Source of the DNA: a virus
Reading direction: 5' to 3' (one strand)
Virus record (IMG/VR): IMGVR_UViG_3300037091_000039
Location: 1-49,365 of that record
Length of the DNA stretch: 49,365 nt
The notes under the pieces are model-generated. The model searched no databases, was not told where the DNA came from, and saw nothing but the letters and a program-made list of their open reading frames with translations. The position numbers and the translations under genes were made by a program. Every line of letters begins with the position of its first letter. Position 1 is the stretch's first letter. Shown piece by piece: positions 1 through 49,365 of the stretch.

Positions 1-118
1 AGGGACGCCGGGTACCGACGGTAAAGACGGCCAAAAGGGCGACCAAGGGACGCCGGGTACCGACGGTAAAGACGGCCAAAAGGGCGACCAAGGGACGCCG
101 GGCACCGACGGTAAAGAT
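1..118 (+). repeat. 45-bp collagen-coding tandem repeat
   Basis: A 45-bp unit is repeated identically at 1-45 and 46-90, and a third partial copy starts at 91 with one base change (ggcacc for ggtacc) before diverging at about 118. Each unit encodes five Gly-X-Y triplets. The repeat runs off the left edge, so the true copy number is unknown and a short-read assembly could have collapsed it. Confidence 0.95.
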
Positions 119-748
119 TCTTTATCCAATATTCTGAAAGATACCGGCCAATGGCGTGAGGATCGACTTTATCCTGCAAATTCATTCACAGTTTGTTATA
201 GTAATCTTTATCAAACAGATATTGAGACGATAAATCAACCACCGACTAGTCCAAATTATTTATACAGTCAAAAAATTCCGTATACTCCGTGGCGATTGGT
301 ACTTAAAACAAGTCAAGGTGGTAGTGGGAGTCCGGGGAAAGATGGTGCGCCGGGGAAAGATGGCGTCCCTGGAAAAGATGGCGTAGGAATTATTCCATTG
401 AGTACAATTACAGACGCGGTAATAAAAACCGGCCAGCCACTCTATATTAAATCAAATGCGCACGCCGGATTAGCTCAGGCTGACACTAAAAATACTTTGG
501 CAATTGGATTAGCCTACGCCGATTCCGACGCCAATATTAAATACCTTACGGACGGGGTGATTACACAATCTGATTGGACAAATGTGACTGGTACGGCCAC
601 ATTGACAGTCGGAGATTATTTTTTGAGTGCAACTGTGGCGGGAGGATTAACGACAGTTGCTCCAAATACAGGGTTTGTAATACGTATTGGGCACGCTCTC
701 GGACCCAATATATTTTCCATAGAAATTGATTCTCCAATCAAACTTTAA
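2..748 (+). CDS. Collagen-like tail fibre protein, 5' truncated
   Basis: The reading frame is open from base 2 to the stop at 746-748, so the gene begins outside the window; a TTG at 296 is internal. It starts with Gly-X-Y repeats (GTPGTDGKDGQKGDQ units), has a non-collagen segment of about 60 residues, a second short collagen run (GSPGKDGAPGKDGVPGKDG), and a C-terminal domain of about 110 residues ending FSIEIDSPIKL. That C-terminal domain resembles the end of the next gene (ending LQIMAPIKL), so the two are paralogous fibre tips. Collagen-like triple helices are common in phage tail fibres, where they form trimeric shafts; the C-terminal domain is probably the trimerisation or receptor-contact part (inference). 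Confidence 0.85.
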   Translation, partial: GTPGTDGKDGQKGDQGTPGTDGKDGQKGDQGTPGTDGKDSLSNILKDTGQWREDRLYPANSFTVCYSNLYQTDIETINQPPTSPNYLYSQKIPYTPWRLVLKTSQGGSGSPGKDGAPGKDGVPGKDGVGIIPLSTITDAVIKTGQPLYIKSNAHAGLAQADTKNTLAIGLAYADSDANIKYLTDGVITQSDWTNVTGTATLTVGDYFLSATVAGGLTTVAPNTGFVIRIGHALGPNIFSIEIDSPIKL

Positions 749-761
749 ATGAGGTGGTGTG

Positions 762-1940
762 ATGGTAGACGTTTATCGAAAACCGCTAGTCTTGGATTTA
801 ACCACAGGATTAGAAGAACGAATTCAAAGTGGTGATGGTCTTGATCTTGGTGCGTGGCAAGCACCGATAGCAATAGGCGATCCAGGTCAGGTTCTTGCTG
901 CCCCTGCAACCGGGACAATAGCAGAATGGGTTGATCCTGATACTGGCCCCGCTGGTCCGGGTTATTTGGCGACTTCTGCTACTGACAATGTGGCGATTGG
1001 AACGGGTAGTAAAACACTTGTGACTCAAACAGGGTTAGCGTATACCGCAGGTGCCCGTGTTCGTGCTACTGACGGTGGGAATGTCGCAAACTACATGGAA
1101 GGTGTTGTGACTTCCTATTCAACGACCTCACTCGTCTTTACTTCTGATCTGGTTGGTGGTTCTGGTACACCGGCCACTTGGAATATCAATCTCGCTGGCA
1201 ACAAAGGGACGGCAGGAGCGGATGGTTCGGACGGCTCAAATGGATCAAATGGATCAAATGGTGCTGTTGGTGCGGGTTATACTGCCACTTCTACAACTTC
1301 TCTATTGATTGAAGTTGCAAGTAAGCAATTTACAACGCAAGCCGGATTGGCATATACTGTTGGTGCCCGTGCCCGTGCGTCCAGCGCTGCTGGGCCGACT
1401 AATTATGTGGAGGGTCTCGTATCTGGGTATTCCAGCACTACATTGACGATCAATGTTGATCGAATTGGTGGGACAGGGACCAAGGCTGATTGGAATATAA
1501 ATCTTGTTGGCGATGTAGGTGCCACTGGAAGTACAGGTGCCAGTGGTGTTGATGACATTATACTGACCAACGCTAATGCAGGAACCATTGCGATTTGCTT
1601 CGCAGTCTATGTGAAATCGAATGGGAATGTCGATCTTGCGAAAGCTGATGCAGTTGGGACTACGGAAACCCTCGGTCTTGTGGAAGACGCCGCTGGGATT
1701 ACTACGGTAACTCCCGGTAAGATTTTGATGGACGGTATTTTAACTGCCACCGATAACCAATGGAAGGCAGTTCAGGATGTGAGTGCAAGTTTAGTTCCAG
1801 GTAAGGTTTACTTTTTGAGTGCGGCTACGGCTGGAAAGATTGCAGTGGCAGCCCCATCTACTGGATTTGTTCAACGTGTTGGGCGCGCAATTAGTACGAC
1901 CCAAATGGACTTACAGATCATGGCTCCGATTAAGTTATAA
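762..1940 (+). CDS. Tail fibre protein with duplicated domain and collagen-like linkers
   Basis: I chose the ATG at 762 because a GAGGTGG ribosome site ends a few bases upstream; an in-frame GTG lies at 759. The 392 residues contain two related domains of about 85 residues, near 65-150 and 172-255. Both have the pattern GYxATS..SLxI..GSK.F.TQ.GLAYT.GAR.RA and end in WNINL. Gly-rich linkers (GSDGSNGSNGSNG and GATGSTGAS) separate them. The last 120 residues match the C-terminal domain of the preceding gene. The two repeated domains plus linkers suggest a modular shaft carrying a shared tip. A virion tail-fibre role follows from architecture and neighbours, not from a recognised catalytic motif. 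Confidence 0.8.
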   Translation: MVDVYRKPLVLDLTTGLEERIQSGDGLDLGAWQAPIAIGDPGQVLAAPATGTIAEWVDPDTGPAGPGYLATSATDNVAIGTGSKTLVTQTGLAYTAGARVRATDGGNVANYMEGVVTSYSTTSLVFTSDLVGGSGTPATWNINLAGNKGTAGADGSDGSNGSNGSNGAVGAGYTATSTTSLLIEVASKQFTTQAGLAYTVGARARASSAAGPTNYVEGLVSGYSSTTLTINVDRIGGTGTKADWNINLVGDVGATGSTGASGVDDIILTNANAGTIAICFAVYVKSNGNVDLAKADAVGTTETLGLVEDAAGITTVTPGKILMDGILTATDNQWKAVQDVSASLVPGKVYFLSAATAGKIAVAAPSTGFVQRVGRAISTTQMDLQIMAPIKL

Positions 1941-1946
1941 TAAATC

Positions 1947-3212
1947 ATGGCTGACGCAAAAGCAGTTGTAATTGATACTAGTGGTATGGTTCGTAATTCT
2001 GCAACCGGGGACGTAGTTGTCGTCCCCGGTTTGAAGGATTCTGCGCTTAGTACCGGAAAAATTCCAGTTGCCACAACTGACGGACAATTGATTGATGGTC
2101 CAACAGATGCTTCTACTAATTGGAATAGCGCCGTGTCGCATAAAACTACGGAAGATGCCTTAACTGGATTAGTTAAGTGCGACGGCGCGGGTAATTATTC
2201 CGCCGTCGTTGACTATAGTGCAAACTGGATAAATAATTATAATTATTTAATCAATGGTGGATTCGATTTCTTCCAACGAACTGCACCGGAAACCCTTACG
2301 GCAGTTGCCAATGATGCCTACGGTCCCGACAGATGGAACATTTTAACGCAGACTACGACGGTCCAGATTCAACGGGTGGCAGGTGCATTTTTTTCATATC
2401 ATGGGGGAATATTAAAACAGAATCAAGCAGCCGCACAACGAATGGGGATGGAACAGATTTTAGAAACTGTTACATCGTTGGCACTTAGAAATAGAACTAT
2501 TACCGTCCAGGCACAGATTAAATGTTCATCTAGTCAACCAATTAGGATAGCAATTTTAGAATGGACAGGAACAGCAGATACACCTACAAGTAATGTGGTA
2601 AGGGATTGGACCAGTGGAACTTTTACCGCCAATAACTTCTTTTTGGCCTCAAATTTAACCGTTACGGCAGTTGCGGCAGTTACTCCAACGGCGTATACAT
2701 GGACGCCTTTTAGTGTAAGTGGCACCGTTAGTGGAAATTGCATCAACCTGATTGTTTTTATTTGGACCGAAGGAACGGCAGCACAGAATGTAACATTAGA
2801 TATTACTGAAGCGGGTCTTTATACTGGGACGCAAATAAGAAATTGGGAACCCAGATTTATGCAACAAGAAATAGCACTTTGTCAAAGATATTATGAAAAA
2901 AGTTACGAGTTAGATATTCCCCCCGGAACTGCGTCATACGACAGTTCCATGGCGACGACGATGGTTACTGCCATTCGGCCAGGGGATAGACATATACAAT
3001 ATCAGACTAAAAAAGTCGCCGCAAATGCCCCTACATTATGGTCTGTAAAGACAGCAAATACATCAGGTGTCACAACCAATACAGACGACGGGCTGGACTG
3101 TACAAGCTTAATTGATTATGCAAGCTCATCAGGTGCAACATGGTACGTTAGCGCTGGCGGTATAGCAGGACATAGCCATTATTTTCATTGGTCAATTTCT
3201 TGTGAGTTATGA
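1947..3212 (+). CDS. Tail fibre / carbohydrate-contacting protein
   Basis: The 421-residue protein starts a few bases after the previous stop; no clear Shine-Dalgarno is visible. The first 95 residues resemble a fibre attachment region. From about residue 100 it has YLINGGFDFFQRTAP followed by DAYGPDRW, a pattern common in phage tail fibres and tail-associated carbohydrate-binding modules. A beta-rich remainder follows, with RIAILEWTGT and a run of Thr/Val/Ala-rich strands. It ends in SISCEL, echoed by the DCEL end of the frameshifted next gene. The role is probably host-surface contact; the ligand cannot be read from the sequence. Confidence 0.75.
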   Translation: MADAKAVVIDTSGMVRNSATGDVVVVPGLKDSALSTGKIPVATTDGQLIDGPTDASTNWNSAVSHKTTEDALTGLVKCDGAGNYSAVVDYSANWINNYNYLINGGFDFFQRTAPETLTAVANDAYGPDRWNILTQTTTVQIQRVAGAFFSYHGGILKQNQAAAQRMGMEQILETVTSLALRNRTITVQAQIKCSSSQPIRIAILEWTGTADTPTSNVVRDWTSGTFTANNFFLASNLTVTAVAAVTPTAYTWTPFSVSGTVSGNCINLIVFIWTEGTAAQNVTLDITEAGLYTGTQIRNWEPRFMQQEIALCQRYYEKSYELDIPPGTASYDSSMATTMVTAIRPGDRHIQYQTKKVAANAPTLWSVKTANTSGVTTNTDDGLDCTSLIDYASSSGATWYVSAGGIAGHSHYFHWSISCEL

Positions 3213-3634
3213 ATGCCAGGTGTATACGTAGCATTACCGCCGATTGACGTAACTCCGGTTATTCCGCCTGGTTGGAAATCTAATTGGGAATTTCCGGGAC
3301 CGGACCCGCCAGGATATGAATCGGTATATATTATGGAATTTGTCGATCCGCCAACAGAAGTTAATGGCGGAGACACAGCTACATTTACCGCAAGAATAGC
3401 GACTTATGGGTCAGACGGCAATTCATATATAACGGGCGCTCCCAGCAACGTAATAACCACATGGACACAGAAACGGGGGCTACTGGAAAAGTGTCATACG
3501 ATGCCACTTCCGACAAGGGAATAGCGGCAGTCAATACAGGAGTACATTCGTTTAATTTTTGGAGTGGCGGAGATTCTTGGACGGCTACTGGTCACACCCT
3601 TAGTTTTCAATACACAGTTGATTGCGAATTATAA
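3213..3634 (+). pseudogene. Small Ig-like tail protein split by a -1 frameshift
   Basis: The ATG directly follows the previous stop. The first frame (103 codons, stop at 3522-3524) begins MPGVYVALPPIDVTPVIPPG and runs into an Ig-like segment (VNGGDTATFTARIATYGS), then loses sense after about 3465. The -1 frame is open across this point to a TAA at 3632-3634. It reads ATGKVSYDATSDKG, then SFNFWSGGDSW, and ends QYTVDCEL, one base before the next ATG at 3636. One missing base in the G5 run near 3475-3479 would join the halves into about 139 residues. The -1 frame also has an ATG at 3461, so two products or programmed slippage are possible. A sequencing undercall is the simplest explanation. Confidence 0.6.
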
Positions 3635-3635
3635 G

Positions 3636-4037
3636 ATGTTCATTATTCAAGCACCATATCCGACGTTACAAGTAACTATGTTACTTCCAAATCCACAATT
3701 TAGTGATGCCGAATCATTGTTGGATACTGTCAATATAAAACGGGCGATGGATGGAACGCTCTATACGTATGTTCACACGCGAGAGAGTAGACGAAAGCTA
3801 AGTTTGAATTTTTCACTCACCCGAAACAAGGCTCTTGAATTACGTGCTTTTATCCAGTCTTATTTTTCCTCTAAGGTAAAAATAAAAGACCATAATAACC
3901 GAGTATGGGTTGTAAATTTTACCAACAATCCGTTTGAATATGACACCCCCGAGAGAGCCGCACCGGCTATCTCTCCTATGCCATTAGGTGAGTTACAGAC
4001 AATAACTCTTGAATTCGAGGGAATCGAGATAGTATGA
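3636..4037 (+). CDS. Putative minor tail protein
   Basis: I chose the ATG at 3636 (MFIIQAPYPTLQVTMLLPNP) because it follows the stop of the re-joined upstream frame at 3634; an in-frame start at 3564 would overlap that gene. The 133-residue product has features of small tail-completion or distal-tail proteins: RRKLSLNFSLTRNKALELR, then IKDHNNRVWVVNFTNNPFEY, and an acidic end (TLEFEGIEIV). It overlaps the large hub gene by ATGA. Assignment rests on position and general resemblance; no enzymatic motif is visible. Confidence 0.6.
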   Translation: MFIIQAPYPTLQVTMLLPNPQFSDAESLLDTVNIKRAMDGTLYTYVHTRESRRKLSLNFSLTRNKALELRAFIQSYFSSKVKIKDHNNRVWVVNFTNNPFEYDTPERAAPAISPMPLGELQTITLEFEGIEIV

Positions 4038-7000
4038 GAACTTTAATAGGCGGCGCACCAGCTAAAGTAGCACAGAAATGTGGCACTGAACCTATGACTA
4101 TTGTAGAAATACAGTGGGTTGATGGTGGCGCGCGTTTTTTATATGCTGATCGTAAGATTGCCAATAGTGCGGTAGTAGGACAGATTACGAGTATTGGTAG
4201 TATTGATTCAACTGTCACCGATGATACAACGACTGATTCAACACAAGTAACACTGACACTTGATGATACAGATGGAAAAATAAAAGTTCTTTGTGATACA
4301 TACGATCTCCATAAACGCCCAGTTTGGATTTATCAGTGGTTCAGTGGACTTTCTATCTCTGATAAATTCCTCCTATTCAAAGGTGAAATGAACAGTCCAT
4401 TTATATGGGGCGAGGGCGATGTCACTGTAACATTCACTGTCACCAGTAAGATTGAAGATACCGAAGCCGGGTTCTCTATGGAAGAAGGTGATTTTCCCAC
4501 TATTCCGGCCGATGCACTTGGTAAAGTTTGGCCTCTTTGTTTTGGTTCTGTGTGCGATGTGGCGGCTGTACAGGTACGTTCACCGCGTAAAGGTATTTTA
4601 CAGTCTGGTGAAGGTATCCATGACTACACTCTTGAATCTCGTATTTGTCAGGCTCGTTATCTCCAATGTGCTAACGTGGCACTGGGTACCGAGACAACTA
4701 TAACCAACGATTATGTTCCTCAATATGATCCAAATACCGGTTTGTTACTTCCCAGTACGGATAATACCACAGTCACTAAAACTCAAGCCTGGGGTCCAGA
4801 TCAGACATGTGTGGAAGATGCCTATAATACTATATGTGACTTACTCCATCAATTAACTGAACAGAAAACGTATGAACATTCTACGATACTAATTAAGGGA
4901 GGTATTGATTTTCCTCAACATATAAAGGTTACTTTAAATATCAATGGAGGAAAATTTACCGGTTCATTCTCGGGCGAGGTATTTACTATTCTCAGTCGAG
5001 AACATCCTGATTACGCCATCAATCCGCCATCTATATGTAAATCAATTGGATGTACGTCTTATACTGCGGCCACTCTTTTATCGGCGGGTGATTGGGTACA
5101 AAATACTGATTGTGATGGTGGTGCTTCTTGGTATAATGGACTACTAGAAAACGGCGCAAATGGTGGAACAAATGCTGATCCTACTGATGTAGCGGATTTT
5201 TGTGATCCAAGTGCCCATACAAGTCAAGGAAATAAATCGGACGGTGGCCCCGCTGCATCGCAGAAAGCCCTTGATGACATGGTAACGGCATCTTTCTTTT
5301 GGGCACAGGCCGGTTCAGAGGTATATTTAGAAGGAGAAGCCGAAGTTCTTTATATTGCCAATCTATTGCCCTGTACAATAACGAGGATTGCGGCTATAAA
5401 AAATACGTCTCAAGGTTCAAAGTTAATCACTGTACCTTCATCATATTACACAATTTATGAGACTGACTATGACGGTTATACTGTGACCGAAATCGGCATG
5501 ACCCAATTATTAAGTCAACGGAATGAATTGATTATCAATCCAGATGGCACAAAAAGAGTTGCGGCGTCTAAATGGAGTGATGGATTGTATATCACATTGA
5601 CTTCCACTATCGGTCCTAACCCCGTTGATATAATTCAATGGCTTGTTGAAAAATATACATCGTATACGGTCGATCCGACTACCTTTGCTCTCGTAAAAAT
5701 TAGATTGACAAATTATCCAAGCAATTTCGCATTGACCAAACGCGAAAATGTGATGACATTGATTGGCGAGATCGCCCATCAAAGTCGTTGTCTATATTAT
5801 GTACGTAACGATGTCGTGTATTTAAAATATTACTCTGCAACTCCGACACCAGAAGTGACTATCACAGAAAGTGATATTATCGCTAATACTCTGGATATTA
5901 CTCTCACAGATACCACTAAGGTTTATACTAAACATAAAATAACTTGGAAAAAGAGTGACTATGAAGGTGATCTTGATTTAATTCTAAAACTCAATACAGC
6001 TAAGTACGGAACCAGTGAACTTGATACTACGTATAATACTCAGAATATTTACGACAATATTTTAAAGAGTTCTACATTCTGGTTGATCCGCGATGCCAAT
6101 ATGTGGAAACAGGTAGAATTTTCTACGCCACTTCATTTATTGGCTTTAGAAGTTTTTGATTGTGTAACATTGAATCTTGCGAGTCTTTCGACTTCGCCTG
6201 TACTCGCAGTAATAACTGCGGTAAATTATGATGTAGGAAACGAACAGATTAAGTTTACATGTTGGACTCCATTGAAGTCTGGTTCAACTCTACCATATTT
6301 ATTTGCATGGCCAGCTTTTCAATCACGTAAATCAAGGTTTCCTACTGCCGAAGAAACTGCCGCTGGATTAGGTTATGATTTTACAGTGGCCCCTCCTGTA
6401 GGACATTTGTTATATCAACCTACAGTAGCACCGGATGGGCAGACTACTATATTGGTGTCTCAAGGTGATCCGTATCCATCTGATTTGGACGATACTTTGA
6501 GTTTATGCTTTTGTCCGACTGCTGATGATGCAGTAGTTGAAGAACCCGATCCAGTGTTTACAGCATTATTACGGGCACAACGGGCGGACCAAACTGCTAA
6601 GAACACAGAAACACCTACCGGAGCAAGTGGTGGAGGTGGCAACCAGAATAAGAAAAAGAAGAAAGATAATGGTTGTCAATGTACTTCGAGTGTTGACGAC
6701 CCACTAAATAATAGTTGTATGGCCATTGTGTCCGTTTTATACAGTACGGCCGAATTGGTACGACACGGGTGTGGTGGGCGAATTGGTTGTGGTTATGGCC
6801 CCGGAGCAAATTGTATGGGTTCTTTATTTACTTGGTGTTACACTATGGGATCGAGTGTAATGGCTACGACGTTTGCCAGTAGGATAGCTGCTAAAATGCA
6901 CGTACCTACGGCATGTAGTGATTGTGATTCTGGGGACTGGAATTGTGGAGATACAAAACCATATTGTGGGCCGACTATTGTAATTTGTGGAAATTGTGCT

Positions 7001-7063
7001 TTTGATACACATGGAAAGTACGTTGGACAAGGTGATACCCGTGCACCTACGAAAGGACCATAA
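4034..7063 (+). CDS. Large tail hub / baseplate-like protein with Cys-rich C-terminus
   Basis: This 1009-residue protein is the largest in the window and starts in an ATGA overlap with the preceding tail gene. The N-terminal part (about 15-190) reads VEIQWVDGGARFLYADRK, KGEMNSPFIWGEGDVTVTF and KVWPLCFGS, resembling phage tail-tip or hub proteins that close the tail tube. The middle (about 520-770) is beta-rich. A spacer at about 850-880 holds GASGGGGNQNKKKKKDNG. The last 130 residues are very Cys-rich (GCQC, HGCGGRIGCGYG, CSDCDSGDWNCG, ICGNCAF), suggesting metal binding or disulfides. The hub role follows from size and order after the small tail gene; the C-terminal domain is unassigned. Confidence 0.65.
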   Translation: MRTLIGGAPAKVAQKCGTEPMTIVEIQWVDGGARFLYADRKIANSAVVGQITSIGSIDSTVTDDTTTDSTQVTLTLDDTDGKIKVLCDTYDLHKRPVWIYQWFSGLSISDKFLLFKGEMNSPFIWGEGDVTVTFTVTSKIEDTEAGFSMEEGDFPTIPADALGKVWPLCFGSVCDVAAVQVRSPRKGILQSGEGIHDYTLESRICQARYLQCANVALGTETTITNDYVPQYDPNTGLLLPSTDNTTVTKTQAWGPDQTCVEDAYNTICDLLHQLTEQKTYEHSTILIKGGIDFPQHIKVTLNINGGKFTGSFSGEVFTILSREHPDYAINPPSICKSIGCTSYTAATLLSAGDWVQNTDCDGGASWYNGLLENGANGGTNADPTDVADFCDPSAHTSQGNKSDGGPAASQKALDDMVTASFFWAQAGSEVYLEGEAEVLYIANLLPCTITRIAAIKNTSQGSKLITVPSSYYTIYETDYDGYTVTEIGMTQLLSQRNELIINPDGTKRVAASKWSDGLYITLTSTIGPNPVDIIQWLVEKYTSYTVDPTTFALVKIRLTNYPSNFALTKRENVMTLIGEIAHQSRCLYYVRNDVVYLKYYSATPTPEVTITESDIIANTLDITLTDTTKVYTKHKITWKKSDYEGDLDLILKLNTAKYGTSELDTTYNTQNIYDNILKSSTFWLIRDANMWKQVEFSTPLHLLALEVFDCVTLNLASLSTSPVLAVITAVNYDVGNEQIKFTCWTPLKSGSTLPYLFAWPAFQSRKSRFPTAEETAAGLGYDFTVAPPVGHLLYQPTVAPDGQTTILVSQGDPYPSDLDDTLSLCFCPTADDAVVEEPDPVFTALLRAQRADQTAKNTETPTGASGGGGNQNKKKKKDNGCQCTSSVDDPLNNSCMAIVSVLYSTAELVRHGCGGRIGCGYGPGANCMGSLFTWCYTMGSSVMATTFASRIAAKMHVPTACSDCDSGDWNCGDTKPYCGPTIVICGNCAFDTHGKYVGQGDTRAPTKGP

Positions 7064-7065
7064 AT

Positions 7066-7554
7066 ATGGAACCTCTTTGCAATAGACACAATAGAATTAC
7101 GGTCTGTAAAAAGGACGGCACTAAAACCGAAGTTATTCGTTGTGCTGACCAATCTTGTATTCACTTTACAAATATAGTTACAGATGAACAGTGTATTCTA
7201 TGTCCTCGGCACCAAGAAATATTGGTTGCTACACCACCGCTATTACCGCCGGATTTGGAAGCAATGGTCATTAGTTCTGGTCCAGTGAATCCAGACGTTC
7301 CTAAAACTCCGGGAATAATTCGACGTATTATGACTTGGACGGAAGCGATGGCAGGTTGGATTACAGCCGGAAGTCCAGAACGATCTGATGTCGAAGCCAG
7401 AGAAATTTTTAATAAATTTTGTAATAAATGCAGTTGGTATGACCGCGATAAAAAATTATGCAAAGGATGCGGTTGTAATGTGAGTGAAAATGGCCAACCT
7501 GCACTAAATAAAATTAGAATGGCTACTCAACATTGTCCCCAAAATCTGTGGTAA
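7066..7554 (+). CDS. Cys-rich zinc-binding accessory protein
   Basis: 162 residues starting three bases after the hub gene. Two Cys clusters are visible: an N-terminal one (C5, C14, C26, C31, C43, C46 with nearby His) and a C-terminal one with CNKCSWYDRDKKLCKGCGC, then NKIRMATQHCPQNLW. The C-terminal arrangement of CxxC, CxxCGC and CPxxxW is seen in small orphan proteins near phage tail genes and probably binds zinc. Its place after the hub, which has its own Cys-rich tail, suggests a link in tail assembly (inference). Confidence 0.6.
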   Translation: MEPLCNRHNRITVCKKDGTKTEVIRCADQSCIHFTNIVTDEQCILCPRHQEILVATPPLLPPDLEAMVISSGPVNPDVPKTPGIIRRIMTWTEAMAGWITAGSPERSDVEAREIFNKFCNKCSWYDRDKKLCKGCGCNVSENGQPALNKIRMATQHCPQNLW

Positions 7555-7561
7555 TTTAAAA

Positions 7562-7804
7562 ATGGCAAGACTAATTCCTGTAGAAGGCACAATTGGACCA
7601 GAAGAATCTCTGATGACCATAGTTCAAAGATATGTAACGAGTGTCCCTCGCCCAACCCGTTTCAGTTATTTGGAGAATAATATGGTCATCATTAGTTTTC
7701 TTGATCGGACTGACATCAATCAAAAGGCTACTGAATTGGTAGGAGACTCCGAGATAACTATCTATGGTCCTGCGATCATACACAGTAAACAAGAATGTCA
7801 ATAA
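7562..7804 (+). CDS. Small hypothetical protein
   Basis: An 80-residue protein, last in the left + strand tail cluster, eight bases after the previous stop. It has no Cys cluster, membrane segment or recognisable motif; composition is ordinary (MARLIPVEGTIGPEESLM start). Co-directional position after the tail genes suggests late expression. Confidence 0.6.
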   Translation: MARLIPVEGTIGPEESLMTIVQRYVTSVPRPTRFSYLENNMVIISFLDRTDINQKATELVGDSEITIYGPAIIHSKQECQ

Positions 7805-7829
7805 ACAAAAAAATCCCCGCCACCTGAAC

Positions 7830-7852
7830 CCTGAGTAGTAAAGATACTCAGG
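7830..7852. terminator. Stem-loop between convergent operons
   Basis: The sequence cctgagta, seven-base loop, tactcagg forms an 8-bp perfect stem between the convergent genes ending at 7804 (+) and 7887 (-). On the - strand a T7 run (the A run at 7807-7813) lies about 17 bases beyond the stem, so it is not a textbook intrinsic terminator. Its position makes a bidirectional transcription barrier plausible. Confidence 0.5.
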
Positions 7853-7886
7853 CGGTGACGAGGATCGGGACATGACAAGCACGCCC

Positions 7887-8471
7887 CTACCGCGCGGCCA
7901 GAAGTGCTTTATATACTTGAGCCTCAGCTATAGAGTCGGCCAGAGCGTCGTGAGGCTTGGTGTTGATGATTCCAAATTGCTGGCAAAGTTCTTTTAGACC
8001 CACACTTTTGTAAGGTATTTCTTCGCCTCTTAGTGCTGCTGCATCATTTAATGCCAGGGCATGAATCATAGCGTCTCTTGGAAGGTAATGAAAGATTCGG
8101 TCCATTTCGGCACAACCGAGCCATACTTTGAGAAATGAATTTTCAAACACAAAATTATGTGATAAAGGAATAAGGCGTCCGCCAACCGACAAATGCAAGG
8201 TTTCAAACCATTCTGCTAATTCATCGGCCACTCGTTCTTTACCGGGGGCGTCATTTAATTCTTCGAGTGTAAGACCATTGATAACTAGGGCTTGCACTTC
8301 GGTTCGTTCTGGGTGATCTGGTTTGATATTTGTATAAAACGGTGTACCTATTGGTTTTAAACTGTTATCTAAAGGTACAATTGCAATTTGAATAATATCG
8401 TGGAATCCAGGTCGGACGCCGGTTGTTTCAATGTCTATCGCCACTATTATATTATTTTTTAAGTGCTTCAT
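7887..8471 (-). CDS. DnaQ-like 3'-5' exonuclease (DEDD family)
   Basis: 194 residues. Exo I is AIDIETTGVRPG near residues 11-22, Exo II is SHNFVFENSFL near 104-114, and Exo III is HDALADSIAEAQVY near 173-186, with the His typical of the DEDDh subgroup. Family members degrade DNA or RNA 3' to 5', often for proofreading or nucleotide recycling. The Exo II position that is normally Asp (HNxxFD) is Glu here, which may weaken catalysis. It is the last gene of the - strand replication operon. Its start overlaps the stop of an HNH gene that appears to have been inserted immediately upstream. A separate repair or recycling role is likely, since the polymerase carries its own exonuclease domain. Confidence 0.85.
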   Translation of the reverse strand: MKHLKNNIIVAIDIETTGVRPGFHDIIQIAIVPLDNSLKPIGTPFYTNIKPDHPERTEVQALVINGLTLEELNDAPGKERVADELAEWFETLHLSVGGRLIPLSHNFVFENSFLKVWLGCAEMDRIFHYLPRDAMIHALALNDAAALRGEEIPYKSVGLKELCQQFGIINTKPHDALADSIAEAQVYKALLAAR

Positions 8472-8956
8472 AGTACATTCAACCTTGCATATTCACCGTG
8501 ATATTTCTTGGCGGCAGAATTATATGCCCTGGCTGCTTCCTCTTTATTGATAAATAATCCGAGGTATATTTTACGGTAATCTACTTGGATTTGTGCAACC
8601 CATTTTCTATTTGGTTTGTTCCAATGAACACCTTTAAAGCCAGACATATTATCCCGGTGCCTGATTTTATTGCGGCAATTTTCAGCATTAGTAGCTGGGC
8701 GAAGATTTGATCTTCTATTGTCCAATTGATTTCGATTGACATGATCGACTTGTGTAAAATTTTTAAATCCCATTCGTTTTATAATGAGTCGGTGCATTAA
8801 AATTGTTGTATGTCCTGTCGATGTATAAATCGTTCGTCCTGCACTGAGGCGGTGCGGCGGATAACATAAAGTACACCATTTCCATTGATTAAGAAAAACA
8901 TAATCAACGTCGCTGACTAGCGCAAACTTTCCTTGTGTGAGTTTGATGCGTTTCAT
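8468..8956 (-). CDS. HNH homing endonuclease with AP2 domain (copy 1)
   Basis: 162 residues, first of six related copies in the window. The N-terminus MKRIKLTQGKFALVSDVDY and LNQWKW are followed by an HNH core (MHRLIIKRMGF, VDHVNRNQLDNRRSNLR, then NAENCRNK). A C-terminal AP2-type DNA-binding domain reads SGFKGVHWNKPNRKWVAQI and EEAARAYNSAAKKYHGEYARLN. Such proteins nick or cut specific DNA sites and spread their own genes. It sits between a small membrane gene and the exonuclease, its stop overlapping the exonuclease start. This copy has a longer insert between the first Trp pair and the HNH core than its relatives. Confidence 0.9.
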   Translation of the reverse strand: MKRIKLTQGKFALVSDVDYVFLNQWKWCTLCYPPHRLSAGRTIYTSTGHTTILMHRLIIKRMGFKNFTQVDHVNRNQLDNRRSNLRPATNAENCRNKIRHRDNMSGFKGVHWNKPNRKWVAQIQVDYRKIYLGLFINKEEAARAYNSAAKKYHGEYARLNVL

Positions 8957-8957
8957 A

Positions 8958-9143
8958 TTAGTACCACTTCACACATTGGAAAATCATAATCATCCAAGTT
9001 GCTGTGAGAGCGAGTCCGATCCATAATCCTCGCCAACTGTGAAAATATAGGGCCGAGATTACAGTCAGTGGAAGTAATGGAACCCACAGTAACCAATACC
9101 ATGCCATCGCCAGAAAAAAGATAAAGGGTGTTGCTGGGTCCAT
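8958..9143 (-). CDS. Small two-helix membrane protein
   Basis: 61 residues; the ATG overlaps the stop of the upstream diphosphohydrolase-like gene as TAATG, which decides this frame over a longer overlapping one. Two hydrophobic helices are visible (FIFFLAMAWYWLLWVPLL and the LWIGLALTATWMIMIF region). No charge-rich domain follows, so it is a minimal membrane protein. Lying inside a replication operon is odd; membrane tethering or a phage-protective role are possible but unsupported. Confidence 0.65.
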   Translation of the reverse strand: MDPATPFIFFLAMAWYWLLWVPLLPLTVISALYFHSWRGLWIGLALTATWMIMIFQCVKWY

Positions 9144-9733
9144 TAGATTGTATACTCCACAGGTTCATTCTTTGGATCATAGGGACATGATTCGGAACAA
9201 TTTCCACCCAATTTAGGGATCATACATCCTTTGCAGATTTTGTTGGTAACGCGGAGAACTCTTTTGGGTTCGCCATTCTTATTTCTGTCTAATCCTCGAA
9301 GACGTTCTTCATCTGGGATAGTGGGTTCAGGTTTCCATCGTTTATTGAAATCCGGTAATGAGTCGGAGAAACCTGTAGTATCCGTTGGAGGCCGATCATC
9401 GCCTTCTTTGTATGTGTCTTTGAAATGAATCAAGAACATAAGATTACAGAGGGCATGATCCAGGTGGTGCATCCCACTTTCTTCATCCAATTCTTCTCGG
9501 AAGAACCAGTATTTAAACATGTGACGCATCATGCAATCAAAGGCAGTTGACCATCTTCCACCCTTGGCCCAATTCCATTCTGCATATTTAGTGGCACCCC
9601 ACATAAGAACGCGAGTAGCACCGGCTACTAAGTGCATCGGAAAAAGTGATAAACGTACTTTACCATTATTAGCTCGGGCACAAGTACCGCGTTTATTACT
9701 GGAAATGTCTCCCTCATTGAAATTACGATCCAT
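9143..9733 (-). CDS. dATP/dGTP diphosphohydrolase-like protein
   Basis: 196 residues. The core (about 23-110) reads KVRLSLFPMHLVAGATRVLM, GATKYAEWNW, WSTAFDCMMRHMFKYWF, EELDEESGMHHLDHALCNLM. This matches the all-alpha phage family annotated as dATP/dGTP diphosphohydrolase (related to MazZ), in which the E/H/D residues of helices 2-4 bind metal and nucleotide. The C-terminal 40 residues have a separate Cys set (CKGCMIPKLGGNC, CPYD), probably a small zinc knuckle. It starts where the primase-helicase gene ends. Likely job: adjusting the purine dNTP pool for replication. MazZ homologues occur in 2-aminoadenine phages, but no PurZ is seen here. Confidence 0.7.
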   Translation of the reverse strand: MDRNFNEGDISSNKRGTCARANNGKVRLSLFPMHLVAGATRVLMWGATKYAEWNWAKGGRWSTAFDCMMRHMFKYWFFREELDEESGMHHLDHALCNLMFLIHFKDTYKEGDDRPPTDTTGFSDSLPDFNKRWKPEPTIPDEERLRGLDRNKNGEPKRVLRVTNKICKGCMIPKLGGNCSESCPYDPKNEPVEYTI

Positions 9734-12420
9734 TATTCATTCTCCAAATTGCGTTTTAATTTGTTACCTTCGCTATACCACGGAGTTCCCGGTTTAGCGT
9801 CTTTGTCCCAGGATATGTTACCGATGAATTTCTTGTTATCTGTACTTTTCCCAACTGGGAATACTTTTTGTAGATTGCGAATAATTACATCCTGACTTTC
9901 CCACTTTTGCTTATCGAGTGGGTCAATCCATTCAGCAAATTTGATTTGGAATTCTTCCAACGAAATCTTGATACCCGGAATTGGATAACAATTCTCAGCC
10001 ACAAATCTTTCGATTGGTGTCCGTCGAGAATCCTGCATACGGGATTTGTTTTCAGTCTCGACGATTGGAAGGTGCATACGACCTTCGGCTGCCGGTAATT
10101 CGAGGTTCATCAAGGTACGGAGGAAATCACCAGCTTCCAGTGCTAGGAACTCCATCAATTTAATTTTGGGTATTTCAACATTGTCCGGTAAGGGTGGGAC
10201 ATAGATCATATCAATACGGGTGTCACCCGGAAATATAGGACAATTTTCAGGGTGATTAGCTACTTGAATGATCTTCAATTTATTCGGAATCAAATATGTA
10301 TCCGTCCGCATCTTACGGATAGGAATCATCCGGGCAACAACCCATTCTTTAAGTTTTGAGTGCGCACCCGGCGTCTTTGATATGTCAATTTCTTCTACGT
10401 AGGCAATGATCGCACCAGCTAGTTCTCCATTGAAACCGCTCTGGCTGGTCAGGGCTTGATTCGCTGATTCGATACCTTTGGTAATTAGACAAGAGAATGA
10501 TTCATGGAAGGTACTCTTGCCACAATTTTCGCCACCGTACAAGAATAGATATGGTAACGGTTGGAATGGATCACGTAAAGCACACGCCATCCAAGCCAGT
10601 CCATAATCATATCCTGATTTAATCTTCAATCTATCCGACCATTCGGCCTTTTTAATGGCGGCATCCAACGAACCAAAACAATGTTTCAATATCATATCCC
10701 AGTGAGGATGTTGAGGATTATCGGTATCAGACGGCGGAACTTTAAATTGTGCCGCGTCTAAATTCCATCTACGGTCGCCAGGATATTCAGGTTGGAATGG
10801 GAGATTCACTAGACACCAATGTCTGGACCATATATGGGCCGCGACTAAATCTATTTCGGTCTTGGCTAGTCCTGTGATTAACAATTGTCCAGCCACTATA
10901 TCTTTAGTGGCATCTATCCATTTCCCATTATCGGCTCGTGCGCACCAGCCCGCACTTTTATTTTCGGGCGTCACCAGAAATCGGATCAACTTGTCATATT
11001 CAGAGAAACTTTCTTCATTTACCGGGCCTTCCAATTCAGCTTTTACATTGAGGACACGGGTAATTTTTCCGTGGTTATTATTGACCCAACCTTTAGGGAT
11101 GTCTTCGCCTTTGTTCTTATCAATGGAGATCGTGACACGCCCATCTTTTTGGGCCTTTAATTTAGTTTCTCTGTCTTGGAAACCTTCTGGTATGACTACA
11201 GTGTGGCCCAGATTTTTAACAACTTCGGCAGCGTCTTTGGCGGTATCAAATACATAGCCGCCTTCATTTGGTGCTTCCGCACCACCTTTAGCACGGGACG
11301 CCGTATGTAAGTCGGCAGGACGATTGAAGAAACAAGTGGTCCAGCCACCACTATCTTGTTCCCAGGTCTCGGCTTCATTCGTGCCTTGACTAAATCGGTA
11401 GACTTTCCAAACTCCATTCGGAAGTGGGAAAGCGAAACAATTACAGGTCGCCGGGTGCCGTCCTTCGGATAATGTCTTGAAAACGCCCTTGTACTTTCCA
11501 GATATTTCTTCAAATGCTTTAGTGTGTGTTTGAAGAAGATGATAATCAGATACCCAGATTGTAGAATATCCAGCTTGACCTAATTCATCAATGATCGCCT
11601 TGTGTTGGCCATCTAATGGAATTATACGGCGGCTATTAGCGAGAGATTCAAATGGGTCTTCTTGTTCAGTGGAGACACCCGTGACGCGGATTTTGGCACG
11701 TTGTCGTGTGACAACTTCGATATGATCGCGCCAATTGGGAGGAAGATCGGAGAGAGATAAAACCTGTGTGGCTGCTTTAATAACTTCTAGGCCGTGGTTT
11801 TCCTTTGTGATCTTGCGGTGCCATATCCACATATTGCCGCCACATACATCTATATGACTGGCGAAGTCAAATCCCGTGGCTGAACTCATTAGACCTAAGA
11901 TACAGCGTGCTAACGCTGCGTGTACGGTATGATTTTCGGTAGGAATGTTATCCAGATAACAGTATAGATGCAGACCTTTACCACCTGTACTTTTACGTAC
12001 CTCTATATATGGTAAGGCTTGGACTGCTATCTTTACTTTTTCAAGATCACTGTCAGATATGCCTACGCCCGCCGCGTGTCCAGTAATACTGTCCACATCG
12101 AAGGCAACCCATTTGGAAACTCTGTCTTTCCATTGCCAACCAGTCATACCAATAGCTTCGGCATGAAGATCAAGTGGCCAACGAATTTCAAAATCTTTCC
12201 ATTCTGGTTCACTGTTGGCATGGTGGGGCAGACGAAAATTATACCATTCATTGGTGCCGTCTGTATATGTACTTCTCTTACCTTCTACAGCCTCACCATT
12301 ATCAACAGCCACATTGGTTTGGCACTCCATGTCAATGGACCACCTATCAATTAGGTCTTGATTGGCTGGTAAGGCTCTGGCTTTAAGAAACGATGATAGG
12401 GATTCTGATATTTTAGGCAT
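9733..12420 (-). CDS. Primase-polymerase / SF3-type helicase fusion
   Basis: 895 residues. The N-terminal half has archaeo-eukaryotic primase features: WVAFDVDS near 104-111 (metal-binding acidic pair) and RKSTGGKGLHLYCYLD near 142-157. The C-terminal half is a D5/P4-like SF3 AAA+ helicase: Walker A GGENCGKSTF near 627-636, Walker B AIIAYVEEIDIS near 668-679, and sensor-like QVANHPENCPIF. Together they would unwind and prime at the origin. The ATG lies immediately beside the left arm of a 100-bp dyad, with no visible Shine-Dalgarno, so the transcript may be leaderless or the true start is later. It is the first gene of the leftward replication operon, divergent from the gene at 12568. Confidence 0.88.
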   Translation of the reverse strand: MPKISESLSSFLKARALPANQDLIDRWSIDMECQTNVAVDNGEAVEGKRSTYTDGTNEWYNFRLPHHANSEPEWKDFEIRWPLDLHAEAIGMTGWQWKDRVSKWVAFDVDSITGHAAGVGISDSDLEKVKIAVQALPYIEVRKSTGGKGLHLYCYLDNIPTENHTVHAALARCILGLMSSATGFDFASHIDVCGGNMWIWHRKITKENHGLEVIKAATQVLSLSDLPPNWRDHIEVVTRQRAKIRVTGVSTEQEDPFESLANSRRIIPLDGQHKAIIDELGQAGYSTIWVSDYHLLQTHTKAFEEISGKYKGVFKTLSEGRHPATCNCFAFPLPNGVWKVYRFSQGTNEAETWEQDSGGWTTCFFNRPADLHTASRAKGGAEAPNEGGYVFDTAKDAAEVVKNLGHTVVIPEGFQDRETKLKAQKDGRVTISIDKNKGEDIPKGWVNNNHGKITRVLNVKAELEGPVNEESFSEYDKLIRFLVTPENKSAGWCARADNGKWIDATKDIVAGQLLITGLAKTEIDLVAAHIWSRHWCLVNLPFQPEYPGDRRWNLDAAQFKVPPSDTDNPQHPHWDMILKHCFGSLDAAIKKAEWSDRLKIKSGYDYGLAWMACALRDPFQPLPYLFLYGGENCGKSTFHESFSCLITKGIESANQALTSQSGFNGELAGAIIAYVEEIDISKTPGAHSKLKEWVVARMIPIRKMRTDTYLIPNKLKIIQVANHPENCPIFPGDTRIDMIYVPPLPDNVEIPKIKLMEFLALEAGDFLRTLMNLELPAAEGRMHLPIVETENKSRMQDSRRTPIERFVAENCYPIPGIKISLEEFQIKFAEWIDPLDKQKWESQDVIIRNLQKVFPVGKSTDNKKFIGNISWDKDAKPGTPWYSEGNKLKRNLENE

Positions 12421-12520
12421 ATACTATAGAATACGAGATTTGTGCCATTTTGCTTCAAAAATATGAGATAATTTATAAATTTATGAAGCAAAACCTCTTA
12501 AATCCCGTATTCTATAGTAT
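12421..12520. promoter_or_regulatory. 100-bp dyad between divergent replication genes; candidate origin/operator
   Basis: The outer arms 12421-12441 and 12500-12520 match as inverted repeats at 20 of 21 positions. Inner arms 12448-12457 (ttttgcttca) and 12484-12493 (tgaagcaaaa) match perfectly. Both pairs share the same centre (12470.5). An AT-rich 12-bp palindrome (aatttataaatt) lies at 12470-12481. The right arm contains ttctatagtat, resembling a -10 box. The place between the primase-helicase and the divergent gene fits an origin with divergent control; this is inference. From 12521 to 12567 only AT-rich sequence and the GAGGT ribosome site of the next gene are seen. Confidence 0.7.
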
Positions 12521-12567
12521 CTACTCAATGTATTCTGTATTTTGTACTCTTTTTCGAGGTATTTTGT

Positions 12568-13320
12568 ATGTCTAAAGAATTGGTTCCGTTTAATGCCGAT
12601 CAGTTAAATCAACTCCCGTCTACACAGCTCGGCACGGATGAAAGTTTTAATGATTTGGCTAAGAATTCTGGCTTTCTCAAGTATTTGAAGCTGTGTTCTA
12701 ATGACAAGTACGCAAAGGCCGGTAAGATCGCCTCTGGTCACTGGGGTATCCCTGATAGTGACGGGGCAATTCAAGATTTGGGCACATCCATCGACGTTTT
12801 ACCCCTGGCTAAACGCCCTAAAGCGGTCGATATGAAGGATAAGTCTGCCTTAATCATTTCTTACGATGTGACTGCTGCCGAATTCAAACGAATTCGATTG
12901 GAAGCGGCGGAAAAAGACTCGGATTGCCAGTTTGGCGTCAGTTTCTTGGTTCTGGAACGGTCCACGGGACAATTCCTCGAACTATTCTTCGGTAATGAGA
13001 CTTCGCGCCGCAAATTACAAGAAGTATATCCATATTTGCCCTTATCACAGGCGGATATTGATGCCCGTGCAGCTAATAAGCAAGATGTGACCGATTTGGA
13101 GCCACATTTTGCGTTACCCCTTACTATCAATATCAAATTTATTGAGGATAAGAAAGGCCGGTCGTGGCATGGTCCCGTGCCGGTAAAATGTTCGGCACCG
13201 TTTGCCAAAATTCCTCCAATAGAGGAAATTGTAGAGGCGATCACTAGGTTTAAGGCTGTCAAATCAGACGGCGTTGAAAAGATTGCCGAACCGGAAGGCA
13301 AAAAGAAACGAGCGCGATAA
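12568..13320 (+). CDS. Replication-module protein of unknown function
   Basis: 250 residues, first gene of the long rightward train, with GAGGT nine bases upstream of the ATG. No catalytic motif is recognised. The middle (about 85-150) alternates strands and charge (SALIISYDVTAAEFKRIR, FGVSFLVLERSTGQFLELFFG). The C-terminus is basic (EGKKKRAR). Abundance next to the origin and a basic tail would suit a DNA-binding accessory protein, but that is inference. Codons from 13047 to the end are part of a 412-bp tandem duplication, so the last 91 residues are encoded again downstream. Confidence 0.7.
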   Translation: MSKELVPFNADQLNQLPSTQLGTDESFNDLAKNSGFLKYLKLCSNDKYAKAGKIASGHWGIPDSDGAIQDLGTSIDVLPLAKRPKAVDMKDKSALIISYDVTAAEFKRIRLEAAEKDSDCQFGVSFLVLERSTGQFLELFFGNETSRRKLQEVYPYLPLSQADIDARAANKQDVTDLEPHFALPLTINIKFIEDKKGRSWHGPVPVKCSAPFAKIPPIEEIVEAITRFKAVKSDGVEKIAEPEGKKKRAR

Positions 13321-13330
13321 CTCTGATTAT

Positions 13331-13377
13331 CTAATCCGGAATCGTGCTGGCCGACGGCAGTTACGATTCTGGATTAG
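13331..13377 (+). other. Intergenic stem-loop, first copy
   Basis: The arms ctaatccggaatcgt (13331-13345) and acgattctggattag (13363-13377) pair over 15 positions with one G-U, around a 17-base loop. No U-run follows (gatttaattaaac), so a classical terminator is unlikely. RNA processing, mRNA stabilisation or attenuation are possible. An identical copy 412 bp downstream comes from the tandem duplication. Confidence 0.7.
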
Positions 13378-13390
13378 ATTTAATTAAACT

Positions 13391-13732
13391 ATGGTCCCAG
13401 AAGCATGTTTTATTGTGAAACCGGATATTAACTTCGCTACGTTTGTTGGCCTCAGTCAACAGGCGGATATTGATGCCCGTGCAGCTAATAAGCAAGATGT
13501 GACCGATTTGGAGCCACATTTTGCGTTACCCCTTACTATCAATATCAAATTTATTGAGGATAAGAAAGGCCGGTCGTGGCATGGTCCCGTGCCGGTAAAA
13601 TGTTCGGCACCGTTTGCCAAAATTCCTCCAATAGAGGAAATTGTAGAGGCGATCACTAGGTTTAAGGCTGTCAAATCAGACGGCGTTGAAAAGATTGCCG
13701 AACCGGAAGGCAAAAAGAAACGAGCGCGATAA
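13391..13732 (+). pseudogene. Chimeric ORF created by the tandem duplication
   Basis: 113 codons. The first 23 or so (MVPEACFIVKPDINF...) are the start of the gene at 13803. At 13459-13464 they fuse in frame to the last 90 codons of the gene at 12568 (ADIDARAANKQ... to KKKRAR). It keeps a full reading frame and the same upstream sequence as the gene at 13803, so a fusion protein could be made. It is a by-product of the duplication rather than an independent gene. Confidence 0.85.
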
Positions 13733-13742
13733 CTCTGATTAT

Positions 13743-13789
13743 CTAATCCGGAATCGTGCTGGCCGACGGCAGTTACGATTCTGGATTAG
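13743..13789 (+). other. Intergenic stem-loop, second copy
   Basis: Same as the stem-loop at 13331-13377, moved by 412 bp. It sits just upstream of the intact gene at 13803, so it was probably the original element between the two genes. The 15-bp arms and 17-base loop are unchanged. Confidence 0.7.
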
Positions 13790-13802
13790 ATTTAATTAAA
13801 CT

Positions 13803-14321
13803 ATGGTCCCAGAAGCATGTTTTATTGTGAAACCGGATATTAACTTCGCTACGTTTGTTGGCCTCAGTCAACAGGCTCTTGGGCGTAGTCCGGCTACCAA
13901 AGTAGACTCTAGTGCTCTACATCCATCGGAAACTACACGCTTCCTGAGTTGTCTGGCAGCGTTACGTGACCCGCACGCGCCAGTAGGTTTGTCCCCACAT
14001 TTATTGGCTCATGTGACATTCAGTATATTAGTCGCCGCAGATGAACGTGATATGTTCGATATTATACAGGTCGTAGCGGGTATGCCGTTTATAGTGACAG
14101 ACATGATTATGCGTGGTGTACAATTATCCGTTATAACCGGTAATCTCAATCAATGGAGAGATTGTGTAATATCTGGATCGGTGACGAAAGTTGAATTTAA
14201 CGTGAGGGTGTTCTTTAACAATGTGATGCAATTATTCATTATCAATGGCTTGGATGTGTGGAAAGAACTCAAACGTACTTCTGTCAAAGATGGAACTTTT
14301 TTACTCACCCATTCCCCATGA
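13803..14321 (+). CDS. Hypothetical protein, weak ThyX-like resemblance
   Basis: 172 residues with no visible Shine-Dalgarno; the upstream sequence is taattaaact. Segments such as LLAHVTFSILVA (about 60-71) and LSVITGNLNQWRDCV (about 102-116) recall the LEHxxFTF and SGNxRxWR stretches of flavin-dependent thymidylate synthases. The hallmark RHRxxSxxxxSxR motif is absent, so activity cannot be claimed. It could be a degenerate ThyX relative or an unrelated orphan. Its first 23 codons are duplicated upstream. The stop region overlaps a 16-bp tandem repeat where an HNH gene follows. Confidence 0.55.
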   Translation: MVPEACFIVKPDINFATFVGLSQQALGRSPATKVDSSALHPSETTRFLSCLAALRDPHAPVGLSPHLLAHVTFSILVAADERDMFDIIQVVAGMPFIVTDMIMRGVQLSVITGNLNQWRDCVISGSVTKVEFNVRVFFNNVMQLFIINGLDVWKELKRTSVKDGTFLLTHSP

Positions 14322-14345
14322 AAGAAATTCCCCATGAAAGAAATT
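14314..14345 (+). repeat. 16-bp tandem duplication at a gene junction
   Basis: The unit ccccatgaaagaaatt occurs at 14314-14329 and 14330-14345. The first copy contains the stop of the upstream gene as ATGA and an ATG whose frame soon ends. The second copy holds the productive ATG of the HNH gene. It looks like a small duplication that separated an original ATGA overlap. Confidence 0.9.
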
Positions 14346-14963
14346 CCACAGTTGGTATGGGACCAGATTGCTAGATTTTGGTCACATGTACAATGGCAAT
14401 ATGGTGATAGATGTTGGATATGGAAAGCCGGTAAGGGTAGACGTGGCTACGGACATTTTTATCTTAATGGTCATACTTACAAAGCGTCTCGAATTGCATA
14501 TTACTTACAAACAGGAATAGACCCTAGAGATAAACAGATTTGCCATGTTTGTGATAATCCTTCTTGCGTAAATCCTAATCATCTTTGGGCCGGAACTAGT
14601 AAGGACAACAATCAAGATAAAACCAAGAAAGGCCGACAAGCAAGAGAAGAAAATCATGGCCGTTCCAAACTTACTGTATCGGATATATTGATAATAAAAT
14701 CAGTATCAGATAATACTGTAGTTTTGGCAGAACAATTTGGCGTCGGAAATGCAATTATCAGTAAGATACAGCGCGGTATTCTCTGGCCTGATGTGGCACC
14801 GCACCTAACACGAAAGTCTAAGAGACCTGGATTAACACCGGATATAATTCGTGAGATTCGTCAATCTAGTTTACAAAATTATTTACTCGCAAGAAAGTTT
14901 CATATAAGTGACGCTATGATACATAATATAAAGAATAAATTAGCGTGGCGAGGTATCGAATGA
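14334..14963 (+). CDS. HNH endonuclease with HTH region
   Basis: 209 residues. The HNH core reads RCWIWKAGKGRRGYGHFYLN, YKASRIAYYL, then ICHVCDNPSCVNPNHLWAG and TKKGRQA, the HNH_3 pattern with a CxxC...C zinc site. The C-terminal half has two repeats resembling helix-turn-helix DNA-recognition units (LTVSDILIIKSV...VLAEQFGVGNAIISKIQRG and LTPDIIREIRQS...LARKFHISDAMIHNIKN). It probably acts as a free-standing homing endonuclease. A relative with one HTH unit is at 29283. Its stop overlaps the helicase start as ATGA. Confidence 0.88.
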   Translation: MKEIPQLVWDQIARFWSHVQWQYGDRCWIWKAGKGRRGYGHFYLNGHTYKASRIAYYLQTGIDPRDKQICHVCDNPSCVNPNHLWAGTSKDNNQDKTKKGRQAREENHGRSKLTVSDILIIKSVSDNTVVLAEQFGVGNAIISKIQRGILWPDVAPHLTRKSKRPGLTPDIIREIRQSSLQNYLLARKFHISDAMIHNIKNKLAWRGIE

Positions 14964-16876
14964 GTATTGAACAGATCAAATTAACTACCCGCACTACCGG
15001 TGGTTCTTTAATTCGTATTGATGCTACGATAGAGTACCGGGATGGGCGGATATGGTTTTTAAAGGCACCGTATAGTGCAAAAGATGAAATTAAAGCGATG
15101 GCGGGGAGTAAGTGGCACGGCTACGATGATGATCCACGCAAGATTTGGTCTGTCACTGATTCACAACGTAATCGCTTTCAACTTGGTTGGTTGATGGGTG
15201 AGGATGTGTATGCGTGGTTTGATCGTGATATTATCAAACATGAATACACCCGCCCATTAAAAGGTTATCAAATAGAATTAGCAGATTGGTTCCTGACTTA
15301 TCATTATGGTATTATGGCGGCTGAACCGGGGACAGGAAAAACTCTCGTCGCCCAGGAAGTCATGGAACGATCTGGCATCAAGGAATGGTGGTGGATTGGA
15401 CCTAAGACTTCACTTCCGAATATCCAACGTGAATTTCGGATATGGAAGATTGATCCAAGTATTAAAGTTGTGATGATGACGTATGAGGCTCTCAAGCGCG
15501 TCATGGATACTTGGACGCCAGATATGGTGGTGCCACAGGGCGTGATTGTGGATGAATCGAGTCGATGTAAAGGCCCGACCGCCCAACGTAGTGAAGCTGT
15601 ACAGATGTTGGCCGACAAGGTTCGTGATGTGTACGGCTATGATGGTTACGTTATTGAAATGTCGGGTACTCCGAGTCCTAAAACACCGATGGATTGGTGG
15701 AAACAAGCTGAGATTGCTTGGCCCGGATATTTGAAAGAAGGTTCCTGGAGAGCCTTGGAACAACGACTCGCTTTCATGGTTGATAAGGAATTTGACGCCG
15801 GTAAATTTAAACAACGCACAGGTTGGAAAGATGACGAACGAAAATGTAAACACTGTGGATTGTTCGTTGAAGACGACGTGCATCAATTCGATCCTACCGG
15901 TAATATCGGCTACCATTTATGGGAAGCCTCCGTTAATGAAGTTGCTTATCTCCATGAACGTCTTAAAGGACTGGTCAATATCAAGTTTCAGAAAGACTGC
16001 CTGGACTTGCCAGAGAAACAATACCGAGTTATCCAGTGCAAACCAAATGCTAGTACACTTAGGGTCGCGCAGGCACTTGTGCAAGCTGCTCCGAATACCA
16101 TCACTGGATTGACATGGCTGCGTGAATTGAGTGACGGATTTTTATACCGTGACGAAGTTGATGGCGTTACCAAATGTACTCACTGTGCCACCGGCACAGT
16201 GGATGAATGGTTTGATCCAGAGGATGAAGATCGAACATTCCAGGCGATTGATATGCTTGATCCTGACTTGGTACCCAAGTTGATAAAAAGATCAATTCCT
16301 TGTCCACAATGTAAAGGTACTTGTGAAGTACCCAAGATTGTTCGCGTTTCCAGAGAAGTACCTTGTCCTAAGTATCCCGCATTACAGGACTTACTCGATG
16401 AATGTGAGGAAACGGGACGTATCGTAATTTATGGCGGTTTCACTGGAACCATTGATAGGGTTGAAAAACTTTGTCATAAAGAAGGTTGGGCTGTTGTACG
16501 ATGTGATGGTCGTGGTTGGCGACTAACAACTACTCAGGGCGAGTTAGTCATGGATGAAGAACCACTGGATTATTGGGCCAATAAAGAACATGCTAAGGTT
16601 GCATTTGTGGCCCATCCTGATAGTGGTGGGATGTCATTCACTCTCGTTGAAAGTAGAATGATCGTGAATGTCTCGAATACGTTCAAACCAGAAGCACGCT
16701 CACAAAGCGAAGAACGGATTCATAGATTGGGAATGGATTTGAATAAGGGTTGTTGGATTGTCGATCTTGACCATCTACCAACTGATGCCAGAGTTCGGGA
16801 AGTCATCAAAGATAATCGACGACTCGAACTTATGAGTATGGGTGAAGTTTTACAAGGTCTATCTTGGGAAGAATAA
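14960..16876 (+). CDS. SNF2-like SF2 helicase with Cys-pair insertions
   Basis: I chose the ATG at 14960, in ATGA overlap with the HNH gene; a start at 14945 is in frame. Of 638 residues, motif I is EPGTGKTL near 122, motif II DESS near 198, motif III SGTPSPKT near 234, and motif VI QSEERIHRLG near 581, as in SNF2-type SF2 ATPases. Extra Cys pairs (CKHCG near 292, CTHCATGT near 410, CPQCKGTC near 450) form zinc ribbons between the two RecA lobes; the last two resemble DnaJ-type knuckles. Such phage enzymes remodel replication or recombination intermediates. It precedes the polymerase in the replication train. Confidence 0.88.
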   Translation: MSIEQIKLTTRTTGGSLIRIDATIEYRDGRIWFLKAPYSAKDEIKAMAGSKWHGYDDDPRKIWSVTDSQRNRFQLGWLMGEDVYAWFDRDIIKHEYTRPLKGYQIELADWFLTYHYGIMAAEPGTGKTLVAQEVMERSGIKEWWWIGPKTSLPNIQREFRIWKIDPSIKVVMMTYEALKRVMDTWTPDMVVPQGVIVDESSRCKGPTAQRSEAVQMLADKVRDVYGYDGYVIEMSGTPSPKTPMDWWKQAEIAWPGYLKEGSWRALEQRLAFMVDKEFDAGKFKQRTGWKDDERKCKHCGLFVEDDVHQFDPTGNIGYHLWEASVNEVAYLHERLKGLVNIKFQKDCLDLPEKQYRVIQCKPNASTLRVAQALVQAAPNTITGLTWLRELSDGFLYRDEVDGVTKCTHCATGTVDEWFDPEDEDRTFQAIDMLDPDLVPKLIKRSIPCPQCKGTCEVPKIVRVSREVPCPKYPALQDLLDECEETGRIVIYGGFTGTIDRVEKLCHKEGWAVVRCDGRGWRLTTTQGELVMDEEPLDYWANKEHAKVAFVAHPDSGGMSFTLVESRMIVNVSNTFKPEARSQSEERIHRLGMDLNKGCWIVDLDHLPTDARVREVIKDNRRLELMSMGEVLQGLSWEE

Positions 16877-16897
16877 TTTAACAAGGGAGAATTTCTA

Positions 16898-17761
16898 ATG
16901 AAGTCTGTTCTCGCGTTTCTAGTTGCGTTTGTTCTTCTGGCTACTACGGCGTTTGCTGCTGTTCCTGATGATCTTCAAGGTATAAGTGTCACGATCAAGG
17001 CTGCCAATTCGCAGGGATCAGGTTCCCTCGTAACTCGTCAAATTGGCGATGACACGATCAGTTTCGTGTGGACTGCGGCCCATGTGGTAGATGGGTTGCG
17101 GACAACTCGTTCCGTTATTGTGAACGGGAACACTAAAATCTTAGTGGAATACAAAGACGCTGAAATTGTTCAGGAACTTCAACAAGACGGTCGCCGGATA
17201 GGCGAAGTCAAGTATGAAGCCAAAGTTATTAAAGTCAGTGATGCGGATTACGGCGAAGACTTAGCATTACTTATGGTTCGTCGTAAGAACGCTTACCCGC
17301 TTTCTATATCCACTAAGTTCAAGACTGATAAGAATTATATTCCAGCTATCGGCACTAAACTTGTGCATGTCGGGTCTTTACTCGGTCAGTTTGGGGCTAA
17401 TTCTTTTACTAATGGTCTCGTTTCTCAGACAGGACGCACATTGACGATGAAGGGTGCTAATGTAAAGGTTTTCGATCAGACAACCGTTACAGCGTTCCCT
17501 GGGTCATCTGGTGGCGGTGTATTCCTTGAAGACACTGGCGATTATGTCGGTATGCTTACTCAAGGTGTGCCCCAGGCTCAAGGATTTAATTTCATCGTCC
17601 CTGTTCGTCGTATCCATGAGTGGGCTACAATTGCGAACATTGAATGGGCAGTTGATCCTAGTGCTAAGGTTCCAACATTGAAAGAGATAAGTGGTCTCAC
17701 TGTTGAAGATTCTGGTACAATTAAAGGTTCTGACGATGGCAGTGCAGGAGTAAAGAAATAA
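16898..17761 (+). CDS. Exported trypsin-like serine protease
   Basis: 287 residues with a strong GGGAG ribosome site. A signal peptide is clear (K2, hydrophobic 4-18, TTAFA cut before AVPDD near 20). The chymotrypsin-fold triad is visible: TAAHVVDG with H62, EDLALLMV with D121, and FPGSSGGGVF with S204. The length suits a single protease domain with a short acidic tail and no PDZ domain. An exported serine protease in a phage replication train is unusual. It may act in the periplasm or outside the cell on envelope or competitor proteins; no substrate is readable. Confidence 0.88.
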   Translation: MKSVLAFLVAFVLLATTAFAAVPDDLQGISVTIKAANSQGSGSLVTRQIGDDTISFVWTAAHVVDGLRTTRSVIVNGNTKILVEYKDAEIVQELQQDGRRIGEVKYEAKVIKVSDADYGEDLALLMVRRKNAYPLSISTKFKTDKNYIPAIGTKLVHVGSLLGQFGANSFTNGLVSQTGRTLTMKGANVKVFDQTTVTAFPGSSGGGVFLEDTGDYVGMLTQGVPQAQGFNFIVPVRRIHEWATIANIEWAVDPSAKVPTLKEISGLTVEDSGTIKGSDDGSAGVKK

Positions 17762-17924
17762 TGATAATCGTAGAAGGCAAAAATATAGGGTAATCGGAAC
17801 TATTCCTTATTGTTGTATCAATAGGATAGCAAAGATTGTAAAAGATGGCGATAAAGAACGTACTGCTGTCAAAGAGGGCGGTGTATGGCGATTTTGGACT
17901 GTTAAAGATAGATTAGGAAGATAA
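17761..17924 (+). pseudogene. Small gene with apparent -1 frameshift
   Basis: The ATG overlaps the protease stop as TAATGA. The first frame gives MIIVEGKNIG and then stops. The -1 frame continues with protein-like sequence RVIGTIPYCCINRIAKIVKD, then VWRFWTVKDRLGR to a TAA at 17922-17924, four bases before the next gene. One missing base in the A5 run at about 17780-17784 would restore about 54 residues. A sequencing undercall or real decay are both possible. No function is recognised. Confidence 0.5.
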
Positions 17925-17927
17925 AAT

Positions 17928-19229
17928 ATGAAACTCACAAAAGAACAAGTACATGAGATTAAGATACGTTTAACTGAGGGTGTATCTCAGCCATTACTTG
18001 CTAAATCGTTTAAGGTCAGCCGTAGTACAATATCCGATATTGCTACAGATCGCCGCCATAAGGACGTTCCTTGGCCTAACGATGGTTGTCGTCCACTTAA
18101 AAAGGCAGGTGGCCAGAGAAAGATCATAGATTATGATCCTACGAATGACAGGATTCTTGAATTAGAATCCGAAGTCGTTATGTTGACTGATGAACGTAAC
18201 AAGGAAAAAGTAAAGGTCAAGGCGGGGGCTAAAGTAACCGGTTTATTCAAAGCGATTGTCAAGGAAATGGACACGCGAATAAAACCATATACCTCTTTGC
18301 CTAATCTCTATCGTCCAACGAAGAAGGATAAGATTATAGAGCATTGTGTGATGCACTTGAGCGACGGACATCACGATCAAGTAGTTCGACCTGAAATGGT
18401 CGGCGGACTTGAGAATTACGATTTCCAAATCGCGTGTATCCGCGCTGAAAAATATGTGGATACCGTGATTGATTGGACCCAGAAAACTCTTGCTCCTACA
18501 TTTGACTTCCCTGTTTTGTGGATACTCGCGTATGGCGATCATACGAGTGGAGAAATCCATAGGGCATGTGAGAGATCATACTACCGCAATCAATTCCGAA
18601 ATTGTCTGGCGATTGGTCAACTCCATGCTCGGATGTATCGTGATCTAGCACCGTACTTTTCCCAGGTAAATATCCTGTATCTATCTGGAAACCACGGACG
18701 CCGGACGGCTAAGAAAGATTATCTTGGAGCAAATGACAACTGGGATTATCTGGTTGCCGAAGTGGCCCGACTACATTCTCAAGACCTCAAGAACGTATCC
18801 TTCCTTATTCCCGATGCGTGGTCGGCCAATGTCAACATCAACGGCGTAGGTTTCTCTGTGAGTCACGGTGACGATGTACGGAGTAATAGCGGCCTTCCGT
18901 GGTACGGAATGGTTCGCCGTCAAAAAGGATTGATTGCTCTTGGAGCAATGACAGGTCATCGCCCGCGATATTTTGTGGCTGGCCATCATCATACTCTGAG
19001 TACACTGTCTGATATGGATGGTGAATTGTTACTTAATGGTTCATGGATCGGGACCGATCCATTCGCATACAACGCTTTGGCTGGCTACCGTGAACCTTCC
19101 CAATTACTTCATGGCGTCAATCCAAAATATGGCGTGTCTTGGCGACTTCATGTAAAACTTAAAGATGATAATGAACGATACCCTAAACGCTATCTCATTG
19201 ATGGCGGGAGAGAAATAGGTCCAGCATAA
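17928..19229 (+). CDS. HTH-fused metallophosphoesterase
   Basis: 433 residues. An N-terminal helix-turn-helix (about 5-45: LTEGVSQPLLAKSFKVSRST) is followed by a coiled, charged linker (about 70-110). A calcineurin-like phosphoesterase domain carries HLSDGHHD, AYGDHTSGE, LSGNHGRR, SHGDD and GHHHTLS, the usual two-metal ligand series. Such enzymes hydrolyse phosphodiesters of DNA, RNA or nucleotides. The DNA-binding head suggests action on DNA, for example as a nuclease in replication or packaging. A second, shorter metallophosphoesterase lies at 32427. Confidence 0.82.
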   Translation: MKLTKEQVHEIKIRLTEGVSQPLLAKSFKVSRSTISDIATDRRHKDVPWPNDGCRPLKKAGGQRKIIDYDPTNDRILELESEVVMLTDERNKEKVKVKAGAKVTGLFKAIVKEMDTRIKPYTSLPNLYRPTKKDKIIEHCVMHLSDGHHDQVVRPEMVGGLENYDFQIACIRAEKYVDTVIDWTQKTLAPTFDFPVLWILAYGDHTSGEIHRACERSYYRNQFRNCLAIGQLHARMYRDLAPYFSQVNILYLSGNHGRRTAKKDYLGANDNWDYLVAEVARLHSQDLKNVSFLIPDAWSANVNINGVGFSVSHGDDVRSNSGLPWYGMVRRQKGLIALGAMTGHRPRYFVAGHHHTLSTLSDMDGELLLNGSWIGTDPFAYNALAGYREPSQLLHGVNPKYGVSWRLHVKLKDDNERYPKRYLIDGGREIGPA

Positions 19230-19366
19230 TGCCATTTAAATCTCAAGCCCAGAGAGCGTATTTATACGCCAATAATCCTAAAGTAGCAAAGGAATTTGAA
19301 GCCGCTACACCTAAAGGCGCAAAACTTCCTAAACATGTAAAGCCAAAGAAAAAGGCGAAGAAATGA
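19229..19366 (+). CDS. Small basic phage protein
   Basis: 45 residues, in TAATG overlap with the phosphoesterase and ATGA overlap with the next gene. The sequence MPFKSQAQRAYLYANNP, then AKEFEAATPKGAKLP and a Lys-rich tail, follows a pattern often seen in small phage proteins (MPFKSxAQRRYMYA...TPKGxKLP). Function is unknown; the basic tail suggests nucleic-acid contact. Confidence 0.8.
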   Translation: MPFKSQAQRAYLYANNPKVAKEFEAATPKGAKLPKHVKPKKKAKK

Positions 19367-19692
19367 AAGAATTCATCATAGAACATTGGCGGGATGGTGA
19401 ATTATTGGAACGCATAGGTTGTTCTAATATTTTCGCATATTTACCCGCAGTTAAAACAGGCACAATGAAAATCTCATTTCGTCCCGGTTTAATTGAAATA
19501 GCCACTGAGGATGAATTGCGTTTTGATATTGCATCATTATTTGAGGCTTTAAATGCTGACACCGGAACAACGAAAAGCGAGCCAGAGAAAACGGTTCAAA
19601 AAATGGTGGGACACCCATCCAGAGAAACATCCAAACAGAGTAAAGAGGATAAAATTATTCGTCCCACCGCCACAACAATTTTGCACATTTGA
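19363..19692 (+). CDS. Hypothetical protein with long overlap
   Basis: 109 codons from an ATGA overlap. The first 62 residues look protein-like (MKEFIIEHWRDGELLERIGC). The last 45 overlap the next gene by 140 bases, much more than any other junction in the window, and look like an out-of-frame read (KSEPEKTVQKMVGHPSRETS). A TAA in another frame at 19550-19552 directly abuts the next ATG, so a one-base error in this gene is possible. No function recognised. Confidence 0.5.
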   Translation: MKEFIIEHWRDGELLERIGCSNIFAYLPAVKTGTMKISFRPGLIEIATEDELRFDIASLFEALNADTGTTKSEPEKTVQKMVGHPSRETSKQSKEDKIIRPTATTILHI

Positions 19693-20134
19693 ACTTGCTG
19701 ACCCACGGGATGAACTAAAATTACCGCGATTGGTATCTTGGGGTTTGGCATCTAATAATCCAGTATGGAAACATGCGTGGGACGTTAGAGAATACAGTCT
19801 CAGTAGATGGGCGGCGTGGTTGCGAGAATTAGCCTCATTTGGATTATCTCCGGTAGAATTATCTGGTTGGGCAATTGGAAAACGTATACCTATTGATCCA
19901 AGATTAGCACAACAATTAGTCTGGTTGCGGGTCGTATATATCAGACAGATGGCCGGTTGTGACCCTGATTGGTTACTGAATACACTTACAAAAGAAAGTC
20001 CTATCGGGAGGAAATTATCTGATGGGACCATTGAACATTTTCCATCGTCGGCCATAACGCAAAAAAATCATTGTACCCTGGCGACACATTCTGGTAAATT
20101 AGACGCCGAAGGTAGTCTTTGGTGGGAGGATTGA
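19553..20134 (+). CDS. Hypothetical protein
   Basis: 193 residues. The start is basic and helical (MLTPEQRKASQRKRFKKWWD) and the middle Trp-rich (SRWAAWLRELASFGLSPVEL). A GWAIGKRIPIDPRLAQQLVW segment resembles a helix-turn-helix turn but is not convincing. It lies between small genes and the polymerase promoter. A DNA-related role is possible; no family is recognised. Confidence 0.6.
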   Translation: MLTPEQRKASQRKRFKKWWDTHPEKHPNRVKRIKLFVPPPQQFCTFELADPRDELKLPRLVSWGLASNNPVWKHAWDVREYSLSRWAAWLRELASFGLSPVELSGWAIGKRIPIDPRLAQQLVWLRVVYIRQMAGCDPDWLLNTLTKESPIGRKLSDGTIEHFPSSAITQKNHCTLATHSGKLDAEGSLWWED

Positions 20135-20135
20135 T

Positions 20136-20555
20136 ATGGATAAATCAGCGTATGCTTTTAAATTTAATAATGAGATATGGCAGAAACGATTAGAGGAACT
20201 TCAAACTAATCCTGATCCCACATCTTGCGAAAACGATCTTGCTGTCATGCAAGTTCTTGCTGAACAACTTGCAAATGCTGGTCAACCTAAACAAGCCGCC
20301 GACGTAATAAAGTCTAAGACGGCGATTGCTGGGATGATTGAGGCGCAAAAGTTCCGAACCGGCGAATTACTTAGTCGTGTGGCTGTTATACAGATCGCAC
20401 AAAAGATTATACCCCTTCTCATGGGGTGTATTGCGAACAGGTTTGATGGTTGGGAGAATGTAATAGATGAAATGGCCCCGCAGATTTTAACGATTGTAGA
20501 GGGCACTTTCAATCCAGAGGAAGAAAAAATCGAATACATCAAACCTCCGGTGTAA
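20136..20555 (+). CDS. Hypothetical helical protein
   Basis: 139 residues starting one base after the previous stop. Predicted to be mostly helical (DLAVMQVLAEQLANAGQPKQ and ELLSRVAVIQIAQKIIPLLM) with an acidic end (FNPEEEKIEYIKPPV). Its stop codon lies within the 40-bp promoter-like element before the polymerase. The length and helical character would fit a small-terminase-like protein, but no supporting motif is seen. Confidence 0.6.
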   Translation: MDKSAYAFKFNNEIWQKRLEELQTNPDPTSCENDLAVMQVLAEQLANAGQPKQAADVIKSKTAIAGMIEAQKFRTGELLSRVAVIQIAQKIIPLLMGCIANRFDGWENVIDEMAPQILTIVEGTFNPEEEKIEYIKPPV

Positions 20556-20589
20556 TTAAAAGTGTATTTTACCGTCATATATTATAGAG
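20550..20589 (+). promoter_or_regulatory. Repeated 40-bp promoter-like element, copy A
   Basis: This 40-bp block (gtgtaattaaaagtgtattt at its 5' end, catatattatagag at its 3' end) recurs at 25334-25373 with one difference (a at 20571 for g). It lies 34 bp before the DNA polymerase start. The 3' part resembles a -10 box but no TTGACA is at the right distance, so a phage sigma factor may read it (inference). Confidence 0.65.
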
Positions 20590-20623
20590 AATTCTATTGC
20601 GGTCACTCTATAAACATAAGTAA

Positions 20624-22996
20624 ATGACTAAACTTTATCTGGACACAGAAACTTGCGGCCTATACGGTATGCCCGTCTTATTCCAGTACGCCGTGGAAGA
20701 CGGGCCTATTGTATTATATGATATATGGAAGCATCCAATAAGCGAAACCCTTTCACTTATAGAGTGGATGATGACACATACCATAGTCTTCTTTAATGCC
20801 GCCTTCGATATGTTTCAACTCGCTAAGTGTTATACAACATTTCGTTTGGTCCCCCATAATTGGATAGCGGAAGAACATATTGATGAAATAGCCTGTTGCG
20901 AAACTTCTGGCATGGAAGGCCCGTGTCTAAAACCAGCGGGCGTTCTGGACCTTATGCTCCATGCTAGGAAGGGTCCATACCAATCACTCATGGCGCGTGA
21001 TCCTGTGCGTATTAAACGGGTGCCTAACGCTCTCGCGTGCGCTCTCGCCCAGGAACTAGAACAAAGAATTGAGTTCGATGGTATCTATTTTGCCAAGACT
21101 AAGGATAAAAATGCCCCACGTTGGAAGGTATTGGACCGTAAGAAACGGGACGGCAATATAGATAAAGATTTCAAAGATGTTGTTCTCAAGTTTAATCCAG
21201 CCGGTGGTTTGAAATTCTTGGCAGAACATGCCCTTGGATTACAACCAAAATATCACTTCAAAGATGTGGAAGTCGATCCAATCTATAGACCAGTCGAATT
21301 AGGTTATGCTCCATTCGCGTGCGCCTTGTCTAGTGCTGATAAAGGTTGGTATGTGGCACCCAAGAAAAAAGCCAGTAAAAAACAAAGCAAGAGACATTAT
21401 GCTTGGCCCGGCGTGATAAAATACCATATTGACCATTGGGCGACTAATTTAAACGCCCGTGAATATGCCAAGGATGATATTGTTTATACACGGGCACTAG
21501 ATATACATTTTGGTTGCCCTGAACCAAATGACAATGATTCTGTGTTGGCAGCTATGGTTGCTGTGGTACGTTGGCATGGCTTCCAGATTGATATAGCCGG
21601 TATACAGGAATTGAAAGCCAAGGCGAACGCCATTGTCGATAAGGCTCCGGTGAATTGCAATAAGCCTAAAGATATTAAGGCGTACATAAATGAAGTCATG
21701 GATGAAACTGAAAAGTTGGTATCAGAATTCAAATGTGTTGGTGAAAGCACTAAGAAATCTAATCTCGAAGCCCTTGCATCCGATAAATGGAACATACTAG
21801 AGCCAGAACCATGTACTTTATGTGGTGGAGATAATTCCAATATTGAATACTTCTGTCATCGTTGCAATAATACCGGGATTCTACAACCAGGGCCACACCC
21901 TGTTTCTTTACGGGCGAAAGAAATTCTCGATATTAAAATCGCCAATAAAGAAATTGAACTCTACGCCAAACTTTTAGTGGCTAGAAAGTTACATGCGTCT
22001 TTTGTAGTCATTGGAACTAAATCAAGTCGTATGTCCGGTGCCGATGGTCTGAATCCGCAAGGTATAAAGCATACGATAGAGGTAAGACGACTTTTCCCCT
22101 TGGCTTGGGGAGGAATGAATCTCAGTCTTGGTGACTTTGCTGCGTTTGAAGTTACCCTAGCTGACGCCGTGTACAAAGACCCACAATTACGAGCAGATTT
22201 ATTATCTGGGAATTCAATACATGCGAATTTTGCTGTACGTTTATTTAATTTATCACTTGAAGATGTCAAGGCATCTAAAGGCACCGCAAATGACATGTAT
22301 ACTAAAGGTAAACAGGCTATTTTTGCGATGTTGTATGGGGGGACCTGGGAAACTTTAACTCGTAAGTTGAATGTTACACAGGAACGGGCTATGGCCGCGT
22401 TCGCATGGTTTGCTCAAACATATCCCGAAGCTGAGAAAACTAGACGCAAGATTTCTGATGCGTTCTGTTCGATGCGACAAGAGAACAATAAACAAGTTAT
22501 CTGGCGTGAACCAGCAGAATACTCCGAAACTTTCTTAGGTTTTAGACGATTTTTTACATTGGAAAATAAGATTTGTAGAGCACTATTTGATCTTGCTCAC
22601 AAACCTCCCAAGGAATGGAGAGATTGCAAGGTTAAAGTTGTACGCCGGGATCGTGTACAGACAGCCAGTGGGGCTGTTCAAAGTGCCTTATTTGGTGCTG
22701 CTTTTGGTATCCAGAACTCGAATCAACGTGCGGCGGGAAATAATGTTATTCAAAGTCCGGGTGCCGAGATAACTAAAACCGTGCAACGAAAGGTTTGGGA
22801 TATTCAGCCGGTTGGTGTAAATGATTGGAATGTACTATGTATGAATTGCCATGATGAAGTAGAAGTCGTACATAGACCAGAATTAACTGAACTTGTACAA
22901 ACCACAGTCCTTGGAACAGTCGAATCTTTTAGGGACCGCGTACCCTTAATCGGTATGGACTGGAAAACTAATGTACCTAGTTGGGGCGAGAAATGA
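20624..22996 (+). CDS. Family A DNA polymerase with 3'-5' exonuclease domain
   Basis: 790 residues. The exonuclease domain shows LYLDTETCG near 4, FFNAAFDMF near 56, and AKDDIVYTRA near 281. The polymerase domain has motif A LSLGDFAAFEVTLADA near 498, motif B KGKQAIFAMLYGG near 560, and motif C CMNCHDEVEVV near 738, so the enzyme should be active. A Cys4 insertion CTLCGG...CHRCNNTG near 396-418, between the two domains, is unusual and resembles a DnaJ-type zinc knuckle. It copies the phage genome with the primase-helicase and SNF2-like helicase. A 40-bp promoter-like element precedes it and an HNH gene overlaps its stop by ATGA. Confidence 0.93.
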   Translation: MTKLYLDTETCGLYGMPVLFQYAVEDGPIVLYDIWKHPISETLSLIEWMMTHTIVFFNAAFDMFQLAKCYTTFRLVPHNWIAEEHIDEIACCETSGMEGPCLKPAGVLDLMLHARKGPYQSLMARDPVRIKRVPNALACALAQELEQRIEFDGIYFAKTKDKNAPRWKVLDRKKRDGNIDKDFKDVVLKFNPAGGLKFLAEHALGLQPKYHFKDVEVDPIYRPVELGYAPFACALSSADKGWYVAPKKKASKKQSKRHYAWPGVIKYHIDHWATNLNAREYAKDDIVYTRALDIHFGCPEPNDNDSVLAAMVAVVRWHGFQIDIAGIQELKAKANAIVDKAPVNCNKPKDIKAYINEVMDETEKLVSEFKCVGESTKKSNLEALASDKWNILEPEPCTLCGGDNSNIEYFCHRCNNTGILQPGPHPVSLRAKEILDIKIANKEIELYAKLLVARKLHASFVVIGTKSSRMSGADGLNPQGIKHTIEVRRLFPLAWGGMNLSLGDFAAFEVTLADAVYKDPQLRADLLSGNSIHANFAVRLFNLSLEDVKASKGTANDMYTKGKQAIFAMLYGGTWETLTRKLNVTQERAMAAFAWFAQTYPEAEKTRRKISDAFCSMRQENNKQVIWREPAEYSETFLGFRRFFTLENKICRALFDLAHKPPKEWRDCKVKVVRRDRVQTASGAVQSALFGAAFGIQNSNQRAAGNNVIQSPGAEITKTVQRKVWDIQPVGVNDWNVLCMNCHDEVEVVHRPELTELVQTTVLGTVESFRDRVPLIGMDWKTNVPSWGEK

Positions 22997-23466
22997 AAAA
23001 GATTAAACTTACTCAAAATAAGTTTGCACTGGTAAGTGATATTGATTACGCCTATTTGAATCAATTCAAATGGTACAGTCTCCATATTCGTGATGTATTT
23101 TATGCAGTGCGTAAAGTTAATAAAAAGACCATATTGATGCACCGTGTTATTCTCGAAAGAATGGGATTTACAAATTTTAAACAAGGCGATCACCGTGATC
23201 GGAATAGTTTAAATGACCAACGGCGAAATCTTCGAGTCGCAACGCACGGAGAGAATCAACAGAATAAGAATAAACAGTGTAATAATACATCTGGCTATAA
23301 AGGTGTTATTTGGGATAGGGTTCACGGTAAATGGTTAGCCCGCATTAAAGTTGGCGGCTTAGTAAAATGTGCCGGTTCATTTACAAATAAACTTGACGCC
23401 GCCAAAGCATATAACGACGCGGCCAAAAAATATCACAAAGAATTTGCGAGACTTAATCCCGTATGA
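22993..23466 (+). CDS. HNH homing endonuclease with AP2 domain (copy 2)
   Basis: 157 residues from the ATG that overlaps the polymerase stop. N-terminus MKKIKLTQNKFALVSDIDY, HNH core MHRVILERMGF...QGDHRDRNSLNDQRRNLR, AP2 domain SGYKGVIWDRVHGKWLARI and end FARLNPV. In this copy the conserved GKFA is NKFA at the start and KEFA at the end. It is inserted between polymerase and VRR-NUC genes, so invasion cost no neighbouring codon. Confidence 0.92.
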   Translation: MKKIKLTQNKFALVSDIDYAYLNQFKWYSLHIRDVFYAVRKVNKKTILMHRVILERMGFTNFKQGDHRDRNSLNDQRRNLRVATHGENQQNKNKQCNNTSGYKGVIWDRVHGKWLARIKVGGLVKCAGSFTNKLDAAKAYNDAAKKYHKEFARLNPV

Positions 23467-23843
23467 GACATAAACACGGACCAGAATATAAGATACAGAA
23501 AGACATAATCGTCTTCCTGACGGCCCGTGGATGGCATGTAGAGCGTATCATTGGCAATGCGTATCAATCTGGCCTCCCTGATTTGGTGGCTTTTAATCCA
23601 AAATGGGGCACACGTTGGATTGAAATAAAGAATGATGGGAGGTACACATTTACAAAGGCCCAACGAAGGAAATTCCCCGTTTTTGAACGATATAACGTAG
23701 GAATATGGATTCTCACGTCGGCTACACAAGAACAGTACGATCTTCTCTTTAAGGAACCTAATTGGCGGGATTACTGGAAGGATTCCTGGGGCGACATTCC
23801 TGATATTGATAAACTTCTAGCGGAGATTGAAGATGATGAATGA
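23463..23843 (+). CDS. VRR-NUC domain nuclease
   Basis: 126 residues in ATGA overlap with the HNH gene. It has the VRR-NUC layout: N-terminal helix with PEYKIQKDIIVFL, then GNAYQSGLPDLVAFNPKWGTRWIEIK (Asp and E-x-K metal-binding core), then FTKAQRRKFPVFE. Stand-alone VRR-NUC proteins are Holliday-junction or structure-specific nucleases in many phages. Next to the polymerase it probably resolves replication or recombination intermediates. Confidence 0.88.
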   Translation: MRHKHGPEYKIQKDIIVFLTARGWHVERIIGNAYQSGLPDLVAFNPKWGTRWIEIKNDGRYTFTKAQRRKFPVFERYNVGIWILTSATQEQYDLLFKEPNWRDYWKDSWGDIPDIDKLLAEIEDDE

Positions 23844-24081
23844 ATCCAACGATCCACTACCAACTGATTTGTCTTTTGCTTCTATTGATGAACTCATAGA
23901 AGAACTAATGAACCGCGTGGATGCGGGCATCATCATGCTCCGTACAGATACAACTAAAGATGATACAACTGGTGATTCAGCTTGGACAGGCGATCCATTT
24001 ATTTGTATGGGTCTCTGTGATTGGTTGAATTCTAAGATAATTACCGCTTTAAAGAAAGAATGGGAAGATGGCCAACTCTGA
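23836..24081 (+). CDS. Hypothetical acidic protein
   Basis: I chose the ATG at 23836 (MNESNDPLP) because it overlaps the nuclease end by only eight bases; starts at 23827 (TTG) and 23833 are in frame. 81 residues, acidic, with helical segment FASIDELIEELMNRVDAGI and end CDWLNSKIITALKKEW. No motif recognised. Confidence 0.6.
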   Translation: MNESNDPLPTDLSFASIDELIEELMNRVDAGIIMLRTDTTKDDTTGDSAWTGDPFICMGLCDWLNSKIITALKKEWEDGQL

Positions 24082-24286
24082 CATTGATTATACCAATAAT
24101 CCTGAATTAGACAATACACCCTTCGCCCACCCGGCATTTTTACGCGGACAGGATGATTGTTTAAAAGTAGTCTGTCACATCATCAATAATATTCTCAATG
24201 GAAATGATGATGGTCGTGGCGTCTCAAACGAACCTTGGGAATCAACCCGTAGACGTTTATTGGAGTTAGTCAATGCTCGGAAATAA
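24068..24286 (+). CDS. Hypothetical protein
   Basis: 72 residues, overlapping its neighbours by 14 bases at each end. Contains HPAFLRGQDDCLKVVCHIIN, a helical segment with His and two Cys, but no clear zinc site. The overlaps suggest translational coupling in the small-gene run before the sigma factor. Confidence 0.6.
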   Translation: MANSDIDYTNNPELDNTPFAHPAFLRGQDDCLKVVCHIINNILNGNDDGRGVSNEPWESTRRRLLELVNARK

Positions 24287-24728
24287 CTGGTCCTGTCTTC
24301 CACAAGCGTTTGCGACCGCACTTGATCTTACTTTCGATGAATTCGTTGATCTGATTGGTCACGACGGTCATGCCATTATGTGGCCACACCTACCTGAACC
24401 ACTTTGTCGCCGTGGTTTTACAATCCAAGAATGTATCAAGGTTTGTCTTGAATTAGGTTATTCAGTGACACCAATTGCGATTTCGTATAAACACAAACCT
24501 GTTCCTGATGTTGAACCGTTAAATATGTATGACAGGGATTGTTTCAATAAACAAATCCGAACAAGCAGAGGTGTTCTTACGGGTGCTACTAAAAAATGTC
24601 ACCATGCTGTAGCTTATGTGAATGGCTATATCTATGAATTATTTGGTATCTATCCATTCGATAGCTCTCAACCTTTTCATAATTTCATTCCAGAGTGTCT
24701 GTGGAGGATAGATGTCATACAACAATGA
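24273..24728 (+). CDS. Papain-like (C39-type) cysteine peptidase candidate
   Basis: 151 residues. The start NNWSCLPQAFATALDLTFDEF has a Cys at position 8 before a helix, and TKKCHHAVAYVNGYIYEL near 107-124 supplies His followed by strands, the order expected for a papain-like fold of the C39 or transglutaminase-like type. A distal Asp/Asn could be in the FDSSQPFHNF region. No signal peptide, so a cytoplasmic role such as host-protein or pro-peptide cleavage is likely. It immediately precedes the sigma factor. Confidence 0.6.
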   Translation: MLGNNWSCLPQAFATALDLTFDEFVDLIGHDGHAIMWPHLPEPLCRRGFTIQECIKVCLELGYSVTPIAISYKHKPVPDVEPLNMYDRDCFNKQIRTSRGVLTGATKKCHHAVAYVNGYIYELFGIYPFDSSQPFHNFIPECLWRIDVIQQ

Positions 24729-25320
24729 ACTAGTCGATTCGATGCGACCACTCTGCAATGAATCACAAGACAATAATGAACTTTACAAATTGATTACCGC
24801 TGGCGATCAAGTTGCCAAAGATGCAATGATAATCAATAATTATCGTTTAGTGTTGTCCATTGTGGAGAAGTATATAACTGGTCTGCCACAATTTGAACAT
24901 TTACGCGATGATCTTGTGGGTGAGGGATTACTAGGATTGACTGTTGCTGCAAATGCTATGGCGGAAAATAAAACCATACCTGATAGTATTGATCCGACTT
25001 CTTTCATGTCACGGAGTATTCGTAACCATCTTATAGATTATATCCGCAAAGATAAATCAGATGATATACCTTTTGAAGAACCATCTGAATCTAACGAATC
25101 AGATGATGATAATTCAAATGATGAACTTGAAGAAGATATACTGGCATGTTGCAGCGAAGATGAAAAACCTGTTATTGAACTCTGGATAGCGGGGAATTCA
25201 GAACGAAACATAGCGAATACATTGGGGATAAATGATACATACGTACATAGAATCATCGGAGCCGTCAAAATCCGTATAATCGCTAAATTCGGCACCGATA
25301 AACGTGTGATTATTGAATAA
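24712..25320 (+). CDS. Sigma-70-like RNA polymerase sigma factor
   Basis: 202 residues. Region 2-like part: NNYRLVLSIVEKYI (about 43-56) and DDLVGEGLLGLTVAAN (about 67-82), then SRSIRNHLIDYIRKD. A long acidic linker of Asp/Glu/Ser (about 117-140) separates it from a region 4-like helix-turn-helix (ELWIAGNSERNIANTLGIND near 158-177). This is a two-domain sigma lacking regions 1 and 3. It probably redirects host polymerase to phage promoters such as the 40-bp elements at 20550 and 25334. The second of these begins 13 bp after its stop. Confidence 0.82.
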   Translation: MSYNNELVDSMRPLCNESQDNNELYKLITAGDQVAKDAMIINNYRLVLSIVEKYITGLPQFEHLRDDLVGEGLLGLTVAANAMAENKTIPDSIDPTSFMSRSIRNHLIDYIRKDKSDDIPFEEPSESNESDDDNSNDELEEDILACCSEDEKPVIELWIAGNSERNIANTLGINDTYVHRIIGAVKIRIIAKFGTDKRVIIE

Positions 25321-25333
25321 AAGTCGGAATGGA

Positions 25334-25373
25334 GTGTAATTAAAAGTGTATTTTGCCGTCATATATTATAGAG
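25334..25373 (+). promoter_or_regulatory. Repeated 40-bp promoter-like element, copy B
   Basis: Identical to the element at 20550-20589 except for one base. It lies directly after the sigma gene and before the small gene at 25383 and the DNA ligase. A GAGG ribosome site overlaps its 3' end. The precise repetition upstream of two replication-related transcription units supports a shared activator or sigma factor. Confidence 0.65.
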
Positions 25374-25382
25374 GAAAATACT

Positions 25383-25541
25383 ATGATACAATTCATTCCA
25401 CTTCGTTACTTAGAAATGGCTGCCTGGACTCCTGGTATGGTTGTCTATAGTTATGGTGTACCGTTGCCTACGCAATATGGCCCCGATACCAAGGTAATGA
25501 CTGAGATTGAACTAATAATCCGAAAAGGGCTGGGAATATAA
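25383..25541 (+). CDS. Small hypothetical protein
   Basis: 52 residues from the ATG with a GAGG site about nine bases upstream (an upstream in-frame start at 25353 lies inside the promoter-like element). No motif beyond MIQFIPLRYLEMAAWTPGMV. Its TAATG junction couples it to the DNA ligase. Confidence 0.65.
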   Translation: MIQFIPLRYLEMAAWTPGMVVYSYGVPLPTQYGPDTKVMTEIELIIRKGLGI

Positions 25542-26677
25542 TGCCACGTAGAGAATTCCTACAACTCGCCGAGACGATCAAGCTGGACAAACATAAAATT
25601 GCTGGCTTATACATGTCCCAGAAATTAGATGGTACCCGTTGCCTGTGGGATGGAGGCGTTACCCGTGGTATTCCTACCCACCTAGTTCCGTGGGCATCTA
25701 TCCTAGACCCCAAGACCGGTCTCAAAAAGAAAAAAATCAAACCAATAGCTACTGGGTTGTGGTCCCGATATGGCAACCCCATTATGGCCCCGGATTGGTT
25801 CTTAAATAGTCTTCCATGCTGTTTTCTTGACGGAGAACTATGGGCTGGTGTGGGTAACTTCCAACTTTGTCGATCTATTTGTGCCGGTGACGAACCAGAC
25901 CCACGTTTCAATCAAATCCAATACGCAGTATATTCTTCTCCTAGTTTCACACAATTATTTCAAACAGGAGAAATTAAAAATAAGAATATGTTGTGTGATA
26001 TTAACTATGAAACAATATACGCTTTTGTATCATCGCGTCTCATAGATTTTGAGGGCGACTTCCATTTCAGTCCGGCTAAGACATTTGAACAGGAATTGAT
26101 CTGGTTGAACGATAAGATCGAATCTCAAAATGAATTGGAAACTCAATTTGATATTCCAAATGGAGTCGTTCCCCAGCCGTGCTTTCTTTTGAAACAAGAG
26201 AAACTTTCTCTCAAGGAAGATGAAGCACACGCACGATTTGAAGAATACTTGACATGCGTAGTCGATCAGGGCGGTGAGGGTCTTGTCCTCCGTGATCCGA
26301 CCGCCCTGTGGATTCCAAAACGACATACTGGTATTCTTAAACACAAACCATACCATGACGCGGAAGGCACCATTATAGGCTTTACGAGTGGGCGCGAGAC
26401 AGATAAAGGTTCACGTCTACTTGGTAAGATTGGCGCATTGGTTCTTGACTATGGGGGCGCGAGATTAGAGTTAGCCGGTTTGAACGATTTGGAACGTGAA
26501 TTCGACACACTCCAAGGCCGACATTTTGCACTAGACCATCCAGGTGTAGATATGCCATACTGGGTGAACGGAAAGTGTTTTAAAATCGGTCAGATTGTGA
26601 CTTTCAAATACCGCGAACTATCCGATGATGGTGTACCTAAAGATGCTCGGTATAGTAGAACTTGGAGTGAAGAATGA
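25541..26677 (+). CDS. ATP-dependent DNA ligase
   Basis: 378 residues in TAATG overlap with the gene upstream. Nucleotidyltransferase motifs: motif I MSQKLDGTRCLWDG with the adenylated Lys at 28, motif III LDGELWAG near 105, motif IV QGGEGLVLRDPTALW near 245, motif V GILKHKPYHDAEGTI near 266, followed by an OB-fold with KIGQIVTFKYREL. The size suits a T7-type minimal ligase sealing Okazaki nicks. An RNA ligase is also encoded at 43841. Confidence 0.92.
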   Translation: MPRREFLQLAETIKLDKHKIAGLYMSQKLDGTRCLWDGGVTRGIPTHLVPWASILDPKTGLKKKKIKPIATGLWSRYGNPIMAPDWFLNSLPCCFLDGELWAGVGNFQLCRSICAGDEPDPRFNQIQYAVYSSPSFTQLFQTGEIKNKNMLCDINYETIYAFVSSRLIDFEGDFHFSPAKTFEQELIWLNDKIESQNELETQFDIPNGVVPQPCFLLKQEKLSLKEDEAHARFEEYLTCVVDQGGEGLVLRDPTALWIPKRHTGILKHKPYHDAEGTIIGFTSGRETDKGSRLLGKIGALVLDYGGARLELAGLNDLEREFDTLQGRHFALDHPGVDMPYWVNGKCFKIGQIVTFKYRELSDDGVPKDARYSRTWSEE

Positions 26678-26934
26678 AAAAGACGATTAAATTTATGCTT
26701 GACTCGGGTTATGATCTTCGATGCGGAAAACATCACGGTGGAATAGGGTATTTCGCATGTTTCTATCGTCAACCGGAAGGTGCCTTTGCACCCATTCCTC
26801 AAACTAATTGGACCGAAGGTGGGCATGGCCTTACATTAAAAGCGGCCATAGAAAATGCCGCCGATATAGCTTGTCACTTACCGGACGCCGTTGCCCCTGG
26901 CCCTGAAGAATTTGTAGAAGATCAGGATTGGTAA
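26674..26934 (+). CDS. Small hypothetical protein
   Basis: 86 residues in ATGA overlap with the ligase. Begins MKKTIKFMLDSGYDLRCGK, then a YFACFYRQPEGAFAPIPQTN region and an acidic end. No domain recognised; the pattern resembles small single-domain phage orphans. Confidence 0.6.
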   Translation: MKKTIKFMLDSGYDLRCGKHHGGIGYFACFYRQPEGAFAPIPQTNWTEGGHGLTLKAAIENAADIACHLPDAVAPGPEEFVEDQDW

Positions 26935-26935
26935 A

Positions 26936-27088
26936 ATGCTTGATAGTATAAGAGACTATGCCAATCGTGCATATCTGGATCATATTCGACAAATATCCGT
27001 CCAAGAGACTAGGACGACTATTATTACTGTTGTTTTAGTGGTCCTACTTATTTATGTTGTTATTCGTTTAGTCAATAAATACTTATAA
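26936..27088 (+). CDS. Small single-pass membrane protein
   Basis: 50 residues, one base after the previous stop. A charged N-terminus (MLDSIRDYANRAYLDHIRQI) precedes one transmembrane helix (TIITVVLVVLLIYVVIRLV). It is followed at once by a ribosome site for a second membrane micro-gene. Function unknown; a small pair of membrane proteins is compatible with a lysis or envelope role. Confidence 0.6.
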   Translation: MLDSIRDYANRAYLDHIRQISVQETRTTIITVVLVVLLIYVVIRLVNKYL

Positions 27089-27102
27089 GGGAGGTGATTA
27101 AC

Positions 27103-27180
27103 TTGTTTACGACACTTTTAATTGTTGCTGCGATTGTTGGTGTATGCTATCTCGTAGCGGGGAAGATCAGAAATGTATAA
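27103..27180 (+). CDS. 25-residue membrane micro-protein
   Basis: A TTG start with an outstanding Shine-Dalgarno (GGGAGGTGAT at 27089-27098) decides this reading. It encodes MFTTLLIVAAIVGVCYLVAG then KIRNV, a single hydrophobic helix with a basic end. Its stop overlaps the next ATG by eight bases. The ribosome site is among the strongest in the window, so high expression is likely. Confidence 0.6.
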   Translation: MFTTLLIVAAIVGVCYLVAGKIRNV

Positions 27181-27457
27181 AGTAACAAATGATCTGGACA
27201 CACCGAAAGAACAAACCTTGGGAACAACCCAATTCGGGAGTCTGGTTGTCTTATTGGAACCACATATAAATCTCGGACCTGTCGATACTGTCGTATTGGT
27301 CCTTGGCGGTGCCATTGAATCATGCGTCGTATCGTTTAAAAGAAACTGTGTGGGCGGTTTCTATCCTATCTTGTTTAATCGGGATACTATATTGACCCAA
27401 ATTAAATGTCGTCTATTGAAAGACGGCGAAGGTGTAATCGTAGAGTACAAGGGATAA
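27173..27457 (+). CDS. Hypothetical beta-rich protein
   Basis: 94 residues beginning inside the end of the micro-protein gene. Alternating hydrophobic strands (FGSLVVLLEPHINLG, DTVVLVLGGAIESCVVSFK) suggest a small beta fold; no motif is recognised. Confidence 0.6.
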   Translation: MYKVTNDLDTPKEQTLGTTQFGSLVVLLEPHINLGPVDTVVLVLGGAIESCVVSFKRNCVGGFYPILFNRDTILTQIKCRLLKDGEGVIVEYKG

Positions 27458-27460
27458 ATC

Positions 27461-27652
27461 ATGCAAATTGAACCGATCATTATCAGTATGTTGGAAAAAG
27501 GATTTCAATGTGTCATCCGGCCCGTTGGAAATCGTAAACAGGTTGTCTTTCTTCCAGCAGATCAACTTATCAATGCAGATGCGCCCGCACCAAGCATTTC
27601 ACTGGGAGTGGCCGTCGAACTCGCAGCCGAGAGGATATTAGAACATGCTTAA
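27461..27652 (+). CDS. Small hypothetical protein
   Basis: 63 residues, four bases after the previous stop. Short beta-hairpin-like start (IEPIIISMLEKGFQCVIRPV) and a helical end (LGVAVELAAERILEHA). Its end overlaps the start of the metalloprotease candidate by eight bases. Confidence 0.6.
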   Translation: MQIEPIIISMLEKGFQCVIRPVGNRKQVVFLPADQLINADAPAPSISLGVAVELAAERILEHA

Positions 27653-28106
27653 ACATATAAAACACATCCTTGGGGTGTTGCTCGCTTTTATCTTGGGATT
27701 CGCAGTAATTCTCGTCGCTCCACCTTATATTGGTGGTGTGTATTATTCCCTTTGTGGGTCGCATGAGGCAGAACAAATTTGGCTCGACCGTTGTATCCTC
27801 CGAATAAAAATTGCCAGAGATATAACACCTGACCCAGAATTAAAAAAGATTCTCGATTATGCCGCCACAAAATACAATAAAATTGGGGCATGGAATGTCA
27901 TGGTCTTTCCTTTGGTAGCATTTACAGATGAGAAGGTATGGGGATGCAATGTACCGTGGTGTCCCGGAATTACAATAGACCCGGAAGTTACACATTATCC
28001 TATCGCAATTGGAGCCGGAGTGATTGTGCATGAAAGTTTACATGATACTTATTTAGGGCACGATAAAATTACTCCTATCATGGAACGAATTATGAGGATA
28101 AGATGA
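27645..28106 (+). CDS. Membrane-anchored zinc metalloprotease candidate
   Basis: 153 residues. A single N-terminal membrane helix (LGVLLAFILGFAVILVAPPY, about 9-28) and then an exported domain with VIVHESLHDTYLGHD near 127-141. H129, E130 and H133 form an HExxH zinc motif and H139 could be a third ligand. Cys pairs (C50, C101, C106) may form disulfides. An envelope-tethered peptidase could act on peptidoglycan-linked or surface proteins; the substrate cannot be inferred. Confidence 0.6.
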   Translation: MLKHIKHILGVLLAFILGFAVILVAPPYIGGVYYSLCGSHEAEQIWLDRCILRIKIARDITPDPELKKILDYAATKYNKIGAWNVMVFPLVAFTDEKVWGCNVPWCPGITIDPEVTHYPIAIGAGVIVHESLHDTYLGHDKITPIMERIMRIR

Positions 28107-28762
28107 TCTATTCTCCACGACAAATTGCTGAACACTTGGACCTTGCTGTCCTACAACCGAACGCAATGCAATCAGAAGTCCATTCGGCAATTATGTTGGC
28201 CAAGTGGAAAGGTATAAAGTCAGTTTGCGTCCCTCCGGTATACACTCGTTATACCAGTAATCGGTTTCCTTGTGTATCCACTGTAATTGGTTTTCCTCAT
28301 GGTAATAGCGAAGTCGGATGCAAGATCAATGAATCCTACAGAGCGATTTGTCACGGCACACATGAACTTGATGTAGTGTTGAACTATGGCCGATTCATAA
28401 GTGGCTATGAAAAGGATGTGCGTGATGAATTAGCGTGCATCACTAAATTGGCACATGAATCATGCGTTCTAGTAAAAGCAATCCTTGAGACTTGCCATTA
28501 CTCAGAAGCCCATTTGAAACGTATGTGCGAGATTTGTATCGACAATAATGTGGACTTCGTGAAAACATCCACCGGGTTTGGACCTAAAGGTGCAACGCCC
28601 AGTGTGGTCACATTCTTACTACAGTGCCTTAAAGGCTCGGGCGTCCAAGTCAAAGCCAGTGGCGGGATAAAGACCTACGACGATGCTTCACTATATCTCG
28701 ATCTAGGTTGTACCCGCTTCGGCGCAAGCAATTACTGGGAAGTCTCAGGAGAAAGTAAGTGA
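28103..28762 (+). CDS. deoC: Deoxyribose-phosphate aldolase
   Basis: 219 residues in ATGA overlap. DeoC landmarks: DLAVLQPN near 13, VCVPPVYT near 41, STVIGFPHG near 59, the ELDVVLNYG acidic site (D90), the Schiff-base Lys in FVKTSTGFG (K154), and VKASGGIK (K184). The enzyme cleaves 2-deoxyribose-5-phosphate to glyceraldehyde-3-phosphate and acetaldehyde, or runs in reverse. In phage genomes it is thought to recycle deoxynucleosides from host DNA. A deoxyribosyltransferase-like gene follows directly. Confidence 0.93.
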   Translation: MIYSPRQIAEHLDLAVLQPNAMQSEVHSAIMLAKWKGIKSVCVPPVYTRYTSNRFPCVSTVIGFPHGNSEVGCKINESYRAICHGTHELDVVLNYGRFISGYEKDVRDELACITKLAHESCVLVKAILETCHYSEAHLKRMCEICIDNNVDFVKTSTGFGPKGATPSVVTFLLQCLKGSGVQVKASGGIKTYDDASLYLDLGCTRFGASNYWEVSGESK

Positions 28763-29286
28763 ATAGACTAAGAAATAATCGCTGCTATTTATCCGGTGCA
28801 ATGGAATTCATGCCAGATTTAGGTGTCCAATGGCGAGAACAAATAAAAATTGACTTGTCTGATCTCGGTATTATCTGGCTAGACCCGTGTAAAAAACCGA
28901 CTAACGCAATAAATGAACAACAAATTATACCTATATTAAAAGCAGCCAGGGAAGCCAAACAATATGATAAAATACGTGAACTTGGCAAAGCAATCCGACA
29001 TATTGATCTGCGCTTAGTAGATTGTGCTGATTTCCTTATTGTAAATTTGGATTTATCCATCCCCACTACGGGGACACATGAAGAAATAGTAACAGCTAAT
29101 CGGTCTAAGAAACCAGTTATCGTGCGAGTTGTACAAGGGAAGTCAGCCGCGCCTTTTTGGTTATTTTGGATGCTTCCACATGAATTGATCTTCTCTACTT
29201 GGGAAGAAATTCATACATATTTACGTAATGTAGATTCTTGTGATAGCGCCCCCGATCTAAACCGTTGGTTATTTTTTGACCTATGA
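28759..29286 (+). CDS. Nucleoside 2-deoxyribosyltransferase-like protein
   Basis: 175 residues from a GTG in GTGA overlap with deoC. CYLSGAMEFMPDLGVQWRE fits the N-terminal strand-loop of the nucleoside 2-deoxyribosyltransferase family, and VDCADFLIVNLDLSIPTTGT with HEEIVTANRSKKPVIV fits the later nucleotide-binding strands and catalytic Glu region. The family exchanges nucleobases between deoxyribonucleosides or hydrolyses modified nucleotides. With deoC it makes a small salvage unit. Confidence 0.75.
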   Translation: MNRLRNNRCYLSGAMEFMPDLGVQWREQIKIDLSDLGIIWLDPCKKPTNAINEQQIIPILKAAREAKQYDKIRELGKAIRHIDLRLVDCADFLIVNLDLSIPTTGTHEEIVTANRSKKPVIVRVVQGKSAAPFWLFWMLPHELIFSTWEEIHTYLRNVDSCDSAPDLNRWLFFDL

Positions 29287-29732
29287 CACCACTAGAGATC
29301 GCTAAATTTTGGTCACAAGTAAAACGAACTTCCGGTTGTTGGCTCTGGACAGGATCATATTTCAGAAATAAATATGGTCGATTCAGAGTTAATGGTAAAA
29401 GTTGTTTAACACACCGACTAGCATTTGAACTAATCAATGGTTATGGCCCCGGAAGTTATTATGTATTACATCATTGTGATAATCCTAGATGTGTGAATCC
29501 CGCACATTTATTTACGGGAACACAAAAAGATAATTTAATTGATATGGACAAAAAGGGACGCCGCAAAAATCCCGATATACGTGGGAGTAAGAATCCAAAT
29601 GCCAAACTTACTCTTAAAAATGTGAAATATATTAAACGAAGCACTAAATCAAACTCCGAATTAGGAAAAGAATTAGGTATTACTCCGACTCAAGTTGGGT
29701 ATATCCGCAGAGGAAAAAGTTGGAAATTATAA
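29283..29732 (+). CDS. HNH endonuclease (HNH_3 type) with one HTH unit
   Basis: 149 residues in ATGA overlap. Core: GCWLWTGSYFRNKYGRFRVN, LTHRLAFEL, then LHHCDNPRCVNPAHLFTGTQ and DMDKKGRR, with a Cys-rich zinc site. C-terminal ELGKELGITPTQVGYIRRG is a single helix-turn-helix. Relative of the 209-residue protein at 14334, which has two such units; the pair differ by duplication or loss of one DNA-binding repeat. Confidence 0.88.
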   Translation: MTPLEIAKFWSQVKRTSGCWLWTGSYFRNKYGRFRVNGKSCLTHRLAFELINGYGPGSYYVLHHCDNPRCVNPAHLFTGTQKDNLIDMDKKGRRKNPDIRGSKNPNAKLTLKNVKYIKRSTKSNSELGKELGITPTQVGYIRRGKSWKL

Positions 29733-29935
29733 TGCCAAGTCAACCAAAACGAACCGCTACGAAAGCAATAACGTGGGAAACCATATCCACGGTTGCCACA
29801 CTAGGTTTGGCATATTGGATGTTCGGAAATTTTGGCAGTTGTGTCTTATTTAGTTTTATTACATATTTTATGAAGTTAATTTTATTCTATTTCCACGATA
29901 GATTTTGGCACACCATCAGATGGGGAAAGATATGA
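29732..29935 (+). CDS. DUF2061-family membrane protein
   Basis: 67 residues from the ATG overlapping the HNH stop as TAATG. The pattern RTATKAITWETISTVATLGL, then FSFITYFMKLILFYFHDRFW and end IRWG matches the DUF2061 family of short two-helix membrane proteins. No biochemical role is established for the family. It recurs in diverse bacteria, and a phage copy suggests capture from a host. Confidence 0.8.
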   Translation: MPSQPKRTATKAITWETISTVATLGLAYWMFGNFGSCVLFSFITYFMKLILFYFHDRFWHTIRWGKI

Positions 29936-30174
29936 AAAATAAAACAGTTCATATTGTTGAAGTTGAATGGGTGGATTCCTGTAGCAAGGATGTAATCTGG
30001 GAATGTAAGGATGGTCTCGAACCCATGGTCCCTCTGCCATGTGTGAGTGTTGGTTATTTGCTCGAAAAGACCAAGACTCACATAACAATTTCTCAAACTT
30101 TGAATAAACAAGCGGTTGCTCGGCGTTTTACCGTCCCCATTGGATGCGTCAAAAAGATACGGAGAGTGGAATGA
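29932..30174 (+). CDS. Hypothetical protein
   Basis: 80 residues from the ATG in ATGA overlap with the DUF2061 gene. Beta-strand rich (VHIVEVEWVDSCSKDVIWE), similar in style to small SH3-like or OB-like folds, with a basic end (CVKKIRRVE). Function not recognised. Confidence 0.6.
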   Translation: MKNKTVHIVEVEWVDSCSKDVIWECKDGLEPMVPLPCVSVGYLLEKTKTHITISQTLNKQAVARRFTVPIGCVKKIRRVE

Positions 30175-30464
30175 GTAAATCAGGACTCGCCCCAACACGA
30201 AAAAGTAAAACGCCTGGACGTAATGCCAAGTGCCCGTGCGGCAGCGGTTTGAAGGCAAAAAAATGTTGCCTCACTAAGATCAAACTCTATAATTCAATGA
30301 ACCTTGAAGAACGGAAAAAGTTTTATACCGAAAGTCTTTTCATGGCTAACAGGATTAAAGAACAGATTGCCAAACTTCAACAACCTGTTGTAGCTGACAC
30401 AACAAGTAATTCTGCTGGTGAAATTTCAGACATGGCCCCAATTTACAAAGGAACTTCCCAATGA
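30171..30464 (+). CDS. SEC-C motif protein
   Basis: 97 residues from the ATG in ATGA overlap. A zinc-binding SEC-C motif is clear (RNAKCPCGSGLKAKKCCLTK near 18-37), preceded by a basic arm and followed by a helical tail (NLEERKKFYTESLFMANRIK). SEC-C motifs occur at the end of SecA, where they bind SecB and phospholipid, and in stand-alone proteins. The role in a phage is unknown. The highly acidic protein begins in its ATGA overlap. Confidence 0.82.
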   Translation: MSKSGLAPTRKSKTPGRNAKCPCGSGLKAKKCCLTKIKLYNSMNLEERKKFYTESLFMANRIKEQIAKLQQPVVADTTSNSAGEISDMAPIYKGTSQ

Positions 30465-30652
30465 CCGAATTTGGCTTTGAAATTAACGATCTCGACGATG
30501 AAGATGAAGACGAATTTGAAGACGCCGAATGGAACGACTTCGATGACGACGATGACGAAGATGACATCGAAGATGATGACTGGGATGAAGACGAAGACTT
30601 CTGGGACGAAGAAGACGATGAAGACTGGGATAACGACTTCGAGGAAGATTAA
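30461..30652 (+). CDS. Extremely acidic small protein, DNA-mimic candidate
   Basis: 63 residues, of which 43 are Asp or Glu and none Lys, Arg or His; the rest is mostly Asn, Phe and Trp. It starts in ATGA overlap with the SEC-C gene and its stop abuts the next ATG. Such density resembles DNA-mimic proteins of phages that inhibit restriction enzymes, histone-like proteins or polymerase, but the fold is not recognised. Aromatic residues spaced in the acidic run could anchor it. Alternative: a metal-binding or purely disordered acidic protein. Confidence 0.75.
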   Translation: MTEFGFEINDLDDEDEDEFEDAEWNDFDDDDDEDDIEDDDWDEDEDFWDEEDDEDWDNDFEED

Positions 30653-30841
30653 ATGAGCGACATACAAATACTAGCCCAGTATCTCAAAGGGACGGATAAT
30701 TCTTTTGAGTGCGCTTTAAGTGAATTGGGTTTCGATCCAGATGAATACGATGAGCGGAAAATTCGTAAACAACTTAGAAAAGAAACTGGGTTGGTTCAAT
30801 GTCAAGACACGGGAATTTGGCGGAATAAGGGGATCAGATGA
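30653..30841 (+). CDS. Small hypothetical protein
   Basis: 62 residues directly abutting the acidic gene. A regular helical pattern (ILAQYLKGTDNSFECALSEL, DERKIRKQLRKETG) suggests a small three-helix domain. It overlaps the PD-(D/E)XK nuclease start by ATGA, suggesting co-translation. Confidence 0.6.
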   Translation: MSDIQILAQYLKGTDNSFECALSELGFDPDEYDERKIRKQLRKETGLVQCQDTGIWRNKGIR

Positions 30842-31821
30842 GAGAAGTTAAATCACTATCATATTCGAGTCTTAGTCTTTGGGAAAGTCGGCCAGACGAA
30901 TTTTATCTGACACGTCTAGCTGATCGACGATCTCCGCGTCAACCACAGGAACGTCCTGCTGCCGCTGGTTCTGCTTTCGATGCGCGCGTAAAGTCAACAC
31001 TATACGCAGAGTTGAAACTAGGCACTGACCCCAAATACACGTATCCGGCATTATTTGAAGCACAAGTCGAACCACATAACCGTGATTGGGCTGGACCGGA
31101 AGGCGACTTTGTATTTGAAGCATATAAGACATCTGGATTCTATGATGAACTTCTGGATTATCTCAAGGTATCCAAAGAGGCACCTCGATTTGAATTCACA
31201 GTAGAAGCCACGATTGCCGGTGTCCCATTCACAGCTAAACCCGATTTACGATGGATGACGCCGCTCGATGTTCATGTGATCCATGACTGGAAACTCAATG
31301 GATATTGTTCCAAGAATTTAACCAGTCCATGCAAGAGTTACATGAAGGTGAAAGATGGTTTTATTGGCAAACCATCCCGTGGTGACGGCAGAGAACACAA
31401 TGAATTCTTGGCTTGTACTCACCGCGATCTAATCATCAACACAACTTATCTGGAAGTATCCAACGACAAATGGGCCGATCAACTTTCTATGTACGGGTGG
31501 TCTCTTGGGGAAAAGATCGGTGATGAAGATGTTGTATTATCTGTCCATCAGATCGTCGCCAAACCAAATGGCCTGCGCCCACTTTTAAGAGTAGCTTCTT
31601 ATCGAGCCAGGGTGGCCGCTACTTATCAACGATCCATCGCTGCCAGACTACAACGATGTTGGGACGCAATTCAATCCGGTCATATCTTCGCTGATCTCAG
31701 TTGCGCAGAATCAGCCGACCAATGCAAACTCCTAGATAATGTGGCAGAAGGATTACAATCCACTGGGTCAGAGGAAGATGCTTATTTCAACGAAGTAACG
31801 AGAGCTAGGTACAGAGGTTAA
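30838..31821 (+). CDS. PD-(D/E)XK nuclease (RecB/Cas4-like)
   Basis: 327 residues. Starts with LSYSSLSLWESRPDEFYLTR, typical of RecB-family nucleases. The catalytic core is AGVPFTAKPDLRW near 124-136 (Asp), then VHVIHDWKLNGY near 142 (D-x-K), then ADQLSMYGWSL (helix with Gln and Tyr). Phage relatives act as exonucleases in recombination or replication; Cas4 relatives carry a four-Cys iron-sulfur site, but the Cys spacing here does not clearly match. Probably pairs with a recombination or replication role. Confidence 0.85.
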   Translation: MREVKSLSYSSLSLWESRPDEFYLTRLADRRSPRQPQERPAAAGSAFDARVKSTLYAELKLGTDPKYTYPALFEAQVEPHNRDWAGPEGDFVFEAYKTSGFYDELLDYLKVSKEAPRFEFTVEATIAGVPFTAKPDLRWMTPLDVHVIHDWKLNGYCSKNLTSPCKSYMKVKDGFIGKPSRGDGREHNEFLACTHRDLIINTTYLEVSNDKWADQLSMYGWSLGEKIGDEDVVLSVHQIVAKPNGLRPLLRVASYRARVAATYQRSIAARLQRCWDAIQSGHIFADLSCAESADQCKLLDNVAEGLQSTGSEEDAYFNEVTRARYRG

Positions 31822-31824
31822 ACT

Positions 31825-32427
31825 ATGAAACAATTTATTCTAATACTGGTTGTAGTCGCATTATTGGTAGGCGGTGGACTATGGATTTTTAAACCAGTCC
31901 TACATCCTATTCCCACTGAACCGATTGTAATTTTGAGATTACAGATTGTACCACAAGAAAAACCACTCAATGGTTCAGTCTTGTTTTGGAATGGTGGTCT
32001 CTTAGTCCGACCAATCTCCAAAGCTACTGGTAGCACGATAACGCACGCCACGATCATCCTATATGAAGATGGCAAACCATACGTGTATGAAGCTGTGCCT
32101 CCTGTAGTGCATCGTGTGCCGTATAATGACTATCTCAAGTTAATGACAACGCATAAGAGGAAAGATTTCTCTTATTTCCTGATGGAACCTAAACAACGGT
32201 ATACTAAAGACTCCCTGGAAAAGATGAAGGCATACGCCGATAGTCAATTAGGACGACGGTATGAAATGCGTGGTTACTGGAAGGGCCATGAAGTTCGCGG
32301 TATAATGTGTTCCCAATTCGCTGGCAATACGATTGAAAAGAGTGGATTGATTAAGTCCAACAACTTCAAGGAATCACCTGGAAGTCTCTACCGAAAACTC
32401 CTACCTTATTACAAAGAGGTTAAGTAA
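31825..32427 (+). CDS. Membrane-anchored permuted papain-like hydrolase
   Basis: 200 residues. One membrane helix (FILILVVVALLVGGGLWIF, 4-22), then an exported domain of the permuted NlpC/P60 (YiiX-like) type: STITHATIILYED with H74 near the start and GIMCSQFAGNTI with C162 near the end. The order His before Cys is the hallmark of permuted members, which hydrolyse amide or ester bonds of peptides or lipids. It is one of a group of exported hydrolases in this part of the genome. Confidence 0.78.
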   Translation: MKQFILILVVVALLVGGGLWIFKPVLHPIPTEPIVILRLQIVPQEKPLNGSVLFWNGGLLVRPISKATGSTITHATIILYEDGKPYVYEAVPPVVHRVPYNDYLKLMTTHKRKDFSYFLMEPKQRYTKDSLEKMKAYADSQLGRRYEMRGYWKGHEVRGIMCSQFAGNTIEKSGLIKSNNFKESPGSLYRKLLPYYKEVK

Positions 32428-33215
32428 TGTTACGATTTTGTATTAGTGATCCTCATTGGTGCGATCAAGGACCGAGAGACAATTTCCATATCAATGGACG
32501 GCCACAACGCTTCAACAAATTCCTAGATTATGTCCAATCTCGTAACGGGGTTCTTTACATCTTAGGGGATTTGTTCGATTGGTGGCAAACTACTGTCGGA
32601 GCATCGGTGATGGCTTATCTTCCGATATTAAATCGACTGAGCCAGATGCAACATCATTACGTCATTGGAAACCATGACAATACATTCAAAGACCTGATCG
32701 GTCAGTGGGTGATGCCTGACATTCCCGTAATTGAAGACAGTGAACTCCCATTTGAAGAAGTCATTGGTGGGAAGAAATTTGCCTTCTTACATGGACACGA
32801 AGCGGACCCCACTTGTTGTAGTGACAACCCTGATATTGGTGAAATAACTGCGATCATGTCTGGTATGTTGGAAGATCGCAACAAAGGCCCGGTAAAGAAA
32901 AATGGTACCGTCGTTGAGGACGCTTTCATTCATTCATTGGAATTGCCATTGAATATTTGGAGGGCCGTGAGCCACCAACGCGACCGCAGAATCGAATTGA
33001 TCGACGGAGTTGAATCTTACAGACTCAAATTGGGTGCCGACGTGGTTGTGTCTGGCCACACCCATGAGAAAGGACGAATTGGCACACATCATTATAATCT
33101 CGGATGTTGGTGCCGAGATTGTGACACGTTTATAATTATTGACGACAATGGAAATGTTACTCTACAAGAGTGGACTGATGATGGTCCTATCTCAAGTGAT
33201 TCGTTATTAAGATGA
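32427..33215 (+). CDS. Metallophosphoesterase (LpxH-like)
   Basis: 262 residues in TAATG overlap. Motifs: CISDPHWCD near 5, YILGDLFDWW near 44, VIGNHDN near 75, FLHGHEAD near 113, and VVVSGHTHEKG near 205, the five metal-ligand blocks of calcineurin-like phosphoesterases. The arrangement resembles UDP-2,3-diacylglucosamine hydrolases and related nucleotide hydrolases. Unlike the HTH-fused enzyme at 17928, no DNA-binding head is present. The substrate is uncertain. Confidence 0.82.
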   Translation: MLRFCISDPHWCDQGPRDNFHINGRPQRFNKFLDYVQSRNGVLYILGDLFDWWQTTVGASVMAYLPILNRLSQMQHHYVIGNHDNTFKDLIGQWVMPDIPVIEDSELPFEEVIGGKKFAFLHGHEADPTCCSDNPDIGEITAIMSGMLEDRNKGPVKKNGTVVEDAFIHSLELPLNIWRAVSHQRDRRIELIDGVESYRLKLGADVVVSGHTHEKGRIGTHHYNLGCWCRDCDTFIIIDDNGNVTLQEWTDDGPISSDSLLR

Positions 33216-33694
33216 GACGAATTAAACTCACACAAGGAAAATATACTTTAGTTAGCACCATTGATTTTGAATATTTGAATCAATGGAAATGGTATGCCAG
33301 AAAACAGAGAAGTACTTGGTATGCAGTCCGGGATATATGGATACCCGTACATAAAATACTTTACATGCACCGGCTTATTCATAACAGATTATATTTCAAT
33401 ACCCAGATGCAAACAGATCATAAAGATCAAAACGGATTAAATAATCAACGAAATAATTTACGGGTCGCCACTAATACGGAGAATAATAGAAATAAAAAGA
33501 AACAAAGAAACAATACTTCCGGGTATAAAGGTGTTTATTGGAGTAATCAAGGACATAAATGGTTTGTACAAATATGTGTAAATAAAAGGTTGATATATTT
33601 AGGTTACTTTACCGAAAAACTAGAAGCCGCAAAAGTATATAATAAAGCCGCTAAAAAATATTTCGGTGAGTTCGCTTACTTAAATCCAGTTTGA
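33212..33694 (+). CDS. HNH homing endonuclease with AP2 domain (copy 3)
   Basis: 160 residues in ATGA overlap. N-terminus MRRIKLTQGKYTLVSTIDF, core MHRLIHNRLYF...QTDHKDQNGLNNQRNNLR, AP2 domain SGYKGVYWSNQGHKWFVQI and end FGEFAYLNPV. This is one of the more diverged copies at its N-terminus (GKYTLV for GKFALV). Confidence 0.9.
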   Translation: MRRIKLTQGKYTLVSTIDFEYLNQWKWYARKQRSTWYAVRDIWIPVHKILYMHRLIHNRLYFNTQMQTDHKDQNGLNNQRNNLRVATNTENNRNKKKQRNNTSGYKGVYWSNQGHKWFVQICVNKRLIYLGYFTEKLEAAKVYNKAAKKYFGEFAYLNPV

Positions 33695-33709
33695 AAAGGA
33701 ACTCCGATA

Positions 33710-33913
33710 ATGCTTTGTATAGGCGGACCCTTACATGGTCAAGACATTGAATTTGATGGAGCTAACTATTTTTGGGCACCGATCCTAGGAGATCGACCCT
33801 TCAAAATTTGCCTCGATGTGCCCGATTACCGGCCACTCAGAAAAGTTCTGTATAACAGACAAAGACTGGTTACACGGACCCGCAAAATTATCGAATATTG
33901 GGTCGTTGACTAA
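33710..33913 (+). CDS. Small hypothetical protein
   Basis: 67 residues with an AAGGA ribosome site. Starts MLCIGGPLHGQDIEF, a pattern (GGPxHGQ) seen in many small phage orphans, and ends in a basic beta strand (RTRKIIEYWVVD). No function is established. Confidence 0.65.
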   Translation: MLCIGGPLHGQDIEFDGANYFWAPILGDRPFKICLDVPDYRPLRKVLYNRQRLVTRTRKIIEYWVVD

Positions 33914-33937
33914 CCACCCATTTGGAGTAGAATTAAG

Positions 33938-34315
33938 ATGAAAGAATTGAAAAATTACCTGATCCTGGCCCTAGTCTCCGTTCTCATTGGATTGGCCTTA
34001 TATAGTGTGTCACCCGTAACGCCCCCAGTTGCGCCAGGAACGCCGCCTGTGGTTGACCCACTGAAACCCCAACCCATAGTCATTAAGACGTTGGTGGATT
34101 ACTACGCGGATTGGTGCGGGCCTTGTAAGGCAGCCAAGCCAATGGTAGATAAACTTGAGAAAGAAGGGGTGATTGTACACCGGGTAAATGCCGACAAATC
34201 CCCTGAGTTACTCCGGGAAAATAATATAAACTCGCTTCCGACGTTCTTTTGCACGATGGGTACTAAACAACTGCGGACCCAAGATATAAATAAGGTAGTC
34301 GCGTTCTTCAAATGA
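33938..34315 (+). CDS. Membrane-anchored thioredoxin-like protein
   Basis: 125 residues. A signal-anchor helix (LILALVSVLIGLALYSV, 8-24), a Pro-rich spacer (VAPGTPPVVDPLKPQP), and a thioredoxin fold with VDYYADWCGPCKAAKP (WCGPC at 59-63) and NSLPTFF (cis-Pro). It would reduce or form disulfides outside the cytoplasm. It could help fold the Cys-bearing exported phage proteins encoded nearby. Confidence 0.88.
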   Translation: MKELKNYLILALVSVLIGLALYSVSPVTPPVAPGTPPVVDPLKPQPIVIKTLVDYYADWCGPCKAAKPMVDKLEKEGVIVHRVNADKSPELLRENNINSLPTFFCTMGTKQLRTQDINKVVAFFK

Positions 34316-34800
34316 AAAAGATTAAACTCACACAAGGTAAGTTTGCACTAGTCAATGATCTTGACTATAAATTTCTTACTCAATGGAAATGGTATACCCG
34401 TAAATGTGGTACTACTTGGTATGCCGCCCGAGCAATTAGAAGTGAGTCCGCGATATGTACAATCTATATGCACAGAGTAATCCTTGAAAGAACGGGCCAT
34501 GCAAATTTTCGACAAACTGACCATCGAAATGGGGATGGTCTTAATAATCAAAGACGAAATTTACGTCCTGCAACTCATACACAGAATCAGCAGAATAGAC
34601 GACCACAGATAAATGAATCGGGGTACAAGGGAGTTTCTTGGGATACCCCGAATAAAAACTGGCGTGCTCAAATCAGATTAAACGGGAAACTTAAAAATTT
34701 AGGAAACTACCGCAATAAACTAGACGCCGCCAAAGCGTACAACAAAGCAGCGAAGAAATATTTTGGTAAATTTGCAAGGGTAAATCCAGACATCAAATGA
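34312..34800 (+). CDS. HNH homing endonuclease with AP2 domain (copy 4)
   Basis: 162 residues in ATGA overlap with the thioredoxin gene. N-terminus MKKIKLTQGKFALVNDLDY, core MHRVILERTGH...QTDHRNGDGLNNQRRNLR, AP2 domain SGYKGVSWDTPNKNWRAQI and end FGKFARVNPDIK. Keeps GKFA at both ends, the arrangement that allows internal deletion. Confidence 0.92.
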   Translation: MKKIKLTQGKFALVNDLDYKFLTQWKWYTRKCGTTWYAARAIRSESAICTIYMHRVILERTGHANFRQTDHRNGDGLNNQRRNLRPATHTQNQQNRRPQINESGYKGVSWDTPNKNWRAQIRLNGKLKNLGNYRNKLDAAKAYNKAAKKYFGKFARVNPDIK

Positions 34801-35033
34801 TTATCATTCTACTGGCTTTTATCTGCGGTGTTGTATTAGATGTGATCTGGGTACTTTTAGTCCAGACTGTCCAAACAAAGCGCGCTGTAGTAGCGGCGAC
34901 TTTAAGCACTTTGATGTTTGGTTTGACCTTGGTATCCACAATATTGGTAGTAGAACAGTGTATTCCAGCCTTAATTGCATACGGAGTCGGTAACTTCCTG
35001 GGAACATATTTTGCAGTAAAGAGGGGCGAATGA
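34797..35033 (+). CDS. Small integral membrane protein
   Basis: 78 residues in ATGA overlap, with hydrophobic helices at about 1-24, 31-52 and 55-70 (IIILLAFICGVVLDVIWVLL; STLMFGLTLVSTILVV; LIAYGVGNFLGTYFAV). Two or three membrane passes and a short basic end. A holin-like role is possible but it lacks a typical charged C-terminus. Confidence 0.6.
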   Translation: MIIILLAFICGVVLDVIWVLLVQTVQTKRAVVAATLSTLMFGLTLVSTILVVEQCIPALIAYGVGNFLGTYFAVKRGE

Positions 35034-35299
35034 ATACGAGAGTTGTCAACATACGAAACACCGCACGATTCGATGTATTCATCGGTCGGCCCAGTAAATG
35101 GGGAAATCCATTTCCTTTAAATTGGAGGCAAACGCGAGAACAAACTATCGAATTATATGAGGCGTATATTAGGAAACGCCAGGACTTACTAGATGCCCTC
35201 CCTGAGTTAGTGGGCAAACGACTAGGTTGCTACTGTGCCCCGTTGCCTTGCCACGGGGACGTTTTAATTAAATTGATTAAAGAAAGAGGACTCGAATGA
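35030..35299 (+). CDS. DUF4326 protein
   Basis: 89 residues. The pattern VFIGRPSKWGNPFPL, then LYEAYIRKRQDLLDALPEL and GKRLGCYCAPLPCHGDVLIK matches the DUF4326 family, small zinc-binding proteins common in phages. No biochemical role is established. It lies before MazG in ATGA overlaps. Confidence 0.88.
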   Translation: MNTRVVNIRNTARFDVFIGRPSKWGNPFPLNWRQTREQTIELYEAYIRKRQDLLDALPELVGKRLGCYCAPLPCHGDVLIKLIKERGLE

Positions 35300-35625
35300 A
35301 TTTCAACGATTACCAAGCGTTTATGCGATCAGTTAAAATTTACGCCGACACAGATAGAATCCTATATCCAACACTTGGTCTGGCTGGTGAGGCGGGAGAG
35401 GTGGGAGAGGTGGCCAATAAAGTCAAGAAAATGTTACGTGATGGTGTGGGAGTGACTTACATTCGTGATGACCTAGCCAGTGAACTTGGTGATGCTCTTT
35501 GGTACATCGCGGCCCTTGCCGACGATCTTGGATTTGGATTGGAAGCAATTGCTCAAAAGAATATCGAGAAACTCACCTCTCGAAAATTGCGTGGAAAACT
35601 TAGTGGCAATGGAGATAACCGATGA
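35296..35625 (+). CDS. MazG-like nucleotide pyrophosphohydrolase
   Basis: 109 residues in ATGA overlap. MazG-type layout: YPTLGLAGEAGEVGEVANKV near 25-45 (EAGE metal-binding helix) and DLASELGDALWYIAALADDLG near 57-78 (E..GD..W). Single-domain MazG proteins cleave NTPs or dNTPs to NMP and pyrophosphate, and in phages are linked to nucleotide-pool control or lowering ppGpp. Complements the diphosphohydrolase-like protein at 9143. Confidence 0.88.
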   Translation: MNFNDYQAFMRSVKIYADTDRILYPTLGLAGEAGEVGEVANKVKKMLRDGVGVTYIRDDLASELGDALWYIAALADDLGFGLEAIAQKNIEKLTSRKLRGKLSGNGDNR

Positions 35626-36353
35626 AGAACGAACTAATTTGTGCGGATTGTTTGAAATATCTGCTCCATAGTAATACAACGTGGGACACAATCTTTGGTG
35701 ACCCCCCTGATAATATCGGACTGGGTTACAAAGAATATAACGACAAACTCAGGGATGGAGAATACTTTGAATTACTCTCTGATTGGCTACAAGTTTTTAT
35801 ACGTAGAGCAAGGACTGTATGGTTCTCATATAACGCCAAATGGACTTTCGCTCTCGGCGGACTTGTATCAGGGATGTTGGCTAGAGAAGTCGGGCTAGAA
35901 GCCAGATTGTTTATCCAACATTTTACATTCGGACAGAACCGCGATACAGATTGTGGAAATGGATACCGGCCTTTGTTGCGTATTCGCCGGTCAGATGCTC
36001 CACTATTCCCAGAAGCGATTAAAGTACCGTCCTGGCGAGAAGTACACGGTGACAAACGTGCGCGGAGTGGCGGAAAAGTTCCGCTTGATGCCTGGGATAT
36101 TCCGCGCGTGACTGGTAATAGTAAACAACGACGTTCCTGGATTCCAACCCAACTCAACGAGGATTTAGTAGAACGCGCTTTATTGTTGACTGCGCCTCCT
36201 GGTGGAACAGTATGCGACCCATTCGCAGGATCGGGGACCACCTTGCGCGTGGCCAAAAAACTAAATCTGAATTGTACTTTGATTGAAATAGACCATTCTT
36301 ACTGCGACCACATAGCGGAAGAGCATAATTTAAAAGTGGAACAATATGTGTAA
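35622..36353 (+). CDS. Site-specific DNA methyltransferase
   Basis: 243 residues. Motif IV comes first (TIFGDPPDNIGLGY near 23-36, DPPD rather than the usual DPPY), and the AdoMet-binding motif I comes last (TVCDPFAGSGTTLRVA near 196-211), the order of beta-class amino-methyltransferases. No target recognition domain is separable. No restriction partner is seen, so it is an orphan methylase that probably protects phage DNA or marks it for control. Confidence 0.87.
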   Translation: MKNELICADCLKYLLHSNTTWDTIFGDPPDNIGLGYKEYNDKLRDGEYFELLSDWLQVFIRRARTVWFSYNAKWTFALGGLVSGMLAREVGLEARLFIQHFTFGQNRDTDCGNGYRPLLRIRRSDAPLFPEAIKVPSWREVHGDKRARSGGKVPLDAWDIPRVTGNSKQRRSWIPTQLNEDLVERALLLTAPPGGTVCDPFAGSGTTLRVAKKLNLNCTLIEIDHSYCDHIAEEHNLKVEQYV

Positions 36354-36376
36354 AATAATTTAACAGGGAGGTTTTA

Positions 36377-36625
36377 ATGCTACCAGACTTAAATAGGCTC
36401 GGTTTGGACCTCTGGCCTAGTAGACGAAAATCCCGCATCAAGAAGGCTCTTGCTGCGCCGGATGGACAACGTATTCATATTACTGACGGAGAGGCTGAAA
36501 CTATAGCACGGAATGAGACTGAACGTGCGATCACGGCTAGATTGAAAGAACTCGAAGCCGGTGATCCCTCACAAACCAGACCACGACAAGTCCCAAGGCC
36601 AAATTGTTGGCTAGATTGGTCATAA
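36377..36625 (+). CDS. Hypothetical protein
   Basis: 82 residues with a strong GGGAGG ribosome site. Basic N-terminal half (LGLDLWPSRRKSRIKKALAA) and a helical middle (GEAETIARNETERAITARLK), Pro-rich end. No motif recognised. A sigma-70 promoter follows its stop. Confidence 0.65.
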   Translation: MLPDLNRLGLDLWPSRRKSRIKKALAAPDGQRIHITDGEAETIARNETERAITARLKELEAGDPSQTRPRQVPRPNCWLDWS

Positions 36626-36629
36626 TGCC

Positions 36630-36657
36630 TTGACTTTACCGAATAATATGATATACT
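36630..36657 (+). promoter_or_regulatory. Sigma-70-type promoter with 16-bp spacer
   Basis: TTGACT at 36630-36635 and TATACT at 36652-36657 with 16 bp between, then TTAAATAGAGG. It is the same design as four promoters on the - strand of the right arm. It reads into the small genes from 36673 on and would give host-polymerase expression to the distal part of the train. Confidence 0.8.
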
Positions 36658-36672
36658 TAAATAGAGGATAAT

Positions 36673-36849
36673 ATGCCCGAAACATTAGATACCTGTTTTT
36701 TGATATGCGCCAAACACGGAATTCATCCTAAGTTTAGACAAGAACTTATTGATTTCGCCTTAAAAGGCCAACTCAATAACCGTGAATTAGGGCAACGAAT
36801 CATGTCCTGTGAAAATTACAAAGAGACTATCCGGGATTTACAATCGTGA
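36673..36849 (+). CDS. Small hypothetical protein
   Basis: 58 residues directly behind the 36630 promoter with GAGG about six bases upstream. MPETLDTCFLICAKHGIHPK, then helical FRQELIDFALKGQLNNRELG. The pattern of a short helical protein suggests a regulator, but no motif is recognised. GTGA overlap with the next gene. Confidence 0.7.
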   Translation: MPETLDTCFLICAKHGIHPKFRQELIDFALKGQLNNRELGQRIMSCENYKETIRDLQS

Positions 36850-37097
36850 TAACTCCAAGTTTAACCCCCGTATTGTACGATCATGTAGGCGCACCTATAA
36901 CCGTGGGTTGCCGTCTGGCATATCCTAGACGTACTGGGTCAGATATGTGGTTGGAAGTAATCACCGTCGCCGGTATACGTTACCTTAAAGACCGCGTGAT
37001 TATCAACGGACAGACTATCAACGGTAAACGCCGGTATACTAAGAACTTGCATAACTGTGTGGTCATCCCATCCGAAGAATACTGGACAGTGAAATGA
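36846..37097 (+). CDS. Small hypothetical beta-rich protein
   Basis: 83 residues from a GTG in GTGA overlap. LYDHVGAPITVGCRLAYPRR, then KDRVIINGQTINGKRRYTKN suggest a small barrel-like fold. Unknown function. Confidence 0.6.
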   Translation: MITPSLTPVLYDHVGAPITVGCRLAYPRRTGSDMWLEVITVAGIRYLKDRVIINGQTINGKRRYTKNLHNCVVIPSEEYWTVK

Positions 37098-37103
37098 TAT
37101 TCA

Positions 37104-37487
37104 ATGATATTTAAACTCAAAGTCACACCTGGAACAAAACGTAAAACCTATAAACGGTGGATGGACGTGACTAAACATTACCGCATAACATGGGCACGAG
37201 AGATATTCGGCGTAGTAGTGCCACCCCATTTCCATGCGTGCGTACAAATAACTCTCCCCGATGGGAGAGTTATGTGGGATTTCTGCGGAAAACGTGGTTC
37301 ATACAAGACATTCAAATTAGCAATTGCAGCCGCAGACAAACATCAAGAGCAATGGTTGAAAGCTAGTGAAGCTACAGGAATACGTCAGATCGAAGAAATC
37401 TTTGGTAAGGTTCCCCTTGGTGTCCCCGTAGGTGCCAAATTAAAACGAAACATCCGTGAACTCATAACCCAGAAATACTTGTTATGA
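37104..37487 (+). CDS. Hypothetical protein
   Basis: 127 residues, six bases after the previous stop; a 9-bp repeat (atgatattc/atgatattt) straddles the junction. Basic and His-containing (KTYKRWMDVTKHYRITWARE, VVVPPHFHACVQITLPDGRV). No family recognised; a nucleic-acid-binding fold is possible. Confidence 0.6.
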   Translation: MIFKLKVTPGTKRKTYKRWMDVTKHYRITWAREIFGVVVPPHFHACVQITLPDGRVMWDFCGKRGSYKTFKLAIAAADKHQEQWLKASEATGIRQIEEIFGKVPLGVPVGAKLKRNIRELITQKYLL

Positions 37488-37831
37488 CAAAATTACAGGA
37501 CATTATGGACGCGACACAAGAAGAAGTTGCTGCGCTGGCAATTGAACGGGCAAAATATGACCGGAATGAAGCCATGTTTCGTGCGGCAGCATCTAGTAAT
37601 TTGTATGAAAAATCAAAGATGGACCTTAAAGAAAGTGAGATAATGTTGACTCGCGCACGCAACGCTAACCGGCCATCTATTCTTTTAGGTGCCCATATCA
37701 GTAAAGAAGAACGAAATAAAAAAACTGTATACATTGCAGAAGCGCGAGGATTATCGGTTGAAGCAAGTACGCCGGAACAAGCGTTCCTAAATTTCGACGA
37801 CCAATGGACCCAAGGTGAAGACAATGATTAA
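37484..37831 (+). CDS. Hypothetical helical protein
   Basis: 115 residues in ATGA overlap. The first 65 residues are a likely coiled coil (MDATQEEVAALAIERAKYDR... MDLKESEIMLTRARNAN), then a mixed acidic end. No recognisable motif. Confidence 0.6.
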   Translation: MTKLQDIMDATQEEVAALAIERAKYDRNEAMFRAAASSNLYEKSKMDLKESEIMLTRARNANRPSILLGAHISKEERNKKTVYIAEARGLSVEASTPEQAFLNFDDQWTQGEDND

Positions 37832-38279
37832 ATATTTACTGGTCTTTCTAGTATTGGCAGTTACTCTCCCTGATCTCACCCTTATTCGCGTAGGCCGTGA
37901 TATAGGTGTAAAAAGTATTGCCACAGGTAAACAACAAGATGACTGTCAGCGCATGGCAGAACGGCAAGCAGCCTATCAAGCCAGAGTAAAAGTCCAGGGC
38001 CACCAAAATTGGGAATCTAGGGTCCAAGAACTTTATCGGGCCATGCCGGATTGTGATTCATTCGCAGAAGTATGTGCAGAAAGTTGGCCTAACCAAGAAT
38101 TGGAGCCAGCGGCACGGGAAATGTTCTATAGTTGGTCACAGTCCCGTGGTAAGGATGGAAAATCGGGCCATTGGGGTGTAGTTGACGGTAAGTGCGATTA
38201 TTGGGGTTATAGCATGTGTAAAGGTTCAAATGGGACATGGTATGCCGCAGGGGTTGTAGGGTATAAACGAAACAAATGA
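37824..38279 (+). CDS. Exported CAP-like domain protein
   Basis: I chose the ATG at 37824 (MIKYLLVFLVLAVTLPDL), giving a clean signal peptide and an AAGGTGA site upstream. The remaining 133 residues show CQRMAERQAAYQARV, AREMFYSWSQSRGKDGKSGH, then CDYWGYSMCKGSNGTWYAAG, recalling CAP superfamily proteins (HW, YWG, NGTWYA pattern) found in exported phage proteins. Four or more Cys suggest disulfides. A role at the cell surface is likely, of unknown chemistry. Confidence 0.6.
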   Translation: MIKYLLVFLVLAVTLPDLTLIRVGRDIGVKSIATGKQQDDCQRMAERQAAYQARVKVQGHQNWESRVQELYRAMPDCDSFAEVCAESWPNQELEPAAREMFYSWSQSRGKDGKSGHWGVVDGKCDYWGYSMCKGSNGTWYAAGVVGYKRNK

Positions 38280-38749
38280 AGAAAATTGCCCTCACTCAAG
38301 GAAAGTTTGCATTAGTCAGTAACATTGATTACGCCTATTTGAATCAGTGGAAATGGTGCGCCCATTTTAATGGTAAAAAATGGTATGTCGTTAGGAGTCT
38401 ACCCGGTATAACTATTTATATGCACCGCCTAATCCTTGAACAGATGGGATATGACAATTTTAATACGGGCGACCACAAAGATGGGGACGGGTTTAATAAT
38501 CAACGTCGCAATTTACGTCCGGCAACCTTTGCTCAAAACAGTCACAATCATAGTAAGACTAATAAAAACAATACCTCCAAATTTACAGGTGTAGGATGGC
38601 ATAAAGTAAATAATAAATGGCGGGCATATTTAACATTCAACAGAAAATACATCCACTTAGGCGATTTTATATCTAAAAACGATGCAAGGTTAGCATACAA
38701 TACCGCTGCATCAAAGTATTTTGGAAAATTCGCAAGAGGTGTAAAATGA
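38276..38749 (+). CDS. HNH homing endonuclease with AP2 domain (copy 5)
   Basis: 157 residues in ATGA overlap. N-terminus MKKIALTQGKFALVSNIDY, core MHRLILEQMGY...TGDHKDGDGFNNQRRNLR, a diverged AP2 domain (SKFTGVGWHKVNNKWRAYL) and end FGKFARGVK. Ends one or two residues shorter than the other copies. Confidence 0.92.
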   Translation: MKKIALTQGKFALVSNIDYAYLNQWKWCAHFNGKKWYVVRSLPGITIYMHRLILEQMGYDNFNTGDHKDGDGFNNQRRNLRPATFAQNSHNHSKTNKNNTSKFTGVGWHKVNNKWRAYLTFNRKYIHLGDFISKNDARLAYNTAASKYFGKFARGVK

Positions 38750-38964
38750 ATACTGTAATTATTAGTCAGCGAAATGTTTTATCATTACTCTACCGGTCAT
38801 TGATCGGAAAAGAAACCCCACTACAAGTAGTAGACGGGCATAACATCTATGTCGAACCGGACAGCGTACATTACCGCAGTCGATTCCCCGGTCCACGTCC
38901 GGCAGAAGAAGAAGCCTTTATTAAGATCATGTTACGGACTGCAAAAGAATACGCGGGTGTATAA
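38746..38964 (+). CDS. Small hypothetical protein
   Basis: 72 residues in ATGA overlap with the HNH gene. NTVIISQRNVLSLLYRSLIG, then VEPDSVHYRSRFPGPRPAEE, a short mixed fold. Function unknown. Confidence 0.6.
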   Translation: MNTVIISQRNVLSLLYRSLIGKETPLQVVDGHNIYVEPDSVHYRSRFPGPRPAEEEAFIKIMLRTAKEYAGV

Positions 38965-39047
38965 TGGAAGATCAATTACTTGAATTAGTGATTCTTTTCC
39001 TCGGTGATGTAGCGATATTACTACACGAAGAAAGACAGTTAATATGA
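38964..39047 (+). CDS. 27-residue micro-protein
   Basis: Fits exactly between two genes: TAATG at its start and ATGA at its end. Sequence MEDQLLELVILFLGDVAILL then HEERQLI, an acidic helix with a hydrophobic core. Precise junctions argue that it is translated. Confidence 0.6.
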   Translation: MEDQLLELVILFLGDVAILLHEERQLI

Positions 39048-39709
39048 ATCTGCCACGTCGAACAATCGCACAACGCTCCGATCTATTGGGTGATCTCCAT
39101 AAGTATGGCGTCAACCTCGATAGTCGAGAGATAGTGTTGCAATCAAATCCAGATGGTGAAGATGGTTTGGATTATGTATCAGCCAATACATTTATTAAAA
39201 ACCTGTTGTTTTTGAATAACCTCAATCACTTTCCTATCGTCATTCATCAATGTACAGTCGGCGGTGAATGGAATTATGGTATATCTATATTCGATGCGAT
39301 CAATGCCAGTCCGTCTCCAACTATTTTAATAGCTTACGGACATGCCCGTTCAATGAGTAGTATCATTCCCCAGGCCGCGAAGAAACGAATCATTATGCCT
39401 AATTGTGATTTTATGATCCATTTTGGTGGTTGTGGTTTTGAGGGCGATGCACGCAGTTTTGTAGCAGAGGGACTCAAAGCCGATGAAATTGATCGCCGTA
39501 TGATCGACATTTATTCAGCCCGTTGTGTAAGAGGACCGTTCTTCAAAAAGTATTCTCGGGAACGGGTGAGAAAATATCTCCGAGAACAAATGAATATTAA
39601 ACGAGAATGGTACATGTCCCCAACCGAAGCCGTCCACATGGGATTCATGGATGGTATATATGGAACGCCTGGATACAGATCAATCAAGGAAATTTTACAG
39701 AAGAAATAA
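39044..39709 (+). CDS. ClpP-like serine protease
   Basis: 221 residues. A ClpP/crotonase fold: FPIVIHQCTVGGEWNYGISI near 63, LIAYGHARSMSSIIPQAA near 96 with S103 in the ASM-like oxyanion segment, MIHFGG near 124 with H126, and GFMDGIYG near 202 with the Asp. In other phages ClpP-like proteins are head maturation proteases or regulate lysis; no capsid genes are near, so a host-control role is possible. A C-terminal basic region (RRMIDIYSARCVRG) is unlike bacterial ClpP. Confidence 0.85.
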   Translation: MNLPRRTIAQRSDLLGDLHKYGVNLDSREIVLQSNPDGEDGLDYVSANTFIKNLLFLNNLNHFPIVIHQCTVGGEWNYGISIFDAINASPSPTILIAYGHARSMSSIIPQAAKKRIIMPNCDFMIHFGGCGFEGDARSFVAEGLKADEIDRRMIDIYSARCVRGPFFKKYSRERVRKYLREQMNIKREWYMSPTEAVHMGFMDGIYGTPGYRSIKEILQKK

Positions 39710-39712
39710 ACT

Positions 39713-39901
39713 ATGACAGAACATGATCGTCTAGCCGAAGAAGCAAAGTATGCCGCCCGTCGCCGTTACCGTGATTTGAGCCGCGAAGAACTTCTCATAG
39801 AACAAGAACGAGCGAGAGCATTTTACCGATACAAAGGTGCAACCCACGAAGCCGTCGCGGCCTGTGAAGTCATCGCCAAATTACTAGGAGAAATCGAATG
39901 A
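39713..39901 (+). CDS. Small basic helical protein
   Basis: 62 residues, three bases after the previous stop. Highly charged helices (LAEEAKYAARRRYRDLSREE; ELLIEQERARAFYRYKG) suggest a small coiled-coil or RNA-binding protein. ATGA overlap to the membrane protein gene. Confidence 0.6.
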   Translation: MTEHDRLAEEAKYAARRRYRDLSREELLIEQERARAFYRYKGATHEAVAACEVIAKLLGEIE

Positions 39902-40188
39902 AAGAACCTTTCGTAAAATTACCCAAGATCACCCTTAAACGTGCTGCCGTGGAGGCAGTTGTAGCGGGGGTAGCGACATTGTTGCTACTAGCGGGGATAG
40001 GCACCGTTGGCTATATCGCAGTCAAGAACACCCCTGGTTGGCTCGTACAGAATTGCAATGCCATCCTACAAGGACTGGGAACCGTGTTCGGAACCTTCCT
40101 TGGCGGTATCCTACTTCGTCGCGTGAAAACTGTTCGTAGTGTATTACATACCGTGACCTGTCACACTTTATTTAAGGATCAAGAATGA
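39898..40188 (+). CDS. Two-helix membrane protein, holin candidate
   Basis: 96 residues: basic start, helix 1 (VEAVVAGVATLLLLAGIGTV), helix 2 (ILQGLGTVFGTFLGGILL), then a basic tail (RRVKTVRSV). Size and topology suit a small class II holin-like protein, but no endolysin is recognisable nearby. ATGA overlaps on both sides, followed by the bS21 gene. Confidence 0.55.
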   Translation: MKEPFVKLPKITLKRAAVEAVVAGVATLLLLAGIGTVGYIAVKNTPGWLVQNCNAILQGLGTVFGTFLGGILLRRVKTVRSVLHTVTCHTLFKDQE

Positions 40189-40382
40189 TTAAGATCATCC
40201 TACATGCGGGTGAGTCCATCCAGTCTGCCGTGAAAAGATTCTCGCGTCTTATCAAGTCGTGTGGTCTTCTCCGTGAATTGAAAGAGCGTGAATACTATCG
40301 GAAGCCATCCGAAAAGACCCGTACAAAGAAAAATAAGGCTAAGATTAACGCCAGAAAAGCGCAGGCACCGAATGAAAGGTAG
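40185..40382 (+). CDS. rpsU: Phage-encoded ribosomal protein bS21
   Basis: 65 residues. It follows the bacterial bS21 pattern: short strand (IKIILHAGESIQSAVKRFSR), helix with LLRELKEREYYRKP, then a basic tail (RTRKTKKN-type with many Lys). Matching positions with E. coli S21 include GE..., RF.R, G.L.E, RE.Y.KP and the basic tail. Phage copies of bS21 are known in large phages and could steer 30S subunits toward phage mRNAs. Since many genes here lack a Shine-Dalgarno, that is an attractive idea (inference). Confidence 0.85.
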   Translation: MIKIILHAGESIQSAVKRFSRLIKSCGLLRELKEREYYRKPSEKTRTKKNKAKINARKAQAPNER

Positions 40383-40391
40383 GCATCCATA

Positions 40392-40931
40392 ATGTTTGAA
40401 AAAATAAAAGACTTGTATTATAAGGTTTTACCTTATGATTGGCGTCCTGGTCAAATCTGGTATCGGTTCATCTGTTGGAGTTGGCGTAGGTATTCTACCG
40501 TTCGGTCACGGTATTGTAGTCACACATGGATAGACATGGATGAACTTCTATCCCAAACCATGTTTGAAATATTAAGCCGTTTCGTAGAACGCGAAATGGA
40601 TATTATAGATTGGGACTATAATGACGAACATCGTCATGCCAAGTCAGAAATCATGTCACTCTATCATTGGTGGCATGACAACTACAACAAATCCTATATC
40701 GAGGACGACCTTAAACTTTGGGAAAAAATCCACATGTATTCTCCCGAAATTACTTGGGAACCCTGCGATGATCTGTGCGTAAAGATGATTACAAATTGGA
40801 TAACTCCTGACGATGAGAAAAAATATCACGATTATCTCGACGATAGTATAGCTATCGAAGCAAAACATGAGGCCGAATTAAAAACTAACATGATTCGTCT
40901 AATCAACATCAAAGAATACCTATGGAGTTAA
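40392..40931 (+). CDS. Conserved-looking hypothetical protein (WYRF/RYSTV family)
   Basis: 179 residues, very rich in Trp, Tyr, His and Asp (YKVLPYDWRPGQIWYRFICW; HTWIDMDELLSQTMFEILSR). It resembles a protein seen in several large phages with the RYSTV, HTW and DELL blocks followed by SLYHWWHD. No catalytic residue can be assigned. It ends the rightward train and overlaps the convergent operon by TTAA. Confidence 0.65.
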   Translation: MFEKIKDLYYKVLPYDWRPGQIWYRFICWSWRRYSTVRSRYCSHTWIDMDELLSQTMFEILSRFVEREMDIIDWDYNDEHRHAKSEIMSLYHWWHDNYNKSYIEDDLKLWEKIHMYSPEITWEPCDDLCVKMITNWITPDDEKKYHDYLDDSIAIEAKHEAELKTNMIRLINIKEYLWS

Positions 40932-41053
40932 AATGCTAACCCCTCAGGAGATTTAAGGTAATTTTCTAAACGCCTTTCCACCTCCCAGCAATTCTCGCAC
41001 TCGGACATGTCTGTAATTCTTGTTTCCTTATCACACGTTTTACAAAGTGTCAT
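40928..41053 (-). CDS. Small zinc-ribbon protein
   Basis: 41 residues. CKTCDKETRITDMSECENCW gives two CxxC pairs, then a helical acidic tail (EVERRLENYLKSPEGLAF). It starts in TAATG overlap with the upstream gene. Its stop shares the TTAA at 40928-40931 with the convergent gene. A CENCWEVE pattern recurs in small phage proteins. Confidence 0.75.
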   Translation of the reverse strand: MTLCKTCDKETRITDMSECENCWEVERRLENYLKSPEGLAF

Positions 41054-41511
41054 TATTCCTCCCAATCTTCTTTAGGCACAAACTTAGGTTTCACATACGG
41101 ATTAACGATTACAAGGGGGCCAGGGCCGACGTAATCAGGATTTAACCATCGTCTCTGGTATGTCACAGACTGTTCATTCATTAGACTCATACCATATCCT
41201 GCGTAACCGCCCGGCCCACGATAATTCCCGTAGCCACCGCATCCGCCCCGGCCACAATTATCCCTAACGTAGCCACCCCTACCACCATAAGTCATAACAG
41301 AACTGCTGGTATCAATCTCGGTCCCGTTGATCCATTTAGGCGCATAGACGGTAGGCAACTTTTTAACTTGTTCCAAGTTAAAATTTACCGCCCATTGATA
41401 GAACTCCGGTGCCGTCATAGTGTAAACACTACGCGGACAATGACAAGGCGGCGGTATTTGATCGCTGACCGTCACTTGTGTAAACAAACATAGCAAGAGT
41501 AGTTTAAGCAT
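41053..41511 (-). CDS. Exported Gly-rich protein
   Basis: I chose the ATG at 41511 (AGGTGA five bases upstream) over the GTG at 41520. A signal peptide (MLKLLLLCLFTQVTVS) is followed by CHCPRSVY, then a Gly/Tyr-rich stretch (VMTYGGRGGYVRDNCGRGGC, GPGGYAGYGM) and an end rich in Pro and Tyr. Such low-complexity exported proteins can be adhesins or envelope coats; no motif identifies a function. Confidence 0.65.
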   Translation of the reverse strand: MLKLLLLCLFTQVTVSDQIPPPCHCPRSVYTMTAPEFYQWAVNFNLEQVKKLPTVYAPKWINGTEIDTSSSVMTYGGRGGYVRDNCGRGGCGGYGNYRGPGGYAGYGMSLMNEQSVTYQRRWLNPDYVGPGPLVIVNPYVKPKFVPKEDWEE

Positions 41512-41587
41512 CTTGTTCACCTTTAAAAACTTTGTGTAGCAACCCAGTCATAGTCACCGCGACAATGACAGTAATTGTTATAGACAT
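41504..41587 (-). CDS. 27-residue membrane micro-protein
   Basis: MSITITVIVAVTMTGLLHKV then FKGEQDA, a hydrophobic helix with a charged tail. It starts inside the end of the upstream gene behind an AGAGGTGGG site and overlaps the next start by eight bases. Precise coupling argues for translation. Confidence 0.6.
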   Translation of the reverse strand: MSITITVIVAVTMTGLLHKVFKGEQDA

Positions 41588-41778
41588 GACCCACCTCTGA
41601 CAATAGTTGTGGGTAGGCCACACTCTATTTCCATCAATTCTTCGGCATGTTTGTCACAGATCGGTTTGCCATCAATTTGCATAGTCGCCTTGGAAGGGCA
41701 CTTAATGCCCTTGCCAGTAGGGGAAAGCCCCACAGGACTGACACAATTAGTTTTAGGTTGTACGGGTCGAATTTTCAT
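41578..41778 (-). CDS. Small Cys-containing protein
   Basis: 66 residues with a GGAGAG site. CPSKATMQIDGKPICDKHAE and CGLPTTIVRGGSC suggest one zinc site (C27, C41, H44 and a later Cys). No function recognised. Confidence 0.6.
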   Translation of the reverse strand: MKIRPVQPKTNCVSPVGLSPTGKGIKCPSKATMQIDGKPICDKHAEELMEIECGLPTTIVRGGSCL

Positions 41779-41793
41779 AGTCTCTCCAATTGT

Positions 41794-42078
41794 TCACGTT
41801 GTTCCGAGTTCGATATTCGGTCGGTCCACAATTCCATTTGATTCAGTCTCTCCGACCACAAGGTTTGCAGGGCCAACTGTTTGTTCATTACCACTCTCCG
41901 AATCCAATCCTTCAAATAATAGGTCATATAACGCGACCAACTTGTCGTCAGCCGGTTCTTTACAGTAACTAGTCACACGATCTATGATAGCGGGTTGTTT
42001 CTCTGAAATCAAATATCGTGCAAGGACGGTCGCCGCATACTTAGCGGTCGCTAATTTAAACTCTCTTGATTCGCTCAT
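41794..42078 (-). CDS. Hypothetical helical protein
   Basis: 94 residues, first gene behind the promoter at 42196. FKLATAKYAATVLARYLISE then ADDKLVALYDLLFEGL, helices with an acidic tail; no motif. Confidence 0.6.
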   Translation of the reverse strand: MSESREFKLATAKYAATVLARYLISEKQPAIIDRVTSYCKEPADDKLVALYDLLFEGLDSESGNEQTVGPANLVVGETESNGIVDRPNIELGTT

Positions 42079-42168
42079 TTGTTCCTCTTAGGGTTAAAAG
42101 TTAAAACTACCGTTTTAGGACTCCCTCGGTCGCTATAATCTCGGTTGTCCCACCTTGGGCACCATTTA

Positions 42169-42196
42169 AGTATACCTCATTTATTAGGTTTGTCAA
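42169..42196 (-). promoter_or_regulatory. Leftward sigma-70-type promoter
   Basis: On the - strand TTGACA (42196-42191) and TATACT (42174-42169) are separated by 16 bp. The TGA of the integrase stop lies within the -35 box. A leader of about 85 bases without any gene follows, to 42078. It drives the genes to 40928. Confidence 0.8.
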
Positions 42197-43011
42197 GCAG
42201 AAATTTTATTTAACCCGGCTTTCACGAAATCGCTTTGTCGTCTAATATGAGCGTAGACCTTACTAAGCATCTGCAAATTCACATGACCCATCAATACAGC
42301 CACAGTTTCCAGGTCCACACCGGCCATAATAGCACGGGTACAGAACGTATGTCTGAGACTATAAGGCACAAACGTAACTCCTGTCTTAGTAACGAGTTGT
42401 GAACATTTTGTGTCAAGTTTTGTTGCAGAAAAACCGAACAACTTTCCGTCCGGCTGGACAGAAATTCGACGCTCCATGATCGCCATCGCTACATCGTTCA
42501 AGTGAATGATCCGTTGGAATTGTTTTCCCTTGCTGTCAATCTTTTTGTATACAATCATCCGGCCAACCCGATCAAAATTCTTAGACTCTACAAGTCTAAT
42601 CTCTCCCGGTCGTGCGCCCGTTTCGTATAACAACGTCAACAAATCGAATAAATCGAGATCGTCTACCGCTGTAATAATCTTCTGCCATTGTTCAGGTGTG
42701 AGATAAGTTTCATCTCCACGACTAATAGCAGACGGCAATTTCATCTTGGCTAATGGTGAAGTTTCGATATAACCTTCATCAGCCGCCCATTTCATACACG
42801 TCTTCATTGATCGCATGAGATTACGACGATAATTGCCCTTTGTACCTTCGACCCATTCAGTGATATGCAATGGTTTCAAATCCGCAATCCGCATGATACC
42901 CGAATGGAACCTACGCAACCGTGTATAGAACTTGAATGTTCCTGGTTTAGAGTTCATCTTATGATGGACTAAAAATTTCTCGATCAATTCAGCGACATGA
43001 TAATTTTTCAT
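42193..43011 (-). CDS. Tyrosine recombinase (integrase)
   Basis: 272 residues. SAM-like N-terminal domain (about 1-95) and catalytic domain with R134 (TGARPGEIRL), a Lys around 159-163, R220 in YSLRHTF, H243 in LMGHVN, and nucleophile Y253 (SKVYAHI). The first His of the usual HxLRH box is Tyr217 here. The set should still be catalytic. It is expected to integrate the phage or resolve dimers, so the phage may be temperate. No att site or excisionase could be identified. Confidence 0.9.
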   Translation of the reverse strand: MKNYHVAELIEKFLVHHKMNSKPGTFKFYTRLRRFHSGIMRIADLKPLHITEWVEGTKGNYRRNLMRSMKTCMKWAADEGYIETSPLAKMKLPSAISRGDETYLTPEQWQKIITAVDDLDLFDLLTLLYETGARPGEIRLVESKNFDRVGRMIVYKKIDSKGKQFQRIIHLNDVAMAIMERRISVQPDGKLFGFSATKLDTKCSQLVTKTGVTFVPYSLRHTFCTRAIMAGVDLETVAVLMGHVNLQMLSKVYAHIRRQSDFVKAGLNKISA

Positions 43012-43020
43012 AGTGATCCT

Positions 43021-43449
43021 TTATTTTTCCAGGGCCAATTTTAGTCTCTGTTTAGCGCGATGTTTAATTACTCTGAATGACTCCACACTAATCCCTAATT
43101 CTTCGGCACCGGCAATATCAGTTAATTGTTTACAATCCACAACTGTCCGTTCTTGCGGCGAAAGTAATGCCAACAATTCTTCTACCACCCCGTAATCAGG
43201 GATTTCACAAGCCACTAAATCTACACCCTCGATAGATAATAGAAAATTATTTTCATAGTTCTCATATCTATCCGCCATTTTTGTTTTTGCCACAGAATAT
43301 AGATACGAATGTATATTTTCAATCTTACTGGTATCTTGTTTTACCGCTGCCAAAAACACTTCTTGTGTAATTTCCTCCGCAGTATGAAAATTGTGGACTT
43401 TTTTATTCACACTATACAAAATTTCATTATAAAGGTCTGTGTTTTTCAC
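43021..43449 (-). CDS. ECF-like sigma factor
   Basis: 142 residues from a GTG start. Region 2-like part: HNFHTAEEITQEVFLAAVKQ then NIHSYLYSVAKTKMADRYEN; region 4-like part: LSPQERTVVDCKQLTDIAGA then ELGISVESFRVIKHRAKQRL. Second sigma-like protein in the window, of a different type from 24712. It ends ten bases before the integrase start, so the two are coupled and could be part of one decision circuit. Confidence 0.8.
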   Translation of the reverse strand: MKNTDLYNEILYSVNKKVHNFHTAEEITQEVFLAAVKQDTSKIENIHSYLYSVAKTKMADRYENYENNFLLSIEGVDLVACEIPDYGVVEELLALLSPQERTVVDCKQLTDIAGAEELGISVESFRVIKHRAKQRLKLALEK

Positions 43450-43693
43450 ACCGATACCCCCACTTCTGTAAATCGGCTATAAAAGTTCCATCGTGTTCGT
43501 ATGCCATATCGCCCCGCAAGTAAACCGTCCGTATTCGTCTGCACCCATGAACACAATCAAGCAAAACTTTTATAGCCCATTTGTGGTCGTCGAGTACCAC
43601 TAAACTACCGGGACCATATACTGTTTGAATAACGTGTCCACTATATCTGAGCCACTTTGATTGTGGTATACTCATTAGTTCTGATTGAATCAT
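43427..43693 (-). CDS. Hypothetical protein
   Basis: I chose the ATG at 43693 because GAGG lies six bases before it; a start at 43705 has too close a ribosome site. 88 residues with VIQTVYGPGSLVVLDDHKWA and a Cys-bearing basic end. It overlaps the upstream gene by 53 bases and the sigma gene by 23. Confidence 0.55.
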   Translation of the reverse strand: MIQSELMSIPQSKWLRYSGHVIQTVYGPGSLVVLDDHKWAIKVLLDCVHGCRRIRTVYLRGDMAYEHDGTFIADLQKWGYRCEKHRPL

Positions 43694-43844
43694 TTTCAAC
43701 CTCATTCCTTCGATTCGCTTCCCTCCATGCCTCTCCCAGGTTCACAAAATAATTACCTGGATCATTGGTTTCCGTGTACTTCCGTGTTGGATAAACTTTC
43801 CATTCCTTCGGATAGCAATTACTATTTTTAACTCGCCAGATCAT
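43641..43844 (-). CDS. Small hypothetical protein
   Basis: 67 residues in ATGA overlap with the RNA ligase gene. Starts MIWRVKNSNCYPKEWKVYPT; the middle GEAWREANRRNEVEND is helical. The C-terminal part lies in the long overlap with the next gene and could be altered by a frame error. Unknown function. Confidence 0.55.
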   Translation of the reverse strand: MIWRVKNSNCYPKEWKVYPTRKYTETNDPGNYFVNLGEAWREANRRNEVENDSIRTNEYTTIKVAQI

Positions 43845-44464
43845 GCGAAGTCCTTTGTCTTTAGTTTTGTAATTAGTCGGTGCCCCTTCTTATCAAACAA
43901 TGCTTCGAGCGGGCGTCCCACCATTCCCTCCGCTTGCACATCATCGCATACATGAATGGCAGATAAAAACCCATTACGGGTTTTTTCTGTAGCTTCTTCC
44001 AAGGTCATAGTGCCAAGATAAGGCACAGTGGGTAGTCCAAGTTTCTTTGCTACGTCACAGACGTTTTCCCAGGCTAACCACCATTTGCCATCGACTAGTA
44101 CATCAAAGATAATGAAGCGTTTATACAAACTATAACCTGAACCGGCCTTCTGGATACCGTAACCATAACCCTCACCATAAATCACAGCATCACAATCAGG
44201 AAAAACTAATTCCATGTGTTCCCGCGTAATATAATCGCACAAATATTCCAGTAATTCTTTAGGAATCTGCGCCTTATCTGTTTTACCGCCGAAGGTTAAT
44301 TGATTGTTGTGCCACATCACCCTGATATTGGTCCCGTCTATCTTCTCCGTCCATTCCCAGGTCTTGAGTAGACCATAGACACGGTTCTTCAAGATCAATT
44401 CCGGTTTAAGTTTAAACGTGATCGGATCGCGCTCATACAGGGTTTCAATTTTATGGTATTCCAC
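43841..44464 (-). CDS. RNA ligase (Rnl2-like)
   Basis: I chose the GTG at 44464 with GGAGA nine bases upstream, two bases after the previous stop. 207 residues. Motif I is WTEKIDGTNIRVMW (adenylated Lys about position 41), motif III about YGEGYGYG, then FIIFDVLVDGKWWL, motif IV AEGMVGRP and motif V LITKLKTKDF. Such ligases repair cleaved tRNA or other nicked RNA, typically to counter host tRNA-cutting defences. No polynucleotide kinase partner is seen. Confidence 0.88.
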   Translation of the reverse strand: MEYHKIETLYERDPITFKLKPELILKNRVYGLLKTWEWTEKIDGTNIRVMWHNNQLTFGGKTDKAQIPKELLEYLCDYITREHMELVFPDCDAVIYGEGYGYGIQKAGSGYSLYKRFIIFDVLVDGKWWLAWENVCDVAKKLGLPTVPYLGTMTLEEATEKTRNGFLSAIHVCDDVQAEGMVGRPLEALFDKKGHRLITKLKTKDFA

Positions 44465-44465
44465 T

Positions 44466-44633
44466 TTATTTCTCCGTTGTCCAAAAAGATCGCTTATCCC
44501 AGTTATCAAAAGTACGTTTCAAACATCGCATGTGTTCAGTAGCTTCGGATTTCGTATACGGCCCAATATCCTCGCAACCCTCAATTGGAAAATCTGTTAC
44601 CCAATACCCATCATCCCGTTCTTCAATTTTCAT
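44466..44633 (-). CDS. Small hypothetical protein
   Basis: I chose the ATG at 44633 because it overlaps the micro-gene stop as ATGA. 55 residues: MKIEERDDGYWVTDFPIEGC, then GPYTKSEATEHMRCLKRTF. The DGYWVTDFPIEGC pattern with GPY is common in short phage proteins of unknown function. Confidence 0.65.
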   Translation of the reverse strand: MKIEERDDGYWVTDFPIEGCEDIGPYTKSEATEHMRCLKRTFDNWDKRSFWTTEK

Positions 44634-44740
44634 CGAGGTGGATACTTCCAAGAAGTCCGAAGGATTTCGTAAACCACAAACGCCGCCACAATACCAACGG
44701 CACAAATAAAATCATATTTCATAATGAATTGCATAATCAT
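44630..44740 (-). CDS. 36-residue single-pass membrane protein
   Basis: Starts in ATGA overlap with the HNH stop and ends in ATGA overlap with the next gene. MIMQFIMKYDFICAVGIVAA then FVVYEILRTSWKYPPR: one membrane helix with a basic end. A second in-frame ATG at 44722 is possible. Confidence 0.6.
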   Translation of the reverse strand: MIMQFIMKYDFICAVGIVAAFVVYEILRTSWKYPPR

Positions 44741-45216
44741 ATTACTACCCTATTTAATCGCGCAAATTTTCCGTGGTACTTTTTCGCCGCTTTGTTATAT
44801 GCCTGTGCGGCTTCTCTCTTGCTCATAAAATAACCTAGATGTTTTTTGTGTCCATCAAATTGAATCATAGCCCGCCATTTTCCATGAAGTTTATCCCAAT
44901 GAACACCTTTGAACCCAGAACAATTATTTAGATGTTTAATTTGATTACAAATATTTTGTTGATTAGTCGCAGGGCGTAAATTTCTTCTCTGGTTATTTAA
45001 ACCATCGCCATCCTTGTGATCTACTTTCGTAAAATTTATATGTCCTTTTCTTTCAAGGATTACTCTGTGCATCCAAATACTCCTGCCATTATCATCACGA
45101 ACGGCATATTTATTATACCTTCCGTGATTATAATGCCATTTGAATTGATTCAAATAAGTATAATCAACATCACTGACTGATGCGAATTTTCCTTGAGTTA
45201 ATTTAATTCGTTTCAT
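44737..45216 (-). CDS. HNH homing endonuclease with AP2 domain (copy 6)
   Basis: 159 residues. N-terminus MKRIKLTQGKFASVSDVDY, core MHRVILERKGH...KVDHKDGDGLNNQRRNLR, AP2 domain SGFKGVHWDKLHGKWRAMI, end YHGKFARLNRVVI. GKFA at both ends. It is in overlaps on both sides and is the right-arm member of the family. Confidence 0.92.
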   Translation of the reverse strand: MKRIKLTQGKFASVSDVDYTYLNQFKWHYNHGRYNKYAVRDDNGRSIWMHRVILERKGHINFTKVDHKDGDGLNNQRRNLRPATNQQNICNQIKHLNNCSGFKGVHWDKLHGKWRAMIQFDGHKKHLGYFMSKREAAQAYNKAAKKYHGKFARLNRVVI

Positions 45217-45416
45217 AATTTTATCAGAGCCGATTTCTGGTCTTGTTTGATACTTATAGGTTGAACTATGGTGGCACTAACTTCAATACACCAATTCCGT
45301 TGGTAAGTTTCAAGTAAAGTAAGGCCATCCGGTAACTTACCGGACAGTACAAATTCCTTATACTGGTCGATTGTAAGTTTCTGTTGGATCAATTTTTCAA
45401 GTTCAATCTTGGTCAT
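45213..45416 (-). CDS. Small hypothetical protein
   Basis: 67 residues in ATGA overlap with the HNH gene on its left. TKIELEKLIQQKLTIDQYKE, amphipathic helix, then a mixed basic end. Unknown function. Confidence 0.6.
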   Translation of the reverse strand: MTKIELEKLIQQKLTIDQYKEFVLSGKLPDGLTLLETYQRNWCIEVSATIVQPISIKQDQKSALIKL

Positions 45417-45588
45417 GTCGGCCCAGTCCTATATTTGCAATCTTTTTTATCTCTTTTATCTGAAACATCAGATCATCCATTGAGTGGGCTGCGCCATCCG
45501 GTCCTATCAAATTAAGAATAAATTGATAGCCTTTACGTAGTTCTTCAATATCGTCTATTAAATAGGAATTCCCGGACCCAAGTATCAT
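45403..45588 (-). CDS. Small hypothetical protein
   Basis: 61 residues overlapping its neighbours. DDIEELRKGYQFILNLIGPD then DDLMFQIKEIKKIANIG, acidic helices; a small helical protein of unknown role. Confidence 0.6.
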   Translation of the reverse strand: MILGSGNSYLIDDIEELRKGYQFILNLIGPDGAAHSMDDLMFQIKEIKKIANIGLGRHDQD

Positions 45589-45869
45589 ATCCCACTCCGA
45601 ACTGCCGGAATAGGCACCACAATCCCACCTTGGGTCAATTTACTGGCAGCCCGTTCAGCTTCCAATCTGGTATTCCAAACCGAACTAATCTGATTATAGT
45701 AGAGAACAGCAAATCTATCCGGTTGTTCATCCATTAGTTTAGTTACTTCCCGCGCTAAATGAACAATCAATTCATCCATATCTTTAGGCGGGATTCGTGT
45801 ATCTTCATCAGTATCCCCATACCAATAAGCTATAGTTTGTATGAGCACCCGTTCAAGGTTTGTCATCAT
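45585..45869 (-). CDS. Small hypothetical protein
   Basis: 94 residues with a GGAGGGG ribosome site; ATG at 45869 or 45866. Helical N-terminus (NLERVLIQTIAYWYGDTDED), mixed middle (VHLAREVTKLMDEQPDRFAV), no motif recognised. Confidence 0.6.
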   Translation of the reverse strand: MMTNLERVLIQTIAYWYGDTDEDTRIPPKDMDELIVHLAREVTKLMDEQPDRFAVLYYNQISSVWNTRLEAERAASKLTQGGIVVPIPAVRSGI

Positions 45870-45887
45870 AATCCCCTCCGAATGAGT

Positions 45888-46094
45888 TTACATTTGTATT
45901 CCAAAAGTTTGACTGTCCGATTGGATAGATTGTAGCCGCCCGCCTTTTAAACAACAATCATCTGCCTTTGAACCGACTTGAACCATTGTATTGGGGTATA
46001 TACACGACACCAATTCTACCAAATCAAACAGACTACATTCTTTCACGTACTTCCGAATAATTTTTTTTGCTTCTTTTTTTGTTTTGACAATCAT
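45888..46094 (-). CDS. Small hypothetical protein
   Basis: 68 residues in ATGA overlap with its upstream neighbour. Basic start (MIVKTKKEAKKIIRKYVKEC) and a Cys pair (DDCCLKGG). No function recognised. Confidence 0.6.
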   Translation of the reverse strand: MIVKTKKEAKKIIRKYVKECSLFDLVELVSCIYPNTMVQVGSKADDCCLKGGRLQSIQSDSQTFGIQM

Positions 46095-46270
46095 TTCGCA
46101 TCTTCCTCATTGCAAAGGTCTAAATCATCGCGTAGACCGGCTAATGCTTGATCTAAGCGTGCCAACTTGGCCACAGTCTCATATCTTGTATGAAGTTTAG
46201 GGATTCTCTCCGTAACTTCTATGGCCTTTTTAATGTTCACATACGATTGAAAGAGTAATGGTTTGTCCAT
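46091..46270 (-). CDS. Small helical protein, paralogue of the 46491 gene
   Basis: I chose the ATG at 46270, seated behind GAGGACGAAGG. 59 residues; the end ETVAKLARLDQALAGLRDDL matches SVAKLAIADQKLALLRDRLG of the gene at 46491 and the lengths agree, so the two are paralogues. Helical bundle; no known function. Confidence 0.65.
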   Translation of the reverse strand: MDKPLLFQSYVNIKKAIEVTERIPKLHTRYETVAKLARLDQALAGLRDDLDLCNEEDAK

Positions 46271-46494
46271 CCTTCGTCCTCTCCCGGCAAGTTCCCTACG
46301 TCTTGGTAGAGTTTCCATAACCTACTACTAATATCAAGGACTTGATTCGAGACTGCCGGATAGTGTGCTGCGTCATGTTCCATAACGTAATTCTCGAACA
46401 TATCGGCAATTAGATAGACTCTATCCAATAGTTCATGTTTCAGGAACGGTTCCAATTTTCTCAGAGCCGTTTTCGGCTTATGTTTGGTCTTCAT
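46237..46494 (-). CDS. Small hypothetical protein
   Basis: 85 residues lying between the two paralogues. Basic start (MKTKHKPKTALRKLEPFLKH) then LYQDVGNLPGEDEGW. Overlaps the paralogue at 46270 by 34 bases. Unknown. Confidence 0.6.
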   Translation of the reverse strand: MKTKHKPKTALRKLEPFLKHELLDRVYLIADMFENYVMEHDAAHYPAVSNQVLDISSRLWKLYQDVGNLPGEDEGWTNHYSFNRM

Positions 46495-46661
46495 TCTGTA
46501 ATCCCCAGTCTATCGCGGAGCAATGCCAACTTCTGGTCGGCTATCGCCAACTTGGCGACTGACCGAGTTTTATCATCCAACCGTGGGATATTGTCCTCGA
46601 TTTCGCGTATGATACCGGCTAGAGCATCATACAAGTCGAAGAATGTTTTGTTATCTTGCAT
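46491..46661 (-). CDS. Small helical protein, paralogue of the 46091 gene
   Basis: I chose the ATG at 46661 (MQDNKTFFDLYDALAGIIRE), one base after the upstream stop region; longer in-frame reads overlap the neighbour. 56 residues, ending SVAKLAIADQKLALLRDRLG. Local gene duplication in the early region, with one gene inserted between the copies. Confidence 0.65.
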   Translation of the reverse strand: MQDNKTFFDLYDALAGIIREIEDNIPRLDDKTRSVAKLAIADQKLALLRDRLGITE

Positions 46662-46662
46662 G

Positions 46663-46848
46663 TCAATTTTTCTCCGGTCTAATCCAAGTCTCCAATAATG
46701 TGCCGGTTTCAAAGTCCGCGAATTCAATCCTAGACCACCGGCCTTCCGTTGACAGGTATTCCAATGCCGTGTGAGCCGCCGACATAGAATGACAATTCTG
46801 TGTTGCAACCCGGATACCGTTCACATTCCACAAATGTAGTTGAATCAT
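46663..46848 (-). CDS. Small hypothetical protein
   Basis: 61 residues in ATGA overlap with its upstream neighbour. MIQLHLWNVNGIRVATQNCH then HTALEYLSTEGRWSRIEFAD; a compact mixed fold. Function unknown. Confidence 0.6.
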   Translation of the reverse strand: MIQLHLWNVNGIRVATQNCHSMSAAHTALEYLSTEGRWSRIEFADFETGTLLETWIRPEKN

Positions 46849-47048
46849 AATATCTCAAACTCCCCTTCTAAGAGTAAAAATTCATTGTCTCGTTGATTCA
46901 GAGCGGCTGGCCGACAAGCAATATACTGTTTCCGCCCATCGTCCCGACCGGGAAGATTCTCCACTTCTGTTATTTCCACAATGGCACCTTTCGCCAGACG
47001 ATTAAAAGTACCACATTGTTGTATCGCAACTAACATTCGCGCTTTCAT
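46845..47048 (-). CDS. Small hypothetical protein
   Basis: 67 residues. MKARMLVAIQQCGTFNRLAK then RKQYIACRPAALNQRDNEFL; beta-rich with a basic start. Both junctions are ATGA overlaps. Function unknown. Confidence 0.6.
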   Translation of the reverse strand: MKARMLVAIQQCGTFNRLAKGAIVEITEVENLPGRDDGRKQYIACRPAALNQRDNEFLLLEGEFEIL

Positions 47049-47320
47049 TGAGCCACCTTACTTGTGATTCTCTGTTTGCCACCATGCCCTTTGATTCGGA
47101 GTTTACGGCGGGAATGAAAGTTATATTGTTTCGGCTTTTCCCACGGGGTAACTTCAAATACCCGGTTACGGTTTTTGTTTAAAAATTCGTACTTAAATGC
47201 GCTCTTGGATGGAAGTCGGTCAATTTCTCGACATTGACAAGAGCAGAATCTTGCCCCTGTTGACAGGACTTTTTCGGTCTGAAATGGAGTCATACAGACT
47301 ATGCAAAAGTAATTATTCAT
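47045..47320 (-). CDS. Zinc-ribbon protein with basic tail
   Basis: I chose the ATG at 47320, which overlaps the upstream stop by eight bases. 91 residues: MNNYFCIVCMTPF then ARFCSCQCREID gives two Cys pairs, followed by a strongly basic tail (FHSRRKLRIKGHGGKQRITS). Possibly nucleic-acid binding. Confidence 0.65.
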   Translation of the reverse strand: MNNYFCIVCMTPFQTEKVLSTGARFCSCQCREIDRLPSKSAFKYEFLNKNRNRVFEVTPWEKPKQYNFHSRRKLRIKGHGGKQRITSKVAQ

Positions 47321-47498
47321 CACACTCTCCGTTGGTATAAACATCAGACAATTTGCCCTCTAATGATTCAACTTGTACCCCATCGCGGGCTGGAAAAAGA
47401 TAAGAGTACAGTGAAGCTAAGTCATCAATATCAAAGTTGCGTAAACATTCTTTAATATCGGTTATTGCCTTATTTTCGTGTATTTTAAGAGCGGCCAT
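47313..47498 (-). CDS. Small hypothetical protein
   Basis: 61 residues in TAATG-type overlap. AITDIKECLRNFDIDDLASL then YLFPARDGVQVESLEGK; helix-rich, acidic end (NGECDE). The FDLxxLVxxxYP-like helix recalls the protein at 45888 (FDLVELVSCIYP), so the two may be distant relatives. Confidence 0.6.
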   Translation of the reverse strand: MAALKIHENKAITDIKECLRNFDIDDLASLYSYLFPARDGVQVESLEGKLSDVYTNGECDE

Positions 47499-47710
47499 TA
47501 TCTTCCCTTTACGGCAATAGGTATCTTGATTTTCTTAGATGCAGTCGAGCCGCTGCCTCTTTCCTGTTCACAGATTGTACAGCGATAAGAAGCGGCTTGG
47601 CCACTATCAGCGGCCCGGTTGTGTACTCGCATACCGGGGCCATAAGTTTTGTTTTGGTACTCGGCACCCGGACTTCGGAAGTCCGCGCATTTTTCGCATT
47701 TAAAAATCAT
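47498..47710 (-). CDS. Zinc-ribbon protein
   Basis: 70 residues: MIFKCEKCADFRSPGAEYQN then YRCTICEQERGSGSTASKKI, two CxxC pairs and a basic tail, typical of small phage zinc ribbons that may bind nucleic acid or host polymerase. Overlaps the next gene by one base. Confidence 0.7.
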   Translation of the reverse strand: MIFKCEKCADFRSPGAEYQNKTYGPGMRVHNRAADSGQAASYRCTICEQERGSGSTASKKIKIPIAVKGR

Positions 47711-47753
47711 AATTTATCCCTTCATTGAATTACTAGTTCACCATATTTAAGTA

Positions 47754-47927
47754 TTAAACAGTCGTTACTCCCCAATTATCATAATCGTTATCGACAATTG
47801 AAAGATCCCTTTCAAATAAATCACCTTCGCCGTCGAGGACGCGCTGACGCGCATCATTAGCATTGTCTGCTTCTATTTCGGTTATTTCCACCCCTTCCAC
47901 GGGGACAATTACTCGGTATTTATTCAT
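47754..47927 (-). CDS. Small acidic protein
   Basis: I chose the ATG at 47927, which lies just after a strong promoter. 57 residues: MNKYRVIVPVEGVEITEIEA then NANDARQRVLDGEGDLFERD, a beta-alpha unit. In the short region after its stop (47711-47753) only a ribosome site and a degenerate promoter-like motif are seen. Confidence 0.65.
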   Translation of the reverse strand: MNKYRVIVPVEGVEITEIEADNANDARQRVLDGEGDLFERDLSIVDNDYDNWGVTTV

Positions 47928-47948
47928 CGTATTTTCCTTTCTATTTAA

Positions 47949-47976
47949 AGTATACCACATAAATGGTAAAAGTCAA
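47949..47976 (-). promoter_or_regulatory. Leftward sigma-70-type promoter
   Basis: TTGACT (47976-47971) and TATACT (47954-47949) with a 16-bp spacer, followed by TTTAAATAG and then the gene at 47927. The spacer-end context TGTGG before TATACT also occurs in the promoter at 49137. Confidence 0.85.
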
Positions 47977-48041
47977 ATCGGATTTTCGGGATATTTTTTG
48001 TTATAACTTTCAATATCTCGTTGTCGTTGGCGGTAAGTCAC
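47973..48041 (-). CDS. Possible 22-residue micro-ORF between two promoters
   Basis: A GTG at 48041 with a GAGAGGG site upstream gives MTYRQRQRDIESYNKKYPEN then PI and a TGA that lies within the -35 box of the next promoter. The residue pattern is protein-like and highly charged, but the ORF is short and starts with GTG, so confidence is low. The rest of 47977-48063 holds nothing else recognisable. Confidence 0.35.
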   Translation of the reverse strand: MTYRQRQRDIESYNKKYPENPI

Positions 48042-48063
48042 TCATAAATCCCTCTCATATTTA

Positions 48064-48091
48064 AGTATACCTCATTTTTAAGGAAAGTCAA
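48064..48091 (-). promoter_or_regulatory. Leftward sigma-70-type promoter
   Basis: TTGACT (48091-48086) and TATACT (48069-48064) with a 16-bp spacer, followed by TAAATATGAGAGGG. It is the second in tandem with the promoter at 47976 and lies downstream of the gene at 48125. Confidence 0.8.
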
Positions 48092-48124
48092 ATTATTTTT
48101 TCAAAGTCAGAACGAATTTGACAT

Positions 48125-48340
48125 TCATTCAACAATTTCCAATTTAACTATTGTAATCTGTATAGACGGCGTATCCGTCATCTTATCTCGCTCTACCAAT
48201 AACTGGCGAAACTTCTCAATTCGAGCATGCGCCTTTTCAACACTGGTAAAGGCTGTTGTAGAATTTATGACACGATGCGAGTCCGTCATATAATCCGAAC
48301 CTTCCGCACGCAAGTAATAAACGTAATCTAAAATTTTCAT
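48125..48340 (-). CDS. Small hypothetical protein
   Basis: 71 residues with a GAGGAAAA site. MKILDYVYYLRAEGSDYMTD then VEKAHARIEKFRQLLVERDK, mixed beta-alpha. Its ribosome site lies in the leader copied from the agagccgattttt motif that also recurs near the right edge. Confidence 0.65.
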   Translation of the reverse strand: MKILDYVYYLRAEGSDYMTDSHRVINSTTAFTSVEKAHARIEKFRQLLVERDKMTDTPSIQITIVKLEIVE

Positions 48341-48361
48341 AGAGCCGATTTTTCCTCTTGT

Positions 48362-48415
48362 TTAAACTTTATTTAGTCTGGCAAACTTTCCTTGAGTGAG
48401 TTTAATTTTCTTCAT
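48362..48415 (-). pseudogene. 17-codon scar of an HNH-AP2 gene
   Basis: It reads MKKIKLTQGKFARLNKV then a stop. The first 12 residues are the exact start of the HNH-AP2 family (MKKIKLTQGKFA) and the last five are the family end (FARLN-type). All the HNH and AP2 core in between is missing. The repeated GKFA-coding sequence at both ends of family genes is the expected recombination site. The ATG overlaps the end of the gene at 48402 as the other copies overlap theirs. Confidence 0.85.
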
Positions 48416-48662
48416 TTTCCAACTCTACTTCGGATACCCAGTCACCCCATGATCCCGTAAAATAATCGTGGCCCTCCTGGATGACAGTACAATCGTATGT
48501 ATCACCCAAATTGATATATACAATTTCCCGATCTTCAATGCTTATATGCTCGATACCAAATGTGATAAATCCGTGGCGTTTCAAATACTGATTGGCGAAT
48601 CTCAAACCGTGGCCATTCTCGGCACACTCACAAGCACGTTGCAGTACAATAAGAGGTATCAT
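48402..48662 (-). CDS. Small hypothetical protein
   Basis: 86 residues. MIPLIVLQRACECAENGHGL then HDYFTGSWGDWVSEVELENE. Its last bases overlap the start of the HNH scar by 14, which marks the former insertion point. Unknown function. Confidence 0.65.
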   Translation of the reverse strand: MIPLIVLQRACECAENGHGLRFANQYLKRHGFITFGIEHISIEDREIVYINLGDTYDCTVIQEGHDYFTGSWGDWVSEVELENEEN

Positions 48663-48663
48663 T

Positions 48664-48912
48664 TTAATCTCCCTCAGTGTCGATATGTAAATATCGCAAT
48701 GAATCCATCGGTAAAATTTCCGTGGATATTTCTACATCAAGATAATCGTCAAGTCCCTCATAATCCGCAAGAGTCTGCAATGCCTGTTTAATGGCACCAA
48801 TACTATAAGGGTTATTATGCTGGTATCTTGCACCACTGGTACAAAATACAGTCAACACTCGAAGACTATTGACTAGGTGCGCTTTGGCGTGTTTTCTTTT
48901 TTCTAAGTCCAT
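48664..48912 (-). CDS. Small hypothetical protein
   Basis: 82 residues, one base before the next gene. Basic helical start (MDLEKRKHAKAHLVNSLRVL) then LQTLADYEGLDDYLDVEIST. Unknown function. Confidence 0.65.
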   Translation of the reverse strand: MDLEKRKHAKAHLVNSLRVLTVFCTSGARYQHNNPYSIGAIKQALQTLADYEGLDDYLDVEISTEILPMDSLRYLHIDTEGD

Positions 48913-48913
48913 A

Positions 48914-49114
48914 CTACACCGTTAGTTGTTGGTGGCCTTGACGAAAGTATTCGCTTGCTCCGTTGTCCGTTTTTATACAAATCGTTCTCTGAGGCACATA
49001 CAACGAATAGAGCATTGCCAAGATATTGGCATCACTATAAATCGAAGCATCCAAGTCCTCTATAAATTCAGTCAGAGCATCTTTAGCCCGTTGGTCTGTT
49101 ATTTCTAAAAGCAT
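48914..49114 (-). CDS. Small acidic protein, first gene of the right arm
   Basis: I chose the ATG at 49114, 23 bases after the -10 box of a strong promoter; longer in-frame reads would run through the promoter. 66 residues: MLLEITDQRAKDALTEFIED then YSDANILAMLYSLYVP, helical and acidic. Likely among the first proteins made on infection. Confidence 0.7.
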   Translation of the reverse strand: MLLEITDQRAKDALTEFIEDLDASIYSDANILAMLYSLYVPQRTICIKTDNGASEYFRQGHQQLTV

Positions 49115-49136
49115 GATTGTCCTTCTTTCTATTTTA

Positions 49137-49164
49137 AGTATACCACATAAAAACGGTTTGTCAA
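49137..49164 (-). promoter_or_regulatory. Right-edge sigma-70-type promoter
   Basis: TTGACA (49164-49159) and TATACT (49142-49137) with a 16-bp spacer, perfect -35 match. It would feed the whole leftward array. The three 35-bp iterons lie directly upstream of it. Confidence 0.88.
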
Positions 49165-49185
49165 ATAATTTTCCGGTTAATCCTA

Positions 49186-49286
49186 ATTTTTTCAAGAGCC
49201 GAAAATTGCCATGTTATCATATTTTTTCAAGAGCCGAAAATTGCCATGTTACTAAAATTCACCATAGCCGATTTTTCTCCATGTTA
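49186..49286. repeat. Three 35-bp iterons
   Basis: Copies end in ccatgtta at 49216, 49251 and 49286, exactly 35 bp apart. The first two share 31 identical bases (a 5' attttttcaagagccg part and a 3' aaaattgccatgtta part). The third is degenerate but keeps agccga-like and ccatgtta parts. The array lies upstream of the 49164 promoter; it could bind a repressor, an activator or a replication initiator. Confidence 0.8.
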
Positions 49287-49287
49287 T

Positions 49288-49365
<78 letters not shown>

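Follow-up and report, generated by a model that had tools for sequence, protein, structure and literature searches.

A 17-codon phage ORF as a probable remnant of an HNH-AP2 homing endonuclease gene

In the Xanthomonas oryzae phages Xop411, Xp10, and OP1, the HNN-AP2/HNH genes include degenerating copies, and a linear gain-and-loss model has been proposed for them (PMC2248197). The homing endonucleases of ICP1 belong to the T5orf172 and IPA-HNH families, the latter being the HNH-AP2 family, and in the T5orf172 gene gp174 a stretch of 228 bp between degenerate internal repeats has been deleted in frame (PMC10448857). Of the 268 HNH genes of lactococcal Skunavirus, 56 were judged to be incomplete remnants, and these were located at recurrent sites (PMC12724721). 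In T4, the start codons of the free-standing seg and mob endonuclease genes overlap the upstream stop codon, for which translational coupling or scanning was proposed (PMC2988022).

The window analyzed here is one IMG/VR record of 49,365 bases, and it carries a 17-codon ORF at 48362 that is almost certainly an internal-deletion remnant (below, a scar) of an HNH-AP2 gene. With Xop411, Xp10, and OP1 the window and its relatives share the HNH-AP2 architecture, several copies per genome, and degenerate copies without HNH and much of AP2; the remnants in those phages, however, are truncated HNH or AP2 proteins, whereas the scars described below consist of the two extreme ends of the gene, in frame and with the original start and stop (PMC2248197). 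The IPA-HNH genes of ICP1 also lie near essential genes, and their instability shows as frameshifts, stops at variable positions, and in-frame deletions, with repeat recombination likewise described for the ICP1 endonucleases, but the ICP1 deletion takes out a repeated DNA-binding module, while the present scars have lost nearly the whole gene, independently in several phages (PMC10448857). The Skunavirus HNH genes are of the I-HmuI-like, GVE2-like, and PacI-like types and not HNH-AP2 (PMC12724721), and the discussion of T4 seg and mob concerns low endonuclease expression, not deletion remnants (PMC2988022). The degeneration of HNH-AP2 genes is already known, whereas their recurrent end-to-end in-frame collapse to a mini-ORF appears to be undescribed in the open-access literature.

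The short ORF and the intact genes of the window

The DNA polymerase of the window was matched by 34 loci in IMG/VR and by remote sequences only in INPHARED. Phages of 101-110 kb have DNA polymerases 52-57% identical to it. Primase and helicase, besides DNA polymerase, link these phages (G002, L089-L094, and G041, L095-L100) to the window, and no close isolate of the group was present in INPHARED. G002 has nine HNH-AP2 genes and the family is numerous in G041 too. The window itself has six intact HNH-AP2 genes of 157-162 aa, which supply both ends seen in the scar. The features that matter here are the following:

8468..8956, minus strand: HNH-AP2 gene 1, intact; ATGA overlap with both neighbours
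22993..23466, plus strand: HNH-AP2 gene 2, intact; flanked by the DNA polymerase gene and a small nuclease-like gene, with ATGA at either end
33212..33694, plus strand: HNH-AP2 gene 3, intact
34312..34800, plus strand: HNH-AP2 gene 4, intact; residues 1-12 as in the scar, GKFA at both ends
38276..38749, plus strand: HNH-AP2 gene 5, intact; best DNA match to the first 36 bases of the scar
44737..45216, minus strand: HNH-AP2 gene 6, intact; C-terminus GKFARLNRVVI
48402..48662, minus strand: upstream gene, 86 aa, orphan; 14-base overlap with the scar ORF (ATGAAGAAAATTAA)
48362..48415, minus strand: 17-codon scar ORF, MKKIKLTQGKFARLNKV and stop; HNH-AP2 N-terminus joined to C-terminus by translation, HMM, and fusion pattern
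48380..48391, minus strand: GKFA codons, putative deletion junction, GGAAAGTTTGCC
48125..48340, minus strand: downstream gene, 71 aa, orphan; begins 21 bases past the scar stop, GAGG upstream

All six intact copies match Pfam HNH_3 and AP2, gene 1 with scores below the curated cut-offs. Two more HNH_3 endonuclease genes, of a different family, are located at 14334-14963 and 29283-29732, which brings the HNH genes of the window to eight per 49 kb; homologues of these two occur in several copies in G002 and G003.

In the scar ORF, the ~12 initial codons of an HNH-AP2 gene run straight into its five final ones; the family motifs of the N-terminus (MKxIxLTQGKFA) and of the C-terminus (G[KE]FAxLN) are there, whereas the HNH core and the AP2 core are not. 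Both gene ends are thus present in one uninterrupted stretch from which the middle is gone, as is required of a deletion remnant. An HMM of the six intact copies gave the ORF 18.9 bits and detected no other HNH-AP2 fragment within the window. A frame-blind N-to-C fusion pattern (both ends within 30 bases, any frame) matched this ORF only, and the same pattern gave 0 matches over 100 shuffles. The earlier note on this DNA, which had seen in the ORF an HNH-AP2 N-terminus fused to a C-terminus, was confirmed by the translation, the HMM, and the fusion pattern alike. Its statement that the N-terminus is exact held, as the 34312 copy has the very same residues 1-12, MKKIKLTQGKFA. The C-terminus, RLNKV and stop, has no exact counterpart among the window copies; the 44737 copy ends in GKFARLNRVVI, and G002 copies end in GKFAVLNKV and stop. 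At the DNA level, the first 36 bases of the scar are closest to the 38276 copy (32/36 positions). Full copies were also said to encode GKFA at both ends, and this is exactly so in three of the six (34312, 38276, and 44737), the remaining three having GEYA, GEFA, NKFA, or KEFA at one end.

We infer the breakpoint of the scar from a shared repeat. In copies 8468 and 38276 the 11-mer GGAAAGTTTGC is found within the GKFA codons near the N-terminus, and in one G002 copy within those near the C-terminus, which would place the joint at the GKFA codons. A single deletion between two GKFA-coding repeats is plausible and fits the window copy; the other scars presented below break elsewhere.

The ATG of the scar falls within the stretch of 14 bases that ends the 48402 gene. 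The downstream gene, 21 bases off, stands behind its own GAGG, so translational coupling may not matter at this scar. The 48402 protein had one weak PHROG match (phrog_26897, function unknown, E-value 0.0027). Its relatives were found neither in the viral contigs (by a peptide-pattern scan that is sensitive to close relatives only), nor in INPHARED (tblastn), nor in the 34 related phage records, and none of the 48125 protein in INPHARED (tblastn). The 48402, 48125, and 48664 genes had no relatives in the related phage genomes (34 records, tblastn over the fetched loci), and no relative having the 48402-48125 junction, with or without an intact HNH-AP2 gene, was found in the collections searched.

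Remnants and other traces of loss in further phages

Frame-blind gapped patterns were applied to 2.9 million viral contigs. In unrelated phages, the search returned nine more remnants in which the two gene ends are joined, each independent of the others and between 23 and 56 codons long:

L141/L143: 25 codons, MKQIPLTQGQFTIREHGEFAHLNFN
L142/L144: 26 codons, MKEIQLTQGKVAIKYHGEFANLNKID
L148: 26 codons, MKQIELTRGDAAIKEVRGEFARLNNV
L149: 31 codons, MKTIPLTQGQVALAYDTAAKKYFGEFALLNF
L152: 37 codons, MKKILLTQNKFALVDDEAAKKYFGEFARLNFSEVVAA, between terminase subunits
L153: 32 codons, MKEIQLTRGKIALVDDNCAMKYFGEFASLNFQ, head-gene region
L154: 23 codons, MKTIELTRGEFAMVDGEFARLNF
L168: 56 codons
L170: 45 codons

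The L141/L143 and L142/L144 remnants each come from two separate metagenome assemblies, the paired records being nearly identical phages. The L142 remnant sits between two DNA methylase genes, and the gene preceding the L143 remnant, which is large, adjoins a terminase-like gene, and has no PHROG match, was read as a portal gene. Together with that of the window, the ten scars differ in sequence, in length (17 to 56 codons), and in their joint. A check proposed along with the original observation, a search for other short fusion ORFs, was positive in kind, with nine elsewhere of 23-56 codons, and negative for the exact joint: the strict pattern LTQG[KE][FY]AR-L-N had 0 other matches in the viral contigs, being too narrow where the gapped one worked. 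In 84,980 bacterial and archaeal genomes the same fusion patterns gave 0 and 4 matches, all 4 of them unrelated by translation. A 31-residue composite query against INPHARED recovered only C-terminal pieces and one near-full-length gene, and intact genes sought there at the junctions of the other scars amounted to one weak match for the portal junction (L143), matches under 30% identity for the terminase junction (L152), and nothing useful for the head junction (L153). Among the pattern hits, L145-L147, L150, L155-L157, L162-L167, and L169 were set aside as chance matches, their translations lacking HNH-AP2 ends, and L151 was rejected as it is the C-terminus of an intact gene.

One of these junctions was met in three states. 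A DNA methylase gene stands upstream of the 26-codon L142/L144 scar; in L023 an intact HNH-AP2 gene, beginning at 4001, comes after the same methylase (86% protein identity), and in L066, whose methylase is 88% identical, there is no HNH-AP2 gene and the flank equals that of the scar phage as far as the next gene's ATG. The downstream gene is not the same among the three phages. In the same genomic neighbourhood L049 has an intact gene, beginning MKEIQLTQGKVA and ending GEFANLNKID and stop, that carries the N- and C-terminus of the L142 scar: 72/81 bases match between the scar and the gene ends, the joint falls at bases 32-35, where there is little homology, and the comparison implies a deletion of 402 bases (134 codons). 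The L142/L049 pair and the three-state junction provide the best evidence that these ORFs are deletion scars rather than independent short genes.

The remnants show that the HNH-AP2 family has been repeatedly lost by in-frame end-to-end deletion. By analogy with the scars at other junctions, the reading of 48362 as a deletion scar is well supported; the proposal that it is such a scar with the reading frame kept, already made in the earlier note, has gained nine independent analogues and one three-state junction in its favour. Loss has also taken other forms. Decayed HNH-AP2 genes in G002 and G041 include one split by a stop codon and one C-terminal fragment. At the DNA polymerase junction (window 22990-23470; L105-L138), the HNH-AP2 gene is intact in the window and in L114, cut off after ~33 residues in L107, and absent from L105, L106, L109, L110, and L133, with the nuclease-like gene overlapping at ATGA in the empty junction of L105; L118 and L135 have another HNH type there, as read from the translations.

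In the usual view, the homing cycle consists of invasion, fixation, degeneration, and loss, and in phages loss is usually visible only as presence or absence of the gene. A compact, searchable N-to-C scar marks the site of a former gene, which would allow a count of past insertion sites and a measurement of how, and how fast, the genes are lost. Such scars also give rise to very short ORFs that look like annotated genes without being genes. Their recurrence across ten phages is the most useful result of the present analysis.

Reading frame, terminal repeats, and tight junctions

All ten fusions are in frame, though the search patterns permitted any frame. A null of one in three was deemed misleading, and a null based on repeats was used instead. 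To this end, repeats shared by the first 75 and the last 120 bases were counted in 88 intact HNH-AP2 genes and 949 control genes. At lengths of at least 4, 5, 6, and 7 bases, 45%, 52%, 64%, and 74% of the end-to-end repeats of the HNH-AP2 genes were in frame, versus 40%, 42%, 44%, and 47% in the control genes, and in-frame terminal repeats of at least 6 bases were about two-fold more frequent per gene (1.44 versus 0.76). Under the repeat null, ten in-frame fusions out of ten have p = 0.0003 (at least 4 bases), 0.012 (at least 6), or 0.05 (at least 7), and are thus only moderately improbable. Repeat-driven deletion accounts for part of the frame bias; selection would likely contribute as well.

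At 7 of the 10 scars, and at 32 of the 86 intact genes, neither neighbour is more than 10 bases away. This enrichment is weak, with a Fisher p of 0.085 (0.030 when the window is left out), and looser ORF-length cut-offs apply to most of the scars. In a tight junction, an in-frame deletion keeps the stop codon where the start of the next gene expects it. Since most remnants are in tightly packed junctions, in-frame deletion would keep translation passing onward; the step from junction position to translational coupling is an inference that agrees with the overlapping start codons of the T4 free-standing endonucleases (PMC2988022). Among the intact HNH-AP2 genes in the fetched loci, an ATGA overlap was present upstream in 33/86 and downstream in 18/86. 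Their conserved MK start gives ATGA automatically, and they accordingly look like drop-in cassettes for ATGA junctions.

It is possible, and we put it forward tentatively, that in-frame collapse is filtered by selection for translational continuity, so that only deletions with the original start and stop in the same frame survive and the mini-ORFs persist as translational bridges between adjacent phage genes. If true, the homing cycle would have a distinct "footprint" stage, the mini-ORF, that could be recognised across whole genomes. The scars also pose a testable question, whether translation across former endonuclease sites must be preserved.

Origin of the scar and alternative explanations

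Very probably, a full-length HNH-AP2 homing endonuclease gene once separated the 48402 gene from the 48125 gene. It would have lost ~430 bases, as judged from the size of the intact copies, in one internal deletion that took away the two domains and fused codon ~12 to the five final codons; the most likely route is illegitimate recombination or replication slippage between the short similar GKFA-coding sequences at the two ends. The remnant is devoid of endonuclease function, and with the original start and stop codons kept, so are the original spacing and frame relations with the neighbours. Deletions of this type recur in the family and are in frame partly since the short repeats common to both ends tend to share a frame, and probably also since an in-frame remnant would leave translation in tightly packed operons undisturbed. 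To this account as a whole, that is, 48362 as the remnant of a full-length HNH-AP2 gene and recurrent, partly repeat-driven in-frame deletions, we assign a probability of roughly 0.85.

Alternatively, selection could have maintained the short ORF, once the endonuclease had gone, as a functional peptide or a translational bridge. Such a role would agree with the ten of ten in-frame fusions, most of them between overlapping or near-touching genes, and with the unchanged sequences of L141/L143 and L142/L144 across two records each. The duplicate records are nearly identical phages, however, so their sameness says little, and the frame bias is in part mechanistic. Neither the HNH core nor the AP2 core is left in the peptides, whose lengths and joints vary, and predicted RNA structure around the window scar showed nothing notable (z -0.45). 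For a conserved small protein one would also look for the fused LTQG[KE][FY]AR-L-N elsewhere in the viral contigs, where it is unmatched and where the other scars differ. We therefore regard selection for the peptide as rather unlikely.

The earlier note suggested a self-removing design, under which the repeated terminal GKFA would have evolved as an exit route for the endonuclease gene. Many copies do encode GKFA or GEFA near both ends, and the roughly two-fold excess of in-frame terminal repeats points the same way. Yet only the window scar among the ten joins at GKFA, the others joining at AI, VDD, AK, and similar; L154 retains both GEFA motifs; a GKFA-like in-frame 12-mer repeat (at least 9/12) was found in only 21 of the 88 intact genes; and in relatives the gene is also seen cleanly missing, truncated, or interrupted by a stop codon. 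As both motifs are within conserved family sequence, a terminal repeat needs no selection for excision. With such varied breakpoints, so small a repeat excess, and other modes of loss in relatives, a self-removing design was abandoned as very improbable. A chance ORF or an assembly error is hardly credible. The record does contain a perfect tandem duplication of 412 bases and closes with (GCGCGG)n, so faults elsewhere are conceivable, but the fusion pattern had no match in the shuffled sequences, the structure recurs in ten phages, and the occurrence of two scars in two separate metagenome assemblies each argues against assembly error, as do the joining sequences of at most 12 bases, which are shorter than usual assembly k-mers. 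The deletion of an HNH-AP2 gene is thus the reading we retain.

Some further features of the window were recorded. The 412-bp duplication (13047-13876, 2.0 copies, 100%) repeats the C-terminus of the 12568 gene, and contig G001, 99.98% identical to the window, stops within it; it is either a recent duplication or an assembly fault. The end of the record (49289-49365) consists of 12.8 perfect GCGCGG copies and is probably a sequencing or assembly artefact. Allowing at most one mismatch, the motif AAATCGGCTCT occurs at 43470, 45226, 46463, 48341, and 49264 (five versus 0.77 expected), all within the last 6 kb of the window and at least two of them near gene starts; it is possibly a regulatory or ribosome-binding element.
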